This document shows, in pieces, positions 1 to 64,000 of a stretch of 64,000 nt of DNA. Position 1 is the stretch's first letter, and each line of letters starts with the position of its first letter. The DNA comes from Aerococcus sp. (GTDB lineage: Bacteria; Bacillota; Bacilli; Lactobacillales; Aerococcaceae). A program made the translations under genes and the position numbers. Under the pieces are notes generated by a model. It saw only the letters and a list, made by a program, of their open reading frames with translations, made no database searches and had not been told where the DNA came from. The stretch spans positions 94,850-158,849 of the forward strand of contig JAUMZE010000002.1 of NCBI GenBank assembly GCA_030528285.1. The letters run 5' to 3'.

Positions 1-2582
1 TCGATACCGACGACAATGCGGATCAAACCTTCGAAGTTCACTTCGTTCATAAGACCGAACCAGTAACTCCTGACAAACCAGGCAATACGGACATGAATGA
101 ACTCGTTCATAAGGTAACCCAGACCGTTCATTACGTGGACAAAGATGGGAAACCAGTAGCGGATGACGTGACTGACGAAGTCACCTTCCAACGTGAAGGC
201 ACCCGCGACCTGGTAACCGGTGAAGTGACATTCGGCGACTGGGAAGCTGTTGACGATGACGATACGTTCGACGCGAAGAAATCACCAGTGATCGACGGTT
301 ACTACGCAGACCGCACGCAAGTAGATGCTTCGACCGTAACGGCTGACTCTGACAACCAAGAAATCAATGTGGTTTACAACAAACTTGGTAGCTTGATTCC
401 AGACGTCCCAGGCGTAGATCCAGTCCCATATCCAAATGACCCAACCGACCCAACGAAACCAGGTCAACCAGTCATTCCAGATATCCCAGGCTACACGCCA
501 GTGGATCCAAACACGAACAAACCGTTAACACCAGGGGAAGAGTATCCAATTGATCCTAATAAACCGGGTGAAGACACTCACATCCACTACGAGGCCAACC
601 AACAAAAAGCAACGGTGACCTATATCGATGACAAGACTGGTCAAACGATCCACACTGAAAATTTAATCGGCAAGGGTGGCACAAAGAGTGATTACACCAC
701 GGCGGACAAGATCGCAGAACTTGAACAACAAGGCTACGAACTTGTTTCGAATAACTTCCCAGCAGATGGGTTGACGTTCGATACCGACGACAATGCGGAT
801 CAAACCTTCGAAGTTCACTTCGTTCATAAGACTGTTCCAGTCACCCCAGATAAACCGGGCGAACCAGGGAAACCTGTTGACCCATCCAACCCAGATGGAC
901 CTAAATACCCAGACGGTACGGATGTCGACAGTCTCGTTCATAAAGTGACCCAAACGGTTCACTACGTAGACAAAGACGGCAAGAAACTGGCAGACGATGT
1001 GACGGATGAAGTCACCTTCGAACGGACCGGAACGGTTGACCTCGTGACTGGCGAAGTGACCTACACTGAATGGAAAGCGGTTGATGACGACGATACGTTC
1101 GACGCGAAGAAATCACCAGTGATCGATGGTTACTACGCAGATCGTGCACAGGTAGACGCTTCAACGGTTGAACATGATTCCGACAACCAAGAAGTCAACG
1201 TGACCTACAACAAGCTCGGTAACTTGGTACCAGATGCACCAGGCGTCGATCCAGTGCCATATCCAAATGACCCAACCGATCCAACAAAACCAGGGCAGCC
1301 AGTCATTCCGGATGTTCCTGGCTACACACCAGTGGATCCAGACAACAACCCACTGAAACCAGGGGACAAGTATCCAATCGATCCGAATAAACCAGGTGAA
1401 GACACGGATATTCACTACGTTCCAGATAAGGTTGAAAATGATCAAAAAGCAGAGGTTCACTTCATTGATGATGTGACGGGTAAAGACATCCACGTTGAAC
1501 ACTTAACCGGTAAACCCGGCACGACCAGCGATTACACCACGGCGGACAAGATCACAGAACTTGAAAAACAAGGCTACGAACTTGTGAAGGATAACTACCC
1601 AGCAGATGGTCTCGTCTTCGACAACGATGACAATGCGGATCAAATGATTGAAGTTCACTTCAAACATAAGACTGTACCTGTGACTCCAGATAAACCGGGC
1701 GAACCAGGGAAACCTGTTGACCCATCCAACCCAGATGGACCTAAATATCCAGACGGCACGGACGTTAACAGCCTCGTACATAAAGTGACCCAAACGATTC
1801 ATTACGTGGATCAAAACGGCAACAAGCTGGCAGACGATGTGACGGATGAAGTCACCTTCGAACGTACGGGTACCGTGGACCTCGTAACGGGTGACGTGAC
1901 CTACACTGACTGGAAAGCTGTGAACGACGACAACACGTTCGATGCGAAAGTTTCCCCAGTGATTAACGGTTACTATGCAGACCGCGCACAAGTGGATGCA
2001 GTGACGGTAACTGCCGATATGGATAACCAGGAAGTCAATGTCATCTATCACGCGATGGGACATTTGATTCCAGACGTACCAGGAGTGGATCCAGTGCCAT
2101 ATCCAAATGACCCAACCGATCCAACCAAACCAGGTCAACCAACCATTCCGAACGTTCCAGGCTATACACCTGTCGATCCAGATGGCAACCCACTCAAACC
2201 GGGCGACAAGTATCCAATTGATCCAGAAAATCCAGGTTCAGATACGCACATTCACTACGAACCAAACAAGGTCGTTCCTACTCCAGACGACAACAATGGC
2301 CACGTAGATGATAACTCTAATAACAACGGTCAAAATGATGGCGACAATAACCAAAACAATGGTGATAACGGCCAAAACAATGACCAAACGAGCCAAAGTG
2401 ACGAATCTAAACCAAATGCAGAAGCTGAAGAACAACAGTCAACAAATAAAGAGGACATGAACAAGTTGCCGCAAACAGGCGCAGCAACCGATCATAGCTC
2501 CCTCGTTGGTGGTGTATTGTTAGCTGTTGCAGGTGCGTTACAACTTGATGGTCTCTTCAAGAAACGCAAAAAAGAAGACTAA
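1..2582 (+). CDS. Mucin-binding (MucBP/Mub repeat) LPXTG surface protein, 5'-truncated by window edge
   Basis: The frame is open from the first bases of the window, so the gene begins outside and the ATG at 93 is only an internal methionine. What remains is about 860 residues. It consists of Mub B2-like modules (beginning LVHKVTQT...) followed by proline-rich linkers and MucBP modules (beginning KATVTYIDD). The third module lacks the MucBP half and runs into an Asn/Gln/Asp-rich wall spacer. The end is a sortase signal: LPQTG at about 2466-2480, a hydrophobic stretch, then KKRKKED. Proteins of this family are covalently linked to peptidoglycan by sortase A and bind mucus glycans; the exact ligand here is inference. 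The protein is very acidic. A terminator follows at 2621. Family and anchoring are secure; the full length is unknown. Confidence 0.93.
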   Translation, partial: DTDDNADQTFEVHFVHKTEPVTPDKPGNTDMNELVHKVTQTVHYVDKDGKPVADDVTDEVTFQREGTRDLVTGEVTFGDWEAVDDDDTFDAKKSPVIDGYYADRTQVDASTVTADSDNQEINVVYNKLGSLIPDVPGVDPVPYPNDPTDPTKPGQPVIPDIPGYTPVDPNTNKPLTPGEEYPIDPNKPGEDTHIHYEANQQKATVTYIDDKTGQTIHTENLIGKGGTKSDYTTADKIAELEQQGYELVSNNFPADGLTFDTDDNADQTFEVHFVHKTVPVTPDKPGEPGKPVDPSNPDGPKYPDGTDVDSLVHKVTQTVHYVDKDGKKLADDVTDEVTFERTGTVDLVTGEVTYTEWKAVDDDDTFDAKKSPVIDGYYADRAQVDASTVEHDSDNQEVNVTYNKLGNLVPDAPGVDPVPYPNDPTDPTKPGQPVIPDVPGYTPVDPDNNPLKPGDKYPIDPNKPGEDTDIHYVPDKVENDQKAEVHFIDDVTGKDIHVEHLTGKPGTTSDYTTADKITELEKQGYELVKDNYPADGLVFDNDDNADQMIEVHFKHKTVPVTPDKPGEPGKPVDPSNPDGPKYPDGTDVNSLVHKVTQTIHYVDQNGNKLADDVTDEVTFERTGTVDLVTGDVTYTDWKAVNDDNTFDAKVSPVINGYYADRAQVDAVTVTADMDNQEVNVIYHAMGHLIPDVPGVDPVPYPNDPTDPTKPGQPTIPNVPGYTPVDPDGNPLKPGDKYPIDPENPGSDTHIHYEPNKVVPTPDDNNGHVDDNSNNNGQNDGDNNQNNGDNGQNNDQTSQSDESKPNAEAEEQQSTNKEDMNKLPQTGAATDHSSLVGGVLLAVAGALQLDGLFKKRKKED
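102..2276 (+). repeat. Three long in-frame repeats of the mucin-binding protein
   Basis: Repeat units begin at 102, 933 and 1773, giving periods of 831 and 840 bp (277 and 280 residues). The linker at about 845-910 is almost base-identical to that at about 1685-1750, and the first 54 bases of the window are identical to 778-831, which shows that at least one further unit lies upstream. The last unit is shortened. Confidence 0.9.
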
Positions 2583-2620
2583 TTAACGTCTCCTACTCCT
2601 AGATATCAGTAGATGCAACG

Positions 2621-2658
2621 AAAGGGTGTTCTCTCTTAATGAGGGAACGCCCTTTTTG
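2621..2658 (+). terminator. Rho-independent terminator of the mucin-binding protein gene
   Basis: The arms AGGGTGTTCTCTC and GAGGGAACGCCCT pair with a few G-U pairs around a short loop and are followed by TTTTTGTG. Confidence 0.85.
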
Positions 2659-2696
2659 TGTGCAGTGATATATTTTATAGATGAATGCTCTTCCCA

Positions 2697-2729
2697 CAAA
2701 AAAAACGCGCCCCACAAAGAGTGAGACGC
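2697..2729 (-). terminator. Terminator of clpE
   Basis: On the minus strand a 9-bp stem (GCGTCTCAC with GTGGGGCGC, two G-U pairs) has a 5-nt loop and is followed by a run of eight T. It lies 18 bp after the clpE stop. Confidence 0.85.
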
Positions 2730-2746
2730 ATTCAATTCAAAGCAGA

Positions 2747-4993
2747 TTAGATATTATCCTCTGTTGCTTGATCAGTTGGAACCTCAGAACCGAAATTATC
2801 GACCACGATATCATGATCGGTATTGGTGTCGAAGTGGACGTAATGAAGATCTGGATTCTGCAGGTAGACGTCCGCCACTTGGTTTTCGATCTGATCCTGG
2901 ATGATGCGCCGCAATGGACGGGCACCGAGTTTCGGATCGTAGCCGAGCGTAACGAGCTGGTCCTTGACACTGTGGGTAACGCCGATCGTGATTTCCTGCC
3001 CCTTCAACATGTGATTCATACTATGAAGCATGAGATCCACGATGCTGATGAGTTCTTCCTTGGTGAGAGGTTGGAATTCGACAATCGCATCGAAGCGGTT
3101 GAGGAACTCAGGCTTGAAGTAATCGCCCAATTTATCGAGAACGGATTGATTCTTGCCTTGACTGGACGCACCGAACCCAACGCTGGCCTCCACACCTTGG
3201 CTACCCGCATTCGAGGTCATAATGAGGATCGTGTCCTTGAATGAAACGGTCCGGCCCTTCGAATCGGTGAGACGCCCATCTTCCATGATCTGAAGGAACA
3301 TGTTGAGGACATCTGGGTGTGCTTTTTCGACTTCATCGAGGAGAATCAATGAGTACGGATGACGACGCACTTGCTCAGTGAGCTGTCCGGCTTCCTCATA
3401 GCCAACATATCCTGGTGGGGAACCGATCAATTTCGAGACGGTGTGTTTCTCCATGTATTCAGACATGTCGAAGCGGATCATAGAATCGGTGGAGCCAAAC
3501 AGATCCATGGCGAGTTGACGCGCGGTTTCGGTCTTCCCGACACCAGTAGGACCAACGAAGAGGAAACTCCCAATCGGACGACCGCTCTGGTTGAACCCAA
3601 CACGGTTACGCCGAATCGCATTCGCAATCGTTTCGACGGCTTGGTCTTGCCCGATGACGTGTTGCTTGAGGTTCTTGTCGAGATCAACGAGGTGGGTTTG
3701 TTCGCTCTCTTGGAGGTCACCCACAGGAATGCCGGTCTTCTGTTCGACGAGCGCTTGAATATCACTGACATCAATCGTTGGCGTCTTTTCAGGAACACCT
3801 TCATTCTTCTCGCGCATTTCCTTGTATTTGTTCAGTTGATCGCGGTAGTAGGCCGCTTTTTCGTAGTCTTCGGAGTCCGTTGCCATTTCCTTGAGATGCT
3901 CGAGTTCATCAATTTGTTTCTCGAGCGTCTCCTTATCAATGAAAGGAATGGTGAGATTTTTCTTTGAGCCGGCTTCATCGAGGAGGTCAATCGCTTTGTC
4001 TGGTAATTGACGGTCGGTGATGTAGCGGTTCGAGAGGGTGACGGTCGCTTCCAGGGCGCGTTCGGTGTATTTCACATTGTGGTATTGCTCATACTTCGAC
4101 GAGATCCCCTTGATGATTTCGATCGCCTCGTCCACGCTCGGTTCATTGATCGTGATTGGCTGCAGACGACGAGCGAGGGCCGCATCTTTTTCAATGTTTC
4201 TAAACTCATTGAACGTGGTGGCCCCAATCAGCTGCATTTCCCCACGAGCGAGGGCTGGTTTTAGGATATTGCCGGCGTCCATGGAGCTACCCTCTGTACT
4301 ACCCGCACCGACAATTTCATGGATCTCGTCGATGAACAGGATAATCTCGTTGTTGGAGGTCACTTCATTGATCAGCTGCTGCATCTTCTCTTCAAACTGA
4401 CCGCGAATCCCGGTCCCTTGAATGATTGAGGAGACATCGAGGCTGATGACTTCCTTATGTTGAAGTTTCTGAGGGACTTCCTTGTTGACGATCTTCTGGG
4501 CAAGTCCTTCGACAACGGCTGTCTTACCAACCCCAGCTTCCCCAATAAGGACGGGGTTATTCTTATTTCGGCGATTGAGGATTTCAATCAGCTGTTGAAT
4601 TTCCTCATCACGGCCGATGACAGGATCATACCCACCTTTACGTGCCACCTCGGTCATATTATTGCCATATTGATCGAGGAGGCTGCCTTTGCCGTTCTGA
4701 CCATTCCTGCCACCATTACTGCCACCCATCTGTGGACGATTGATATTAGCAGCATCGAACCCACTGCGCTGCTGGAACTGACGAAAGATATTATCTAAGT
4801 CGCCCCAGCCACCGTTATAAGGGTTGTTGTCATTTGAGTAATTACTATTTTCAATGGTTTCTTGATCACTCTCTTTGCCGGTCACAACTTCATAGTAGCA
4901 GGGTTGGCACAAGTTAATGGCTTTCCGCTGTCCGTTGACATTCGCATACATGTGAATGGCGGCTTCGCGTTTGCCGCAACGTTGACATAGCAT
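2747..4993 (-). CDS. clpE: ATP-dependent Clp protease ATP-binding subunit ClpE
   Basis: A 748-residue class I Clp/Hsp100 unfoldase. The N-terminus carries the ClpE-specific zinc finger (Cys3, Cys6, Cys29, Cys32), then a Gly/Asn-rich linker. The first AAA+ module has Walker A GEAGVGKT at residues 151-158, a UVR/coiled-coil segment (near residues 355-395) separates the modules, and the second AAA+ module has GPTGVGKT and the C-terminal D2-small domain. It unfolds damaged proteins for ClpP in the cytoplasm. The ATG at 4993 is preceded by AAAGGAG at the right distance. It is monocistronic with its own terminator. A CtsR operator sits directly behind the -10 box, so heat-shock control by CtsR is expected. 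Confidence 0.97.
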
Positions 4994-5107
4994 ACAGTCA
5001 CGCTCCTTTGTTATCGATTAGGTCAAACAATGGCGTTCTAGAGGGGTCCGACGTGAAAAGAGGATGGAATGCACCCGACTCATGCCTGGACGTCTGTCTA
5101 GAACATG

Positions 5108-5124
5108 TTTGACTAAATTTGACC
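5108..5124 (-). promoter_or_regulatory. CtsR operator of clpE
   Basis: On the minus strand this reads GGTCAAATTTAGTCAAA, two direct heptad halves matching the CtsR consensus (RGTCAAA, 3-nt gap, RGTCAAA). It lies immediately downstream of the predicted -10, where a repressor would block initiation. A lone half site GGTCAAA lies on the plus strand at 5021-5027. Confidence 0.85.
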
Positions 5125-5135
5125 TTACAACGTTT

Positions 5136-5164
5136 ATTATAGACCGTTTACGTACGACACTCAA
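5136..5164 (-). promoter_or_regulatory. Sigma-A promoter of clpE
   Basis: TTGAGT (5164-5159), a 17-nt spacer and TATAAT (5141-5136) on the minus strand. Confidence 0.8.
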
Positions 5165-5414
5165 GTGAAATGACTCCGGTTGGTCGAGGAGAGGAGGCTG
5201 TTTTATAGGTCCACGCGTTTCCAGGAGGGCGCATCCAAACTCATCACTTTAATATGAAGAAAAGGCGAGTTTACCCTAATAACATAGGCTAAGACTTGTC
5301 TAGAAAGCCCTTTTAGTGTTAAGCTTAGTCTGTAAACTTTGCGATCATTGCTGAGTCATGATGGCACAAGTCTCACTCTAGTAGTGAAAAAAGATATTGA
5401 AGGAGAGTATCAAT
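5165..5414 (+). other. Non-coding region upstream of ptsH
   Basis: No gene is visible here. The ptsHI promoter must lie in this stretch, but I see only a weak candidate (TTGTCT near 5298 with TAAGCT about 18 nt downstream). The ptsH ribosome site GAAGGAGAG is at 5399-5406. Confidence 0.4.
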
Positions 5415-5681
5415 ATGGAAAAGAAAGATTTTATCGTAACTGCAGAAACAGGTATTCATGCACGCCCAGCTACTTTATTAGTACAAACGGCAAGCAAATT
5501 TGAATCAGAAATCAAATTGGAATACAAAGGTAAATCTGTGAACTTGAAATCCATCATGGGTGTTATGTCTCTCGGCGTTGGCCAAGGTGCAGATGTAACC
5601 ATTACTGTTGAAGGTGACGACGAAGCGGACGCAATGAAAGCTATCGAAGAAACCATGAAAAATGAAGGGTTATCTGAATAA
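5415..5681 (+). CDS. ptsH: Phosphocarrier protein HPr
   Basis: 88 residues. It carries phosphate from enzyme I to sugar-specific IIA proteins of the phosphotransferase system. The active site TGIHARPA places the phosphohistidine at His15, and Ser46, the HPr kinase target used for carbon catabolite repression in Firmicutes, lies in LKSIMGVMS. The start at 5415 is chosen because it follows GGAGAG at proper spacing and gives canonical His15/Ser46 numbering; a TTG at 5397 is in frame but lies on top of the ribosome site. It forms an operon with ptsI one base downstream. Confidence 0.97.
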
Positions 5682-5682
5682 G

Positions 5683-7404
5683 ATGCAAGCATTGAAAGGA
5701 ATCGGCGCTAGCGATGGGATTGCCATCGCTAAAGCTTTTTTATTAGAACAACCTGATCTGTCTGTTGAAATTACCAAGTCTGGAGAAGGTAGCGAAGAAA
5801 TTAGTCGTTTGCATGAAGCGATTGAGCAGAGTCGCGACGAAATCCAAAAAATTAAAGCGATTGCGTCTGAACGTCTTTCTGAGGAAGAAGCAGAAGTCTT
5901 TGAAGCACATTTGACGATGCTCGGGGACCCTGAACTTATCGCCAGCTATGAATCCGCTATCAATGACGAAGGGTTGAACGCACAGTCTGCCGTTAAGAAG
6001 AGTGCAGATATGTTCATCCAAATGTTCCAAGCGATGGAAGACAATCCTTACATGCAGGAACGTGCCGCTGACGTAAAAGATGTGACGGATCGTGTCATTG
6101 CGCATTTGATCGGTGCTAAAATCCCTAACTTGGGTTTGATCAACGAGGAATCCGTGGTCATCGCCAACGACCTCACTCCAAGTGATACCGCACAGTTGAA
6201 CGACTACGTAAAAGGGTTCGTGACCGACGTGGGTGGACGTACCTCTCACTCTGCGATCATGGCGCGCAGCCTCGAAGTTGCAGCGGTTGTTGGGACTGGT
6301 GACGCCACCGCTCAAATTAACGACGGTGACACTGTGATTGTCGACGGTTTTTCTGGTGAAGTGATTATCAACCCAGACGAAGAAACTATCGCCAAATACG
6401 AAGCACAGGCTAAACAATTCGCTGAACAAAAACGGGAATGGGAAAAATTAAAAGATGCCCAATCACAATCCAAAGACGGGAAGACATTCACGATTGGTGC
6501 AAATATCGGTTCACCAAAAGACTTGCCTGGTGTCCATGAAAATGGCGCAGAAGCAGTTGGTTTGTACCGGACCGAATTCCTCTACATGGATTCTGATGAA
6601 CTGCCATCTGAGGAAGACCAATTCGAAGCCTACAAGAAGGTACTCGAAAGTCTTGACGGCAAGCAAGTCATTATCCGTACCATGGATATTGGTGGGGACA
6701 AACAACTCCCTTACCTTGCATTGCCACAAGAAATGAACCCATTCCTCGGCTACCGTGCAATTCGTGTCAGCTTGGATCAAGACCACATCTTCCGTACTCA
6801 ATTGCGTGCGTTATTGCGTGCATCCGCTTACGGACGTTTGGGCATCATGTTCCCAATGATCTCCAATCTGATGGAATTCCGCCAAGCAAAATCCATCCTA
6901 GAAGAAGAAAAAGCAAAATTAGTGGATGAAGGAGTTAAAGTCGGTGATGATGTCGAAGTCGGTATCATGATCGAAATCCCTGCAGCTGCCATCTTGGCTG
7001 ACCAATTCGCTAAGGAAGTGGACTTCTTCAGTATTGGAACGAACGACTTGATCCAATACTCCATGGCTGCGGACCGTTTGAATGAACGCGTTTCTTACCT
7101 TTACCAACCATACAACCCATCTGTTTTACGTTTGATCAAATTCGTGATCGAAGCTTCTCACAAGGAAGGTAAATGGACCGGCATGTGTGGAGAAGTTGCA
7201 GGCGACCAAACTGCGCTTCCAATTCTCGTAGGTATGGGCTTGGATGAATTCTCCATGTCTGCTACCTCCATCTTGAAATCCCGGAGCTTGATGGCACAAT
7301 TGACGGTTGCTGACTGCGAAGAACTCGCACGTAAAGCCGTTGAAGAATGCAAGACCTCTGATGAAGTTGAAAAGATGGTAGAAGACTTCAAACAAACCCT
7401 CTAA
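5683..7404 (+). CDS. ptsI: PTS enzyme I (phosphoenolpyruvate-protein phosphotransferase)
   Basis: 573 residues, the usual EI length. It transfers phosphate from PEP to HPr His15. The phosphohistidine motif [13 protein letters not shown] places the active His at residue 189, the classical position, which supports the start at 5683 over an in-frame ATG at 5662 that would overlap ptsH. The PEP-binding C-terminal barrel shows the GTNDLIQY and GMCGEVAGD signatures, the latter with the catalytic Cys. The start lies one base after the ptsH stop, so translation is probably coupled. A strong terminator follows at 7443. Confidence 0.97.
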
Positions 7405-7442
7405 GAAGAATCAATAACCCCTCTCTGTTGAGGACAATGAAT

Positions 7443-7475
7443 CGGCACAAGGATAACACCTTGTGCCGTTTTTTT
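7443..7475 (+). terminator. Terminator of ptsHI
   Basis: A perfect 10-bp stem CGGCACAAGG / CCTTGTGCCG with a 6-nt loop, followed by seven T. Confidence 0.93.
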
Positions 7476-7553
7476 CGTGTATACAAAAAAGTCCTTCCCG
7501 TGGTCCATGAATCAGTCAATGATCCTTAGCATGGGGAGGTTCACTCAAAATGA

Positions 7554-7748
7554 TTATACCTGATGATCCTTCTTCTGCAGGGCATATTGATACAGTTTTT
7601 CCGCATTCTTGAAGGAGGTATTATCCAATTTCGCTTCGTTCAATCGTAATCACTGAATCACGGAAGCAGTGACACCTGACCCCTTTGAAATTTGATAATC
7701 AGACTCGGAACGCTTGAGTAATGCTTCAATGGTTGCTCTCATATCCAT
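7554..7748 (-). pseudogene. Small HTH (XRE-like) protein gene interrupted by an in-frame TGA
   Basis: On the minus strand an excellent ribosome site (GGGAGGTGAGA) precedes ATG at 7748. The frame encodes MDMRATIEALLKRSESDYQ and continues to residue 32, meets TGA at 7652-7650, then stays open for 31 more codons (LRLNEAKLDN... AEKLYQYAL) to TAA at 7554. Both halves look like one 64-residue protein of the small lactic-acid-bacterial HTH type: the pattern YQISKGSGVTASVIQ, then a charged turn, then NAEKLYQYA. The TGA fits a CGA (Arg) to TGA transition. The function was probably DNA binding; it is now either lost or shortened to 32 residues. It stands alone, convergent with ptsHI. The HTH assignment is from pattern recognition only. 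Confidence 0.6.
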
Positions 7749-8086
7749 CTTCTCACCTCCCTCACACTCTATCCCACATGAAAAATCGCATGCAGTCAAG
7801 CCCATTAATAATCCTCTGATCACTTCTAACCTCATTTAGCGAAATGCCCACTGATATATCTACTTTTGGGTGTTCACTGCTGCCATTAAGAGACTCTCAC
7901 AAAAATATTTTTATAAACTTATAAATGAACAACCCTTGATAGCATCGCATTCTTAACGTCACTAGTGATTGAATCAGATTTAATCACAAAAATAATGGTT
8001 AAACTTTTTGGGAGAAATCTCGCCTATAGAGGTGTCGTTGGTACCGGTCAGACGACAAGAAAATTATCTCTAAGGAGGAGAAAATT
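7749..8086 (+). other. Non-coding region upstream of the DUF1659 cassette
   Basis: AT-rich and without a credible gene. It holds the ribosome site of the broken HTH gene at its left end, a weak sigma-A-like promoter (TTGAAT at 7969, spacer 16, AATAAT at 7991), and the strong ribosome site TAAGGAGGAG just before 8087. Confidence 0.4.
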
Positions 8087-8281
8087 ATGAAGACATTTGT
8101 ATCTGCGAAATTAACGATGGTGACTGAGGATGAAGCGACGAAGAAGAAAGGACGCCTCACGCTCGGACATGTGAGTGAAGCAATGAATGACGATCAGGAG
8201 AAAGCGGTACTAGATGCGATTGCACCCCTCATGAAGGATCCGGTCATTGAGAAGACCGAAACCCGCGTCTACAGCCTCTAA
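8087..8281 (+). CDS. DUF1659-type small protein
   Basis: 64 residues beginning MKTFVSAKLTMVTEDEA, with a conserved-looking centre around GRLTLGHVSEAMNDDQ. It fits the DUF1659 family of about 70-residue Firmicutes proteins of unknown function, which usually stand next to a DUF2922 gene, as here (24 bp gap). No membrane segment or signal peptide. A strong TAAGGAGGAG precedes the ATG. First gene of the cassette that continues with holin-like proteins and an endolysin. Family assignment is from recollection of its sequence pattern and pairing. Confidence 0.72.
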   Translation: MKTFVSAKLTMVTEDEATKKKGRLTLGHVSEAMNDDQEKAVLDAIAPLMKDPVIEKTETRVYSL

Positions 8282-8305
8282 TCAATCAGAAGGGAGTAAT
8301 GAATC

Positions 8306-8560
8306 ATGGCTACTACAACCACTAAACATCTAGAATTACAATTCCGTAACGACAAGAACCAATTGAAGAAAATCACACTGAACCAACCGAAACCCGATGT
8401 GAATGCAGATCAGGCGAAACAAGCACTGGAAACCATTCAACAAACAGGTGGATTCTTGGATGATGAGGGATTGAACCTCTATGCGACGGTGGAGGGAGCA
8501 GTCTATGTAACCCGCACCGTGGATGATATCTACCAAGCTGAACAACCAGAAGAGAATTAA
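8306..8560 (+). CDS. DUF2922-type small protein
   Basis: 84 residues, starting MATTTTKHLELQFRNDKNQ with the repeated-strand pattern of DUF2922 proteins (LELQFRN, KITLNQPKPDV, ALETIQQTGGF, GAVYVTRTVDDIYQ). Function unknown in any organism I know. The ribosome site AGAAGGGAG precedes ATG at 8306. It follows the DUF1659 gene closely and is probably co-transcribed. In other Firmicutes this pair is recalled next to sigma-factor and YvrJ-like genes, matching the sigma factor gene found 1.5 kb downstream. Confidence 0.72.
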   Translation: MATTTTKHLELQFRNDKNQLKKITLNQPKPDVNADQAKQALETIQQTGGFLDDEGLNLYATVEGAVYVTRTVDDIYQAEQPEEN

Positions 8561-8635
8561 TCATTTATTGATGTTGATTGAACAGCAATCTCCCCGCGCT
8601 ACTCTTTGTGGCGTGGGGGAGAAGGAGGTGACGAG

Positions 8636-8884
8636 ATGGATTTGATCACATTGGGTGGTTACGCGAGTGCATTGAGTGCCGTTATCAGCGTACTAGTCTT
8701 ACTATACCGCTTGTTTTCGGGGCTGGAACATCTACTCACAGACATCCAATTAATCGCACAAACCGTAACCTTACTTGAGGAAAAACAACACCAATTAGAA
8801 CAGGAATTAACACGCCAGGCAGAGCGTTTAGACATCACGTTACAACAACTTCATCGTCCCATTGAAGGGGTGAAACAGGGATGA
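8636..8884 (+). CDS. Holin-like small membrane protein with coiled coil
   Basis: 82 residues starting at the ATG after GAAGGAGGTGACGAG; an upstream in-frame start at 8606 lacks a ribosome site. One membrane helix (about residues 5-27, with a Leu/Val-rich core) is followed by a long amphipathic coiled coil rich in Gln, Glu and Leu. The layout resembles BhlA/UviB-type or haemolysin XhlA-type accessory lysis proteins, but I see no diagnostic motif. Its stop overlaps the next start (ATGA), so the two are translationally coupled. The role as a membrane partner of the holin is inference from context. Confidence 0.65.
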   Translation: MDLITLGGYASALSAVISVLVLLYRLFSGLEHLLTDIQLIAQTVTLLEEKQHQLEQELTRQAERLDITLQQLHRPIEGVKQG

Positions 8885-9174
8885 CTAATCAACAATATAA
8901 CCGTCTCAAATGGATGGTTGTGATCGCATTGCCTGCAACGATCGGTCTCATTCAGGGGATAGGAGAGATCCTAGAGTGGGAGTATACGACGATGACGGTT
9001 GAAATTATCAGTGTTATCACCGTATTTCTCGGGACCTTACTCCAGCAGTCAACGAAGAAGTATTGGAAGGAGTTACCACATGATCACACAAGAAGCGTTC
9101 ATCAAACAAGTCAAACGGATGCTAGGAACGATGCAGGGGGATCAGCGCCATCAGATGTTAGTGAGAGATTATAA
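8881..9174 (+). CDS. Phage Dp-1-type holin
   Basis: 97 residues starting MTNQQYNRLKWMVVIALPA. Two membrane helices (about residues 11-28 and 38-55) are followed by SSTKKY-like STKKYWKE and a polar tail, the layout of the Dp-1 holin family. Holins open the membrane so that an endolysin can reach the wall. The gene overlaps the upstream gene by 4 bp and the downstream endolysin gene by 95 bp in another frame, so the polar tail is encoded over the endolysin start. No other phage structural genes are nearby. Confidence 0.75.
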   Translation: MTNQQYNRLKWMVVIALPATIGLIQGIGEILEWEYTTMTVEIISVITVFLGTLLQQSTKKYWKELPHDHTRSVHQTSQTDARNDAGGSAPSDVSERL

Positions 9175-9871
9175 CCAAGTGACACCTTATCCACGTGGGT
9201 ATCCGGTGAAACTGACGGACGACTGGTGCGATATCTTCGTGACGGTAATGGGGGATCGCGCGGGAATGAGCCATGCGATCGGCCGCGAATGTAGCGTCAA
9301 GCGTCATGTGGATTGGTTCCGGCACCACGGCATCTGGATCGGACGTGCCACACCACGCATGGGGGACATTGTGACATTTGACTGGAACGGCGATCAGTGG
9401 CCGGATCATATCGGAATTGTTACAGCAGTCGAAAAGAATATGATCACCACCATTGAGGGCAATGCGGCGGGGGCCGTGCGTGAACGCCAATACAGTCTGA
9501 ATGCGGGGGTCATCTACGGGTACGCGCGCCCGAATTATCTAGCGGATCCCTCAAATACCCTCATCCAGGCAATCCTGGACGGTCGATGGGGCAACGGGGA
9601 CGAACGGATTCAACGGTTGGAGCGTGCCGGCTACAATTATGCGGCGGTTCAGGATGCAGTCAATGCGGTCATCGCCCATCCACCGCTGTTCATGATCGCA
9701 AAAACCGCCAAACGTTGGGCGACCGGAGAATGGCTTGCCAACTGGGTCAAGGGGCAAACCTTCTCTGTGAAACAAACCCGCTACAACCAGGGGCAACGCG
9801 AGTATCTCCTCATGAACGGCACTGTTCCGCTTGGATGGATCAAGGCAACAGATGGTCAAATCAAAGTATAA
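9080..9871 (+). CDS. Endolysin: CHAP hydrolase with Cpl-7-like wall-binding repeat
   Basis: 263 residues from ATG 9080 (GAAGGAGTT upstream). The CHAP domain spans about residues 20-155: catalytic Cys50 in DDWCDIF, His110 in PDHIGIV and an acidic/Asn partner in TIEGN (126-128). A single Cpl-7/CW_7 module follows (about 162-197, DGRWGNGDERIQRL... AGYNYAAVQDAVN), then an SH3-like C-terminal segment (about 204-263) ending in GWIKATDG. CHAP enzymes cleave peptidoglycan as amidases or endopeptidases; which bond is cut here cannot be told. No signal peptide, so export would depend on the holin just upstream. Not in a recognisable prophage. Confidence 0.88.
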   Translation: MITQEAFIKQVKRMLGTMQGDQRHQMLVRDYNQVTPYPRGYPVKLTDDWCDIFVTVMGDRAGMSHAIGRECSVKRHVDWFRHHGIWIGRATPRMGDIVTFDWNGDQWPDHIGIVTAVEKNMITTIEGNAAGAVRERQYSLNAGVIYGYARPNYLADPSNTLIQAILDGRWGNGDERIQRLERAGYNYAAVQDAVNAVIAHPPLFMIAKTAKRWATGEWLANWVKGQTFSVKQTRYNQGQREYLLMNGTVPLGWIKATDGQIKV

Positions 9872-9874
9872 GAC

Positions 9875-9949
9875 ATGCCTACTCAGTGGATTTCAACGAT
9901 GGCAATCAATGGATTCCTAGCTCACCACATCACTAAAAAATTTGGATAA
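9875..9949 (+). CDS. Possible 24-residue micro-ORF, faintly YvrJ-like
   Basis: ATG lies three bases after the endolysin stop and the frame runs 24 codons to TAA. The start of the peptide, MPTQWISTMAINGFLAHH, loosely recalls the short YvrJ family (tryptophan near the N-terminus, then an NGF/VGFP-like turn), which often accompanies DUF1659/DUF2922 and sigma genes. There is no good ribosome site, so expression would depend on coupling to the endolysin gene. It may equally be chance. Confidence 0.22.
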   Translation: MPTQWISTMAINGFLAHHITKKFG

Positions 9950-9984
9950 AAATCTGATAAAAAGCTGGATTAATGTAGAATTAG

Positions 9985-9993
9985 TGATATAAT
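9985..9993 (+). promoter_or_regulatory. Extended -10 promoter of the sigma-factor gene
   Basis: TGATATAAT is an extended -10 (TG at 9985-9986, TATAAT at 9988-9993) about 90 bp before the start at 10085. No good -35 is present, as is common with extended -10 promoters. Confidence 0.6.
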
Positions 9994-10084
9994 TATTCTA
10001 ACATAAATGACTAAAGAATATAAATATAAAATGTGGCCATTATGATCCGATTGGCTGCAGAAACAACAGTGAGGAGGTATACAT

Positions 10085-10636
10085 ATGGTTGCCACTGTGG
10101 CAGGAGGATTTGACAATGAGTTTTTTGAGACGTTACTGAAGCGATATGAACGTCTCATTCATTACACGTTGTCACGAGCGGCGATTGCTCAAACGGTTTC
10201 TGATTATGACGATTTAGCGCAGGAGTTGCGGTTGAAGCTCTGTGATATCGCCCTTATTGCGCCGTGTCATCCGCTGGCAGAATCGGCTCGTTTTACTGGA
10301 TTTGCGAAACCACGGCTGTATCACTATCTGATTGATCTTCGGCGTGGACATTATCGTAAGCGTTCCCACTATTCGAGTGATGCGTGGCTTGAGGAGACCG
10401 CGTGGGAGGTTGGGTGTGACCAGCAGGAGGAGTTGTTGACGAGGAGCGTGATTAATCAGACACGTGCAGGATTAGATGAGGAGGAGCAGCAATTGTTCGA
10501 TCGTCTCGTGTTGGATGATTGGACGCTGAAGGAAATTGCAGAGGACATGCATCTCTCCATTGCTGCCATCTCAAAACGTCGCGCCCGCCTCAGATGGCAC
10601 CTGCGCCCATTATTGAGAACCTATCAGAATGAATAA
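10085..10636 (+). CDS. Sigma-70 family alternative sigma factor (ComX/SigH-like)
   Basis: 183 residues. Region 2 is visible around residues 10-85 (FFETLLKRYERLIHYTLSR, then DYDDLAQELRLKL, the usual core-binding and -10-recognition helices). Region 4, near 128-178, shows EEEQQLFDRLVLDDWTL followed by an HTH (IAEDMHLSIAAISKRRARLR). No region 1 or full region 3, so it belongs to the short ECF/SigH/ComX class. A perfect GAGGAGGT site precedes the ATG. It has its own promoter and terminator, directly downstream of the holin/endolysin cassette. Whether it controls the cassette or competence genes is open; no anti-sigma gene is visible nearby. Confidence 0.8.
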   Translation: MVATVAGGFDNEFFETLLKRYERLIHYTLSRAAIAQTVSDYDDLAQELRLKLCDIALIAPCHPLAESARFTGFAKPRLYHYLIDLRRGHYRKRSHYSSDAWLEETAWEVGCDQQEELLTRSVINQTRAGLDEEEQQLFDRLVLDDWTLKEIAEDMHLSIAAISKRRARLRWHLRPLLRTYQNE

Positions 10637-10694
10637 ACAGAGGAAAACCATATGAAATAATGATGAAAATGGGTCTGTAAAAAGTCCCTAAACC

Positions 10695-10736
10695 AAAAAG
10701 GAAGGATCCAATTTTTACGGAATCTTTCCTTTTTTA
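10695..10736 (+). terminator. Terminator after the sigma-factor gene
   Basis: AAAAAGGAAGGATCC pairs with GGAATCTTTCCTTTTTT (one bulged base), ending in a T run. Confidence 0.85.
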
Positions 10737-11081
10737 GTGAAAACGAAAATCTTTTCTTTTATAATGGTAGTAACTACAAAGCTGTTAAGGGGGAGCAAAG
10801 GATATAACTCACTAGATTGTTGATTAGTATTTAATTTAGGTCATGATATGCATCAAATTACCACCATTCACTTAATACCTGTGAACTACAATAGAAGCTT
10901 AACTTATTTGAGTTATGCATTATAATGCATGCAAAAAATAGGAGTTCGCTTTGAAAACTACTACTCAAAATTTCTAAAAGGAAGTAGGAGATCTTACATG
11001 AAGTACTTTGCTTGCAAAGAACTGGTACATTAGACTACGTATTTAATCAAATGGAAAGATTTTATCAAAATAGAAACGAAA
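10737..11081 (+). other. AT-rich non-coding region with decayed short frames
   Basis: No complete gene. A perfect 16-nt palindrome ATGCATTATAATGCAT lies at 10915-10930 and contains a TATAAT. Two short frames with ribosome-like sites end at once (TTG near 10952; ATG 10998, encoding MKYFACKELVH). One base out of frame, codons for TGTLDYVFNQMERFY continue from about 11020 to a TGA that overlaps the start of the next gene, as in a frameshifted small gene. Confidence 0.4.
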
Positions 11082-11609
11082 ATGCGTGAAATGAAAAAAA
11101 AGATTAGAGGATTAAAGCGTAAATGGAAACAAATGATGGTCAATTTGGATAGATTAGCTGAAACAACTAATGATACCAGCGATGAAATTTTCATTGCGGA
11201 GTCATTCGACTACTTTAATAGGAAGATATCTAAGCCATATAAAATCGAATTATTTGAGAAGTTATTAAATATACTCGGCGCTAAACAAAAAAGCGGTGAT
11301 AAGCGATGTTATTTACTATGGTATATTCCAGATGATATATTTGAATCAATAATTCTTATCTTTGATGGATTTAATGAATTAGAGGTTTTTTTAAAAGAAA
11401 GGAACCATAATGTTGTAGACACTGATAATTATCGGTTAGTTCTAAGTGAAGGCAAACTAACGGAAAGTTATATAAATGACAGAGTAAAAAATGAAGAAAT
11501 GGTATCAGTAATAGCAACAATAGATAATGAGGGATTTTTAGATAAAGTGCCCTTGGTATTAATAGCTAGTGAACAAATTATTTCTGTTGTAAAAAAAGAG
11601 TTGAAGTAA
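11082..11609 (+). CDS. Hypothetical AT-rich orphan protein
   Basis: 175 residues, not recognised. It starts with a basic helix (MREMKKKIRGLKRKWKQMM) and continues as a mixed alpha/beta soluble protein with a CYLLWYIPDDIFESIILIF stretch; no signal peptide or membrane segment. Base composition and codon use (many AAA, ATA, TTA, AAT) are much more AT-rich than the neighbours, which suggests recent acquisition. There is no clear ribosome site; an alternative start is ATG 11091. The stop of a short upstream frame overlaps this start region, so coupling is possible. It may be real or a decaying remnant. Confidence 0.5.
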   Translation: MREMKKKIRGLKRKWKQMMVNLDRLAETTNDTSDEIFIAESFDYFNRKISKPYKIELFEKLLNILGAKQKSGDKRCYLLWYIPDDIFESIILIFDGFNELEVFLKERNHNVVDTDNYRLVLSEGKLTESYINDRVKNEEMVSVIATIDNEGFLDKVPLVLIASEQIISVVKKELK

Positions 11610-11897
11610 ATTGACACATACCAGAAAAATAGATCAGTTGACAGAAGCCATAGAATCAGTACAATGAACTCTTGTGATAAATGTTCGGCTTTCACAATTG
11701 GTTAGACGGAAAAGTGGGGGGCAGGAAATTATAAGATATAAAAAGGCATCAGTAGCAAATATCTCCAGTTGCCATCCACCTCCTCTTCAAATTTATGAAT
11801 AAAAAATGAAAAAGCGGTGGTTTTAGCTTATTGATTACGTGAAAGCTATCTATACTAGATAAAGGTAAAAAGCAGTGGACGGAAAGGAGTGGAAAAA

Positions 11898-12773
11898 GTG
11901 CGGATAACGAAGAACATGTTGATGGGAATCGGACTCGGATTATCATTATTAATAGTTAATCCAGGGGAGGCCTCAGCCGATACAATGGATGCAGCTACAA
12001 GGATAGATGCAACTGTGAAGCAAGAGCAGACTACGCCAGCGTGTGCTATCAAAGGGCAGGCGGACGAGCAGCTGGATGATGCGGATGATTTCTTGGAACA
12101 TGCCCTCCCAGTGAGACAGCAGATGATGGAGCAGCAACAGTCTGTCCAATATCTGTCTGAACAAACGTCTGTAGAATCCGCATTGTCCGAGGAGAAGGCC
12201 TCCCTCCAACAAAAATTGGATACGCGCGATCTGTCGACAACAGATCATGAGCAGTTCCAATCTGCCATTCAAGCGGCAGGGAGTGTGGAGGTGCTCTATC
12301 AGATTGAATGTGAGATGGAGGATGCGTCAACGTCCCTATCCATGCCACTCGTTACACTCATTCCAGCCAACATGGTGCATGCCTCTACGAATGAGGAACA
12401 GACCGAAACAGCCAATAGCGCTCAATCCGTGAAACCGGCATCCGCACGTCCAGTTGAATCCAAACAGGTAACTCCTGTGAAGTCAACGCCCAAACCAGTT
12501 GCTCAACCAACAGCTGCCACATCCTCAAACCCAGCAGAGGGGACAGAGATAGCAGCGGCGAATCTGTCCACACAGTCAGCCGAGAATCAGACAGACGCAT
12601 CAAAGCAGGCAGAAAAATCTAATCAGCCACAATCACGGGCAGTCATTGCTTCGGTTCAAGCAACAAATAATGAGATGATTACTCTCATTCCGCCCGCACC
12701 TCGGCTCAATATGTACCTCGGCATTGGGCCCTTGTTGTCCTTGATTGGCGCGTTAATCGCATTTAAGCATTAA
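11898..12773 (+). CDS. Secreted low-complexity surface protein with C-terminal membrane anchor, no LPXTG
   Basis: 291 residues from GTG 11898, chosen because GGAAAGGAG lies 8 nt upstream; GTG 11889 is in frame but overlaps that site. A signal peptide is clear (RITKNMLMG... LLIVNPGEASA, cleavage near residue 27). The mature part is Gln/Glu/Ser/Thr-rich, partly helical, then a proline/threonine-rich spacer. The C-terminus is a hydrophobic helix (YLGIGPLLSLIGALIAF) ending in KH. The order resembles a sortase substrate, but the pentapeptide position reads IPPAPRLN, so covalent anchoring is doubtful. Function unknown. It precedes an LPXTG gene on the same strand but with separate signals. Confidence 0.65.
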   Translation: MRITKNMLMGIGLGLSLLIVNPGEASADTMDAATRIDATVKQEQTTPACAIKGQADEQLDDADDFLEHALPVRQQMMEQQQSVQYLSEQTSVESALSEEKASLQQKLDTRDLSTTDHEQFQSAIQAAGSVEVLYQIECEMEDASTSLSMPLVTLIPANMVHASTNEEQTETANSAQSVKPASARPVESKQVTPVKSTPKPVAQPTAATSSNPAEGTEIAAANLSTQSAENQTDASKQAEKSNQPQSRAVIASVQATNNEMITLIPPAPRLNMYLGIGPLLSLIGALIAFKH

Positions 12774-12848
12774 AAAGCATGGCGAGAAATAATTATCACC
12801 TACATTCGTAAAAATGATGAATGTATTGATAAAACAACTGAAATCATA

Positions 12849-12906
12849 AATAATACCTATCGTTCACAAAAAGTTCTTGCTTATTCTATGAACGATAGGT
12901 ATTATT
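12849..12906 (+). repeat. Perfect 18-bp inverted repeat with 22-nt spacer
   Basis: Arms AATAATACCTATCGTTCA (12849-12866) and TGAACGATAGGTATTATT (12889-12906) are exact complements. There is no T run after it, so it is not a standard terminator, although it stands between two genes. Could be a factor-dependent terminator, a protein site or a small-element relic. Confidence 0.8.
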
Positions 12907-13011
12907 GTTGTAGAGCTTTAGTGATACGCACCATCCATGGATTAGGGATGGCTAGTATATTATATTGGTATGTTAGTATATTGAGAGAAATCCTTTAGGG
13001 AGGAAGTTATT

Positions 13012-14475
13012 ATGGAATTAAAGAAGTTAGGCTTGGGGTTAGCTTCTGTTGCGGTTGCAGCTACGTTAGTTAACAACGGTGCTGTTAAAGCAGCTGAAAA
13101 TGAAAACGTGGACACTACGCCAAAAGTAACCGAAACAGCTGAAGATCAAGCTGCTAAAGATCTCGCAGCTAAGAAAGCAGCATTGATTGCTAAATTAGAC
13201 TCCAGCTCTTTACCATCTGGTCGTGTTTATGAATTAACACAAGAAATCAAAGCAGCTAAGACATTGGATGCATATAAAGCAGTTGAAGCTAAAGTGCTCA
13301 AGGAACTCGAAGCTGTGAAGCCAGAACAAAATACTGATAAAGAACTTGAAGCTAAGAAAGCAGCATTGATTGCTAAATTAGACTCCAGCTCTTTACCATC
13401 TGGTCGTGTTTATGAATTAACACAAGAAATCAAAGCAGCTAAGACATTGGATGCATATAAAGCAGTTGAAGCTAAAGTGCTCAAGGAACTCGAAGCTGTG
13501 AAGCCAGAACAAAATACTGATAAAGAACTTGAAGCTAAGAAAGCAGCATTGATTGCTAAATTAGACTCCAGCTCTTTACCATCTGGTCGTGTTTATGAAT
13601 TAACACAAGAAATTAAAGCAGCTAAGACAATGGATGCTTTCAAAGAAGTAGAGGCTAAAGTACTTAAAGAACTTGAAGCTTTGAAACCAGATAAAGACGA
13701 CAACCAAGATAATGACAAACCGGAAACACCAGCAGTCAAGGAATACACCGTTAAATATGTTGTAAAAGACAAAGACGGTAAAGAGGTTAAAGTCCTTCAA
13801 ACCGAAACTTGGAATGACTGGAAAGCAATGGAACAAGGCTCTGTTGTTGTTGCTAACAGCTACATGAAGGAATACGGTAACTGGGATGTTATTGCAACCG
13901 CTGAAGGGTTAACCTATGTCTTCACTCAGAAAGAAGAAACTCCAGATACCCCAGCAGTCAAAGAATACACCGTTAAATATGTTGTAAAAGACAAAGACGG
14001 TAAAGAAGTTAAAGTTCTTCAAACCGAAACCTGGAATGACTGGAAAGCAATGGAACAAGGCTCTGTTGTTGTTGCTAACAGCTACATGAAGGAATACGGT
14101 AACTGGGACGTGATTGCAACGGCTGAAGGGTTAACCTATGTCTTCACCGCTAAGGAAGATACGCCATCAACCCCAGATAAACCAGAAACCCCAGATAAAC
14201 CTGGTACACCTGACAAGCCATCAACACCTGATAATAAACCAGGTAAAGAAGATGGCAAAGAAGACAGTAAAGAAGAACACAAAGGTCATATCGACAACAA
14301 GACCGATAAGACCAATAAGACTGACAAGAAAGAAAACAAAGCTAAAGCCAACAAGAAACAAATGAAGAAGAACGCAGCGAAACTGCCACAAACAGGCGCA
14401 ACCGCAGCTGGCTTAGGACTCGGCTTGACACTGTCTGCAGTTGGTTCTGTCTTCGCCTTCAAGAAACGTCAATAA
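13012..14475 (+). CDS. LPXTG surface protein with GA-like helical repeats
   Basis: 487 residues. The signal peptide runs to about residue 28 (KKLGLGLASVAVAATLV... AVKA). Three 61-residue helical repeats follow (AKKAALIAKLDSSSLPSGR... AVEAKVLKELEA), with the size and three-helix pattern of protein-G-related albumin-binding (GA) modules. Then come two 74-residue repeats (YTVKYVVKDKDGKEVKVLQ... GLTYVFT), a Pro/Thr then Lys/Asp-rich wall spacer, and the sorting signal LPQTG with hydrophobic tail and KKRQ. Sortase A should fix it to the wall. Ligand binding by the GA-like part is inference. GGAGGAAG precedes the ATG. A terminator follows at 14530. Confidence 0.9.
   Translation: MELKKLGLGLASVAVAATLVNNGAVKAAENENVDTTPKVTETAEDQAAKDLAAKKAALIAKLDSSSLPSGRVYELTQEIKAAKTLDAYKAVEAKVLKELEAVKPEQNTDKELEAKKAALIAKLDSSSLPSGRVYELTQEIKAAKTLDAYKAVEAKVLKELEAVKPEQNTDKELEAKKAALIAKLDSSSLPSGRVYELTQEIKAAKTMDAFKEVEAKVLKELEALKPDKDDNQDNDKPETPAVKEYTVKYVVKDKDGKEVKVLQTETWNDWKAMEQGSVVVANSYMKEYGNWDVIATAEGLTYVFTQKEETPDTPAVKEYTVKYVVKDKDGKEVKVLQTETWNDWKAMEQGSVVVANSYMKEYGNWDVIATAEGLTYVFTAKEDTPSTPDKPETPDKPGTPDKPSTPDNKPGKEDGKEDSKEEHKGHIDNKTDKTNKTDKKENKAKANKKQMKKNAAKLPQTGATAAGLGLGLTLSAVGSVFAFKKRQ
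13171..14151 (+). repeat. Two tandem repeat arrays inside the LPXTG gene
   Basis: Array one: units at 13171, 13354 and 13537, period 183 bp (61 codons); the first two units appear base-identical and the third diverges only in its second half. Array two: units at 13738 and 13960, period 222 bp (74 codons), nearly identical. Confidence 0.93.
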
Positions 14476-14529
14476 TCAGTGTTAAGTAATACGACTGATT
14501 AGGTTTGTCTGTTCAAACGAGAAAGGAAG

Positions 14530-14558
14530 CCTCTCCCATTTTTTGGGGGAGGTTTTTT
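14530..14558 (+). terminator. Terminator of the LPXTG gene
   Basis: CCTCTCCCA / TGGGGGAGG stem with a short T-rich loop, followed by six T. Confidence 0.88.
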
Positions 14559-14594
14559 GATGGGGAGGACGACACTACAATAAACAGATACCTC

Positions 14595-14623
14595 TTTGCA
14601 GTGGGCTAGATGGTCGGTATAAT
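14595..14623 (+). promoter_or_regulatory. Promoter of the yutD operon
   Basis: TTTGCA (14595-14600), 17-nt spacer, TATAAT (14618-14623). Confidence 0.7.
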
Positions 14624-14733
14624 AGGAAAGAGTGAGCCTCTATCATAGAAGAGAGCTGGCCAAGAGAATGAGGCTAGCATAGCGAATGAACGACTGAATG
14701 ACGCATTCTCTCATAAGAAAGGATTAATGAATC

Positions 14734-15351
14734 ATGACGACACATCAAGAAACGGGCAATGAACCCGCCCACAACGCCAACTATCACAAGGCGCACGTGA
14801 TCGCAAGTGAGGATGGCACATTGAATATTGAAAATCAGCGTTTCATCGTGAAATATAAACAGAGCGAACAAGCACTGGACCTCGATGCCCTGGCAGAGCG
14901 CTACATGCCACTGTTCGATCTCTATGACTATGTGGTGGGAGATTGGAGTTACGGGCAATTGCGCCTCAAGGGATTCTACGCGGACGATACCCCCAATGTT
15001 CCCCTCGACAAAACCATCACTCATCTGCCGGACTACTTACTCGAGTTTTGCAGTTTTGGGTGCGATTATTTCGTGCTGGAACATGAGCGGAGTGACACCG
15101 AGCGCAAGGAGCAGCTGAGCCGTGTGAAGGACAAGAGCCAGCAGAACTTCCAAGAGCGTAAGCAGCAGAAGAAACAACACAAGAAGCAGAACAATCGCCA
15201 GCGTCGCAATCGTAAACAATCTTCCTTTAACGGGTCGCGCCATCAGCACAAGAAGAAAAAATCACGTCACTTTGCGATTCAGGAAAAGAAGAATAAAAAC
15301 GAAGCAAATCACGGTAAGAAGCATGTGAAGAAAGCTTTCGAGATTCACTAA
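14734..15351 (+). CDS. yutD: YutD-family protein with long basic tail
   Basis: 205 residues. Residues about 20-120 match the YutD (DUF1027) family: FIVKYKQSEQALDLDAL, YDYVVGDWSYGQLRLKGFY and LLEFCSFGCDYFVLE are its typical blocks. The family is widespread in Firmicutes and its function is unknown. Beyond residue 130 the chain is a Lys/Arg/Gln/His-rich tail (for example RKQQKKQHKKQNNRQRRNR) not needed by the family, which may bind nucleic acid; that is inference. It precedes a NagD-like phosphatase gene by 24 bp, the usual yutD neighbourhood. The ribosome site is AAGAAAGGA. Confidence 0.88.
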   Translation: MTTHQETGNEPAHNANYHKAHVIASEDGTLNIENQRFIVKYKQSEQALDLDALAERYMPLFDLYDYVVGDWSYGQLRLKGFYADDTPNVPLDKTITHLPDYLLEFCSFGCDYFVLEHERSDTERKEQLSRVKDKSQQNFQERKQQKKQHKKQNNRQRRNRKQSSFNGSRHQHKKKKSRHFAIQEKKNKNEANHGKKHVKKAFEIH

Positions 15352-15375
15352 GAAAAGCAGGTGAAATGAACAAAA

Positions 15376-16182
15376 ATGAAAGGATTATTTATTGATTTAG
15401 ACGGGACGATTTACCGAGGCAGTGAGCGGATTCCAGGCGCAGCTGACTTTATCCGTGCGCTCCAGGAAAGAGATATCCCTTTCCTGTTTGTGACGAACAA
15501 TGCGACCCGAAGTCCCGACGTGGTCGCCGAGGCGCTACGGAGCGAGCATGCGATCGATGTTCCCGCTGAGCAGATCTATACGAGTGTGGACGCCACCATG
15601 TACCAACTCCACCAGCTGAAACAAAAATATCAATGGGAAGAGGTTACCGCATTTGCGATTGGGAGTGAGTATCTCCATCAGTCGTTATTAGATAATGACA
15701 TTACGATTCACCAAGAAACCACCGACACGAGTGAACAAGTGGTGATTGTGGGGCTCGATTTCCAGGTAGATTATCGAACACTCAGTGAGGCCGGGCTGGC
15801 ATTACAGAATGGAGCGGAATTCCTGTTGACGAATCCAGACCTGCAGCTGCCGAGTGAACGCGGCTACTTGCCAGGGAATGGGACGCTGGGGAACCTCCTT
15901 CAGTCCGCGAGTGGGGTAGAGTACACCGTCTGCGGAAAACCGGCCGTGAATTTCGTGTCCGGAGCGCTCGATCGCCTGCAGCTGAGTAGAGACCAGGCAA
16001 TTTTTGTGGGAGATAATCTCTTCACGGATATTCAGGCGGCGATCAATGCGGGCGTGGAGTCACTCTTGATGGAGACAGGGATCCATAATTACACGGACGC
16101 CAAGAATTTAGATATTCATCCGACAACGATTCTTCCAGATTACCAAACGCTTCTTAGTGAAGGCTGGTTGGATCAACTATGA
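15376..16182 (+). CDS. HAD superfamily IIA (NagD/YutF-like) phosphatase
   Basis: 268 residues. The nucleophile motif DLDGT gives Asp7 and Asp9; motif II is FVTNNATRS, and the C-terminal motif IFVGDNLFTDI completes the haloacid dehalogenase site. The cap and lengths fit subclass IIA enzymes of the NagD/AraL/YutF kind, which dephosphorylate small sugar or glycerol phosphates; the substrate is not predictable. It follows yutD and overlaps the next start by 4 bp (ATGA), so the three genes form an operon. Confidence 0.9.
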   Translation: MKGLFIDLDGTIYRGSERIPGAADFIRALQERDIPFLFVTNNATRSPDVVAEALRSEHAIDVPAEQIYTSVDATMYQLHQLKQKYQWEEVTAFAIGSEYLHQSLLDNDITIHQETTDTSEQVVIVGLDFQVDYRTLSEAGLALQNGAEFLLTNPDLQLPSERGYLPGNGTLGNLLQSASGVEYTVCGKPAVNFVSGALDRLQLSRDQAIFVGDNLFTDIQAAINAGVESLLMETGIHNYTDAKNLDIHPTTILPDYQTLLSEGWLDQL

Positions 16183-16811
16183 GCGCGCGCAATCTCTTTG
16201 AACGCACAATTGAAGGGATCATCCAGTGTGTCTGGGCGATCACAGGAGGAGTATCTTTCACACTCCTCTTTTCCCCGCTATTACTGGCAGGGACGCTCAT
16301 CACCACCGGGACACTGACTACGGTGCCGTGGTCGTTGGGGCTGATTATGAAGAATTATTTTCAGTTATTGGCCTATCTGATCTTTCCTTGGGTGAGTGCG
16401 CTCAAGATGACGGATTTTCCGACGAGTCCGAGTGCGGCACTGCATTTCATGGAGGTCAAGCACCTCTTCTGGTTTGCATTGGTTGGATTTGTGATGGCGA
16501 GCGGGATTTTATTCTTCTGGATTCAGTGGCTACGCGTGGAACGCCGACACTGGCTGATGACTCGTTCCATTCGTGTGGCTGAATGGTTGCCCGTGATCTT
16601 CTTTGTGTTAGTTCTGGTATTAGGGTTTGACACGGTCTTTGTCGGGTTCCATCATTTATTCTTCCATAATAATGCGTGGCTGTTTGATCCGGCGACAGAT
16701 CCGATCATCGAGGTATTAACCGAGACGTTCTTTCTGATTTGCGCAGTCATGGTGGTTGTGGTCTACGAGGGCGAACTATGGTGGCTGAAACATTCCATTC
16801 TAAAGCGTTGA
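16179..16811 (+). CDS. DUF1461 (TIGR01906-type) integral membrane protein
   Basis: 210 residues with about five hydrophobic helices (near residues 15-40, 55-70, 95-120, 135-155 and 185-205). The pattern FMEVKHLFWFALVGF and the loop FVGFHHLFFHNNAWLFDPATD are characteristic of the DUF1461 family, in which the HH motif and the NNAWLFDP block are conserved. Function unknown. Its ATG overlaps the stop of the phosphatase, so translation is coupled; the yutD-phosphatase-DUF1461 order is common in lactobacilli. Confidence 0.87.
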   Translation: MSARNLFERTIEGIIQCVWAITGGVSFTLLFSPLLLAGTLITTGTLTTVPWSLGLIMKNYFQLLAYLIFPWVSALKMTDFPTSPSAALHFMEVKHLFWFALVGFVMASGILFFWIQWLRVERRHWLMTRSIRVAEWLPVIFFVLVLVLGFDTVFVGFHHLFFHNNAWLFDPATDPIIEVLTETFFLICAVMVVVVYEGELWWLKHSILKR

Positions 16812-16871
16812 GTCGCTCCGATGAATATGTTAAACTGGTTTTGTTAGATTTATCCTGAGATGAGGGTTAGT

Positions 16872-17102
16872 ATGCAGAAATTATTATTAACCGCCATGAT
16901 CGTGATCTCTGTGCTCATGATTCTAGCGGTTGTGATTCAGCCAGCAAAGAATAGTTCATCCGCGAATATTACGGGATCCACGGAGGCGCTCGGTGGCCGT
17001 AAGAAGGCGCGGGGATTAGAAGCAGCCATGGATCGGGTCATTCGTGTATTGGGTGTGCTCTTCATGGTCATTGCGATTGCGTTGGCGAAATTAGCGTTAT
17101 AA
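16872..17102 (+). CDS. secG: Preprotein translocase subunit SecG
   Basis: 76 residues from ATG 16872 (GAGGGT upstream; an earlier ATG at 16860 overlaps that site). Two membrane helices (about residues 2-22 and 55-75) flank the conserved loop AKNSSSANITGSTEALGG. SecG assists SecYE/SecA protein export. It stands at the head of the esterase-rnr-smpB cluster, the standard secG position in Lactobacillales, but a terminator separates it from the esterase gene, so part of its transcripts should stop there. Confidence 0.93.
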   Translation: MQKLLLTAMIVISVLMILAVVIQPAKNSSSANITGSTEALGGRKKARGLEAAMDRVIRVLGVLFMVIAIALAKLAL

Positions 17103-17114
17103 GATAATCATCAC

Positions 17115-17146
17115 AAACCTGGGATATTTTCCTGGGTTTTATTTTT
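17115..17146 (+). terminator. Terminator after secG
   Basis: AAACCTGGG / CCTGGGTTT forms a 9-bp stem (two G-U pairs) with a 7-nt loop, then TATTTTT. Confidence 0.75.
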
Positions 17147-17253
17147 GGAGTGAATTTGAGTGCTGTAACACTTGTTCAAGAGATGAATAGGCCCCGTTCA
17201 TCCATCATCATGAAAACTACTAAAACACGGATACCAATAGAAAGGAGCAGGCG

Positions 17254-18018
17254 ATGAAATTACCAGAGTCTTTTGAGTTTAAGGGAGGCAAACGGGCGGT
17301 CCTCCTCCTCCATGCCTATACCGGATCAACTGTCGATATGCGCTTGATGGGGCGGGGGCTGAATCGTGAGGCCAATTACACTACCATGGGCATTAATTTC
17401 ACGGGACATGCGACGGGAAAGATTGAAGACGTTCTGACCGCGACCCCAGCAGACTGGGTGAAAGACACCTGGGACGCCATCCATACCTTAGAGGAACAGG
17501 GCCACAACCAGATTGCGATCTTCGGATTGTCACTCGGAGGACTAGTGGCTCTTCGCGTGATGTTGGATGATCCGACGCCATTTGTTGGGGGCGGGAATTT
17601 CAGTACGCCGGTGCTCCAGACAACTATTGAACAAACCAACGTCCCAGCTGCTTACTGGGAATTTGCGGCAATTAATTGGCGCCAGCGTGGATATAATGAC
17701 GCGGAAATTGAGGAACGGCGCCTTGAGATCGAACCAGCCTTCAACCAGTCGATTGAACGGATCGATCAATTGAGTGAGAGTGTTCGAATGGATCTTTCTA
17801 CCTTCCACTTGCCGTATTTCATTGCGGCGGGTGAGGAGGATGAACTCGTCGATCCCGATGTCGTGCAATCGCTCTATGGCACATTGAAACGTCAACAAGT
17901 GCCTGTTGAGAGTCATCGTTATGTGAACAGTAAACATGCCCTGACAGTTGGCAAAGAACACAAACAGGTGGAGCAGGACGTGATTCATTTCTTAGATCAA
18001 CTAGATTGGGAGGAATAA
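17254..18018 (+). CDS. Alpha/beta-hydrolase carboxylesterase (YvaK/Est-like)
   Basis: 254 residues. The nucleophile elbow GLSLGG gives Ser93, the oxyanion segment is LLLHAYTGS, and the acid and base are likely the Asp in AAGEEDELVDPD and the His in NSKHALTVGKE. It matches the monoacylglycerol-lipase/thermostable Est family that is found between secG and rnr in many Firmicutes. It probably hydrolyses short-chain esters in the cytoplasm; the true substrate is unknown. AAAGGAG precedes the ATG. It lies one base before the rnr start. Confidence 0.9.
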   Translation: MKLPESFEFKGGKRAVLLLHAYTGSTVDMRLMGRGLNREANYTTMGINFTGHATGKIEDVLTATPADWVKDTWDAIHTLEEQGHNQIAIFGLSLGGLVALRVMLDDPTPFVGGGNFSTPVLQTTIEQTNVPAAYWEFAAINWRQRGYNDAEIEERRLEIEPAFNQSIERIDQLSESVRMDLSTFHLPYFIAAGEEDELVDPDVVQSLYGTLKRQQVPVESHRYVNSKHALTVGKEHKQVEQDVIHFLDQLDWEE

Positions 18019-18019
18019 T

Positions 18020-20431
18020 TTGAAGACCGATCAGCCATTAAAAGAACGTCTATTATCATTACTCAAAGAAACCGACACACCACTCGCATTAGCGGAGATC
18101 AATGAACAACTAGGCGGGACAGACGGTAAGGATTACACCGCGCTCGCTAAACTTGTCGTGACACTCGAACGCAAGGGCGAACTCATCCTTTCTGAAAGTG
18201 GGAAAGTCTCACTGCCACTCCTTCATCGTCAGTTTGAGGGGCTCTACAACCAGAACAAAAAAGGCTTCGGGTTCGTGCGTTTAGGCGAATCTGAGAGCGA
18301 TATTTTTGTCCCACGCGAATCCACCCATGGAGCGATGAACAATGATGAAGTCGTGGTGGTCGTGACCGCAGAGGGAGACGCCAGCCAAAACCAAAATCCA
18401 GAGGGCGAAATCGTCCACATCAAAGAACGAAATGTCAGCCAGCTCACTGGTGAATTCATCCCTTACAATGACCGCTTGCGCAAACAAACAGGTTATATTG
18501 GGGGTGTTAAACCGCTCAACAAGGGATTGGATCAAATGACCTGCTTCCTCTCTGACAAGGGGCTCCATCCAGTTGAGGGGGAAATTGTGGTCGTGGATAT
18601 TACTGAGTATCCAACCGCAGAGGAGCCTTTCCAAGTGGTGGGGGTCGCCAAACAATCACTCGGACACAAGGATGAACCGGGCGCAGACATCCTCGCGATT
18701 CTCTCCATGTTTGGTATTCCAAGCGAATTCCCTGAAGACGTCCAAGCCGAAGCCGAGGCCGTCCCAGAAACCATTACCGATCAGGAACGCCGAGGACGGA
18801 TGGATTACCGCGACGCTCTCACGATTACGATTGATGGCGCCGAGTCAAAGGATTTGGACGACGCCATTGCGCTCAAAACGCTCGAGAATGGGAATTATGA
18901 GCTCGGGGTCCACATTGCGGACGTCTCCCACTATGTCACGGAGGGGAGCGCGATCGACCGTGAAGCACTGAACCGCGGGACGAGTGTCTATCTGACGGAT
19001 CGTGTGGTGCCGATGTTGCCACAACGCCTCTCAAACGGGATCTGCTCCTTGAATGAGGGACAAGAACGCTTAACGATGAGTTGTGTGATGGAGATCACTC
19101 CAGATGGACGAATTGTTGATTACCAAATTGGCCCAAGCTTGATCCAATCTGACCACCGCATGACCTATAAAGACGTGAACACACTCTTGGCAGGGGACGA
19201 TACGGAACTGGAAGCAAAGTACAGTGACATTTTGCCGATGTTACGGGGCATGGCTACCCTCCATAACCGCCTAGAGGGCAACCGTCATCAGCGGGGTGCG
19301 ATTGATTTCGATACGCCGGAAGCGAAAATTATTGTCGATGAGGACGGACATCCAACTAATATTCAGGTGCGTGAGCGTGGTGTTGGTGAACGGATGATTG
19401 AGTCCTTCATGTTAGCCGCCAATGAAACGGTGGCCCATGAATATACGAAACGGCATCTGCCTTTCTTATTCCGGATTCACGAATCACCGGATGAGGAGCG
19501 GATCAAGAACTTCCAGGTCTTCGCGCAGACGCTCGGGGTACAGATGTCTCTCACAGACGGCAAAGCCACACCGAAAGATCTCCAACAAGTTTTGGCGCGT
19601 GTGGAGGATAAACCATTCCGTCCAGTGATTCAGATGATGTTACTGCGGAGTATGCAGCAGGCACGGTATGATGTGGAACCCGTGGGACATTACGGGATTG
19701 CGGCTGAGGACTACACGCATTTCACCTCACCGATTCGCCGTTACCCAGACCTGATCGTGCATCGCTTGATCCGCAAATATCTCACCACTACGCCGAATGA
19801 ACAGGAACAGGAGGCGTTAACAGAGGAACTCCAAGACATTGCGAGCCAATCCTCCAAGATGGAACGGCGCAGTATTGACGCTGAACGGGAAACTGACAGC
19901 CTCAAGAAAGCTGAGTATATGCAGGATCAAGTCGGGAATGAATTCGACGCGATTGTCAGCTCCGTTACAAACTTCGGGATGTTTGTTGAACTCGCAAACA
20001 CCGTTGAGGGGCTCATTCATCTCTCCACGATTCACGAGGACTACTTCAATTTTGACCGGGATCATCTCCTGTTGATTGGTGAACACACCGGGAAAATCTA
20101 CCACATTGGGGATCCCGTGCGCGTGAAACTCATCTCCGCAGATCCAACGACGCGTCAGATTGATTTCCAACTGGTGAAGGACGAGAAGAAGACGCATGCC
20201 AATCGTCCAAAATCAAAAGGGCGGCGGAAACCAACGCCTGGTAAGAAGAAACCAGGCAAAGCAGGGCAAGGTAAGAAAAAAACGTCCAACCACAAAGGCA
20301 AAAAAGGTGGCTATAAAGAGAGTCCGCATAAAGGTAAGAAAACGAACGGCAACAAACCAAACAAAACCAACAAGCACTCGAAACGTAAAGGCAAACGAAA
20401 AGGTGCGAACTTTAAGATCAAGAAGCGCTAA
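18020..20431 (+). CDS. rnr: Ribonuclease R
   Basis: 803 residues from a TTG start with GGGAGG upstream. The N-terminus is a winged-helix plus cold-shock OB domains; the RNB catalytic domain has the signature DGAESKDLDDAIAL with the metal-binding Asp residues and later HFTSPIRRYPDLIVH; an S1 domain follows (FDAIVSSVTNFGMFVEL). The last 85 residues are an extreme Lys/Gly/Arg-rich tail. RNase R degrades structured RNA 3' to 5' and, with SmpB and tmRNA, destroys non-stop mRNA. smpB follows at 20545 and ssrA at 21871, so the trans-translation set is kept together. Confidence 0.96.
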   Translation: MKTDQPLKERLLSLLKETDTPLALAEINEQLGGTDGKDYTALAKLVVTLERKGELILSESGKVSLPLLHRQFEGLYNQNKKGFGFVRLGESESDIFVPRESTHGAMNNDEVVVVVTAEGDASQNQNPEGEIVHIKERNVSQLTGEFIPYNDRLRKQTGYIGGVKPLNKGLDQMTCFLSDKGLHPVEGEIVVVDITEYPTAEEPFQVVGVAKQSLGHKDEPGADILAILSMFGIPSEFPEDVQAEAEAVPETITDQERRGRMDYRDALTITIDGAESKDLDDAIALKTLENGNYELGVHIADVSHYVTEGSAIDREALNRGTSVYLTDRVVPMLPQRLSNGICSLNEGQERLTMSCVMEITPDGRIVDYQIGPSLIQSDHRMTYKDVNTLLAGDDTELEAKYSDILPMLRGMATLHNRLEGNRHQRGAIDFDTPEAKIIVDEDGHPTNIQVRERGVGERMIESFMLAANETVAHEYTKRHLPFLFRIHESPDEERIKNFQVFAQTLGVQMSLTDGKATPKDLQQVLARVEDKPFRPVIQMMLLRSMQQARYDVEPVGHYGIAAEDYTHFTSPIRRYPDLIVHRLIRKYLTTTPNEQEQEALTEELQDIASQSSKMERRSIDAERETDSLKKAEYMQDQVGNEFDAIVSSVTNFGMFVELANTVEGLIHLSTIHEDYFNFDRDHLLLIGEHTGKIYHIGDPVRVKLISADPTTRQIDFQLVKDEKKTHANRPKSKGRRKPTPGKKKPGKAGQGKKKTSNHKGKKGGYKESPHKGKKTNGNKPNKTNKHSKRKGKRKGANFKIKKR

Positions 20432-20544
20432 GACGCTGTGAGAAAAAGATAGGTGCTTTTCAAAAGAGAGAGTGTGTAGATTTCTAAAAGTAAGCGTAAT
20501 ACTCGTGAAGTAACCATCTTTTATCAAGAAAGGAGGAATTCTGG

Positions 20545-21012
20545 ATGGCCAAGAAACCGCATGAACAACCAGCGCTCGCTACGAATCGCAAGGCGCGCCA
20601 TGATTATACGATTGAGGATACAATCGAAACGGGAATTGTACTCTCAGGAACGGAAATCAAATCGGTACGCCAAGGCAAGGTCAATTTGAAGGATGCCTTC
20701 GCCCGGGTGGAACAAGGCGAGGTGTGGGTGTATGGTATGCACATCAGCCCATTCAAGGAGGGGAATCGGTTCAATCTCGATCCCATGCGTCAGCGCAAAC
20801 TCCTGCTCAAGAAGAAGGAAATTCATCGACTCGAAAAAAAGGCGCAGGAGACGGGGTATACATTAATTCCCTTGAAAATGTACATCAAAAGGGGTTATGC
20901 TAAAGTGCTACTCGGCATCGGTCGTGGGAAGAAACAATTTGATAAACGTCGGAGTATCAAAGAACGCGACATGAAGCGGTCGATTGATCGAGCAATGAAA
21001 AATTACGGCTAA
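20545..21012 (+). CDS. smpB: SsrA-binding protein SmpB
   Basis: 155 residues. All family blocks are present: [56 protein letters not shown] and the C-terminal basic [19 protein letters not shown]. SmpB carries tmRNA to ribosomes stalled on broken mRNA; its C-terminal tail fills the empty mRNA channel. AAGGAGGAATT is the ribosome site. It follows rnr after 113 bp without a terminator and precedes tmRNA by about 860 bp. Confidence 0.97.
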
Positions 21013-21050
21013 CTGATTAGCCAGCCAAGAAAGGTAGAGAGGTGAAAGAG

Positions 21051-21788
21051 ATGTCAAAAGGTGTCACTATTTATTTTATGCGTCATGGCGAAACCTATCT
21101 GAATCGCTATAATCGCATGCAGGGGTGGGCAGATGCTCCCCTGACAGATCGCGGGATTCGAGATGTTGAGCGCAGTGCCATGGGATTAGCCAATGTCAAA
21201 TTCTCAGGCATCTATACGAGCGACTTGCAGCGGGCGGTGCGCACAGCAGAAATCGTGCAGTCCTACAACAACCAAACCGCCCACACCCTAGAAATTATCA
21301 AGAAACCGGAATTCCGCGAAGAGTTCTTTGGGAGTTTCGAAGGGCTAGAGGCCGAACCAATTTGGGACGAAATGATCGAATATGTGAAGACGCATTATCC
21401 AGAGAAGAATCGCTTTAGTACGGATGCCGTCAGAAATGAGATTAACGCCTTTCACACTCTTGATCCAATGCATGAGGCAGAGAACTTCCAAGCATTCTGG
21501 TCGCGCGTAGAGTTGGGGTTGATTGATGTGGTGACCCGTCACCGTGAAACCGATCAGAACATCCTCGTGGTGAGTCACGGCATGACGATCCGTAACATGG
21601 TCCATGAACTCATCCCAGAATTCTCACTTGGGAGTTTCCTCGATAATGGGAGCGTGTCAATCATTCGCTACCAGGACGGAATGTATCATCTGGATGCCTA
21701 TAACCAAACCACACACTTCGCGATTGATGATGCAGTGGAAGCTTCACGTCGGAATGCAAAACGTCACGGGGAGACATTGATTCATTAA
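21051..21788 (+). CDS. Histidine phosphatase (phosphoglycerate mutase family)
   Basis: 245 residues from ATG 21051, placed after AGAGAGGTGA; a GTG at 21042 falls inside that site. The phosphohistidine motif YFMRHGET (Arg11, His12) is followed by APLTDRG and a C-terminal VSHGMTIRN with the second active-site His. The chain is longer than cofactor-dependent Pgm and lacks its mutase-specific loops, so it is a broad phosphatase of unknown substrate rather than a glycolytic enzyme. It lies between smpB and ssrA in the same direction. Confidence 0.88.
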   Translation: MSKGVTIYFMRHGETYLNRYNRMQGWADAPLTDRGIRDVERSAMGLANVKFSGIYTSDLQRAVRTAEIVQSYNNQTAHTLEIIKKPEFREEFFGSFEGLEAEPIWDEMIEYVKTHYPEKNRFSTDAVRNEINAFHTLDPMHEAENFQAFWSRVELGLIDVVTRHRETDQNILVVSHGMTIRNMVHELIPEFSLGSFLDNGSVSIIRYQDGMYHLDAYNQTTHFAIDDAVEASRRNAKRHGETLIH

Positions 21789-21827
21789 CGGTTCATCCAC
21801 CGCAAGCCGGCTGGGAGAGCGAATGGC

Positions 21828-21856
21828 TTGCGTCGTGGGGATTGATCCGATATAAT
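21828..21856 (+). promoter_or_regulatory. Promoter of ssrA
   Basis: TTGCGT (21828-21833), 17-nt spacer, TATAAT (21851-21856), 14 bp before the mature 5' end. The -35 lies in the right arm of an 8-bp inverted repeat (CGCAAGCC 21801-21808 / GGCTTGCG 21825-21832). Confidence 0.75.
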
Positions 21857-21870
21857 TAATATTTGTAAAT

Positions 21871-22233
21871 GGGGCTGTTATTGGATTCGACAGGCATGAT
21901 TCAAAGTACAGCTACTGCCCGGAGGTGACGGCTCCGTTAAAAACGTCAACCTAAATTTTAATTGACAAACAAGAAAGTCAATCTTTAGCTTTCGCTGCTT
22001 AGTCAGCGAGCTAAGATCTGCCTAGCATCGTCCATGTGTTAGTGTCAGGTCCTATTGCAGTGGAATACGCCTAATCACTTCCACCTGGAGTGACGGGAAG
22101 AGATTGATCAGGTTCGCAAGCGAAGTCGGTTTGTTTATTCGCCGTTCGTGCGCTCAACTAAGCAATAAACTATGGTGGTAAACGTTGTAACGTTTGACAT
22201 GTCTGGACAGGGGTTCAAATCCCCTCAGCTCCA
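21871..22233 (+). ncRNA. ssrA: Transfer-messenger RNA (tmRNA)
   Basis: 363 nt. The 5' end GGGGCTGTTATTGGATTCGA and 3' end with GGTTCAAATCCC (T-loop) and encoded CCA form the tRNA-like domain. The tag frame appears to resume at GAC 21964 and reads DKQESQSLAFAA, then TAG at 22000, with alanine first added from the tRNA part. This frame choice rests on the terminal AA hydrophobic signature and the position of the upstream TAAATTTTAATT segment, comparable to the region before the Bacillus resume codon. Pseudoknot-like segments fill the remainder. It works with SmpB and RNase R encoded upstream. Confidence 0.95.
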
Positions 22234-22291
22234 TACCCCAACCGCTACTCAGAGAAACCGTTTAGAGATTTCTTTGAGGAAGCTAGGACGA

Positions 22292-22329
22292 GTAGAAGAT
22301 GGGTCTTGGGATCTGTCTTCTACTTTTTT
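22292..22329 (+). terminator. Terminator of ssrA
   Basis: GTAGAAGA / TCTTCTAC stem with further weak inner pairs, followed by six T. Confidence 0.85.
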
Positions 22330-22441
22330 GTTTGACGAAATGAGGGAAGCTGAGATTTTCTTAAAAATAGCCTGCAAGTAGCATGATCATTCGTTAGCGT
22401 GCTACACTGGAGGAGCAATAGACATTAGAGGAGGATGAGCG

Positions 22442-22999
22442 ATGGAATTTGGAGAGAAAACAGTTCGCAAGCGCACGATTTTTGATGGTCAGCTGATTCG
22501 TCTGGAACAACACGAGGTCGAAACGCAGGCCGGTAATCTGGCTGAACGCGAGGTGATCCGCCATCAGCCCGCTGTTGCGATCGTGGCATTCAATGATGAG
22601 GGAAAAATTGCGATGGTACGTCAATACCGTAAAGCAATTGAGCGCGCGATATTGGAGATTCCAGCTGGGTTGATTGAACCGAATGAGGATTGGTTGTTCG
22701 CAGCTAAACGCGAATTCGAGGAGGAAACCACCTATAGTGCGAACCACTGGGAGAAATTGGTCGGTTTCTATGTGTCTCCAGGTTATCTGGATGAATATCT
22801 GATGCTGTATCTGGCAATGGACCTCGAAAAAGTAGCCGACCCACGCCCGCAAGACCAGGATGAACATCTGGAGTTAGAGTGGCTCACCTTAGCGGAATGT
22901 GAGGATGCGATGGCACGCGAAGAAATTTGTGATGCGAAAACAATTTGGGCGGTGGAATATATGCGCCGCCGTCAATTAGAGGATGAACAGCGTGAGTAA
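22442..22999 (+). CDS. nudF: Nudix hydrolase, ADP-ribose pyrophosphatase type
   Basis: 185 residues. The Nudix box is GLIEPNEDWLFAAKREFEEE followed by TTY, so the last conserved Gly of the box is Thr here while the metal-binding REFEEE core is intact. Upstream blocks VIRHQPAVAIVAFND and MVRQYRKAIERAILEIPAG are typical of NudF, which hydrolyses ADP-ribose to AMP and ribose 5-phosphate. GAGGAGGATGAGCG precedes the ATG. It overlaps the next gene by 8 bp and heads a small operon with mtnN. Confidence 0.92.
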   Translation: MEFGEKTVRKRTIFDGQLIRLEQHEVETQAGNLAEREVIRHQPAVAIVAFNDEGKIAMVRQYRKAIERAILEIPAGLIEPNEDWLFAAKREFEEETTYSANHWEKLVGFYVSPGYLDEYLMLYLAMDLEKVADPRPQDQDEHLELEWLTLAECEDAMAREEICDAKTIWAVEYMRRRQLEDEQRE

Positions 23000-23486
23000 G
23001 AAAGATCCACTGGTTACGAGAGAGAGCTATCGCCATGAACGCGAGAAATCGCAGTGGCAGGGCAAATTACGTCAAGCGCTCGGTTGGGATTCAGGAACTA
23101 AAAAATCTAAAGATCGGCCGGCAGTGAGCCAAACGACGCAGATGTTCTCGCTGAATCCGGATGATCTTCCTAAACGAAAATCATCTACGAATGCATCTAG
23201 CACCAAGCAGTCAGCTAAAAGTACGGCGCGCACGCAATCTCGGACGTCCAATCAGCAGTCCCAGCAATCTCAAGCCAATCAAGCGCACTCCGCCAACCGC
23301 CGCCGTCACGCCACCTCTGCCACTCAAGCAGGGGAACGGGTGACGAGCCAGGCAAACCAGTCACAAATAGAGGTGTCCTCATTCTGGACGATCAAGAAGG
23401 GAAAGGTAGACCGCTTCCTCAATTGGGGAATTGGTCTCTCACTCTTAGGGATTATCCTAGTGACGTTGATTGCCTTATTTGTTTAA
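22992..23486 (+). CDS. Small tail-anchored membrane protein between nudF and mtnN
   Basis: 164 residues from GTG 22992, with AGAGGATG at the right distance; an ATG at 22983 is also in frame. The first 50 residues are basic (VTRESYRHEREKSQWQGKLR), the centre is a Ser/Gln/Asn/Thr-rich disordered stretch, and the C-terminus is a single membrane helix (about the last 22 residues, GIGLSLLGIILVTLIALFV). So the bulk should be cytoplasmic with a C-terminal anchor. I recall genes of this layout in the same place in other lactobacilli, but no function. Confidence 0.75.
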   Translation: MSKKDPLVTRESYRHEREKSQWQGKLRQALGWDSGTKKSKDRPAVSQTTQMFSLNPDDLPKRKSSTNASSTKQSAKSTARTQSRTSNQQSQQSQANQAHSANRRRHATSATQAGERVTSQANQSQIEVSSFWTIKKGKVDRFLNWGIGLSLLGIILVTLIALFV

Positions 23487-23528
23487 CCGAAACGACCTAT
23501 CCCAACGAACTAATTAAAGGAGACATCT

Positions 23529-24221
23529 ATGAAAATCGCGATTATCGCCGCTTTGACTAAAGAAATTGATTATTATTTGAAAACCATCCCGAACCTCACG
23601 CGCCAAACGATTGCTCATGTAACCATCTGGCAGGGAGAATATGCCGGTCATACCCTCCTCATTGCGCAGTCCGGCATTGGGAAGGTCAATGCGGCCATCG
23701 CGACGACACTGGTTTCAGAGCAACAACCTGATCTCCTCATTAATACAGGGTCTGCGGGTGCCGTGGATCCGACGCTCGAGGTGGGCGATGTCGTGATTGG
23801 GACCGAAACCCGCCACCATGATGTCGATGCGACCGCTTTTGGGATGGCGTTGGGACAAGTCGAAGGGCTACCGGTGACGTTCCCGTGTGATGCTCGCTAT
23901 GTCGACGCATTAGCAAAGACCGTCAAACAAGGAACAGCAAGTCAGGTGGTTCAAGGCCTGATTGTGAGTGGGGATTCCTTCATTGCTAATCCCGCTAAGG
24001 TAAAGTGGCTCCAGACCCATTTCCAAGGGGCTCAGTGTGTCGAGATGGAGGCTGCCTCGATCGGTCAGGTAGCACATCAATTCCAGATTCCGTATCTGGT
24101 CGTTCGCGCGATTTCCGATACGGCGAGCCAGGACGCAGATGTGTTGTTTGAGCAATTTATCGATGAAGTCGGCGAGAAGAGCGCACAAACCACCTTGGCG
24201 TTTGTGGAACAGCTCGCTTAG
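23529..24221 (+). CDS. mtnN: 5'-methylthioadenosine/S-adenosylhomocysteine nucleosidase
   Basis: 230 residues, the usual size. Signatures: IAALTKEIDYYL at the N-terminus, NTGSAGAVDPTLEVGDVVIG, SGDSFIA, CVEMEAASIGQVAHQF (purine and ribose contacts) and VVRAISDTA with the catalytic Asp. It splits adenine from MTA and SAH, recycling SAM by-products and feeding AI-2 synthesis if LuxS exists. AAAGGAG lies just before the ATG. Last gene of the nudF operon; a bidirectional terminator follows. Confidence 0.96.
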   Translation: MKIAIIAALTKEIDYYLKTIPNLTRQTIAHVTIWQGEYAGHTLLIAQSGIGKVNAAIATTLVSEQQPDLLINTGSAGAVDPTLEVGDVVIGTETRHHDVDATAFGMALGQVEGLPVTFPCDARYVDALAKTVKQGTASQVVQGLIVSGDSFIANPAKVKWLQTHFQGAQCVEMEAASIGQVAHQFQIPYLVVRAISDTASQDADVLFEQFIDEVGEKSAQTTLAFVEQLA

Positions 24222-24305
24222 GTAGTTAAGCAGCAGGGGAGTTGGGACGATTGATTACCTCTCTCCTGCAGTATTCCCGTTCTCTTGCTCCAAATTTCAG
24301 ATAAC

Positions 24306-24357
24306 CAAAAAAGGCAACATCCCAACTGTCGATGTCCTAGCTAGGATGTTGCTTTTT
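24306..24357. terminator. Bidirectional terminator between mtnN and ldh
   Basis: GCAACATCC (24314-24322) and GGATGTTGC (24344-24352) form the stem; T run on the plus side and A run (T run on minus) on the left side. Confidence 0.88.
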
Positions 24358-24379
24358 AATTATAACTACTTAGCCGTGA

Positions 24380-25333
<954 letters not shown>

Positions 25334-25763
25334 GGTAGTCCACTCCTTAAAAATAGATTGATCACTTAATCTCTCAATCAAGTGCTTCTATATATTATAG
25401 CCAATTATACACACCAAGGGATAAAAACTTGTGAAAGTGTTTTATGGTAAATAGCTATAGTACCTATAACAACAGGGATAGGGGTGATTTAAGAAACTAG
25501 ATATTTATCACAAAAGTAGTATAGATCTTTTTATGAAAGTGCAAACATCGCACTTCGTTATATTAAATATAATGAATGTTTTAAGCGATAAATAGCCTAA
25601 CCAGAGAAGTAGGGGCGGGCTTAGCAGTAGTCCAGGATGTCACAGATTGGAAATGACAAATGTCACGAATGGATGTGGAGGAAAAGAAACGAGGGTGCTT
25701 ATAAGGAAGTACTAGCTACAAACGCAGAAACCCCGGTATTTCAAGACTAGCGACTGTTTTCAC
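25334..25763. other. Intergenic region between ldh and the rpsD promoter
   Basis: No gene seen. On the minus strand two TATAAT hexamers (25399-25394 and 25409-25404) are likely -10 elements for ldh without a convincing -35. The segment at 25431-25444 (TGTGAAAGTGTTTT) is a weak match to a catabolite-responsive or Rex-type operator. Confidence 0.35.
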
Positions 25764-25793
25764 TTGACGGGGGAGCGGAGAATTTGTTATACT
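25764..25793 (+). promoter_or_regulatory. Promoter of rpsD
   Basis: TTGACG (25764-25769), 18-nt spacer, TATACT (25788-25793). Confidence 0.8.
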
Positions 25794-25799
25794 GCTCCT

Positions 25800-25967
25800 T
25801 GTGTAAAATAATGCAGCAGGACTAAAGCAAGCTCGTCAACAGTTTACCCACAATGGTGATGCGAGTACCCAGCGGCTGCATTTGGGGAAAGCCCAGGTGG
25901 AACTGCACGAATGCGGTTAGTTCAGAGATTATTTTACTCCACAAATTTATCTTATGGAGGAATGACA
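25800..25967 (+). promoter_or_regulatory. Structured rpsD leader, probable S4 autoregulatory element
   Basis: About 165 nt of leader lie between the predicted transcription start and the rpsD ATG. It contains the blocks ATGCGAGTACCCAGCGGCTG, GGGGAAAGCCC and AGGTGGAACTGCACG, which I recall from Firmicutes rpsD leaders in which S4 represses its own synthesis. No terminator is present, so control would be at translation. The AGGTGGAAC segment superficially resembles a T-box. Confidence 0.6.
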
Positions 25968-26579
25968 ATGTCTCGTTTTACAGGTTCTAATTGGAAAAAA
26001 TCTCGTCGTTACGGCATTTCTTTATCCGGTACTGGTAAAGAACTCGCTCGTCGTCCTTACGCACCAGGGGATCACGGTCCTAACCAACGTCGTAAGAGCT
26101 TAAGCGAATACGGACTCCAATTACAAGAAAAACAAAAATTACGCTTCATCTATGGTATGACTGAAAAGCAGTTCAGCAACCTCTTCAACAAGGCCGCTAA
26201 GATCAAAGAAGGGACCATGGGTGAAAACTTCTTGATCGCTTTGGAACAACGCTTGGACAATGTGGTTTATCGTCTCGGTTTAGCTTCTACTCGTCGTCAA
26301 GCCCGTCAGCTCGTAAACCACGGACACATTTTGGTTGACGGTGGACGCGTTGATATCCCATCTTACCACGTAGAAGTGGGTCAAGTGATCAGCGTTCGTG
26401 AAAAATCTAAAGACCTCCAAATCATCAAAGACTCTGTTGAAGGTCTCTACGGTCATGTTCCTTACGTTGAATTCGATGCTGACAAGCTCGAAGGTAAATT
26501 AGCTCGCTTACCACAACGCGACGAAATGAACCAAGAAATTGACGAATCCCTCGTCGTTGAATACTACAACCAAGTTTAA
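25968..26579 (+). CDS. rpsD: 30S ribosomal protein S4
   Basis: 203 residues from ATG 25968 after TATGGAGGAATGAC; an in-frame upstream start at 25911 lies inside the leader. The N-terminal domain ([29 protein letters not shown]) and the S4 RNA-binding domain ([35 protein letters not shown]) are complete. S4 nucleates assembly of the 30S body by binding 16S rRNA. It is monocistronic, with its own promoter, leader and terminator. No zinc-binding cysteines in the N-terminus. Confidence 0.98.
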
Positions 26580-26604
26580 TCTTTTCATTAAGACAACTTT
26601 TAGC

Positions 26605-26634
26605 ACTCCCTGTTGGCATCAGCAGGGAGTTTTT
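26605..26634 (+). terminator. Terminator of rpsD
   Basis: ACTCCCTG / CAGGGAGT stem, 10-nt loop, then TTTT. Confidence 0.9.
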
Positions 26635-26792
26635 GTTTGGCTGCATTCAGGTGCAGGTTATTTGGGACCGGTTACCTGGAGTGAGCGGAAGGTAGCACAC
26701 ACCCACTTTTTTGTGAAAAAATTCATTTTCATCACCAATAGAAGTTATTTTTTTGTTAAGATGGATGTAACGATTATAGAGAGGTGATAGTA

Positions 26793-27851
26793 GTGAAGCG
26801 ATGGCTCAAAGGACTGTTGGGTGTGTTAGCGTTGCTCTTAATGTTGACGGGGTGCGCTAACCCCGCTGATAAGAAAAAAGAGGCCGAAAGCAGTGCCTCC
26901 AGTTCGGATAAACCCTATGCGGGGCAGACGCTGAATGTGGTTGCGACCTCCGACAAGTATACAAAGCTGTTCGATCGTTTTACCGAGCAGACTGGTGCCA
27001 AGGTGGAATTTTTGTCGATGAGTTCCGGTGAAGTGATCTCTCGGACTAAGGCGGAGGGCCAACCCATGGCGGATTTATGGTTTGGTGGGGGACTGGATGC
27101 CTTTCTCTCGGCAGATCAGGATGGCCTCCTTGAACATTATGTGAGCCCGAATGCGAAGGATGTGGACGCAGCCTACAAGGATAAGGACGGTGCCTGGATT
27201 GCGAAGGGAATTACCGTCGCCGGATTCCTCGTGAATAATGACGTCCTCAAAGAAAAAGGTCTGGATGTCCCAAAAACATGGGATGATCTCGCCAAACCAG
27301 AATACAAGGGCGAAATTATTATGTCCAATCCTGCCATTTCCGGGACGAATTATGCGGTCGTGAAGGGCCTCTTGGACGCAAAAGGTGAAAAAGATGGCTG
27401 GAAATATCTGGAAGCATTGAACCAAAACATTGATTTCTACTCTAAACGCGGGAAGGACCCACAGGAGAAGACAGTGCAAGGGGAATTTGCGATTGGGATT
27501 ATCCCTGTTGACAACAGTGCCTTCAAGGTGGCGAAGGACAACAACCTCACCGTGGTGTATCCAGACGCGATTCCATGGGTACCAGAAGGGGTGGCGATCT
27601 TTAAGGGATCTGAACACACCGATATCGCCAAAGCCTTCGAAGATTTCATGTTGACGAAGGATGCGCAGAAGATCATTGCGGACGTGGATGGGAAGGATAC
27701 CGCGCAGATTGTGGTGCCAAATGTCGAAGGTTTGTCGCTCGGTCTACCAAAAGATAAATTGATCAAGGAAGACCTCAGTACGTTCGGTTCCCAGCGCTCC
27801 GATATTCTGGATCACTTCAAACAGATCGCCCAGGATAAAGCGGAAGAGTAA
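26793..27851 (+). CDS. Iron(III)-type ABC transporter substrate-binding lipoprotein
   Basis: 352 residues from GTG 26793 (AGAGGTGA upstream; the GTG at 26784 lies in that site). A lipoprotein signal peptide ends in LLMLTGC with the lipidated Cys at residue 21. The mature part is a family 1 (AfuA/FbpA/IdiA-like) binding protein: LNVVATSDKYTKLFDRF, then ADLWFGGGLDAFL and PKTWDDLAKPEYKGEI, which are typical of ferric ion and phosphonate/spermidine-like receptors. Substrate iron is a family-based guess. It begins a four-gene operon with permease, ATPase and glycosyltransferase genes. Confidence 0.85.
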   Translation: MKRWLKGLLGVLALLLMLTGCANPADKKKEAESSASSSDKPYAGQTLNVVATSDKYTKLFDRFTEQTGAKVEFLSMSSGEVISRTKAEGQPMADLWFGGGLDAFLSADQDGLLEHYVSPNAKDVDAAYKDKDGAWIAKGITVAGFLVNNDVLKEKGLDVPKTWDDLAKPEYKGEIIMSNPAISGTNYAVVKGLLDAKGEKDGWKYLEALNQNIDFYSKRGKDPQEKTVQGEFAIGIIPVDNSAFKVAKDNNLTVVYPDAIPWVPEGVAIFKGSEHTDIAKAFEDFMLTKDAQKIIADVDGKDTAQIVVPNVEGLSLGLPKDKLIKEDLSTFGSQRSDILDHFKQIAQDKAEE

Positions 27852-27899
27852 CATAAAAGACAGCTCGCATTAAATCTAATATAGATAGTAGGGATTAGG

Positions 27900-29522
27900 A
27901 TGAAACACCTCAAACACCAAAAAATTGTGGATCGTTTACTGAGTATCAGTATCGGGGTGGCCGTAGTGATTTTCATCCTGATTCCTTTTTTGTATGTCTT
28001 TAAATCAAGCGTCGTTGTGGATCATCATTTATCATTAGAACGTTTTACTACTCTCTTAACGACGCGCCAACGCCTCTTAGGGAATACCGTCAAACTGGGC
28101 ATTGTGAGTACCCTCCTCCAGAGTGTGACGGCCCTCGTGGTTGCGATCACGCTCACACTCGCAACGCCCAAATGGAGGCAAATCTTACTCGGTATTTTCT
28201 TCGTGACCTTGATCAGCCCGCCGTTCGTAACGTCTCTCGCCTATGTGAATCTGTTCGGACGGCGTGGATGGATCACATATGGATTATTACATCTCTCCCT
28301 CAATGTGTATGGAATGTGGGGGGTGGCGATCATGCAGATGTTTTCGCATTTATCGCTGAATGTGCTTTTGCTCTATGGATTTTTGAAGAATATCCCGAGT
28401 GATCGGATTGCGTCCGCCAGAAATCTCGGGGCGAAAACCACCGACGTCATCCGAGATCTCTTCCTTCCTGAGGCGTGGGTCGGACTCAAGGCAGTGATTG
28501 TCCTTGCCTTTTTCCGGAGTGTGTCTGATTTCGGGACGCCTGCAATTATCGGGGGCAAGTTCAATGTGTTAGCGTTGGAATCCTATCTGGCGGTGATTGC
28601 GGAGGGGGATCTCACCAAGGCAGCTACGATGAATATTGTATTGTTGATACCTGCCTTCTTGATCTTTCTGATATATCGACGCAGTGGGGGAGAGGTTTCA
28701 CTCACAGGTTGGCGCTCTGATACAACGGAGGTTTCGCTACAACGAAATGGGTGGACGTACCAACTCTGCCGCACGCTCACCGTTCTCTGTGTTTCAGCGC
28801 TGGTACTACTTTATGTGACAATTATTGTGTCAGCCTTTACCCGGATGCAGCAGGGGCATCTAGTAGTGACGCTCCAGAATCTGATCGAAACGCGCCCCTA
28901 TATCACTGGAGCCCTCATTCGTTCCGTCATCTACAGTCTCATCGCCGCAACGGTGGGGAGTCTGTTGGGACTACTCATTGGCTACTACACGCGAATCCGG
29001 CAATTACGACTCATGGGCTGGATCGATGGAATGGCGAATCTCCCATACATGATTCCTGGTACCTTCTTTGGCCTCGGGTATCTCTTGGCGTTTAATCATC
29101 CACCTTTGTTACTTACTGGAACGGCTGCCATTGTGGTCCTCAATGTCACATTCAAACAGCTCCCCTTCTCAGCGCGAGTGGGGCAGGCAGCGATGGAGAA
29201 TTTAGATACACAGATGTTGGCGTCGGTCCATTCGCTTGGGGGTGGGCGCTGGAACGAGATCCGAGACGTCCTGTTGCCACTGAGCGCTGACTCACTCAAG
29301 GTCGCCTTTATCAACGCTTTTACTGCGACGATGACAACGGTGGGGTCGATCATTTTCCTTGTTTATCCCGGGCAAAAGGTATTGACACTCGTGATGTTTG
29401 ACGTGATTCAGAGCGGTAAATATCAGGTGGGATCCGTCATTGCGCTCATCATTATCCTGATCTGTTTAGCAGTCAATGGCTTATTCTACACGCTAGGAGG
29501 TCGTCATGTTTCTAGAGATTAA
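27900..29522 (+). CDS. Iron(III)-type ABC transporter permease, two fused domains
   Basis: 540 residues with about twelve membrane helices in two homologous halves, as in FbpB/AfuB/SfuB permeases. Each half has an EAA-type cytoplasmic loop: SARNLGAKTTDVIRDLFLP in the first half and SVHSLGGGRWNEIRDVLLP in the second, which contact the ATPase. It forms the membrane channel for the binding protein encoded 48 bp upstream, and its last 17 bp overlap the ATPase gene. The ribosome site (AGGGATTAGG) is moderate. Confidence 0.88.
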   Translation: MKHLKHQKIVDRLLSISIGVAVVIFILIPFLYVFKSSVVVDHHLSLERFTTLLTTRQRLLGNTVKLGIVSTLLQSVTALVVAITLTLATPKWRQILLGIFFVTLISPPFVTSLAYVNLFGRRGWITYGLLHLSLNVYGMWGVAIMQMFSHLSLNVLLLYGFLKNIPSDRIASARNLGAKTTDVIRDLFLPEAWVGLKAVIVLAFFRSVSDFGTPAIIGGKFNVLALESYLAVIAEGDLTKAATMNIVLLIPAFLIFLIYRRSGGEVSLTGWRSDTTEVSLQRNGWTYQLCRTLTVLCVSALVLLYVTIIVSAFTRMQQGHLVVTLQNLIETRPYITGALIRSVIYSLIAATVGSLLGLLIGYYTRIRQLRLMGWIDGMANLPYMIPGTFFGLGYLLAFNHPPLLLTGTAAIVVLNVTFKQLPFSARVGQAAMENLDTQMLASVHSLGGGRWNEIRDVLLPLSADSLKVAFINAFTATMTTVGSIIFLVYPGQKVLTLVMFDVIQSGKYQVGSVIALIIILICLAVNGLFYTLGGRHVSRD

Positions 29523-30432
29523 TCAATTAACCAAACACTACGGCAAATACGAAGCCATCGATCAGCTCTCGTTTGCCTTAACGAAAGGAGAGTTGCTCTG
29601 CATTCTGGGTCCGTCTGGGTGCGGCAAATCCACCGTCCTCAAAGCAATCGGCGGATTCATTGAGGCGGAGGGGTCGATCATGCTCGCAGGGACGGAACTC
29701 ATGGCGCTCCCTCCTGAAGAACGGCACGTGGCGATGGTCTTCCAGTCGCTCGGGCTGTTCCCGCACCTCAGTGTTTCTGAAAATATCGGATATGGGTTGA
29801 AATTTCAGTCCCTCACGCGTCAGGAACGTCAGCAAAAGGTCATAGAGATGCTCGAAACACTCGACCTCTCTGGACTGGGGGAACGTTCAATTGCCTCGCT
29901 CTCAGGCGGTCAGCAGCAACGGGTTGCATTGGGGCGAGCGTTGATTGTGAATCCAGAGTTACTGTTGCTGGATGAACCACTCTCGAGCCTCGATGCCAAT
30001 CTCCAACAGTCTATGCGCCAGGAGATTCGCCATTTCCAGCAAGCCTTTGGGATCACCACGATTTTTGTAACACATAATCAGGCCGAGGCATTTGAGATTG
30101 CGGATCAGATCATCCTGATGAATGCGGGGCAGATTGTGCAGCAGGGCACACCAAAACAATTGTATCAGCACCCCGTGAATGACTTTGCGCGTGAATTTAT
30201 CGGCCAGAGTTCCACGTTAGAACAGGGCTATGTACGCCCAGAAGATATTACACTAGGGGGAGGAAATATCCCGGCCACCATTACGCGTCTCGTCTTCAAG
30301 GGGACATGGACAGAGGTCTATTTAGAAACAGCAGCGGGGGAACTGATGACCCTCATGCAGACGCCGGATGAACTGAGTGTTGGAGAAAAAATCATGATTC
30401 AAATGACAAGGAGAGACTATGAGAATTCTTAA
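29506..30432 (+). CDS. Iron(III)-type ABC transporter ATP-binding protein
   Basis: 308 residues. Walker A GPSGCGKST (residues 35-43), signature LSGGQQQR (132-139), Walker B LLLLDEP (about 153-157) and the H-loop IFVTHNQAEA are all canonical. After residue 230 a short TOBE-like domain follows (YVRPEDITLGG... FKGTWTEVYLETAAG), as in FbpC/PotA-type importers. It powers the permease encoded just upstream, with which it overlaps by 17 bp (AGGAGG lies inside the permease end). Overlaps the glycosyltransferase gene by 14 bp. Confidence 0.92.
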   Translation: MFLEINQLTKHYGKYEAIDQLSFALTKGELLCILGPSGCGKSTVLKAIGGFIEAEGSIMLAGTELMALPPEERHVAMVFQSLGLFPHLSVSENIGYGLKFQSLTRQERQQKVIEMLETLDLSGLGERSIASLSGGQQQRVALGRALIVNPELLLLDEPLSSLDANLQQSMRQEIRHFQQAFGITTIFVTHNQAEAFEIADQIILMNAGQIVQQGTPKQLYQHPVNDFAREFIGQSSTLEQGYVRPEDITLGGGNIPATITRLVFKGTWTEVYLETAAGELMTLMQTPDELSVGEKIMIQMTRRDYENS

Positions 30433-31642
30433 CGTGCTGGCGCAACTCCCGATGAAAACAGGGAGTGGCGTTTATTTTTCCAATTTGATTGAAGAAACCA
30501 CCAAGCAGGGCCATGAGAATGTGATCATTTATGGCGTGCAGGAGCCGTACCAGATTGAGTTGCCTGGCATGCATTACCCGGTTCAATTTAGCCAACCTCA
30601 TCTGCCCTTTCCGATTGCTGGGATGAGTGACGTGATGCCATATGAATCCACTGTTTATTCCGAGATGACGGACGCGATGATTGACCAGGAATTGGAAGCG
30701 TTCAGAGATCAACTGGAGCAGGTGAAACAGAACGAACAGATCGATATTGTGATTACACATCATCTGTTTTTCTTGAGCGCATTGGTGCGAGAGATCTTCT
30801 CAAAGGTTCCGGTGGTTGCATTCTGCCACGGAACGGATCTGCGCCAGATTGAACGCTATCCGCGGTTTAAACAACGGCTCAGAGCAATCCATGATCTCGA
30901 TCTGATCCTCACCGTCTCCCCGAATGAGACTGAGAAAATTGCGGATTGGTTTGACTATCCACGAGACCAAATTCAACTCGTAGGCGGTGGATTTAACCAG
31001 GGACTCTTTAACCGCGACTATCCAACGCCACCGAAAAGCCCACTCAAGGTCATGTACACCGGTAAGATGGCGCAAGCAAAAGGGGTCTATGAACTCGCCA
31101 AGACCTTTCCCATTGTGAAACAGACCTTGGGAGACGTTGAATATCACCTGATTGGGAATACTAACGCCAAGGAACAGGAAACCCTCCAAACGTTAGCAGG
31201 TAATAGTCCGGATTTCCATATTTATGATGCGGTGGATCAGGCAACAATGGCCGATTGTCTCAAAAAAGCGCATGTCTTCGTTCTGCCGTCTTACTATGAA
31301 GCACTCGGGCTTTCCGCGATTGAAGCGATGGCGATGGGCAAATACTGTGTGACCTCAGAAATTGAAGGATTGAAGCGCGAACTCGGGGAGACGGTGAATC
31401 ATTCAGGACTCATCCAATACACTGAGTTACCGCGAATTTATAATCTCGATCAACCAGTAGCGGAGGATATTCCGGCCTATGTTGATCGCCTGGCAAAAAA
31501 TATCCTGATCCAGTTAGAGAAAGTCCGGCGCAGCGAAACAGTTAAAGATGATATTTTTGAGTGGATCGATCAGAAATCCTGGCGTCAACTCGCAAAACGG
31601 ATTGAAGGACTGCTGATGTTACAGTTGGAACAATCAAAATGA
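30419..31642 (+). CDS. GT4-family glycosyltransferase linked to the ABC transporter
   Basis: 407 residues. The GT-B fold is shown by the N-terminal MRILNVLAQLPMKTGSGVYF, the middle VMYTGKMAQAKGVYELAKTF and the C-terminal donor-binding motif VLPSYYEALGLSAIEAMAMG (EX7E-type). Such enzymes transfer a sugar from a nucleotide donor and retain configuration; acceptor unknown. No membrane segment. The start overlaps the ATPase gene by 14 bp with AAGGAGAG inside it, so it is part of the transporter operon, an unusual partner whose meaning I cannot explain. Confidence 0.85.
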   Translation: MRILNVLAQLPMKTGSGVYFSNLIEETTKQGHENVIIYGVQEPYQIELPGMHYPVQFSQPHLPFPIAGMSDVMPYESTVYSEMTDAMIDQELEAFRDQLEQVKQNEQIDIVITHHLFFLSALVREIFSKVPVVAFCHGTDLRQIERYPRFKQRLRAIHDLDLILTVSPNETEKIADWFDYPRDQIQLVGGGFNQGLFNRDYPTPPKSPLKVMYTGKMAQAKGVYELAKTFPIVKQTLGDVEYHLIGNTNAKEQETLQTLAGNSPDFHIYDAVDQATMADCLKKAHVFVLPSYYEALGLSAIEAMAMGKYCVTSEIEGLKRELGETVNHSGLIQYTELPRIYNLDQPVAEDIPAYVDRLAKNILIQLEKVRRSETVKDDIFEWIDQKSWRQLAKRIEGLLMLQLEQSK

Positions 31643-31754
31643 TGGATACAATGGGCATGGGGATCGGTAGCCTTGATGACCCCTTGAATGATTGTGACTG
31701 TCTATTTGATTGATAAAAGCTCTAAATTTTTGAATGGAAATCAGATAAAAGCAA

Positions 31755-31782
31755 TGGACATCTACTACTTTGGCGGTACAAT
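31755..31782 (+). promoter_or_regulatory. Candidate promoter of lplA
   Basis: TGGACA (31755-31760), 16-nt spacer, TACAAT (31777-31782). Confidence 0.5.
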
Positions 31783-31877
31783 GGATAAGTAAGCAAGTAA
31801 ACGATTTCTTTCAATCGAATGAGTTACTTATAAAGGATATTATTCATGCCACGGCTAACTAGCTGGAAGGAGTTACG

Positions 31878-32903
31878 ATGTATTTAATTGAAATTGCGCG
31901 CGATGGAGTCATTACCCGAAACATGGGCGAACAGATGGCAGCTCAGGAATATGTGCTCAAGCATATTCATCTGGATGAGGATATTCTCCTCCCATATCGT
32001 TGCGAGCCATCGATCCAAATCGGGAAATACCAAAATACTATCCAAGAAATTAATACCGCCTATGTGAAGGCTCACCACTTGCCAATCGTTCGGCGCGAAA
32101 CTGGTGGCGGGGCGATCTACATGGACATGGGGGCTGCTAACTTCATTTTCATTAGCGATCATCCGGATTCCGTGAGCGAGAATTTCCGCCGCATCTATGC
32201 GCCTGCGATCTCGGGACTGGAGGCATTAGGCGTGAAGAATGTCCAGCAACATGGACGAAATGACCTAGAGATTGAGGGACACAAGATTTCCGGGGCTGCG
32301 CAGACGATCACAAATGGGCGTCTCTATGCGGGCTATTCCCTGTTGATGGATATTGACGCCGAAGCCATGGTTCAAGCGCTGAAACCAAACCAGAAGAAAA
32401 TCGCTTCAAAGGGGATTGCGTCCGTGAGAAAACGGGTGGGAGGCATTCGCCCATATTTGGCGCCACAGTATCAGGATATGTCCGTGGATGATTTTGAGAT
32501 CATTATGTTGAAACACTTCCTGGAGGTGGATGATCTCAAGGATGCTAAACGCTATGAGCTGACCGATGAGGATTGGGAACAGATTGATGCCATCTACAAT
32601 GAGAAATATGGCAACTGGGAGTGGAACTATGGGGCATCTCCACATTACTCCCACCAACATGATGCGCATTTTGTGGCAGGGACCGTCGATGTGCGTCTCG
32701 AGGTGGAGAATGGTTGCATCGCTCAAATTAAAATTTACGGAGACTTCTTCGGTAAGGGCGATATTGATACTGTTGAACAGCAGCTTGTTGGGGTCAATGT
32801 GCGTAAAGAGGACCTGTTGAATGCGATCGAGGCAATTGATCTCGATTACTACATGAGTGGGATTCAACCAGCAGAACTCGTTTCCGTGATTCTTGGGGAA
32901 TAA
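31878..32903 (+). CDS. lplA: Lipoate-protein ligase A
   Basis: 341 residues. The ligase core has RRETGGGAIYMDMGAANF (lipoyl-AMP binding), NDLEIEGHKISGAAQTI with the catalytic Lys, and the C-terminal accessory domain (GTVDVRLEVENGCIAQIKI) characteristic of LplA rather than LipB. It activates scavenged lipoate with ATP and attaches it to the E2 subunits of 2-oxoacid dehydrogenases or to GcvH. Monocistronic, with GGAAGGAG before ATG 31878 and a strong terminator behind. Confidence 0.94.
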   Translation: MYLIEIARDGVITRNMGEQMAAQEYVLKHIHLDEDILLPYRCEPSIQIGKYQNTIQEINTAYVKAHHLPIVRRETGGGAIYMDMGAANFIFISDHPDSVSENFRRIYAPAISGLEALGVKNVQQHGRNDLEIEGHKISGAAQTITNGRLYAGYSLLMDIDAEAMVQALKPNQKKIASKGIASVRKRVGGIRPYLAPQYQDMSVDDFEIIMLKHFLEVDDLKDAKRYELTDEDWEQIDAIYNEKYGNWEWNYGASPHYSHQHDAHFVAGTVDVRLEVENGCIAQIKIYGDFFGKGDIDTVEQQLVGVNVRKEDLLNAIEAIDLDYYMSGIQPAELVSVILGE

Positions 32904-32916
32904 GAATTTTATGAGT

Positions 32917-32969
32917 AGCAAGCAGGGAATCACTTATCTAAGGATAAGTGACATCCTGCTTGCTTTCTT
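32917..32969 (+). terminator. Terminator of lplA
   Basis: Outer stem AGCAAGCAGG / CCTGCTTGCT plus inner stem CACTTATC / GATAAGTG, followed by TTCTTT. Confidence 0.88.
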
Positions 32970-33139
32970 TATGAGTAATAACAGTCATTGCTTGTTTTTT
33001 GATCATCTACTCGTTCAAAAACCAACAGAAGTAATCGCCCGCGAACCGTAAAATCACGGCCTATGCGTTCGCTTTATATGATAGAATGAGGTATCATAAA
33101 AAATGGAAAAGAATGAAAATCGGAATGGAGGAATAAGAT

Positions 33140-34861
33140 GTGCCTATTATCATCGCATTAATTATTAGCATCATTCTGGTTTTGGTGATTTATGGGCTGT
33201 TATATTATTTAGGGCGCCGTCAGACGAATACGATTACTGACTTGGATGAACGCAAGCAGGAGATTATGGCGATCCCAGTCGCAGATAAATTATTCAAAAT
33301 CAAGAATAAGAATGTCTCAGGAAATACTAGGCGTCTCTATGAGAAGGAACAGGCGAATTGGCAGACTGTCAAGCAGTACAACATTCCTGAAATCGAGGCA
33401 GCTCTCGTCTCTGCTCAGGCGGATACGGACAAATTTGGCTTGGTGAAGGCACGCCAAACCACAGATAAGGCTGAATCGCTCTTAAGCGAAACGGAAAAAA
33501 CGATTCAGGCGATCAATGACTCCCTTACAGAAATTCTCAAACGTGAGAGTGAAAATGAAGCGGTTCATGATAAGACCTACCAGCGTTATGCGGATATTCG
33601 TAAACAGCTCCTTGCGCACGGCTATGCGTATGGCGACGCAATAGAAGTACTCGAGAAGCACTTATCTTATTTAGAGCTTGATTTCACTAAGTACAATGCA
33701 TTGATGAATGACGGGGACTTCATCGGGGCAAACGAGGAATTGAAGCAGATTAATGCGGATATCGATGAGTTGGAACAGATGATGGAAGATATTCCAACCA
33801 TGCTCAAGCAGATCACCGAGGAATATGCTGACCAATTGGAGGATATTCGCCAAGGTTATCAGCGGATGCGCCAAGAAGAGTATCAATTCCCGAAAGCCAT
33901 CCATATCACGCAAGAAATTGATAAGGTCGAAAAGAATATCCAGTCCGCTTACGATGCGGTGATTACGGCGGATCTCACAGAGGGGGCTAACCTGATGAAG
34001 GCCTCTGAGGTACAGATCGATCATACCTACCAGATTATGGAGGATGAGCTGGCGGCCAAACAATACATTGACCAGAACCGCGGGAACATGCAGCGCAAAC
34101 TCGAACAGATTCAGCAGTCGAACCGTTATGGCCAATTAGAGATTGACCGTGTATCCCAGAGTTATCTGCTTCATGAGAATGAGAGTGGCAAGATGAAGGA
34201 TTTTGCGGACGAGATCGCACAGGAACATCAGCGGATCGATCGGGTGAATGAGCAGAATGCGGCTCACACCATCGCTTATACTGAGATGCAGAAACAATAT
34301 CAGGAAACCTATGAGACCCTCTCCAAAATTGAAAAAGGACAATCCCATATCGTGGCTTCCCTCAGCAATTTGAAGCAGCGTGAGAATCAAGCCCGCGATG
34401 AAGTATATGGGTTTGATTTGGATCTTAGGAACATGCAACGTCAAATTGAACAATACCATTTACCAGGGTTAGATGATAGCTATCTCGATCAGTTCTTCGC
34501 AACAGAAGACATGGTAGATGAACTGAGCCATAAACTCAACCGCGTGAAGCTGGATATTGATGCGATTGAACAGATGATTGCTGAAATCGCTAACCAGGTA
34601 GAGCAGTTGGATATTATGACGGAGCAGATTCTTGATGAAGCGATGTTGACCGAGAATACCGTCCAATATGCGAACCGTTACCGCTCCGATAGTGCTGAAA
34701 TTAATCAGGCCATCGAAGAAACTAATGTCCTATTCAATGAGCGATATGATTACGAAGCAGCGCATCAACATATCGCACAGGCACTGGACAGAGTGGAGGC
34801 AGGCGCGAGTCGACGCGTTGAATCTCTCTACCGCGCAGATAAGGAACGTGGCCTTTACTAA
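33140..34861 (+). CDS. ezrA: Septation ring formation regulator EzrA
   Basis: 573 residues, typical for EzrA. One N-terminal membrane helix (about residues 2-22, IIIALIISIILVLVIYGLLYY) is followed by a cytoplasmic array of coiled-coil spectrin-like repeats with few breaks. EzrA binds FtsZ and restricts Z-ring formation to mid-cell and links it to wall synthesis enzymes. The GTG start at 33140 follows AATGGAGGAATAAG. Monocistronic; it precedes a cysteine desulfurase gene, the common order in Lactobacillales. Confidence 0.94.
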   Translation: MPIIIALIISIILVLVIYGLLYYLGRRQTNTITDLDERKQEIMAIPVADKLFKIKNKNVSGNTRRLYEKEQANWQTVKQYNIPEIEAALVSAQADTDKFGLVKARQTTDKAESLLSETEKTIQAINDSLTEILKRESENEAVHDKTYQRYADIRKQLLAHGYAYGDAIEVLEKHLSYLELDFTKYNALMNDGDFIGANEELKQINADIDELEQMMEDIPTMLKQITEEYADQLEDIRQGYQRMRQEEYQFPKAIHITQEIDKVEKNIQSAYDAVITADLTEGANLMKASEVQIDHTYQIMEDELAAKQYIDQNRGNMQRKLEQIQQSNRYGQLEIDRVSQSYLLHENESGKMKDFADEIAQEHQRIDRVNEQNAAHTIAYTEMQKQYQETYETLSKIEKGQSHIVASLSNLKQRENQARDEVYGFDLDLRNMQRQIEQYHLPGLDDSYLDQFFATEDMVDELSHKLNRVKLDIDAIEQMIAEIANQVEQLDIMTEQILDEAMLTENTVQYANRYRSDSAEINQAIEETNVLFNERYDYEAAHQHIAQALDRVEAGASRRVESLYRADKERGLY

Positions 34862-34874
34862 TATCAGAGCGTGT

Positions 34875-34910
34875 ATCTCCTGATCGTCCATGTGGCGTCG
34901 GGAGATTTTT
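34875..34910 (+). terminator. Terminator of ezrA
   Basis: ATCTCCTGAT / GTCGGGAGAT stem followed by five T. Confidence 0.8.
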
Positions 34911-35051
34911 GGGTCACTTTGAATAGAATAGCTTCCTATTGAATTTTAGCAGGACTTTTTGTAGAGTGATGAGGATAGTGAGCGGATGTGCATAGCGTAG
35001 TAGGTGAGGTCCGCAGTCAACATGAGGAAAAACAATAAAAGGAATGACAAG

Positions 35052-36197
35052 ATGATTTACTTCGATAATAGTGCAACAACCCAAATTTTCCCAGAAGCGA
35101 GTGACGCGATGACGCAGACGATGGCGACGTATTTCGCAAATCCATCCAGTTTGCATCGCCTTGGTAACCAAGCCCATGATCTCCTCACGGCAGCGCGCCA
35201 ACAGGTTGCAGGTACCCTAGGGGCTAAGACGAATGAGATCTTCTTTACGAGTGGCGGGTCTGAATCCAATAACTGGGCGATTAAGGGGACCGCACACGAG
35301 AAGGCAGCGCGCGGGAAACATCTGATTACCTCGAGCGTGGAACATCCCTCAGTCGCACATACCTTCCAGCGCCTCGAATCAGAGGGGTTCGAGGTGACCT
35401 ATCTCCCAGTGGACGCCGAGGGACGTGTAAACCCGGAAGACGTGAGAAAGGCGATTCGTCCGGAAACGACCCTGGTGAGTGTAATGGCCGTCAATAATGA
35501 GATTGGGACCATCCAACCGATTGAAGCCATCGCTCGCATATTGGACGACTATCCGACTATCCATTTTCATGTGGATGGAGTGCAGAGTGTCGGCAAATTA
35601 CCGGTCCCCTTGATTGATTCACGAGTGGACTTGATGAATTTTTCCGCACATAAATTCAACGGTCCGCGCGGGGTCGGCATCCTCTACAAGAAAGCCAACC
35701 GCCGCATCACGCCACTGATTGAAGGGGGCGGCCAAGAGATGGGGCAGCGCAGCACTACGGAGAATTTAGCAGGGATCGTGGCCACCGCGAAGGCATTGCG
35801 CCTCACGATGGATCATAGCGGCCAGGAAATGGTGACACATGAAGCCATCCAACAAAAAATCCGTGCCTGTCTTGCCCAATATCCGGACACTGTGCGCGTC
35901 TTCTCCCCAGAAATCGGGGCGTCTCCGCATGTGCTCTGTTTTGCGGTGAAAGGCGTCCGCGGTGAAGTGATGGTCCATGCGTTGGAAGATGAGGATATTT
36001 ACGTCTCTACCACGAGTGCCTGCTCCAGCCGTCAAACGGATGTTGAATCTTCCACCTTGAGTGCGATGAAGGTAGACAGTCGTTGGGCCCAAAATGCCGT
36101 TCGTTTGAGTTTTGGCTACCAAAATACACTAGAGGAAGCAGATATCTTCTTAACAGTCTTAACCACACTCCTCCATAAATTTAGTAAGATCCAATAA
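35052..36197 (+). CDS. Cysteine desulfurase (IscS/NifS-like, ThiI partner)
   Basis: 381 residues from ATG 35052 with AAAGGAATGAC upstream; an in-frame ATG at 35004 has no site. PLP-dependent class V aminotransferase fold: MIYFDNSATTQ at the start, PLP Lys201 in NFSAHKFNGPRG, and the active Cys324 in STTSACSSRQ. It strips sulfur from cysteine as a persulfide. The thiI gene follows 23 bp downstream, so it most likely supplies sulfur for 4-thiouridine in tRNA rather than acting as the main iron-sulfur cluster desulfurase. Confidence 0.93.
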   Translation: MIYFDNSATTQIFPEASDAMTQTMATYFANPSSLHRLGNQAHDLLTAARQQVAGTLGAKTNEIFFTSGGSESNNWAIKGTAHEKAARGKHLITSSVEHPSVAHTFQRLESEGFEVTYLPVDAEGRVNPEDVRKAIRPETTLVSVMAVNNEIGTIQPIEAIARILDDYPTIHFHVDGVQSVGKLPVPLIDSRVDLMNFSAHKFNGPRGVGILYKKANRRITPLIEGGGQEMGQRSTTENLAGIVATAKALRLTMDHSGQEMVTHEAIQQKIRACLAQYPDTVRVFSPEIGASPHVLCFAVKGVRGEVMVHALEDEDIYVSTTSACSSRQTDVESSTLSAMKVDSRWAQNAVRLSFGYQNTLEEADIFLTVLTTLLHKFSKIQ

Positions 36198-36220
36198 TCA
36201 CCAGTGAAAGTGAGGCTTGT

Positions 36221-37444
36221 ATGAAGAAAAAAATCATCGTTCGTTACGGCGAACTTTCTGTTAAAGGCAATAATAAAAAGCAATTTATCAACCAGCTGGC
36301 GCGTAATATCCGTGCTCAGATTGCGGATTTTCCAGATTTAACGGTCCATCCGCACAACGATTTTATTTTTATTGATTTAAATGAGACCGATCCAGCGCCA
36401 GTTCTTGAACAGCTCCAGAATGTGTTCGGGATTCAGAGTTACAGTCCGGCCTATGAGATGCCACGTGATTTTGAGGAATTGAAGCAGGTGACCCAAGAAG
36501 TGGTTGCTAAACGGCTCAAGGAACACCCAGATATCAAAACATTCAAGGTCGCAACATCGCGCTCAGATCATGATTTTGCGATGGACACCAACGATATTAA
36601 CCGCGAACTCGGGGGCTTTCTGGATGATGAATTTCCTGAACTTACTGCGCAGATGAAGCATCCGGACCTGATTGTACGGGTCAAGGTCCGTTTCAATGAT
36701 TTCGTCCTCAGTCTCGATTGGATCAAGGGTCACGGGGGGTTACCAGTCGGCAGTACCGCACCAGCGATGTTGATGCTCTCAGGTGGGATTGATTCGCCAG
36801 TTGCGGGTTATCTCGCTATGAAACGTGGGATCCGCCCGACAGCAGTGCATTTTGCCTCGCCACCATACACCAGCCCGCAAGCATTATTGAAGGCAAAACA
36901 GCTCACTCAGAAATTAACGCGTTTCGGCGGGCATGTGAATTTCATTGAGATTCCATTTACCGAGATTCAAGAAGAAATCAAAGCGCATGTCCCAGATACC
37001 TATCTGATGACAATCACACGGCGGATGATGTTCCGTGTGGCTGACCGGATCCGCGAACGCTACCACGGTTTTGCGATCATTACCGGTGAATCAGTCGGGC
37101 AGGTGGCGTCCCAATCGCTCGAGAGTATGTATGCGATCAATGCGGTCACTACGACACCGATTCTGCGCCCAGTTGTGACCATGGACAAATTGGAAATCAT
37201 CGACTATGCGCATGAGATTGATACCTTTGATTTGTCGATCCAGCCATTCGAGGACTGCTGCACCGTGTTCGCCCCACCCTCCCCGAAAACTCGCCCGCAC
37301 ATGGATAAAGTCCTCACCTATGAGGAACGTCTCGATATTGACGGGCTGGTTGAACATGCGGTGGAAGGACACCATCTCGAAAAAATTACCAAAGACACCG
37401 TGTTGGAAGAAACGCCAATGAGTGACTTCAGTTGTCTGCTTTAG
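36221..37444 (+). CDS. thiI: tRNA 4-thiouridine synthase ThiI
   Basis: 407 residues, the short Firmicutes form without the rhodanese domain of enterobacteria. Order: N-terminal ferredoxin-like domain, THUMP domain (residues about 60-165), then the PP-loop pyrophosphatase with SGGIDSP beginning at residue 187. The sequence GGLPVGSTAPAMLMLSGG is diagnostic. It adenylates U8 of tRNA and inserts sulfur received from the desulfurase encoded directly upstream. GTGAGGC is a modest ribosome site. A bidirectional terminator follows. Confidence 0.95.
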   Translation: MKKKIIVRYGELSVKGNNKKQFINQLARNIRAQIADFPDLTVHPHNDFIFIDLNETDPAPVLEQLQNVFGIQSYSPAYEMPRDFEELKQVTQEVVAKRLKEHPDIKTFKVATSRSDHDFAMDTNDINRELGGFLDDEFPELTAQMKHPDLIVRVKVRFNDFVLSLDWIKGHGGLPVGSTAPAMLMLSGGIDSPVAGYLAMKRGIRPTAVHFASPPYTSPQALLKAKQLTQKLTRFGGHVNFIEIPFTEIQEEIKAHVPDTYLMTITRRMMFRVADRIRERYHGFAIITGESVGQVASQSLESMYAINAVTTTPILRPVVTMDKLEIIDYAHEIDTFDLSIQPFEDCCTVFAPPSPKTRPHMDKVLTYEERLDIDGLVEHAVEGHHLEKITKDTVLEETPMSDFSCLL

Positions 37445-37481
37445 TTATTTAAAGTAATCAAAAATCCAAATAATAAATAAA

Positions 37482-37533
37482 AATGTCGCCTCCTTGATAG
37501 CACATTTGCCAACAAGGAGACGACATTATTTTT
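37482..37533. terminator. Bidirectional terminator between thiI and the ATP-grasp gene
   Basis: AATGTCGCCTCCTTG / CAAGGAGACGACATT stem with one internal mismatch, T-rich tail ATTTTTA on plus and A-rich flank on the left. Confidence 0.88.
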
Positions 37534-37577
37534 ATATTGAGCATTAATGATTATGTTGTTATCTGGTGTTTACGGCA

Positions 37578-38789
37578 TTACCACTTTGCATTTTTATATT
37601 TTGCGCGGTAACGATATTGACGCACGGCGAGATAGAGTTTACGCAGGAAGGAATGATCGCCCTTGTAGAAGAGTGGGTTGCCCCATTTGCCGGCTTTGAT
37701 GAGGGAGAGGGCTTCACGGCGGACGTCTTCATTATGGATGTAATCACGCAGGATACTCTTCGGCACCACAGTGAAGAGATTCTCCGCCTGAATGAAGGTG
37801 CATTCGCCACTCTCATGGTGGATCACGTCCTGAACGAGATAGCGCGTGAGGTTGTAGCCCATCTGCGTCACATAGTAGCTCGAACGGCCCTGACGCACGT
37901 TGACCTCAAATACCTTATATGTATCGGTGCGCTGGTCGTATTTCATATCGAAGTTCGCAAAGCCAGTGTAATGGATGTCCTCTAAAAAGGCTTTGAGTTG
38001 TTCCATCAGTGGGCGGTTGTAACGCGACACGATCGCCGTGTAATTACCAACAGCGGTCGCTTCATGTTCCTGGAGCGCCACCTGACCGAATGATACAAAC
38101 TGCGCCTGGCTATCCTGATTGAGATAGAGCACCGAATCGAAGTTATAGGTGTCATCGCCTTCGATATATTCCTGAATCAATAATTTACCCGGATAACCGC
38201 CCGCTTCGATCTGCTGGATGGTAGAGGTGACTTCATCCATATTGTTAAGGCGGTACACCTTTTCCTTGCCAGGGAAGGGATGTGCGTTATAGAGGACGCT
38301 GTTACTTGGTTTCACGATCACGGGGAAATGCGGAATCTCGAAATCGATCGCGTCACCCATTTGGTAGACGGTGGTTTCTGGGACACTCAACCCGTGCTCT
38401 GCTGCGAGTTGGTAGAACCGTTCCTTGTTAGTAAGTTGGTTCAATAAATCTTCCGTTAACACATTGAACACATAATACTTCGAGAGGGTCACTTGATTTT
38501 CAATGATCAGACGCACATACTCGTCACTCGTCCCCACAAGGAGGAGGGGCGTGTCACCTGGATTAATTTCATGGTGATAATCGATCAGAGCTTGGACAAA
38601 ATTCTCTGCTTCATGGAGATGGTCAATGAGTTTAATATGTTCAATGATGTTGCTGTAGTGGGTGAATCCCAAATTCAATTGTCCGAGCAGATAAGGTTTG
38701 ACCCCGAACTCTTCGTGAAAGGATGCGGACATATGATAGGCGTTGAGATCAGTCCCGACGATAACCGGAATAAATGGGCGCTGTGCCAT
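37578..38789 (-). CDS. ATP-grasp carboxylate-amine ligase resembling D-aspartate ligase (Aslfm)
   Basis: 403 residues from ATG 38789 (AAGGAGAG upstream; longer in-frame starts lack a site). The chain matches the layout I recall for Enterococcus faecium Aslfm: FIPVIVGTDLNAYHMSASF at the N-terminus, the ATP-grasp block FPVIVKPSNSVLYNA, DIHYTGFANFDMKYD and FEVNVRQGRSSYYVTQ with the metal ligands. Aslfm links D-aspartate to the lysine of the peptidoglycan stem, building the D-Asp/D-Asn cross-bridge of many lactobacilli and enterococci. A related amino-acid ligase role cannot be excluded. No aspartate racemase is visible in the window. Probably co-transcribed with the DUF4044 peptide gene upstream. 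Confidence 0.8.
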   Translation of the reverse strand: MAQRPFIPVIVGTDLNAYHMSASFHEEFGVKPYLLGQLNLGFTHYSNIIEHIKLIDHLHEAENFVQALIDYHHEINPGDTPLLLVGTSDEYVRLIIENQVTLSKYYVFNVLTEDLLNQLTNKERFYQLAAEHGLSVPETTVYQMGDAIDFEIPHFPVIVKPSNSVLYNAHPFPGKEKVYRLNNMDEVTSTIQQIEAGGYPGKLLIQEYIEGDDTYNFDSVLYLNQDSQAQFVSFGQVALQEHEATAVGNYTAIVSRYNRPLMEQLKAFLEDIHYTGFANFDMKYDQRTDTYKVFEVNVRQGRSSYYVTQMGYNLTRYLVQDVIHHESGECTFIQAENLFTVVPKSILRDYIHNEDVRREALSLIKAGKWGNPLFYKGDHSFLRKLYLAVRQYRYRAKYKNAKW

Positions 38790-38934
38790 GGTAGAATCTC
38801 TCCTTCTAAATGACAAATCAATCGAGTGAAAGTAAAGGTGACAAGAAGGAATGCCCCAGTCAAAGTGGGTACATTTTCTCGAAAAAGAGAGTAACCCCTC
38901 AAAAAACTTGAGGGGCACGGATGGGGTTAGAAAA

Positions 38935-39108
38935 CTACCCTAAGTATTGAATTAAAGCCATCACTAAACTGATAATCACACCCGCAAGCATCGCAAACAG
39001 CATAATAATGGTAAAGATCTTACCAAAGTGTTCGCGCCGTTTCTTCTTGCGGTCAGCTTTCTCATACATTTTTTTACGGGCTTGTTTTTCTTCTTCGCTA
39101 ATAGCCAT
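38935..39108 (-). CDS. DUF4044-type small membrane protein
   Basis: 57 residues from ATG 39108 with GCGAGGA at proper distance; an ATG 24 bp further upstream is in frame. A very basic N-terminal half (KADRKKKRREHFGK) is followed by one membrane helix (FTIIMLFAMLAGVIISLVM) and a short tail, the pattern of the DUF4044 family of Lactobacillales. Function unknown. It lies 145 bp upstream of the ATP-grasp gene with a small hairpin (CCCCTCAA / TTGAGGGG, 38895-38914) in between. Confidence 0.7.
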   Translation of the reverse strand: MAISEEEKQARKKMYEKADRKKKRREHFGKIFTIIMLFAMLAGVIISLVMALIQYLG

Positions 39109-39141
39109 CGATTCATCCTCGCTTTCAGTCAATCAGCGCCC

Positions 39142-39150
39142 ATTATAACA
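39142..39150 (-). promoter_or_regulatory. Extended -10 promoter of the DUF4044 gene
   Basis: TGTTATAAT on the minus strand (TATAAT at 39147-39142), about 34 bp before the start codon. Confidence 0.55.
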
Positions 39151-39200
39151 CATTCACCGCCCATTGGTAGCAGGAAGAAATTAGATAAAGTACCCTGTCT

Positions 39201-39231
39201 TTGCGTGGTGTCAGCGTTGATACGGTATAAT
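39201..39231 (+). promoter_or_regulatory. Candidate promoter of gnd
   Basis: TTGCGT (39201-39206), long 19-nt spacer, TATAAT (39226-39231). The spacing is above optimum, so this is tentative. Confidence 0.4.
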
Positions 39232-39366
39232 AATCAAAAGAAATAAAACGAAATTTTAAGTTTTGACGAGGGCAAGAAGCAGTAGTAAAGCGGTAAAATC
39301 ATGGAAAAAAGCGCTATTTTTTGATAGGATAGGGACGTATTAGTTTCGAAATTAGGAGGAACGAAA

Positions 39367-40815
39367 ATGAAGGAAGCACATATTGGCGTTGTAGGGATGG
39401 CGGTTATGGGACGCAACCTCGCCCTCAACATTGAAAGCCGTGGCTATACCGTCGCATTATACAACCGAACCGATGCGAAAACCGATCGCGTGATTCAAGA
39501 AAATCCTGATAAACAATTAATCGGCACGCACACCATGGAAGAGTTCGTGCAAACTATGAAACGTCCGCGCAGCATCATTCTCATGGTGAAGGCTGGCAAA
39601 CCAACCGACCAAACGATTGCGCAACTGTTGCCGCTCTTGGACGAAGGGGACATCTTGATTGACGGTGGGAATACCTACTTCAAGGACACCATGCGTCGCT
39701 CTGAATCACTTGCAACGTCCGGGATTAACTTCATCGGCATGGGTGTGTCCGGTGGGGAAGATGGCGCGCTCCATGGCCCAGCATTGATGCCAGGTGGACA
39801 AAAAGAAGCCTATGATGAAGTGGCTCCAATCCTCGAAGCCATTGCCGGGAAAGCTCCAAGCGATGGTGAACCATGTGTGACCTACATTGGACCAAATGGC
39901 GCTGGGCATTTCGTGAAGATGGTTCATAACGGAATTGAATACGGTGATATGGAACTGATCGCAGAATCCTACAACCTCATGCGTCACTACCTCGGTTATT
40001 CCGTGGAAGAGATCGCTACTTTCTTCACTGAATGGAACAAAGGCGAATTAGATAGCTACCTGATCGAAATCACCGCCGACATCTTGAAGAAATATGATCC
40101 AAAGACCGGTAAACCAATGATTGATGTGATCTTGGACGCAGCGGGTAACAAGGGAACGGGTAAATGGACCTCCCAAGAAGCCCTAGACCTCGGCATTCCT
40201 GCGCCAACCTTGACAGATTCTGTGTATGCACGTTTCATCTCCGCTATGAAGGATGAACGGGTGCGCGCCGCCAAAGTACTCGGAAATGAACACAAGACTT
40301 TTGACGGGACAGAGGAAGAACGTGAAGCTTTTGTAGAGAAGATCCGTCAAGGCCTCTACTTCAGCAAGATTATGAGTTATGCGCAAGGGTTCGTTCAGTA
40401 TCGTGAAGCCAGCGCAAAATATGATTGGCATTTGAACTACCGCGAGATTGCGAAGATCTTCCGCGCGGGTTGCATTATTCGCGCGAAATTCCTCGAAAAA
40501 ATTATGGATGCCTATGAACGTCAAGCAGACCTCGACAACATCCTCTTAGATGATTTCTTCATGGAGGTTGTTGAGAAGTACCAACAATCTGCACGTGACG
40601 TGACGGCAGCGGCTGTTCAAGCAGGGATTCCAGTGCTCGGCTTCTCCAGTGCGATTGCGTACTACGATAGCTACCGTGCCGACGTCTTGCCAGCAAACAT
40701 GATCCAGGCTCAGCGTGATTACTTCGGAGCCCATACCTACAAACGTGTGGATGAACCGGGAACTTACCACTTCTTCTGGATGGAAGACATGGAACGCGAA
40801 GAACAACAAGATTAA
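39367..40815 (+). CDS. gnd: 6-phosphogluconate dehydrogenase, decarboxylating
   Basis: 482 residues, about ten more than usual. The NADP-binding motif is [17 protein letters not shown]; the active-site blocks [19 protein letters not shown] and [18 protein letters not shown] (catalytic Lys) and the C-terminal [14 protein letters not shown] are intact. It oxidises 6-phosphogluconate to ribulose 5-phosphate, CO2 and NADPH, the entry to the pentose phosphate or phosphoketolase pathway. Strong codon bias, as expected for a highly expressed gene. TTAGGAGGAACG precedes the ATG. Monocistronic. Confidence 0.97.
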
Positions 40816-40843
40816 TAAAAGAACAAGTTTAGTATTTAATAAA

Positions 40844-40898
40844 CGCAGAGTCAGGAACCGCTCATTTTTTCTGATGGGTGGGAGACTCTGCGCTTTTT
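40844..40898 (+). terminator. Terminator of gnd
   Basis: CGCAGAGTC / GACTCTGCG stem with a 31-nt loop, then CTTTTT. Confidence 0.85.
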
Positions 40899-40981
40899 AT
40901 AGCATTTATGGATAGATAAGTCAGGGTCAATCAGCATGATGAATTATTTTTTAAGGTAGCGGTTACATCACGTTATCCTAG

Positions 40982-41010
40982 TTGAACTAGGCAGGGGGCG
41001 GGTTTATACT
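40982..41010 (+). promoter_or_regulatory. Promoter of asnB
   Basis: TTGAAC (40982-40987), 17-nt spacer, TATACT (41005-41010). Confidence 0.75.
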
Positions 41011-41087
41011 GAGGAAGCGTGAGCACAAAGATTGTTCACCATTTCTCGATACAGAACGATTGAACCAGAAAGGATGAGTTCAATACC

Positions 41088-42992
41088 ATGTGTGGTTTTA
41101 TTGGTTATATTAACGGCAATGATGGCCCACTTTCCGATGCGTCGATTGTCCTTAAAGATATGATGGAACGGATTCGCCACCGCGGTCCGGATAGTGATGG
41201 CACATTTGAAAGCCCAAAAGCCATGTTAGGTTTTCGTCGTTTATCCATTATTGATTTAACGACGGCGGGCGATCAACCGCTCTACAGCACGAATCGTCGC
41301 TATGTGATGTTATTTAACGGTGAAATCTATAACTACCGCCTGTTGCGTAAGGACCTGGAGGAGATGGGTTACACCTTTAACTCCAATACCGATAGTGAGG
41401 TCATCATTCGTGGATTCGAAGCCTGGGGTGAAGACGTCATTGAGAAATTACGTGGGATGTTTGCGATCGCCATTTGGGATACGAAGGAAGAACAACTCTT
41501 CCTCGCACGCGATATGTTCGGCATCAAACCGCTCTATTACTCCAATCATACGAGTGATGGCAGTTTCCTGTTTGGGAGTGAAATCAAATCCTTCCTCGAT
41601 CATCCGCGGTTCATCAAGGAAGTGAACGTCGATGCCCTGCGTCCGTATATGACATTCCAATACAATCCACTTGACGAATCCTTCTTCAAGGGTGTGTATA
41701 AATTGAAACCGGCGCACTACGCTTGGGTGAAGGATGGCCAGATTACGGAACATCGCTACTACATGAAACAGTTCGATTCCGAAGCCATGAAGAACAGCCA
41801 TGAACCATTGGAAACTTATGTAGAACATACGAAACGCATCATGGCAGAATCCGTTGAAGCCCACAAGATTTCCGATGTACAAGTGGGATGCTTTCTCTCT
41901 GGCGGAGTGGACTCCAGTTTGATCACAGCACTCGCCAAACCAGAACGCACCTATTCTGTTGGATTTGAGGGCCACCATGAGGACAAATTTGACGAGATTC
42001 CTTATGCGAGTGTGTTGGCAGAACAACTGGGCACCAACCACAAGAATTATTTCGTGAGTGAACAGGAAACGTTTGACCACTTGCCATATATCATCTATAT
42101 GTTGGACGAACCAGACGCGAACTACTCCATCTTGCCGCTGTACTTCTTGAATCGCTTGGCGGCTCAAGATGTGAAAGTGGTGCTCTCAGGGGAGGGCGCG
42201 GACGAATTATTTGCGGGTTATCAATGGTACTATCCCTCCCAACTTGCGGATAATTACCGCAAATTGCCTCTGAGCATCCGTAAATTCCTCAATGCTCTGG
42301 TGCCAGACCGCGACAAACCGGGCCGCCTGAAATCCTTCCTCATTCGTGGGGTGACCGGGATTGAGGATCGTTTCATAGGGCATGCGATCTCCTGGCCAGA
42401 AGATGAAGTGAAAAACGTCTTGAAACCAAAATACATGACGGGTCCGAGTGTGGCAGACATTACGCACCCAGTATACGCAGAAGTGTCCGATCAAACCGAT
42501 TTACAGAAGATGCAATATCTCGACTGGAACTTGTGGATGCCAGGCGATATTCTCCTCAAGGCGGATAAGATGTCCATGGCGAATTCCTTAGAACTCCGGG
42601 TGCCTTTCTTGGACCGCAAAGTCTTTGAACTCGCGGAAACATTGCCGGATAAATATCGGGCCTCCTACCACGATTCTAAGATTACCCTGCGTGAAGCGGC
42701 GAAGGATGTCCTCCCAGATGAATGGGCCAAACGTCCAAAAGCTGGTTTCTTAACCCCACTGCGCGAGTGGATGCGTCGTGATCCATTCTACAGTGCGATT
42801 AAGGAAGCCTTCCAGAGTGAAATTGCTGAGAAGCTCTTTAATACAGAGGAATTATTGAGTGTTCTGGAACGCCACAAGAATGGGGAAGACCTGGGGCATT
42901 GGATCTATGTTGTCTATGCCTTCTTACTGTGGTACCAGGATTACTTCGTGGAAGACAAGGGACGCTGCCAAATGGTGGACGCCTTAGCATAA
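41088..42992 (+). CDS. asnB: Asparagine synthase (glutamine-hydrolysing)
   Basis: 634 residues. Mature Cys2 (MCGFIGY) is the glutaminase nucleophile; RHRGPDSDG, LFNGEIYNYR and TDSEVI complete the N-terminal amidotransferase. The synthetase half has the PP-loop LSGGVDSSLITAL and KADKMSMANSLELRVPFLD. It makes asparagine from aspartate, glutamine and ATP. In lactic acid bacteria such AsnB homologues can instead amidate peptidoglycan (D-Asp or meso-DAP); with a D-aspartate-ligase-like gene only 2.3 kb away that is worth noting, but asparagine synthesis is the default. AAAGGATGAG precedes the ATG. Confidence 0.94.
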   Translation: MCGFIGYINGNDGPLSDASIVLKDMMERIRHRGPDSDGTFESPKAMLGFRRLSIIDLTTAGDQPLYSTNRRYVMLFNGEIYNYRLLRKDLEEMGYTFNSNTDSEVIIRGFEAWGEDVIEKLRGMFAIAIWDTKEEQLFLARDMFGIKPLYYSNHTSDGSFLFGSEIKSFLDHPRFIKEVNVDALRPYMTFQYNPLDESFFKGVYKLKPAHYAWVKDGQITEHRYYMKQFDSEAMKNSHEPLETYVEHTKRIMAESVEAHKISDVQVGCFLSGGVDSSLITALAKPERTYSVGFEGHHEDKFDEIPYASVLAEQLGTNHKNYFVSEQETFDHLPYIIYMLDEPDANYSILPLYFLNRLAAQDVKVVLSGEGADELFAGYQWYYPSQLADNYRKLPLSIRKFLNALVPDRDKPGRLKSFLIRGVTGIEDRFIGHAISWPEDEVKNVLKPKYMTGPSVADITHPVYAEVSDQTDLQKMQYLDWNLWMPGDILLKADKMSMANSLELRVPFLDRKVFELAETLPDKYRASYHDSKITLREAAKDVLPDEWAKRPKAGFLTPLREWMRRDPFYSAIKEAFQSEIAEKLFNTEELLSVLERHKNGEDLGHWIYVVYAFLLWYQDYFVEDKGRCQMVDALA

Positions 42993-43020
42993 TCGCAATG
43001 TAACCACATAATATATAAGA

Positions 43021-43065
43021 AAGGCTGTTCCGATCATACGGATTCGTGATAGGGACAGCTTTTTT
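43021..43065 (+). terminator. Terminator of asnB
   Basis: AGGCTGTTCC / GGGACAGCTT stem followed by TTTTTT. Confidence 0.85.
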
Positions 43066-43111
43066 GTTGTGGGGTGTGGTATGGAGGTCAATCACAGACG
43101 TTGGTGGCACG

Positions 43112-43149
43112 AAAAAAACCAGAAGTTCATAAGTGAGCTTCTGGTTTTT
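43112..43149 (-). terminator. Terminator of yidC
   Basis: AACCAGAAG / CTTCTGGTT stem with a run of A on its left (T run on the minus strand); could also act for the plus strand. Confidence 0.85.
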
Positions 43150-43162
43150 ATTATCTATTGAG

Positions 43163-44104
43163 TTATTTCCGGCGTTGTTGTTTGCCTCTGTTGCGGTTGC
43201 GATTATTGAGTGAACGTGGGGTCGTGGTCTGATTCTTGGCAGAATCGGTGACATCACGACGCGGACGATTGCCGGTATTGATTGGGTTCACATGAATCGG
43301 GTGTTCCTTGAGGTCTGCTTCAATCTGTTTCTTGAGACGTGGACGATAAATTTCATTCGTCCAGAGCATCTGGAATACGGACCATACAGCGGACGTCAGG
43401 AAATAGAGCATCAACCCAGCCGGTGAGGTGAACATGAACATTAATGCCATCAGAGGCATGGTGAAAGCTGTTCCCATCATGGCTTTGCGCTGTTCTTCTG
43501 GGACGCTTTGGACCATCATCCAACTCTGGAGGAGGTAGACAACCATAATGACAACGCCCAGCATAAGACTCTTTTCACCAAGGCGAATACCGAAGAACAC
43601 GAAATTGGAGATGTTCTGGTTTGTGTACACTGCGGAGTAGAGTCCACTCAAGATTGGCAACTGGATGAGGAGTGGTAAGCATCCAGATTTCATGGAGTCC
43701 ATGGGGTTCACGCCTGCTTGTGACATAAACTGCATCTGTTCCTGCTGTACCTGTATCTGGAGCTGCTGATTGCCGTTTGCTTCCTGCATGCGCCGTTTGA
43801 AATCATCAAATTGCGGTTTGTAGGCTTCCATCACGACTTGTTGCTTGATGGAGGCTTTTTGGGAACCGAGCATGAGTGGCGTGAGGACGAGGCGGACGAT
43901 CGCGACCACCAGGATCAACGCAAACCCATAATTGCCATTGAGGAAGGTTGCGAAGTGTTCAATCAGCCAGTTAATCGGCGTTACAAAAATTTTAAACATT
44001 AAACTGTCAGGGTTATTCCGATTCACACATCCCGTTAGGAAGAAAGCGAGTGTCGCTAACATTCCCATGGTCTGGAATCGCTTACTGAGATTTTCTCGCG
44101 ACAA
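43163..44104 (-). CDS. yidC: Membrane protein insertase YidC (OxaA, lipoprotein type)
   Basis: 313 residues from TTG 44104, with AAAGGATG upstream; the longer open frame starts without a site. A lipoprotein signal ends AFFLTGC (Cys26), typical for Gram-positive YidC. Five membrane helices follow, with the 60KD_IMP core YGFALILVVAIVRLVLTPLM, the conserved Arg in the first core helix and MDSMKSGCLPLLIQLPILSG. The C-terminal tail is basic and Asn/Arg-rich (NRNRNRGKQQRRK), as in YidC2 that can bind ribosomes. It inserts membrane proteins with or without Sec. Confidence 0.94.
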   Translation of the reverse strand: MSRENLSKRFQTMGMLATLAFFLTGCVNRNNPDSLMFKIFVTPINWLIEHFATFLNGNYGFALILVVAIVRLVLTPLMLGSQKASIKQQVVMEAYKPQFDDFKRRMQEANGNQQLQIQVQQEQMQFMSQAGVNPMDSMKSGCLPLLIQLPILSGLYSAVYTNQNISNFVFFGIRLGEKSLMLGVVIMVVYLLQSWMMVQSVPEEQRKAMMGTAFTMPLMALMFMFTSPAGLMLYFLTSAVWSVFQMLWTNEIYRPRLKKQIEADLKEHPIHVNPINTGNRPRRDVTDSAKNQTTTPRSLNNRNRNRGKQQRRK

Positions 44105-44138
44105 AATGACACATCCTTTATATTGACATAGTAGCCTT

Positions 44139-44167
44139 ATTCTATCTAACTGTGCCGATAATTTCAA
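44139..44167 (-). promoter_or_regulatory. Promoter of yidC
   Basis: TTGAAA (44167-44162), 17-nt spacer, TAGAAT (44144-44139) on the minus strand. Confidence 0.78.
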
Positions 44168-44299
44168 CGGACGACAGGCCAAATTCCGTGAGTTTAACAA
44201 TTTGATAGGAAACGAAAGCGAGCAAAGCAGGCAGTATGTTGCGAAACAGTAGGAGTTGTCCGCACTCAATCAATAGCGCATAAGGATGTGAACGGTCCT

Positions 44300-44578
44300 C
44301 TAATAGATGATCCGAAATGTGGATTCTGGGGTTTGATCGGTTTGATCCACGATATCAATCGTACTGATCACTGCAAATCCGCGCCGCACCTCATCTTTGA
44401 GTGATTCGATAAAGTGAGTGGCCTCATTCTCCGTGGCATTAAGCACTACTGTTACGGATCCATTTTGTTCATTCTTCACAGTGCCGGTGAGATCGAGGCG
44501 TTGGGCCACCATCATCACAGTGAAACGAAAACCGACGCCCTGTACGCGCCCATTGATACGATATGTGGTAGTTAACAT
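44300..44578 (-). CDS. acyP: Acylphosphatase
   Basis: 92 residues from ATG 44578 with AGAGGAGGAAGGATC upstream. The signature GRVQGVGFRFTV holds the catalytic Arg, and GTVKNEQNGSV holds the catalytic Asn. It hydrolyses acyl phosphates such as acetyl phosphate and carbamoyl phosphate. It lies upstream of yidC on the same strand, the usual neighbourhood in Firmicutes, although yidC has its own promoter. Confidence 0.93.
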   Translation of the reverse strand: MLTTTYRINGRVQGVGFRFTVMMVAQRLDLTGTVKNEQNGSVTVVLNATENEATHFIESLKDEVRRGFAVISTIDIVDQTDQTPESTFRIIY

Positions 44579-44770
44579 GATCCTTCCTCCTCTAGTATCT
44601 ATTCTATTATTGTAGCGCACGCGACGTCCAAGTGGAATGTTGAGCACTTAGAAGAAGATGGAGATATGAAATACTGAGTGCCCACTAGATGAGGATGAGA
44701 ACAGGAAATGCTGAGCACTACCATAAGAGAGGATGGAACGTATTGAGATGGATGGGAAACGCTGAAATCA

Positions 44771-44799
44771 TTTCAAAAACAAGGGAAGTGATCTATAAT
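44771..44799 (+). promoter_or_regulatory. Promoter of ftsK
   Basis: TTTCAA (44771-44776), 17-nt spacer, TATAAT (44794-44799). Confidence 0.72.
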
Positions 44800-44815
44800 A
44801 GAAGAGGAATGTGAC

Positions 44816-44843
44816 GAGGCTAGGTTAACCTAGCCTCCTTTTT
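44816..44843 (+). terminator. Intrinsic terminator-like hairpin in the ftsK leader
   Basis: GAGGCTAGGT and ACCTAGCCTC form a perfect palindrome with almost no loop (10 bp, 2-nt centre) followed by CTTTTT. It starts only about 10 nt after the predicted transcription start, so it would act on the ftsK transcript itself or on read-through from upstream. Confidence 0.7.
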
Positions 44844-44883
44844 CAGTCAGCTAACTTGCGACTGATCAACGAGGAGGGACATT

Positions 44884-47274
44884 TTGGCACGACAAAAAAA
44901 CCGTAAAAAAACTAAACGTCGCACAAAAAAGAATGACTCACCTGAGATTACCGCATCGATCATTGCCTTACTAAGTGTGATTGGCCTCTTTGATCTCGGC
45001 TTTTTTGGGACTTTCATTAATGCGTTGATTCGCTTAGTCGTGGGAAATATGGCTCCCTACGCACTGGGGTTATTATTGATTTATTGTTTACTGGTAGTAC
45101 TCAACGGTCAAATCGCTACGAGAATGAATCGCTGGTTTGGCTATGCGTTATGTCTGATGGTGATCGTGGCACTGGGACTTCATGCGATTCAGTTCCAACC
45201 GGTGGCAGCGAATGACGCAACCAAAATTATTAGTGAAACCTTTAACCATGCGAAAGTAGGTTTCAAGGGAGACTTCTCACCATTGATGGGTGGAGGGATC
45301 CTCGGAGCTATCCTCTATCAAACGAGTTACTTTTTGGTGAGTCAGGTGGGAACGCTCATTATTCTGTTCCTCCTGGTGGTATTCTGGCTGGCACGGATTT
45401 TTGATATTCAGTGGGCGGATTTCATTGTGGCGATCCAGAATGTCTGGGCGATCATGGTGAACTGGTTCCAGCAATTCCAGTCCGGCATCAAAACCCAAGT
45501 CCAGGAGAAACAGCGGTCACACAGAAAACAAAAAGAAAACGCGAAAAAAGAACGCGCGAACAGCCATCGCAAAGCACCATCGAAAGACGAACCGGCGACT
45601 CAGGAGCCATCAGCTGTGGAACCAGAAGCACCGCAATCCACTAGCACCGATCTGGATCAATTTGAGATTGTGGGGCCAGAGACAGGGACGACTGTACAAA
45701 CGTCTCTCCCAATCGCCCCGGACCTCGGCACTCCAGAAAAATCAATTACACCGACACCGACTGCCACTGACGAACAGGACGAAGAGGATGACGGGGTGGA
45801 TTTGGATCGGCTGTCAATGGAAGTGGCCGAGGATGAGAATCCGGATTATCAATTACCGACATCGGATTTGTTGGATCCAGTGAAAGTAACCGACCAGAGT
45901 AGCGAATATGCAGTCATCAAACAGAATGTGAAGAAACTGGAGCAGACCTTGCGCAGTTTCAATGTCGATGCGAAGGTGACGAAGGCCAATCTAGGACCAG
46001 CTGTCACAAAATATGAGATTCAGCCCGCGATCGGTACCAAAGTTTCCAAGATCACCAATCTAGCGGATGATATTGCTTTGGCGCTTGCTGCCAAGGACAT
46101 CCGGATTGAAGCGCCGATTCCTGGTAAGAGCGTGATCGGCATTGAAGTTCCAAATCAAACGGTCAGCGTCGTTTCATATCGTGATGTGGTGGAGAATGCC
46201 CCTCACAGTGATCGTTTACTCGAAGTGCCGCTGGGTCGGGATATCTCCGGCAACATTCGCGTCTCTGATTTAACGAAGATGCCTCACCTCTTGATTGCTG
46301 GATCGACCGGCTCTGGGAAATCCGTCGCTATTAATGGGATCATTGTGAGCCTCCTTATGCGTGCTAAACCAAATGAGGTCAAGATGATGATGATTGACCC
46401 GAAAAAAGTGGAGCTCACAGTGTATACCGGCATTCCGCATCTATTAACTCCGGTTGTAACGAATCCGCGCAAGGCAGCCGGTGCATTGAACAAAGTAGTC
46501 GAAGAAATGGAACGCCGCTACGAACTATTTGCGAGTACAGGTCAACGCAATATCGACGGATACAATCATTTTATTCGCCAACATAATCTGGAGGAGGGAG
46601 AGAATATCCCAACCTTGCCGTTTATCGTGGTGATTGTCGATGAGCTCGCGGATTTGATGATGGTGGCCTCCAAGGAAGTCGAAGCAGCGATCACACGTCT
46701 GGCGCAGATGGCTCGGGCGGCGGGGATTCACATGATTCTCGCTACCCAACGTCCTTCCGTAGATGTCATTACCGGAATCATCAAGGCGAATGTACCGTCA
46801 CGGATTGCTTTTGCGGTTTCAAGCGGGACAGATTCGCGCACGATTATTGACCAGAACGGCGCCGAGAAACTGCTCGGGCGCGGGGATATGTTGTACCTGC
46901 CAATGGGTGAGGGAAAACCGATCCGCGTGCAGGGTGCCTTTATTGCGGATGAGGAGGTCGAAAAGGTGGTTGATTTCGTTAAGAATCAGCAAGAAGCTAA
47001 TTATGTCGAAACCATGATGCCAAAAGAGCCCCAAGCATCCGATTCAGGAGAAGAACTCGATGAATTATGGGGCGAGGCCTTGAATTTCTTGAAGACGCGC
47101 GATACCGTCTCGATTTCGATGTTACAGCGTCGGTTTCGGATTGGGTACAACCGCGCGGCTCGGTTGATGGATGACATGGAGAAACGTCAGATTGTCGGCC
47201 CTCAAGAAGGCAGTAAACCGCGTGCTGTGAACCTCCCTAAAGACGAAGACAATCAAGAGACCCCACCCATGTAA
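44884..47274 (+). CDS. ftsK: DNA translocase FtsK/SpoIIIE
   Basis: 796 residues from TTG 44884 (GAGGAGGGACAT upstream). The N-terminus carries four membrane helices (within residues 20-180), then an acidic/Pro-rich linker to about residue 320, then the alpha-beta motor with Walker A GSTGSGKS at 473-480 and [15 protein letters not shown] (Walker B), and the C-terminal winged-helix gamma domain ([23 protein letters not shown]) that reads polarity sequences. It pumps chromosomal DNA through the closing septum. It leads into pgsA and cinA. Confidence 0.95.
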
Positions 47275-47321
47275 GATCTGACACGTACTGTATGCAGGAT
47301 TTCATAGTTGAGGAGAATGAC

Positions 47322-47885
47322 ATGAACTTACCAAATCGTTTAACCCTTTTTCGCATCTTTTTAATTCCCGTCTTCGTGCTACTGATGGAGTGGCCGGTGA
47401 GTGCGCCTGCTGGAACCCTCCCACTGACGCATCTCATCGCCTGCCTCGTGTTCGTGGTGGCGAGTGTGACGGATTACTTGGACGGCTATATTGCGCGCCG
47501 GGATCAACTCGTTACGAACTTCGGGAAATTCTGGGATCCACTCGCCGATAAAATGTTAGTGTTGACCGCTCTAATTGAGTTGTCCGCCCAACAGATCGTC
47601 CCAGGCTGGGCAGTAGCCATCATTGTAATTCGCGATTTGGCGGTCACAGGCTTGCGTCTCCTGCTTGTTCAGGACGGCGAGGTGATGGCAGCAGCGTGGC
47701 CTGGCAAGGTAAAAACCTTCACGCAGATGTTAGCGATTATTTTCTTATTGGTTCAGGATGGCCCATTCGCTGGATTGCCATTCTCAATCGGTCAGGTTTT
47801 CTTCTACGTGGCGGTGATCTTCACCATTTATTCGTGGGCGAGTTACTTCTGGAATAACCGCCAAGCTTTTAGTGATTTCAGTTAA
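47322..47885 (+). CDS. pgsA: CDP-diacylglycerol-glycerol-3-phosphate 3-phosphatidyltransferase
   Basis: 187 residues from ATG 47322 with TTGAGGAGAAT upstream. The CDP-alcohol phosphotransferase motif is complete: DYLDGYIARRDQLVTNFGKFWDPLADKM, here as DYLDGYIARRD and GKFWDPLADK. Four to six membrane helices. It makes phosphatidylglycerol phosphate, the first committed step to phosphatidylglycerol and cardiolipin. The order ftsK, pgsA, cinA, recA, rny is typical of lactobacilli. Confidence 0.95.
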   Translation: MNLPNRLTLFRIFLIPVFVLLMEWPVSAPAGTLPLTHLIACLVFVVASVTDYLDGYIARRDQLVTNFGKFWDPLADKMLVLTALIELSAQQIVPGWAVAIIVIRDLAVTGLRLLLVQDGEVMAAAWPGKVKTFTQMLAIIFLLVQDGPFAGLPFSIGQVFFYVAVIFTIYSWASYFWNNRQAFSDFS

Positions 47886-47948
47886 AATTTTCCTAGGCAA
47901 AAACAAAAGAACGATTTTCGACGTATCTATCTATTAGAAGGTGAATCG

Positions 47949-49193
47949 ATGAAAGCAGAAACTATTGCGGTGGGTACAGAGATGTTGATGGGGCAGATTG
48001 TGAACACGAATGCCCCGTACATTGCGCATTACTTGAATCAATTAGGGATTGAGCATTATTGGGAAACAGTGGTTGGCGATAATCCAACCCGTCTCGTGGA
48101 AGCCACTCAACTCGCCGAACAGCGCAGTGACATTATTATTTATACAGGTGGCATTGGGCCCACGCGCGATGATTTGACCAAGCAGACGGTGAGTGAGTAC
48201 CTCCATGAACCGTTGATCCACGATGAAGCCACCTTAATATCGATTAAAAACTGGCTCAAAAAACGTGAGCTCGCTGTGACCGAGAATAATTTGGAGCAGG
48301 CATTGACGTTTGAACATGGGACCCCGCTCCCTAATCCAGTGGGCATGGCGGTCGGGACCGCCCTCACGAAACAAGGCGTGACTTACATTTTCTTGCCGGG
48401 TTTTCCAGGGGAGATGCGCGCGATGTTTGAAACCGCGGTGGATCCGTATCTCAGGCAGTTGATCGGGGACCAATCGATCATTACGTCGAGGTACTTGAAT
48501 TACTTTGGGATTGGCGAGGCACAACTCGCAAGTGACATTGACGATTTGATTGAGTCGCAAACCAATCCGACCCTCGCCATCTATGCGTCAGGACGCACTG
48601 TGACGGTGAGGACGACCGCCCGCAGTCAATCCGAAGAGACCAACAACCAGGCATTAAGTGCAATGGCAAACCAGATTAACCAACGTCTGGGTGCGTACTA
48701 TTATGGTGAGGGACTGAACGTCTACCCGAGTGAGGCGCTCGTCAATCGCTTGAAACAGCTTGAGCAAACGGTGACGGTTTGTGAGAGTCTGACCGGGGGA
48801 TTGGCAAGCCATGAGATCGTGAGTGTCGCAGGGGCTTCCAACGTCTTCCATGGAGGGCTCGTGACCTATGACGCGCCTGCTAAAATCAAATTGGCCCACG
48901 TGGATCAACAAACTATCACAAAACATGGCATGGTGAGCGTGGAATGTGCGCGTGAAATGGCTCTCGGCGCTAAGGAACAACTACAGACGAATTATGCGAT
49001 CAGCTTTACGGGTGTAGCGGGTCCTGATCAGATGGAGGAACAGCCAGTGGGGAGTGTTTACATTGGAATCGCTGGTGTGAAGGAAGAACCAATCGTGAAA
49101 CATTTTCAATGGAACGGATCGCGCACCTTCATCCGTCAGCGGGCCGTCGATCAGGGATTTATTCTCCTATTAGAACAGCTCAAACAACAGTAA
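47949..49193 (+). CDS. cinA: Competence/damage-inducible protein CinA
   Basis: 414 residues. The N-terminal MoeA/MogA-like domain shows GTEMLMGQIVNTNAPYIA and YTGGIGPTRDDLTKQTV; the C-terminal amidase domain shows VTVCESLTGGLASHEIV and SFTGVAGPD, giving the two-domain form with possible ADP-ribose pyrophosphatase and nicotinamide-mononucleotide deamidase activities. In streptococci cinA and recA are co-induced in competence; here a LexA box lies between them. GAAGGTGAATCG precedes the ATG. Confidence 0.95.
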   Translation: MKAETIAVGTEMLMGQIVNTNAPYIAHYLNQLGIEHYWETVVGDNPTRLVEATQLAEQRSDIIIYTGGIGPTRDDLTKQTVSEYLHEPLIHDEATLISIKNWLKKRELAVTENNLEQALTFEHGTPLPNPVGMAVGTALTKQGVTYIFLPGFPGEMRAMFETAVDPYLRQLIGDQSIITSRYLNYFGIGEAQLASDIDDLIESQTNPTLAIYASGRTVTVRTTARSQSEETNNQALSAMANQINQRLGAYYYGEGLNVYPSEALVNRLKQLEQTVTVCESLTGGLASHEIVSVAGASNVFHGGLVTYDAPAKIKLAHVDQQTITKHGMVSVECAREMALGAKEQLQTNYAISFTGVAGPDQMEEQPVGSVYIGIAGVKEEPIVKHFQWNGSRTFIRQRAVDQGFILLLEQLKQQ

Positions 49194-49295
49194 CGCCTAG
49201 TAGGATGGGCTGTTTACTATGCATCTTTTCCTAGATAAATAAACGTAAGCGAAAAGATTGGCAAGTAGGGCTTTGTCTGGTAAGATAGGTATCCG

Positions 49296-49309
49296 CGAAC
49301 AAATGTTCT
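49296..49309 (+). promoter_or_regulatory. LexA (SOS) box upstream of recA
   Basis: CGAACAAATGTTCT matches the Gram-positive LexA consensus CGAACRNRYGTTYC at every position but the last. It lies 62 bp before the recA start. Confidence 0.85.
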
Positions 49310-49370
49310 AAAATTGAATCCATCTTAAAAGAAATAAACACTAGTGATACATCATTAAAGGGGGAGACTC

Positions 49371-50609
49371 ATGAGCAAGAAGAAAGATGAAAATAAAAGT
49401 CGGGAAAAAGCGCTCCAAGATGCTCTAAAGAAGATTGAGCGTAGTTTTGGGAAGGGCGCGATTATGAAATTAGGGGAATCCGCGAATACCCAAATTTCAG
49501 CGATTCCAACCGGGTCACTCGCTTTGGACATTGCGCTTGGCTCTGGTGGCTATCCACGCGGGCGAATCATTGAAATTTATGGTCCTGAATCATCCGGTAA
49601 GACGACGGTCGCTCTGCATGCGGTTGCGGAGGTACAACGCCAGGGTGGAACGGCTGCCTACATCGACGCAGAGAATGCGCTCGACCCAGAATATACCAAG
49701 AATCTGGGTGTGAATATTGATGAACTCCTGTTGTCCCAGCCAGATACCGGAGAACAGGGCTTAGAGATTGCGGACGCATTGGTGTCTTCCGGTGCAGTGG
49801 ACATGGTCGTGATCGATTCCGTAGCGGCATTGGTTCCGCGTGCGGAGATCGAGGGCGAGATTGGGGACTCACACGTGGGGTTGCAGGCACGATTAATGTC
49901 GCAGGCGCTCCGCAAATTGTCCGGGTCCATTAGCAAAACTAAAACGATCTGTATCTTCATCAACCAGATCCGTGAGAAGGTCGGCGTCATGTTTGGAAGC
50001 CCCGAAACGACGCCAGGTGGACGCGCACTGAAATTCTACTCGACCATCCGTCTAGATGTGCGGCGCGGTGAAGCGATTCGCGTGGACGGTGAAGCAATCG
50101 GGAACCACACCAAGATCAAAGTCGCTAAAAACAAGGTGGCCCCACCGTTTAAACTTGCTTATGTTGACATTATGTACGGTCAAGGGATCTCCAAAGAAGG
50201 GGAATTGGTCGATTTAGCGAGTGATATCGATGTCATCAAGAAGAGCGGATCGTGGTATTCTTACGGCGACGAACGCATTGGTCAAGGACGTGAAAATGCG
50301 AAGACCTTCCTGCATGACCATCCTGATATCTTCAAGGATGTCGATGAAGCTGTGAGACGCCATTATGGGTTTGGACCAAATGGACGCTTGAGTGAGGAAG
50401 AACTCCAAAAACTACAAGCAGAAGAAACTAAAGAGGCTGAAACCAAGGATAACGAGAAGGACGATAAGAAAGATAAAAAAGAAACGTCCGCAAAATTCTC
50501 GTCTAAAAAGAACGGTCCACAAAAAGCCGGTGATGTAATTGTTGACGACGCAGAGGACGAAGCGATTGATCTCTTCGATGACGACGAGAAGGACGACAAG
50601 AAAGAGTAA
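49371..50609 (+). CDS. recA: Recombinase RecA
   Basis: 412 residues, longer than the usual 350 because of an acidic and Lys-rich tail (last 70 residues, alternating E/D and K). Walker A GPESSGKT at 71-78, the [11 protein letters not shown] segment and the start [20 protein letters not shown] are canonical. It forms filaments on single-stranded DNA for recombination and stimulates LexA self-cleavage. GGGGGAG precedes the ATG. SOS control is expected from the LexA box. The tail probably tunes DNA binding; similar tails occur in other lactobacilli. Confidence 0.98.
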
Positions 50610-50640
50610 TCGTCTACTATAACAAATAAGGCAAACAGAG

Positions 50641-50707
50641 AACGCGTAAAGGAAGAGCCGCGCCATTAGATGCACCATCTAATGAGACGGCTCCTTTACG
50701 CGTTTTT
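50641..50707 (+). terminator. Long terminator of recA
   Basis: AACGCGTAAAGGA ... TCCTTTACGCGTT outer stem, AGCCG/CGGCT and CATTAGAT/ATCTAATG inner stems, then TTTTTT: one of the largest hairpins in the window. Confidence 0.93.
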
Positions 50708-50872
50708 TGTATCCATTTTTGAGGCGTAGGCACTTATTTTACGTGCTTGAGAGTGTTCCCTTCATTGACAAGTTATCATGATAAAGATACAATAGAACCT
50801 GTACGGATGTACACATTTGTTGATTTTCTAACCAATAAAGACAAACAATTAAATAGATACGGAGGTGAAATA

Positions 50873-52444
50873 ATGCCAGGATTAACCGTTGCCTTCGTTA
50901 TCGTTGCTTTAATTGTAGGCCTTTTGATCGGGAATGCTCTCGGCTACAAGCGCAGCCAGCAAGAGGAACAAACCAAATTGGAAGCAGCACATCAAACGGC
51001 GCAGGACATTCTTGATGAAGCCCAGCACAGTGCCGACGCCCAAGTCAAAGAGTTACTCTTGAGTGCGCGTGAAGAAGCCCAAGATTATCGAAATAAAGTT
51101 GAAGACGAATTAACCGAACGACGAGACGAAGTGAAACAGAAGGAAGAACGACTCTTCCAACGTGAAAACAGTTTGGATCGACGTGAAGATTCGATCTCAG
51201 CAAAGGAAGACAGTTTAAATTCGCGTGAACAATCGATTCAGGACCGCATGCAGAATGTGAAAGCCAAAGAAGAAAAAGCCGACCAACTCGTTGATGAGCG
51301 CCAAGCAGAAGTTGAGCGCGTCTCATTGATGACGGAGGATCAAGCCAAGGCATTAATTTTACAGGAGACGGAAGAAAAATTGACGCAGGAAATTGCGGTG
51401 AAAATCCGGGATGCTGAAATGGAATTCCGTGACCGTGCTGATAAGTTAGCGGAGAATATCGTGTTACAAGCCATCCAGACGAACGGGGTAGAGACAGTAC
51501 AAGATACCTCAACGACGCGAGTGGACTTGCCAAATGACGATATGAAGGGCCGTATTATCGGAAAAGACGGGCGCAATATCAAGACCATCGAAGCCCTCAC
51601 TGGGATTGATTTGGTGATTGATGATACGCCTGAGATGGTGGTCCTCAGTGGATTCGATCCGATTCGCCGTGAAATTGCGAAGATCGCTTTGGATACATTG
51701 ATCAAGGATGGACGGATTCATCCTGCGAAAATCGAAGAAGCCGTTGAACGTGCGCGTAAAGAAATGGATGCTGAAATTCGTGATGCAGGTGAAGAGGTGA
51801 CCTTTGAGTTGGGGATTCACAACATGAGCCCTGATCTCATCAAGTTAGTCGGCCGTTTGCGTTACCGGACGAGTTACGGGCAGAATGTCTTGAAACACAG
51901 CATTGAAGTCGCTCGCATTGCTGGAACGATTGCTGCGGAACTGGGTGAGAATGAACTGCTCGCTCGCCGCGCTGGATTGTTACATGACATCGGAAAAGCC
52001 GTCGACCATGAAGTAGAAGGCACCCATGTTCAAATCGGGACCGAGCTGGCACATCGCTACAATGAGGATCCAATCGTGGTGAATGCGATTGCGAGCCACC
52101 ATGATGACGTGGAACATACGTCGGCCATTGCGGTCATCGTTCAGGTCGCAGATGCCCTATCTGCAGCCCGTCCAGGTGCGCGCAGTGAGTCCTTGGAGAA
52201 TTACATCCAACGTTTGCGCAGTCTCGAAGCGATTGCGAACCAGTATGACGGTGTGGATCATGCCTTTGCGATCCAAGCAGGGCGTGAAATTCGCGTGATG
52301 GTCGCTCCAGAAGCCATCAACGACATTGAAGCGGCTAAATTAGCACATGATCTCTCTCAACGCATTGAAAATGAACTGGATTATCCAGGCCAAATTAAAG
52401 TAACGGTAATTCGCACGACCCGCGCTGTTGACTATGCGAAATAG
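50873..52444 (+). CDS. rny: Ribonuclease Y
   Basis: 523 residues from ATG 50873 with GGAGGTGAAATA upstream; the earlier in-frame ATG at 50747 lies in the promoter region. One N-terminal membrane helix, a long Glu/Arg/Lys coiled coil (about 25-200), a KH domain ([19 protein letters not shown]) and an HD domain ([16 protein letters not shown]). It is the membrane-bound endonuclease that starts mRNA decay in Firmicutes. Monocistronic, following recA as in many lactobacilli. Confidence 0.97.
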
Positions 52445-52482
52445 TTAATAGTGTGCGTGCACCGTCACAGTATAGTAGGAAG

Positions 52483-52513
52483 ACGTCAGCCCAAAGGTGG
52501 TTGGCGTTTTTTT
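52483..52513 (+). terminator. Terminator of rny
   Basis: ACGTCAGCC / GGTTGGCGT stem (with G-U pairs), 7-nt loop, T run. Confidence 0.88.
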
Positions 52514-52759
52514 AATGGGCAGAATGAATAGAGGATAATAAAGAGGCGGGATAAACTATCCCAATTACCCAGCGATCATTAAATATTATCATTTCCAAAT
52601 CAAAGCAGGTTCCCTAAACCGCCTCAGCTACTTCTTTATCTCGATAAACAATTTCCTTTGCGTTTTTGGGTAGGGGCTTGTTATCATTTAGAGTGAATCC
52701 GGTTACTTTGAAAGAAGGCGGGGGTAAGCACTCGCCATTAAAACAGAAAGAAGACGTGA

Positions 52760-53716
52760 ATGATGAAGTCAATTATTGCGATCAGTAATCTCATTAAAGA
52801 CCATCAGCTACAGAACGTGAAGGAAACAGCCAGTGATTATCAAGTCGTACTAGCGGAGGATTTAACCGAAGACGATTACTCCCATATTGAGGTGTTGTAC
52901 GGGTTTGACCGCGCTGTTGTGGACAAGATCACAGCTACCAAAAATAACCAGTTACGCTGGCTCCAACTCCATACCGCTGGGACCAACCAAGTACCTGATG
53001 AACTGTGGGAAGAAAAGCAGGTAACCATTACCACGATGAGCGGGATCCATGCGACACCGATTATGGAGACGGTATATGGCTACTTATTGATGTTCTATCG
53101 AGGGCTTGATTATTTCTATCAGGAACAATCCGAGGCTCACTGGGGACGTTATCGTGACCTGAAATCATTGGATGATAAGACGATCCTCCTATATGGAACG
53201 GGCCACATCGCGCAAAAAATTGCTGAGGTGGGACATGCGATGGATGCACGTGTTTGGGGCGTGAACACCACGGGACATGATGCGCCACATTTTGATCAGA
53301 CGTACAGCCAGGAAAGTGTATTGGACGTGCTCGACCAGGCAGACGTGGTGATCAATACCTTGCCTGGGACAAATGCAACGGAGAAACTCTTTGACGCTGA
53401 TTTCTTCCAGAGAGTGAAACCGGGTATCGTGTTCATTAATATTGGACGCGGGCAAGCTGTGGATGAAAAGGCATTGCTTGAAGCTGTTCAAAGTGAGCGG
53501 GTGAGTCATGCGGGGCTCGACGTCTTTGATACGGAACCATTGCCGAGCGATCATCCATTCTGGCAGGAACCACGAATCTTCGTGACGCCGCATATTTCGG
53601 GGACTGTGGAGCATTTTGCGGATGAATGTTACCGGATCTTCCAACAAAATCTCAACAGTTACCTCGAAACGGGTCAACCGACCATTAATGTCGTGGACAA
53701 AGAGAAACGGTACTAG
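52760..53716 (+). CDS. D-2-hydroxyacid dehydrogenase family protein
   Basis: 318 residues (ATG 52760; an ATG at 52763 is equally possible). The NAD-binding fold has LLYGTGHIAQKIAEVG, the catalytic Arg is in NIGRGQAVDE, the Glu in VFDTEPLP and the His in TPHISGT. The N-terminal half (LQLHTAGTNQVPDE) fits the phosphoglycerate-dehydrogenase-like or glyoxylate/hydroxypyruvate reductase branch rather than the D-lactate dehydrogenase branch. Substrate unknown. It lies upstream of a ketopantoate-reductase-like gene on the same strand; the two may act on related 2-oxo/2-hydroxy acids, which is inference. Confidence 0.85.
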   Translation: MMKSIIAISNLIKDHQLQNVKETASDYQVVLAEDLTEDDYSHIEVLYGFDRAVVDKITATKNNQLRWLQLHTAGTNQVPDELWEEKQVTITTMSGIHATPIMETVYGYLLMFYRGLDYFYQEQSEAHWGRYRDLKSLDDKTILLYGTGHIAQKIAEVGHAMDARVWGVNTTGHDAPHFDQTYSQESVLDVLDQADVVINTLPGTNATEKLFDADFFQRVKPGIVFINIGRGQAVDEKALLEAVQSERVSHAGLDVFDTEPLPSDHPFWQEPRIFVTPHISGTVEHFADECYRIFQQNLNSYLETGQPTINVVDKEKRY

Positions 53717-53870
53717 AAATTAATAGCTAAAACCAATTGAAATCCACGGTTCCATAAAAAAGGATCGACAACAATAGAATTAACTCGAGAGCGGTTGCAG
53801 AGATGTGGCCGTTTTGTATAGAATAATGATGACAAGTGAATAAATGAACAAACTAAATGGAGGGATTATG

Positions 53871-54794
53871 ATGTTGACATATATTGCAGGTGCTGGCGCA
53901 ATGGGGTGTCGTTTCGGTTCTCAAATCAAAACAGCGGGTTATGACGTGATTTTATTGGACAAGTGGGAGGACCATATCCAAGCAATTAAGGAACGGGGAC
54001 TCGAAATTTCGGGGGACGAAGAGAAGACGCTCCCAATGACGATCATGCACCCAAGTGAGGCGACTGAACCGGCTGACCTCATTATTCTGTTCACCAAGGC
54101 GATGCAGTTACCAGACATGCTCAGAGATATCCAAGGCATCATTACTGATCAAACGCAGGTGCTCTGTCTGTTGAATGGGCTCGGGCATGAAGAAGTGATT
54201 GCTGAATATGTAAAACGCGAAAATATCATGATGGGGGTCACTGTTTGGACTGCGGGATTAGTGGGCCCAGGCCATGCACATCTGGAAGGAACTGGCACCG
54301 TGAACTTGCAGAGTTTCGCTCCAAACGGCGAAGAGAAGACAAAAGACATTGTGTCCATGCTCAATGATGCCAAGCTGAATGTGACCTATGACGAGAATGT
54401 ATTCCCATCGATTTGGCGTAAAGTCTGCGTGAATGGGACGATGAACTCAGTCTGTGCGCTGCTTGATTGCACGATCGGTGAAATGTTCCAAAGCCCTGAT
54501 ATGGTGAATGCAGTGAAACAGATCATCCATGAATTTGTAGTGGTAGCAGAGGCTCAAGGTGTTGTGATTGATGAAATCGAAATGGTGGATTATGTCATGA
54601 AGACGTCAAAAACGGCGGCTCACCACTATCCATCCATGCATCAAGATCTCGTGAAGAATCATCGTAAAACCGAAATCGACTACATCAACGGAGCGGTTGT
54701 GAAATTAGGGGCGAAACATGGTATCCAAGCGCCTTACTGCCAATTGTTGACGGAACTCATCCATGCTAAAGAAATGTTAGTGGGGATTCAATAA
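53871..54794 (+). CDS. 2-dehydropantoate 2-reductase family protein
   Basis: 307 residues from ATG 53871, since AATGGAGGG ends 6 nt before it; ATG 53868 is too close. The N-terminal Rossmann motif is IAGAGAMGCRFGSQ and the C-terminal helical domain has WRKVCVNGTMNSVCALLDC with the catalytic Lys and Asn, and the motif HHYPSMHQDL. Family members reduce ketopantoate to pantoate with NADPH in coenzyme A synthesis; this branch, without panB/panC nearby, may act on other 2-oxo acids. Its last codons belong to a degenerate tandem repeat that continues into the intergenic space. Confidence 0.85.
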   Translation: MLTYIAGAGAMGCRFGSQIKTAGYDVILLDKWEDHIQAIKERGLEISGDEEKTLPMTIMHPSEATEPADLIILFTKAMQLPDMLRDIQGIITDQTQVLCLLNGLGHEEVIAEYVKRENIMMGVTVWTAGLVGPGHAHLEGTGTVNLQSFAPNGEEKTKDIVSMLNDAKLNVTYDENVFPSIWRKVCVNGTMNSVCALLDCTIGEMFQSPDMVNAVKQIIHEFVVVAEAQGVVIDEIEMVDYVMKTSKTAAHHYPSMHQDLVKNHRKTEIDYINGAVVKLGAKHGIQAPYCQLLTELIHAKEMLVGIQ

Positions 54795-54936
54795 TTTATG
54801 CTAAATAAATGTTAGTGGGATTTACTGATTTCACTAAATAAGAATCAGTGGAGATCAATAGTTTTCACTAGATAAATATCAGTGGGCGTTCAATGGATGG
54901 TATTAAAGAAATATTAGTATCGGCTCAATCATTTGC
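54766..54936 (+). repeat. Degenerate 33-35 bp tandem repeat running out of the reductase gene
   Basis: Five units start at 54766, 54801, 54834, 54868 and 54903. The core CTAAATAAATGTTAGTGG varies slightly (unit one CTAAAGAAATGTTAGTGG is the coding end of the reductase, unit four CTAGATAAATATCAGTGG). Only the first unit is coding. Confidence 0.75.
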
Positions 54937-55011
54937 AGTGAGGCACACATACCTTCTCTTAGGAGGGAACTGGATCGTGATTGGTCCAATCAATTAAAGA
55001 AGGTGGACAAA

Positions 55012-56049
55012 ATGAAAAAGAAGTTAACAGTCGGGACATTTTTTAACAAGTTATTAGCGGGGACTGCGACAGGGATTATTATTGGTTTGATCCCGAATGC
55101 AGTCCTAGCAGCTATTTTAAAATATGTGATTTTTATCCCTGGAGTAGCCACATTGATCCAGGCGGGGGTCGTGTTCCAGATGGCGACCCCGCTCATCATT
55201 GGGGCATTGATTGCGCATCAGTTTAGTCTCGTACCATCGCGGGCAATGGTGGTCGCAGGGGCTACCTTTGTTGGATCGGGCGTGATTCAGTACCAAGCCG
55301 ATACGAAGACATACATCGGTGCTGGGACGGGCGACGTGTTCAATATTATGATCACGGCGGCACTGGCGGTTCTCGTGGTGCTCTGGATCGATAATAAATT
55401 TGGTTCCACGGAAATTATCCTCCTCCCAATTGTGGGTGGAGCCGGCGTTGGATTCCTCGGGATGCTGCTCTATCCATACGTGACGCTGATTACGGTTGGA
55501 ATCGGGAACCTCATTAATCACTTCACCGATTTACAACCAATGCTGATGAGTATCCTGATTGCTGCGAGTTTCGCGCTCCTCATTATTTCACCAATCACCA
55601 CGGTGGGAATTGGGCTTGCGATTCAGTTGAACGGTCTCTCTGCAGGGGCAGCAGCGATGGGGATTGCAGCTACGACAATGGTTTTAATTGTTCATTCCTG
55701 GCGCGTGAACGAATCTGGGGTCACCTTGGCCGTCGCACTCGGCGGGATGAAGATGTTCATGCCGAACCTCTTCCGTCATCCGATCATCATGCTCCCAGTT
55801 TTATTCACAGCAATCATCAGTGGGCTGTTTGTGCCGATCTTCAACATTCTCGGAACCCCACAATCAGCTGGTTTCGGGCTCGTTGGATTGGTAGGGCCGC
55901 TCGCTTCCTTGGATGCGGGCTTGAATATTATTTTAATGTTGGTGGCGTGGATCGTGATTCCACTGGTAGCCGCCTTTGTCTCTAAACTCTTATTTGAGAA
56001 GACGCTCCATATTTACTGGAGCGAAGAAGCCTTTAAGTTTTTAGGATAA
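55012..56049 (+). CDS. PTS IIC-like membrane protein (EIIC_2 family), orphan
   Basis: 345 residues from ATG 55012, with AGAAGGTGG upstream; a GTG at 55003 falls inside that site. Nine or ten membrane helices. Phrases such as LTVGTFFNKLLAGTATGIII, IPNAVLAAILKY and LLIISPITTVGIGLAIQLNG match the PTS_EIIC_2 family, whose members occur without IIA or IIB subunits and transport unknown substrates. No cytoplasmic IIB or IIA domain is encoded here. It follows the reductase gene, with which it may share a pathway. A terminator follows. Confidence 0.8.
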   Translation: MKKKLTVGTFFNKLLAGTATGIIIGLIPNAVLAAILKYVIFIPGVATLIQAGVVFQMATPLIIGALIAHQFSLVPSRAMVVAGATFVGSGVIQYQADTKTYIGAGTGDVFNIMITAALAVLVVLWIDNKFGSTEIILLPIVGGAGVGFLGMLLYPYVTLITVGIGNLINHFTDLQPMLMSILIAASFALLIISPITTVGIGLAIQLNGLSAGAAAMGIAATTMVLIVHSWRVNESGVTLAVALGGMKMFMPNLFRHPIIMLPVLFTAIISGLFVPIFNILGTPQSAGFGLVGLVGPLASLDAGLNIILMLVAWIVIPLVAAFVSKLLFEKTLHIYWSEEAFKFLG

Positions 56050-56069
56050 AGAGTTTTAGTGACAGATAA

Positions 56070-56126
56070 AAACCAGCCTCGTTGCTTTCCTTTTTGCTGA
56101 AGGGTCGGCAACACAGGCTGGTTTTC
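56070..56126. terminator. Bidirectional terminator between the IIC-like gene and uraA
   Basis: AACCAGCCT / AGGCTGGTT stem with a structured loop; T run to the right and A run (T on minus) to the left. Confidence 0.85.
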
Positions 56127-56147
56127 ATTTCTTCTATTTTAATGAGA

Positions 56148-57446
56148 TTACTTGGTTTCATCTGCCATGGCGTCTTGTGGCAGGATCAAGTTGAGGAAGA
56201 TCCCAGTCAACGCGGAGAGGGCAGTACCGGAGAGAGTGAGGACACTCGAGATATGCATTTCTGCACCACCAAGCCCCAACACGAGGATCGCGCTCGCAAT
56301 GATCAGGTTGCGCACATTTTGGAAGTTTACGTGTTTTTCGATGAGGAGCTTGAGCCCGTTGCTGGCAATCGTACCGTAGAGGAGGATCGACATCCCACCG
56401 AGTACTGGATGCGGAATGGTTGAGATCATCGCGGTTAATTTACCGAGGAAGCTCACGAGAATCGCAATCACAGCCGCTTGACGCAACACGAAGGTACTTG
56501 AAACTTTGGTGAGGCCGATGACACCGGTATTTTCACCATATGTCGTGTTCGCAGGTCCACCGAGGAACGCCGAAACAAAGGTCGCAATCCCATCTCCCAT
56601 CAAGGTACGGCCGAGACCTGGATCTTTCAGGAGATTTTTACCGGTAATTTCACTGAGGACGGTGTGGTCTCCGATATGTTCCGCAATCGTCACGAGCACA
56701 ACCGGAACGACCGCCCATGTTTCTGGACCAAAGTAGAAGTGATATTGATCAAACCAAGGGGTATTAAATGGTAAGTAGAATTGAGGCAGTTGAATCCAGC
56801 TGGCTTTGGCGACTGGGGTGAAGTCCACAATCCCCAAGATCGCAGCGAGAATGTAGCCGGCCACAATCGAAATCAAAAATGGCACAATCCGGAAGAAACC
56901 TTTTGCACGCGTGTTAATAAAGGCACACACGAGGAAGGTAAAGATGGCGGTGACCATTTCTTTCCAGCTGGCACCTTCCACGAACCCCGCATTCGTCACC
57001 GCAGAGCTCGCCAAACTGAGTCCGATCACAATAATCAGTGGCCCAATCACAACGGGTGGGAGCAGACGATCCACCCAGGCATTGCCGATCTGACCGACGA
57101 GTACTGCGACGATCGCATACACAAGACCACAGATCATGACCCCAGTGAGTGCAGCAGAGAAATCGCCTTTCATCTGTTGAATCGCAATCTGCATCGCACC
57201 CACGAACGCGAAAGAAGACCCGAGATACACCGGGGATTTGCCTTGCGTGAAGGTGTGGTAGATCAATGTCCCAATCCCACTACAGAAGAGGGCAACAGAT
57301 ACCGGCATTCCCAAAATCAGCGGTACGAGGATCGTGGCACCGAACATCGCAAACACGTGCTGAACACTGAGGAGAACCCCTTCTCCTAGAGGCGGGCGCT
57401 CATCAAGATCGTAGCGCATTTTCAAACGAGTGACATTCATTTCCAT
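56148..57446 (-). CDS. uraA: Uracil permease
   Basis: 432 residues from ATG 57446 with AAGGAG about 11 nt upstream. About fourteen membrane helices. The NCS2 family motif is visible in ATILVPLILGMPVSVALFCSG and QGKSPVYLGSSFAFVG; the substrate-binding glutamates lie in VTIAEHIGDH and the NTTYGENTGVIG segment. It imports uracil with protons. Its leader carries a PyrR attenuator, which confirms the pyrimidine role. It is downstream of pyrBCD but separated by a terminator. Confidence 0.95.
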   Translation of the reverse strand: MEMNVTRLKMRYDLDERPPLGEGVLLSVQHVFAMFGATILVPLILGMPVSVALFCSGIGTLIYHTFTQGKSPVYLGSSFAFVGAMQIAIQQMKGDFSAALTGVMICGLVYAIVAVLVGQIGNAWVDRLLPPVVIGPLIIVIGLSLASSAVTNAGFVEGASWKEMVTAIFTFLVCAFINTRAKGFFRIVPFLISIVAGYILAAILGIVDFTPVAKASWIQLPQFYLPFNTPWFDQYHFYFGPETWAVVPVVLVTIAEHIGDHTVLSEITGKNLLKDPGLGRTLMGDGIATFVSAFLGGPANTTYGENTGVIGLTKVSSTFVLRQAAVIAILVSFLGKLTAMISTIPHPVLGGMSILLYGTIASNGLKLLIEKHVNFQNVRNLIIASAILVLGLGGAEMHISSVLTLSGTALSALTGIFLNLILPQDAMADETK

Positions 57447-57471
57447 GGATATCTTCGACTCCTTCTGGGCA

Positions 57472-57586
57472 CAAAAAAAGAGGCCCGTATTTTGATCTGG
57501 TAGGGGCCTCCATCTATGCCAAAAGCAGAGATTATTTTCCAATATTTGCTTGACCTTGAATATCTCACGGGATATTGTTAAAGGTC
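57472..57586 (-). promoter_or_regulatory. PyrR-dependent attenuator of uraA
   Basis: On the minus strand: the PyrR-binding hairpin (57586-57552) has arms GACCTT/AAGGTC and AATATC/GATATT and a loop reading TCCCGTGAGA, a full match to the UCCNGNGAGR consensus; the terminator (57510-57472) has GAGGCCC / GGGCCTC and seven T. Uridine nucleotide-bound PyrR would favour the terminator and shut off uraA. Confidence 0.88.
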
Positions 57587-57673
57587 CCTATAACCATTAC
57601 TAAGCATAACACGAATCACGAATATTGACGAGGGAAAATTTTGTTGACAGCGTTCTCAACTGAAGAAAAAGAC

Positions 57674-57700
57674 AAAAAGGAGGGGTAAACCTCCTTTTTT
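57674..57700 (-). terminator. Terminator of the pyrBCD operon
   Basis: AAAGGAGG / CCTCCTTT with a 6-nt centre, T runs on both sides, 113 bp after the pyrD stop. Confidence 0.85.
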
Positions 57701-57812
57701 GATAAGTAATATTGGCTAGATAGCTATTAACATCCTCACCAGTCATTTTTTATAAATAGGTTATAAATATCCTGTTCAGCTATACCAGACCTTCTTAGTG
57801 ACATCTTCAGTT

Positions 57813-58739
57813 CTACCATTCTGGACGGTTGGCGCAGTAATCCTGAATCGTAGTGATGCCCAATGCGTCCATGCGTTCAGGCAGTTTGTGGATCAGATCA
57901 GGGAGAATGTGTGCATTATGGAAATGAGCCGTTCCCACCTGAACAGCGCTTGCTCCTGCCAATAGCATCTCGAGGACGTCATCCACCGTTTCTACGCCGC
58001 CAACGCCGATAATTGGAATATCGAGGGCTTGATGGACTTGATGGATCATGCGAATGGCGATTGGTTTAATCCCTGGGCCGGAGAATCCCCCCATCCCATG
58101 TGCAAGCACCGGACGTTTCGTTTCGAGATCGAGGTAGAGTCCTAGGAGCGTATTGATGAGAACGAGGGCATCACACCCGCCATCTACGGCTGCTTTGGCT
58201 GTAGATACGATATCCGTAATGTTCGGCGTTAATTTTACATAGAGCGGACGATCGGGGAGCTCGTGGCGCACGATTTGAACGACCTCTGTAACCATCGCCG
58301 GATCCGTCCCAAATTGCATCCCGCCTGCTTCGGTATTCGGGCAGGAGATATTAATTTCAAAGGCATCAATCAAGGGACAATCTGCCATGATCCGTGCCAC
58401 CTGCTCATAATCAGATAGAGAAAATCCGCCAATGCTCGCAATGAGGGGCAGGTCAGGGTATTGATGTTTCAGGGCTGGTACTTTCTCATTGACAACCGCT
58501 TCCACGCCCGGATTTTGGAGGCCAACCGCATTCATCACACCGTCTCTAACCATGGCAATTTGTGGTTGGGGGTTGCCTTGATGCGGGTGGGGTGTCGTTG
58601 TTTTGATGACCACGGCCCCTAGTTGATTGAGGTCATAACTCTTAGCAATCGATGTATCCCCGAATCCGAACGTACCACTGGCAGGCATCAGGGGATTCTT
58701 TAGAGTGAGACCAGGCAGTGTGACAGTTAAGCGTGACAT
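57813..58739 (-). CDS. pyrD: Dihydroorotate dehydrogenase, class 1B-like catalytic subunit
   Basis: 308 residues from ATG 58739 with ATAGGAGGTATA upstream. The FMN barrel shows MPASGTFGFG, FEINISCPNTEAGGMQFG (catalytic Cys; the GG pattern is typical of class 1B) and VGGVETVDDVLEMLLAGAS. Class 1B enzymes use NAD through the iron-sulfur/FAD subunit PyrK, but no pyrK is present beside it; the operon ends after pyrD. Oxidises dihydroorotate to orotate in pyrimidine synthesis. Third gene of pyrBCD. Confidence 0.94.
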   Translation of the reverse strand: MSRLTVTLPGLTLKNPLMPASGTFGFGDTSIAKSYDLNQLGAVVIKTTTPHPHQGNPQPQIAMVRDGVMNAVGLQNPGVEAVVNEKVPALKHQYPDLPLIASIGGFSLSDYEQVARIMADCPLIDAFEINISCPNTEAGGMQFGTDPAMVTEVVQIVRHELPDRPLYVKLTPNITDIVSTAKAAVDGGCDALVLINTLLGLYLDLETKRPVLAHGMGGFSGPGIKPIAIRMIHQVHQALDIPIIGVGGVETVDDVLEMLLAGASAVQVGTAHFHNAHILPDLIHKLPERMDALGITTIQDYCANRPEW

Positions 58740-58833
58740 GTATATACCTCCTATTATCATCGACTGAATGAAAAGGAAGAGAGCCACTGCCATTCGGTTC
58801 GTGCTCGCTTCCTTTCTCTTTGTTGCTTAAATC

Positions 58834-60135
58834 TTATTGGACAAGAAATCCATCTTGATTGGTATAGACGGTTTTCCCGCTGACAATGGTGTGGGTAGTT
58901 AGCCCCTGTACCGTTTCTCCTAGATGAGGGGTGTTCATTGCCTTGGAGTAGATCGTATCACGCTCGATCGTCCAGGATTGATTGAGATCGAACAGCACGA
59001 TATCGGCCGGCATACCTGGGAGCAGTTGCCCCACATTCGTCAGCTGAAAGGCATTAGCAGGGCCCGTGGTCATCTTCTCCAATAAAGTGGTTAGCGGCAA
59101 TAAACCGGTTTCCACGAGATGTGTGTAGAGCAGTGCAAAGGCAAAGTCGCTCCCAATAATCCCAAATGTCGCTGTTTGCATCGAGCCACTTTTTTCTTCA
59201 ATAGTATGAGGTGCATGATCGGTCGCGATGCAGTTAATTGTTCCATCGATGAGACCGGCGAGTAGAGCTTGTCGATCGAATTCAGAACGCAGCGGCGGAT
59301 TCATCTTGAGAAGCGGATTATCACTCGTGACGTCTTGGTCGCTGAATAACAAATGGTGCGGGGTGACTTCGCAAGTGACAGGAATCCCGCGTTGTTTCGC
59401 CCAGCGCACGAGATCCAGAGACGCTGCCGTTGAGATGTGGCAGACATGATAATGACAGCCGGTAGCTTCAGCGAGGAGAAGGTCACGTGCGAGTTGGCTT
59501 GTTTCACTCTCCGGTAATTGGCCGGGGAGATTCAGTTCCATTTGGCGCTCGCCTGCCGTCATCACGCCCTTACGACTGAGCGAATCATCCTGAACGTGGG
59601 CAGCAAGGGTAAGGTTGAGTTTCGCAATCTGTTCCATTGCATCATACATCGTTCCTGCCGTTTGAACGCCAGATCCGTCATTACTAAACGCAAAGGCCCC
59701 GTGATCTTTGAGTGATTGGAAATCAACCAATGCTTCACTCTGGAGGCCATGCGTCAACGTCCCAAACTGTTTGACGTGGACAATCCCATTTGTTTCATTC
59801 AAGGATTGCATAGCGTCCAGACGCTCTGGGGTATCTGGTACCGGCGTCACGTTCGGCATGGCACCCACTGTGGTGAAACCCCCGTGTGCAGCAGCTTTAG
59901 TGCCAGTGTGGATAGTTTCCTTCTCAGTTTGGCCGGGTTCGCGGTAATGGACGTGTGGGTCGATCAACCCAGGTGTCACCAGTTGCCCCGTTGCATCGAT
60001 TGCTTCATCGTAGGACACCTCATCTGCTAAATCCTGACCAAGCATTTGAATCTGGTCGTCTTTGATCAAAAGGTCGAGGGGACATAACTCACCCTCGAGA
60101 TAGATGGTGCCATTTTTAATCAGTGTTTTCATCAT
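58834..60135 (-). CDS. pyrC: Dihydroorotase
   Basis: 433 residues, type I long form. The metal-binding HxH is in LIDPHVHYREPGQTEKETI; further ligands are in HVQDD, CHVCHIST-like HVCHISTAASL and IATDHAPHT. It cyclises carbamoyl-aspartate to dihydroorotate. Its ATG shares a base with the pyrB stop (TAATG), so translation is coupled; ATG codons at both 60135 and 60132 exist. Confidence 0.97.
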   Translation of the reverse strand: MMKTLIKNGTIYLEGELCPLDLLIKDDQIQMLGQDLADEVSYDEAIDATGQLVTPGLIDPHVHYREPGQTEKETIHTGTKAAAHGGFTTVGAMPNVTPVPDTPERLDAMQSLNETNGIVHVKQFGTLTHGLQSEALVDFQSLKDHGAFAFSNDGSGVQTAGTMYDAMEQIAKLNLTLAAHVQDDSLSRKGVMTAGERQMELNLPGQLPESETSQLARDLLLAEATGCHYHVCHISTAASLDLVRWAKQRGIPVTCEVTPHHLLFSDQDVTSDNPLLKMNPPLRSEFDRQALLAGLIDGTINCIATDHAPHTIEEKSGSMQTATFGIIGSDFAFALLYTHLVETGLLPLTTLLEKMTTGPANAFQLTNVGQLLPGMPADIVLFDLNQSWTIERDTIYSKAMNTPHLGETVQGLTTHTIVSGKTVYTNQDGFLVQ

Positions 60136-61070
60136 TAGTCATGCATCACTGCTTCAAGCATTGCCATCCGCATGAAGACCCCATTATGCATCTGTTGAAC
60201 ATAGCGGGATTTCGGTGCGGTCACGAGTTCTGAGGCAAATTCGACGTCGCGGTTGATTGGGCCAGGGTGGCAGATAATCGCGTGGTTCGGCAAGCGGTCA
60301 TAACGCGCTTGGTTGATGCCATATTGATTGTGGTAATCTTGGGCACTGAAGGTTTGTTCCTCAGCAGCATCCGCATTGTGGCGTTCATGTTGTACCCGGA
60401 GCAACATCATGACATCGACCTTTTCTACGAGGTCATCGAGTGGCACGAAGGCACCGAATGCAGAGAAGGATGGATCGTACCAGTATTCTGGGCCGGAGAA
60501 GAAGACTTCTGCGCCTAATTGGGTGAGGAGTTGGGCGTTACTTCTTGCTACGCGAGAGTTCTTGATGTCTCCAACAATTGCTACCTTGAGGCCACCAAAG
60601 TGATCGAACTCTTCATAGATCGTCATTAAATCGAGGAGGCATTGGCTTGGATGTTGACCGCGCCCGTCACCACCGTTGAGGAGGTGCAGATGGAGATTGA
60701 GTTCTTCTTGGAGCTCAATCAATGGGCAGTAGTAATCATCGGCACTGTGGCGGATGACCAACGTATCGAATCCTAACGCATCCAGTGTCAGGAAGGTATC
60801 AGCGAGCGTTTCCCCTTTCTTGATGGAGCTATGTTCAGGACTCAATTCCATGACATGCATGTCGAGGCGTCCTTCAGCCACCGCAAATGACGTATGGGTC
60901 CGCGTCGAATCCTCGAAGAACATGTTTGCTGCAAAGCGTGGCACGTCCGGGAGATCCGCCGCTTTTCCTTGCTTAAATCCTTGAGCAGAATGAATCAGGT
61001 CCATCACCTGTTCATTGCTCAGATCCTTCACGCTCACAATGTTCTGCAGTGCAAATGCTGTACTTTCCAT
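60135..61070 (-). CDS. pyrB: Aspartate carbamoyltransferase catalytic subunit
   Basis: 311 residues. The carbamoyl-phosphate motif is FFEDSTRTHTSF, followed by SSIKKGETLADT, HPSQCLLDLMTIYEEF and the aspartate-binding HPGPINRDVEF. It condenses carbamoyl phosphate with aspartate in the first committed step of pyrimidine synthesis. No regulatory PyrI, as usual in Firmicutes. AAAGGAGGAAATT precedes the ATG. First gene of the operon; transcription passes two attenuator-like elements before reaching it. carAB and pyrEF are not in the window. Confidence 0.97.
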   Translation of the reverse strand: MESTAFALQNIVSVKDLSNEQVMDLIHSAQGFKQGKAADLPDVPRFAANMFFEDSTRTHTSFAVAEGRLDMHVMELSPEHSSIKKGETLADTFLTLDALGFDTLVIRHSADDYYCPLIELQEELNLHLHLLNGGDGRGQHPSQCLLDLMTIYEEFDHFGGLKVAIVGDIKNSRVARSNAQLLTQLGAEVFFSGPEYWYDPSFSAFGAFVPLDDLVEKVDVMMLLRVQHERHNADAAEEQTFSAQDYHNQYGINQARYDRLPNHAIICHPGPINRDVEFASELVTAPKSRYVQQMHNGVFMRMAMLEAVMHD

Positions 61071-61095
61071 AAAAAATTTCCTCCTTTGCCCGAAA

Positions 61096-61205
61096 GAAAA
61101 CCCCTAAACAAATTGTCCAGGGGTCGAGTGTTGCTATGAAAATTTGTTATGGTCCAACCGATAATGATTTTTAGAACGCTGAGTGCTCTCAGTGTCTCAG
61201 AACAC
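61096..61205 (-). promoter_or_regulatory. Proximal attenuator of pyrB
   Basis: On the minus strand the terminator ACCCCT / AGGGGT (61124-61101) is followed by TTTTC. An upstream ACAAATT can pair with AATTTGT inside the terminator loop/arm, a plausible antiterminator. Further upstream CTGAG ... CTCAG (about 61200-61179) encloses CACTGAGAGC, an imperfect PyrR loop. A second promoter-like pair (TTGAGG 61247-61242, 17 nt, TATGCA 61224-61219) precedes this unit. Confidence 0.65.
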
Positions 61206-61251
61206 GGCAGGCACACTATGCATAAAACATAATGCTCGCGCCCTCAACGCT

Positions 61252-61373
61252 TCATAAAAGCCACTGCCTATTTTGAGGTAGACAGTTTATGCGTAGGCCA
61301 TTACTGAAGCATCCTATTTCATTCGGTTGAGTCATCAAATTTTTCATGTCTCTCTGGACAGAATTAAAATTTG
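61252..61373 (-). promoter_or_regulatory. Distal PyrR attenuator of the pyr operon
   Basis: On the minus strand the PyrR hairpin (about 61373-61337) has AAATTTT / AAAAATTT flanks and a TGTC/GACA stem around CAGAGA; it contains TCCAGAGAGA, a full match to UCCNGNGAGR. Downstream ACTGTCTA / TAGGCAGT (61286-61263) then CTTTTAT forms a terminator. Confidence 0.82.
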
Positions 61374-61392
61374 AAGTTTTACTTCGCCTGTT

Positions 61393-61421
61393 AGTGTAAG
61401 GACAAATAGCAGTGCTGTCAA
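61393..61421 (-). promoter_or_regulatory. Promoter of the pyrBCD operon
   Basis: Consensus TTGACA (61421-61416), 17-nt spacer, TACACT (61398-61393) on the minus strand; divergent from the mreC promoter about 110 bp away. Confidence 0.85.
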
Positions 61422-61529
61422 CAATAAAATATAAAAGTGCCAAAGAAAATGTGAGCAGCGGGATTGAGCGAGAGAGTGAGGAATAACCCTTAAGAAATGA
61501 TTTTCTCTCGTGAGTTTTTGATAATTCGG

Positions 61530-61558
61530 TTTTCATTCATTTGGAATTTGCTTATAAT
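61530..61558 (+). promoter_or_regulatory. Promoter of mreCD
   Basis: TTTTCA (61530-61535), 17-nt spacer, TATAAT (61553-61558). Confidence 0.65.
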
Positions 61559-61648
61559 ATGGGGGAGAGCTAGTTGGGAATTGAAACGAACGCTACTTAC
61601 CTGTGGCCTGACTAGTGGAATACAGCAGTGTGAAGGGATCGGAATAGA

Positions 61649-62641
61649 GTGCGACAATTTTTTGAGAATAAGCGATTAATAGTGTTGTTGTTGAGTGTGA
61701 TCACTTCCCTGAGTCTGATGGCTTTTTCTATCTTTGGTAATCAAACGGTGCCAGAACCTCTCACATGGGTGAACGATGTGACAGCGATGATTGGGCGGGT
61801 GGTTTCCAGTCCTGCGAATACCTTGATGGATTTTGGGGAATCGGTCGTTGAGTTGAAGAATACCTACCAGGAAAATCAATCACTCAAGAAACAGATTAAC
61901 TCATTGCAGGAGTTAAAAGCCCAGAACCAACAACTCAAAGTAGAAAACGAAGAGCTAAACCATCTATTAGATTTGGAACCAACATTAGTAGGGAAGACGA
62001 TTATTTCCTCCACCGTGATTTCACGTTCACCGAATGAATGGCTGGATACTCTGACGATTGATGTGGGGTCCAACAACGGCATCAAGAAGGACATGTCTGT
62101 GATGAGTGATACCGGATTGATCGGCCGTGTCTATGAAGTCGGTGCGACCTCCAGCAAGGTCAGATTGTTGACGTCTGAGAGTGATGAACATCTGGCAGTA
62201 GCAGCCGGCATTCAGAGCGGTGACGATATCATTTATGGGGTCGTCTCCGCATACGATAAGAATGCGGATGAACTGGTGATTGATCAGGTTTCCCCAGATG
62301 CCAAAATCAAGAAAGACAGCATTGTGACCACCAACGGACTTGGAGGTGTCTCTCCAGAAGGTTTGATCGTCGGGAAAGTGGTCAGCACCTCTGTCGATAA
62401 CTTTGGGTTGTCACAGCAAGTGCGAGTGAAACCAGGCGCTGACTTCAACAGTATTCGCCACGTCTTTGTTGTGATGACGGCGGGCAATAAGAACCAAGAG
62501 AATGATTCGACTGGTCGTTCTGCTCGTGAAACGATCGATACGGATTCGACCAGCGACAGTAGCGATAATACGGATAACACGACGAACACCACGAACACGA
62601 CGGATACGACAACCAGTGAAGGTGGGAACACGAATGGCTAG
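61649..62641 (+). CDS. mreC: Rod shape-determining protein MreC
   Basis: 330 residues from GTG 61649 (weak AAGGGATCGG upstream). One membrane helix (about 8-26), then a coiled coil (VELKNTYQENQSLKKQINS) and the beta-barrel MreC domain (STVISRSPNEWLDTLTIDV, GLIGRVYEVG, GLGGVSPEGLIVGKVV). The last 55 residues are a Ser/Thr/Asn/Asp-rich extracellular tail. MreC is the outer scaffold of lateral wall synthesis, so the organism is probably rod-shaped or ovoid. It overlaps mreD by 8 bp. Confidence 0.94.
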   Translation: MRQFFENKRLIVLLLSVITSLSLMAFSIFGNQTVPEPLTWVNDVTAMIGRVVSSPANTLMDFGESVVELKNTYQENQSLKKQINSLQELKAQNQQLKVENEELNHLLDLEPTLVGKTIISSTVISRSPNEWLDTLTIDVGSNNGIKKDMSVMSDTGLIGRVYEVGATSSKVRLLTSESDEHLAVAAGIQSGDDIIYGVVSAYDKNADELVIDQVSPDAKIKKDSIVTTNGLGGVSPEGLIVGKVVSTSVDNFGLSQQVRVKPGADFNSIRHVFVVMTAGNKNQENDSTGRSARETIDTDSTSDSSDNTDNTTNTTNTTDTTTSEGGNTNG

Positions 62642-63158
62642 ATATTTCAAGAGTCGCGTGTTATTGCCTCTGCTGTTGTTGATCTTCTTCTTCCTGGACG
62701 GCATTATGGCGACGATCATGCCAGGGTTTGTCGGCGATGGAGCATTTCGAATGGATAGTGCCTGTCTGATGATGGCGTTCATCCTCTTCGCCTTAAATTT
62801 GGAAGATCTGTTACCACTCTATATGTCCGGATTTGTGATGGGGTTCTTGTATGATCTGTACTATACCGAGATCTTGGGAATTCATCTGTTTCTCTTCCCA
62901 CTAGCGGTTTATGTGACCCATCTCTTCAAGCACCAACTGCCAACGAACCTCTATGCATCGTGGCTGTGGACGGTCTTCATTGAGGCCCTCTATGATCAAT
63001 TGATGTACTTTATTTTCCGGATGTTGGGCGTGAACTTCTCCAGTTACGGCTCGTTTCTAGTTGCGATCTTTATCCCATCACTCTTGTTGAATGGCTTCCT
63101 CGCCTTCATCTTCATTTGGCTCTTGAGGCATCTGTCGGAGTGGATCGAGAGCGAATAA
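62634..63158 (+). CDS. mreD: Rod shape-determining protein MreD
   Basis: 174 residues from ATG 62634 with GAAGGTGGG upstream. Five or six membrane helices with little loop sequence (LLPLLLLIFFFLDGIMAT at the start), typical of MreD. It partners MreC in the elongation complex. Overlaps the mreC end by 8 bp, so the pair is translationally coupled; no mreB is visible within the window. A strong terminator follows at 63187. Confidence 0.92.
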   Translation: MARYFKSRVLLPLLLLIFFFLDGIMATIMPGFVGDGAFRMDSACLMMAFILFALNLEDLLPLYMSGFVMGFLYDLYYTEILGIHLFLFPLAVYVTHLFKHQLPTNLYASWLWTVFIEALYDQLMYFIFRMLGVNFSSYGSFLVAIFIPSLLLNGFLAFIFIWLLRHLSEWIESE

Positions 63159-63186
63159 ATCAGATAACAATTAATCGCTAAAATAA

Positions 63187-63231
63187 GAGCGCCCCACTGA
63201 ACAACCTCTATGTTCAGTGGGGCGCTCTTTT
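63187..63231 (+). terminator. Terminator of mreCD
   Basis: Perfect 16-bp stem GAGCGCCCCACTGAAC / GTTCAGTGGGGCGCTC, 9-nt loop, then TTTT. It may also serve the convergent stress-protein operon. Confidence 0.93.
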
Positions 63232-63282
63232 GTGTGTTGGCGTGGGATCATTTGATAATCCCAGCGATCATCCATGCACCGT

Positions 63283-63726
63283 TTACTCTGCATCTTCTCT
63301 GATAATCAAAACGGAGATACCTGCATACTTGGCCATGTAAGCCGCTTGACTTCCAAAGTGCTTAGCGATACCTTTTTGTGCTTTGGCACCAATCACGAGC
63401 AGATCAGGGTGAGTCATAGGGATGATCTCTTCGATAATGGTTTTCCCAGGGTCACCTTCACCGATAATGGCTCTGACGTTTTCAACGCCGGCGTCTTTAG
63501 CTTTTTTGACATATTCATTAAGATGCTGTTCAAGAGCTTGGCGTTCACCGTGAATGTAGTCCTTATTGAGCGCTTGATAGACGTTCATATCCTCATTTTC
63601 GAGGATGGATGCGATGACTAATTGAGCATGATTCGTTTTGGCGAGATCAATGGCCGATTCAAATGCTACCAACGCATCGGGAGAATCATCCACCCCGACG
63701 AGAATCGTTTGAAACTGTACTAACAT
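63283..63726 (-). CDS. Universal stress protein (UspA family)
   Basis: 147 residues. The UspA fold is shown by FQTILVGVDDSPDALVAFE at the N-terminus and LLVIGAKAQKGIAKHFGS with SVLIIRE at the C-terminus; the Gly-rich part corresponds to the ATP-binding loop. Such proteins are induced in starvation or stress; the molecular role is unknown. AGGAGGAGGAATAACCG precedes the ATG. It follows a membrane protein gene by 3 bp and is probably co-transcribed with it. Confidence 0.93.
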   Translation of the reverse strand: MLVQFQTILVGVDDSPDALVAFESAIDLAKTNHAQLVIASILENEDMNVYQALNKDYIHGERQALEQHLNEYVKKAKDAGVENVRAIIGEGDPGKTIIEEIIPMTHPDLLVIGAKAQKGIAKHFGSQAAYMAKYAGISVLIIREDAE

Positions 63727-63729
63727 CGG

Positions 63730-64000
63730 TTATTCCTCCTCCTGATGGTTTTTCAGAGCTTGGCGCTTCTGGAGACGTTGATTGCTTTGATTGAGGTCTG
63801 CCACGCACCAAGCAAGCAGTAACAGGATAATGACGATTACCAGATAAGCCGCCCAATGCGCATGCTGAATGGATGCTTGACTCGGATTGTCTCCGAGAAA
63901 GTCCACAAAGGCGTCGGGGAGGTTGAGCAGATTCAGGAAGGTGAGCCCAATCACCGAAACCCAGCCGAGGATCTCTACCCACGTTCTGTTCTTGAACCGT
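63730..64000 (-). CDS. Membrane protein, 5' part beyond the window edge
   Basis: The minus-strand frame is open to the last base, so the gene starts outside; GTG 63954 is only internal. The visible 89 residues contain two membrane helices (WVEILGWVSVIGLTFLNLL and AHWAAYLVIVIILLLLAWCV) with a loop LPDAFVDFLGDNPSQ between them and a basic/Gln-rich tail. Not recognised. It ends 3 bp before the universal stress protein start, suggesting an operon. Confidence 0.65.
   Translation of the reverse strand, partial: RFKNRTWVEILGWVSVIGLTFLNLLNLPDAFVDFLGDNPSQASIQHAHWAAYLVIVIILLLLAWCVADLNQSNQRLQKRQALKNHQEEE

What the first reader, a model, noticed from the sequence alone, without database searches (positions are those of the whole stretch)
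8087..10636. Self-standing lysis cassette joined to an alternative sigma factor
Six co-directional genes in 2.6 kb: DUF1659, DUF2922, a holin-like coiled-coil protein, a Dp-1-type holin, a CHAP/Cpl-7 endolysin and, with its own promoter, a ComX/SigH-like sigma factor. There are no phage head, tail, integrase or terminase genes around, so this is not an ordinary prophage end. From established knowledge, DUF1659/DUF2922 pairs are recalled beside sigma factors in Firmicutes, and sigma-plus-holin pairs (UviA/UviB) release toxins or bacteriocins. The inference is a domesticated, sigma-controlled lysis or secretion module, perhaps for release of DNA or proteins by a subpopulation.
Basis: partly seen in the sequence, partly recalled or inferred. 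Interest (0 to 1): 0.78.

Follow-up and report, generated by a model that had tools for sequence, protein, structure and literature searches.

The report
Sigma-controlled chromosomal lysis operon
This bacterium carries, outside any virus, a small gene set for opening its own cell that appears to have its own dedicated switch; relatives keep the switch and two unexplained small proteins while swapping the wall-cutting enzyme, which points to an undescribed programme of controlled lysis or protein release.

Summary
The six genes are real and the cassette is no prophage end. Relatives keep sigma factor, DUF1659, DUF2922 and a peptidoglycan hydrolase together, often with holin genes: 40 of 77 DUF loci have sigma, DUF2922 and hydrolase. 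The hydrolase is CHAP, amidase_2, amidase_5, GH73 or GH25 in 50 of 69 scanned downstream genes. A conserved promoter, GGTnACACTT-N13-CGTTnTTAnnGGTGTAAG, precedes DUF1659 (58 of 74 versus 0 of 609 controls) and gives the best site of the window. A strict pattern hits once in each of 19 of 100 genomes, 18 times before DUF1659; the window's looser site does not match it. This is not the competence box of comG, comEA and cinA. Yet in 31 of 44 genomes holding both, a ComK-family gene lies within 2 kb of the sigma gene; none was found in the window's genome. Best reading: a sigma-governed lysis or holin-export programme, in many relatives probably under a ComK-family regulator. Lysis, release and sigma-promoter recognition are untested. 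The open library searched held no paper naming DUF2922.

The parts
7997..8042 (+). cassette promoter GGTTAAACTT-N14-CGCCTATAGAGGTGTCGTTGGT, presumed target of the cassette sigma
   Evidence: score 16.4 with a model built without any locus of the genus; next best site in the 64 kb, both strands, 9.6; 0 of 609 control upstreams reach 12 with that model
8033..8057 (+). inverted repeat at the likely 5' end of the operon transcript (TGTCGTT...GACGACA)
   Evidence: 62 loci: mean stem 6.0 pairs versus 3.9 in shuffles, arm sequences differ between genera; the window's copy alone is not significant, z -0.56
8087..8281 (+). DUF1659 protein, 64 aa
   Evidence: Pfam PF07872, 27 bits over cut-off 24.1
8306..8560 (+). 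DUF2922 protein, 84 aa
   Evidence: Pfam PF11148, 63.6 bits; profile-level relation to DUF1659, hhalign probability 92.6
8636..8884 (+). small protein with one hydrophobic segment and coiled coil, 82 aa, holin-like
   Evidence: max 17-residue hydropathy 2.0; homologues at the same place in relatives
8881..9174 (+). Dp-1-type holin, 97 aa
   Evidence: PF16938 58.6 bits, phrog_881 holin 1.9e-19
9080..9871 (+). leaderless CHAP + CW_7 (Cpl-7 type) endolysin, 263 aa
   Evidence: PF05257 and PF08230 over cut-off; C50, H110, E126 and N128 invariant in 20 aligned lysins, the window's included
10085..10636 (+). cassette sigma factor, 183 aa, a second alternative sigma of the genome
   Evidence: TIGR02937 52.9 bits over 42.9; 159.5 bits to the cassette-sigma model, which was trained on sequences including this one, versus 32.2 for the genome's SigH-like factor

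Best explanation
A chromosomal, sigma-controlled lysis/export operon. The sigma gene (10085-10636), probably transcribed on its own, makes a dedicated factor that recognises one main promoter (7997-8042). That promoter drives DUF1659, DUF2922, a TM coiled-coil protein, a holin and a leaderless wall hydrolase. The holin pair opens the membrane, the hydrolase reaches and cuts the wall, and the cell lyses or leaks in a controlled way. DUF1659 and DUF2922, kept while the rest is swapped, are either the cargo or the regulators of this step. In many relatives a ComK-family regulator next to the sigma gene probably sets when it fires. Shown: gene content, conservation, promoter, exchange of hydrolase type, ComK-family neighbour. 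Inferred: that this sigma reads this promoter, that cells lyse or export, what is released, and when.
For: Conservation: of 77 loci with a DUF1659/DUF2922 gene, 18 (window included) hold all six genes co-directionally, 14 sigma-first and 4 sigma-last; 40 hold sigma, DUF2922 and a wall hydrolase. Named Aerococcaceae: 13 of 80 lysin-found loci hold lysin plus the DUF pair. Co-occurrence: cassette sigma (E <= 1e-20) in 68 of 78 DUF2922+ genomes and 0 of 22 without, Fisher 9e-15, relatedness not corrected. Promoter: 58 of 74 versus 0 of 609 at score 15; one site per genome in 19 of 100 genomes, 18 before DUF1659. It is kept where the sigma gene lies elsewhere (G003, G085), so the sigma could act in trans. 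Hydrolase slot: 50 of 69 downstream genes, by families CHAP 24, amidase_2 15, GH73 15 (13 of these, by my tally, beside another catalytic domain), GH25 6, amidase_5 3. The holin is exchanged too: L104 has Phage_holin_4_1. 46 of 49 relatives' hydrolases show no signal peptide by a simple rule. No sigma or DUF2922 match in 50,697 phage records at E 0.01.
Against: Nothing shows expression, lysis or release. The loci were collected by DUF2922 or DUF1659, so the constancy of the DUF pair is partly by selection; L271 (Fundicoccus) has sigma, coiled-coil protein, holin and lysin without the pair beside them. 19 of 69 downstream genes are not hydrolases and 8 further loci have none to test. Several genomes of the same genus keep DUF1659-DUF2922 with the promoter but no lysis gene beside it (L071, L074, L075, L077, L078, L081). 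Several lineages have the hydrolase with no recognisable adjacent holin (L106, L108, L109, L112, L114-L117 among others), and L110, L130, L131 hydrolases do have a signal peptide. 16 of 74 DUF1659 upstreams score below 15, and the strict promoter pattern misses 81 of 100 genomes, the window's own included. The window's 5' repeat does not fold better than shuffles. I recognised no anti-sigma gene but made no dedicated search for one.
Confidence: 0.6

Rival explanations
1. Competence-linked module: a ComK-type regulator and a SigH/ComX-like sigma turn on wall opening or fratricide-like release as one arm of the competence state.
For: ComK-family gene within 2 kb of the cassette sigma in 31 of 44 genomes holding both, 27 divergent; PF06338 itself matches in 34 of 100 genomes, 29 over its cut-off; a ComK-related family beside DUF1659-DUF2922-YvrJ in 11 of 30 loci from the wider phylum.
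Against: Cassette promoter absent from 60 comG/comEA upstreams (59 distinct), best 7.4; the com box CGTATCTAT is absent before 8087 though present before cinA at 47922. ComK boxes are not enriched between comK-like and sigma genes: 4 seen, 4.5 expected. No ComK-family hit in G000, G004, G005, G011, G012, G014; G000 is only 85% complete. Of ten ComK-related proteins scanned from the wider phylum only one passes Pfam's cut-off.
Confidence: 0.3
2. [quoted passage not shown]
For: The DUF pair precedes the lysis genes; sigma + holin + endolysin beside cargo is the published arrangement at clostridial toxin and Bcn5 loci (PMC9527704, passages).
Against: DUF1659/DUF2922 match no toxin or bacteriocin family in the libraries scanned; lineages without a recognisable holin exist.
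Confidence: 0.3
3. Leftover lysis end of a decayed prophage.
For: Holin and CHAP lysin are phage-type families.
Against: No phage structural or integrase family among the 25 listed of 41 PHROG families; the six genes recur together in 17 relatives' loci with differing neighbours; sigma and DUF2922 have no match in the phage records.
Confidence: 0.03
4. Cell-wall stress operon of an ECF-like sigma in which the hydrolase remodels the wall without lysis.
For: The promoter resembles ECF promoters (AAC and CGT elements; recalled, not tested); a wall hydrolase is the commonest last gene.
Against: Hydrolases mostly lack signal peptides and many sit behind holins.
Confidence: 0.12

Closest known systems
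UviA-UviB-amidase of the Bcn5 bacteriocin loci, and sigma + holin + endolysin at large clostridial toxin loci (review PMC9527704, passages seen)
   Same: dedicated sigma factor, holin and amidase/endolysin in one locus outside a phage
   Different: here no recognisable toxin or bacteriocin gene; steady partners are DUF1659 and DUF2922; chromosomal over a family and parts of its order; ComK-family neighbour in many relatives
Bacillus subtilis SigO (YvrI)-RsoA-YvrJ (recalled)
   Same: small sigma with a YvrJ-type protein; YvrJ is common after DUF2922 in the wider phylum (PF12841 in 25 of 74 scanned ORFs from 30 loci)
   Different: no DUF2922 match in the B. subtilis control genome; no wall hydrolase is recalled there; no sequence comparison with SigO was made
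SigH/ComX competence sigma of lactobacilli (PMC3364868, passages seen)
   Same: sigma-70 superfamily, similar size
   Different: own genome has a separate SigH-like gene beside cysS; the cassette sigma scores far apart from it and its promoter is not the com box
Pneumococcal competence fratricide (CbpD, LytA, CibAB; recalled)
   Same: wall hydrolases tied to a competence regulator
   Different: here a leaderless lysin with holin and a separate sigma with its own promoter

Membership tests
prophage lysis module | flanked by phage structural, terminase or integrase genes | tested here: not met
   46 window ORFs against PHROGs, none of these kinds among the 25 of 41 families listed; ORF list read by eye
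prophage lysis module | holin followed by overlapping endolysin of phage families | tested here: met
UviA/UviB-type sigma-holin release system | sigma factor gene linked to holin and endolysin | tested here: met
   window; relatives
UviA/UviB-type sigma-holin release system | toxin or bacteriocin cargo gene in the locus | tested here: inconclusive
   no such match, but DUF1659/DUF2922 and the 175-aa ORF at 11082 are uncharacterised
UviA/UviB-type sigma-holin release system | sigma drives the locus | not testable with these tools
   only a conserved promoter and co-occurrence are shown
late competence regulon (SigH/ComX) | shares the promoter of comG and other late com genes | tested here: not met
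   60 com upstreams score at most 7.4 for the cassette promoter; CGTATCTAT present before cinA, absent before 8087
late competence regulon (SigH/ComX) | sigma is the cysS-side SigH | tested here: not met
   separate SigH-like gene at G000:C9:70331 (gene names there recognised by eye)
ComK-controlled system | ComK-family gene linked to the locus | tested here: inconclusive
   31 of 44 relatives with both, none found in the window's own genome and nearest kin
ComK-controlled system | AAAAN5TTTT boxes before the target (recalled motif) | tested here: not met
   4 seen versus 4.5 expected in 25 comK-sigma intergenic regions
SigO/YvrI sigma system | RsoA co-sigma partner | not tested
   no search for RsoA was made

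The most novel reading that the evidence does not exclude
An ancient Bacillota programme in which a ComK-family regulator and/or a dedicated sigma factor triggers programmed opening of some cells, releasing two conserved small proteins (or DNA with them) through exchangeable holin-lysin parts: a competence-allied altruistic lysis or fratricide system unknown until now.
Probability: 0.22. Interest if true: 0.9.

Novelty: new variant of a known kind. Interest (0 to 1): 0.72.

Why it matters
DUF2922 is in about half of the Bacillota genomes sampled (147 of 299), and the paper search found no description of it or of the pair. Tying the pair to a dedicated sigma, a promoter that seems to serve one operon, exchangeable lysis genes and a ComK-family neighbour gives it a first testable function. 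It would be a new route by which lactic-acid-type bacteria decide to open cells.

Tried and rejected
Competence-promoter sharing: tested and rejected. ComK boxes in 25 comK-sigma intergenic regions: not enriched. CAAGNNCTTG palindrome before the sigma gene: 6 of 56 versus 6 of 679 controls, confined to some clades, not pursued. Plasmid origin: DUF2922 matches 7 plasmid records, of which I opened three: the A. tenax 591-kb record carries the whole cassette, the L. crispatus and L. johnsonii ones the DUF pair without lysis or sigma genes in the stretch shown; the sigma matches 4 plasmid records, of which the one E. faecium record opened has unrelated neighbours. Phage origin of the lysin: CHAP matches in 41 phage records, all below 60% identity, none with 80% of the query covered. 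A second coiled-coil-holin-lysin set in Abiotrophia (L280) shows no phage genes by eye in its ORF list. Defence-system reading: only weak 2TM-effector matches for the holin. Paper searches listed no paper that I could recognise from its title and the abstract's start as describing this module; only the open library was searched, and passages were seen of PMC3364868, PMC9527704 and PMC1524751 only. PMC1524751 (passages) calls ComK exclusive to Bacillales among 58 genomes; searches find ComK-family proteins in genomes of the window's order.
Full report
What is there. Two same-genus genomes, G011 and G004, have contigs of the same lengths (67,293 and 37,438) as two Aerococcus sp. MAG contigs found by name, so I take the genus as Aerococcus, family Aerococcaceae; this is inference. 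Six co-directional genes lie at 8087-10636 as reported and match the stated families. A strong terminator-like hairpin (7443-7468) follows the gene before. The surroundings look like chromosomal housekeeping by the ORF list (read by eye). No phage structural, terminase or integrase family is among the 25 listed of 41 PHROG families hit.

Conservation. Searching 100 relatives, DUF2922 matches in 80 (78 over the curated cut-off) and DUF1659 in 67. I fetched 80 longer stretches; with the window, 77 of 81 carry a DUF1659 or DUF2922 gene. All six genes stand co-directionally in 18 of these 77, 14 with the sigma gene first and 4 (G004, G011, one of two G048 loci, the window) with it last; sigma, DUF2922 and a wall hydrolase occur in 40 of 77. 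Because the loci were found by the DUF pair, its constancy is partly by selection. Aerococcus tenax shows the same set under public annotation. A search by lysin in named genomes gave 80 loci; 13 hold the lysin and the DUF pair: Aerococcus (3), Ruoffia (2), Globicatella (2), Abiotrophia, an unnamed Aerococcaceae, Hutsoniella, Eremococcus, Ignavigranum, Dolosicoccus. L271 (Fundicoccus) has sigma, coiled-coil protein, holin and lysin without the pair; L280 and L321 have partial sets; the others show only a CHAP match.

The exchangeable enzyme. Of 69 first downstream genes scanned, 50 are wall hydrolases of five catalytic kinds: families matched are CHAP 24, amidase_2 15, GH73 15, GH25 6 and amidase_5 3, some proteins carrying two (single proteins; the 50 is my tally from these). 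Eight further loci had no downstream ORF of 140 aa, making 50 of 77 loci. Other genes at that place include YidD (3), VanZ (2) and ribosomal S7 (2). Exchange of the enzyme type under a conserved head is the strongest sign that wall cutting is what is selected. By a simple rule 46 of the 49 relatives' enzymes lack a signal peptide; L110, L130 and L131 have one. The holin is exchanged in L104, and several lineages show no holin beside the enzyme.

A dedicated promoter. Before DUF1659 stands GGTnACACTT-N13-CGTTnTTAnnGGTGTAAG. At score 15 it is met by 58 of 74 DUF1659 upstreams and 0 of 609 control upstreams; some of the 74 are near-identical relatives. With every locus of the genus left out of the model, 12 of 15 genus members score 15 or more, none of 609 controls reaches 12, and the window's site (16.4) is the best of the whole window, the next being 9.6. 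A strict pattern over 100 genomes hits once in each of 19 and nowhere else in them; 18 hits are directly before DUF1659, the exception being G093; the reversed control pattern hits once; the window's own genome has no strict match. So the sigma appears to serve one operon, at least at that stringency. The promoter is kept where the sigma gene is elsewhere in the genome, as in G003 or G085. An inverted repeat follows at the likely transcript start, with arms that differ between genera (62 loci, mean stem 6.0 against 3.9); the window's copy is not significant alone.

The sigma. Own-genome search gives nine matches, the three over the cut-off being an RpoD-like gene, a SigH-like gene beside cysS and the cassette factor (names by eye). 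The cassette-sigma model, trained on sequences that include the window's, scores the window factor 159.5 bits and the SigH-like one 32.2. Strong cassette sigmas (E <= 1e-20) are in 68 of 78 genomes with DUF2922 and 0 of 22 without. Shared descent inflates this; of the ten exceptions G097 has a weaker match (1.2e-14) beside its DUF2922.

Competence. In this genome comG, comEA and, inside the window, cinA (PF02464, followed by recA) have CGTATCTAT just before the gene. The cassette does not have it, and the 60 comG/comEA upstreams collected (59 distinct) do not have the cassette promoter, best 7.4. However, PF06338 (ComK) matches in 34 of 100 genomes, and a wider model, which also includes two high-scoring ComK from family f7, in 54. 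Ten of these 54 lack a strong cassette sigma, among them five of f7, which I take for Listeriaceae, without DUF2922. Of the other 44, 31 have the ComK-family gene within 2 kb of the cassette sigma (largest gap 1,147), 27 of them divergent. Same-genus genomes G003, G006, G008, G009, G010 and G013 are among them; G000, G004, G005, G011, G012 and G014 have no hit. ComK boxes are not enriched between the genes. The link is positional only.

Wider phylum. DUF2922 is in 147 of 299 Bacillota genomes. In 30 short loci among the best-scoring, the usual company is DUF1659, DUF2922 and the small protein YvrJ (PF12841 in 25 of 74 ORFs scanned), with amidase_2 in 5 ORFs and amidase_3 and peptidase M15 in one each. 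A sigma of this profile is in 5 loci and a ComK-related family in 11; of ten of its members scanned only L371 passes Pfam's ComK cut-off. DUF1659 and DUF2922 are related at profile level.

How it most likely works, and limits. The sigma turns on one operon; two small proteins of unknown role are made first, then membrane and wall are breached. Whether this kills the cell, exports the pair or frees DNA cannot be told from sequence. That the sigma reads the promoter is inferred from co-occurrence. The known systems it works like are the clostridial sigma-holin-endolysin loci (PMC9527704, passages); it is not filed as a member because no cargo toxin or bacteriocin is recognisable.

Noticed in passing
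window 47922-47930, before cinA at 47949: Likely late-competence promoter box CGTATCTAT before cinA-recA, shared with comG and comEA of the same genome.
   Followed up: partly
L399-L404, L106, L108, L109, L112 and others: ComK-family proteins in Lactobacillales genomes, where a 2006 survey of 58 genomes held ComK to be exclusive to Bacillales.
   Followed up: partly
L349, L350, L356, L357, L360, L364, L367, L368, L369, L371, L376: A ComK-related family beside DUF1659-DUF2922-YvrJ in other Bacillota; of ten members scanned one passes the Pfam cut-off.
   Followed up: partly
L258 (CP127381.1, Aerococcus tenax): A 591-kb record labelled plasmid carries chromosomal-looking genes (murQ, the cassette); it may be a chromosome fragment.
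   Followed up: no
window 11082-11609: 175-aa ORF after the sigma gene with no family over a cut-off and no homologue among the loci fetched.
   Followed up: partly
window 11889-14475: A 294-aa protein and a repeat-rich LPXTG protein follow the sigma gene, with counterparts after the sigma gene in G011 (L079).
   Followed up: no
window 93-2582: Mucin-binding (MucBP, Muc_B2) LPXTG surface protein.
   Followed up: no
L280 3268-4666: Second coiled-coil-holin-CHAP set in Abiotrophia defectiva without sigma or DUF genes beside it.
   Followed up: partly
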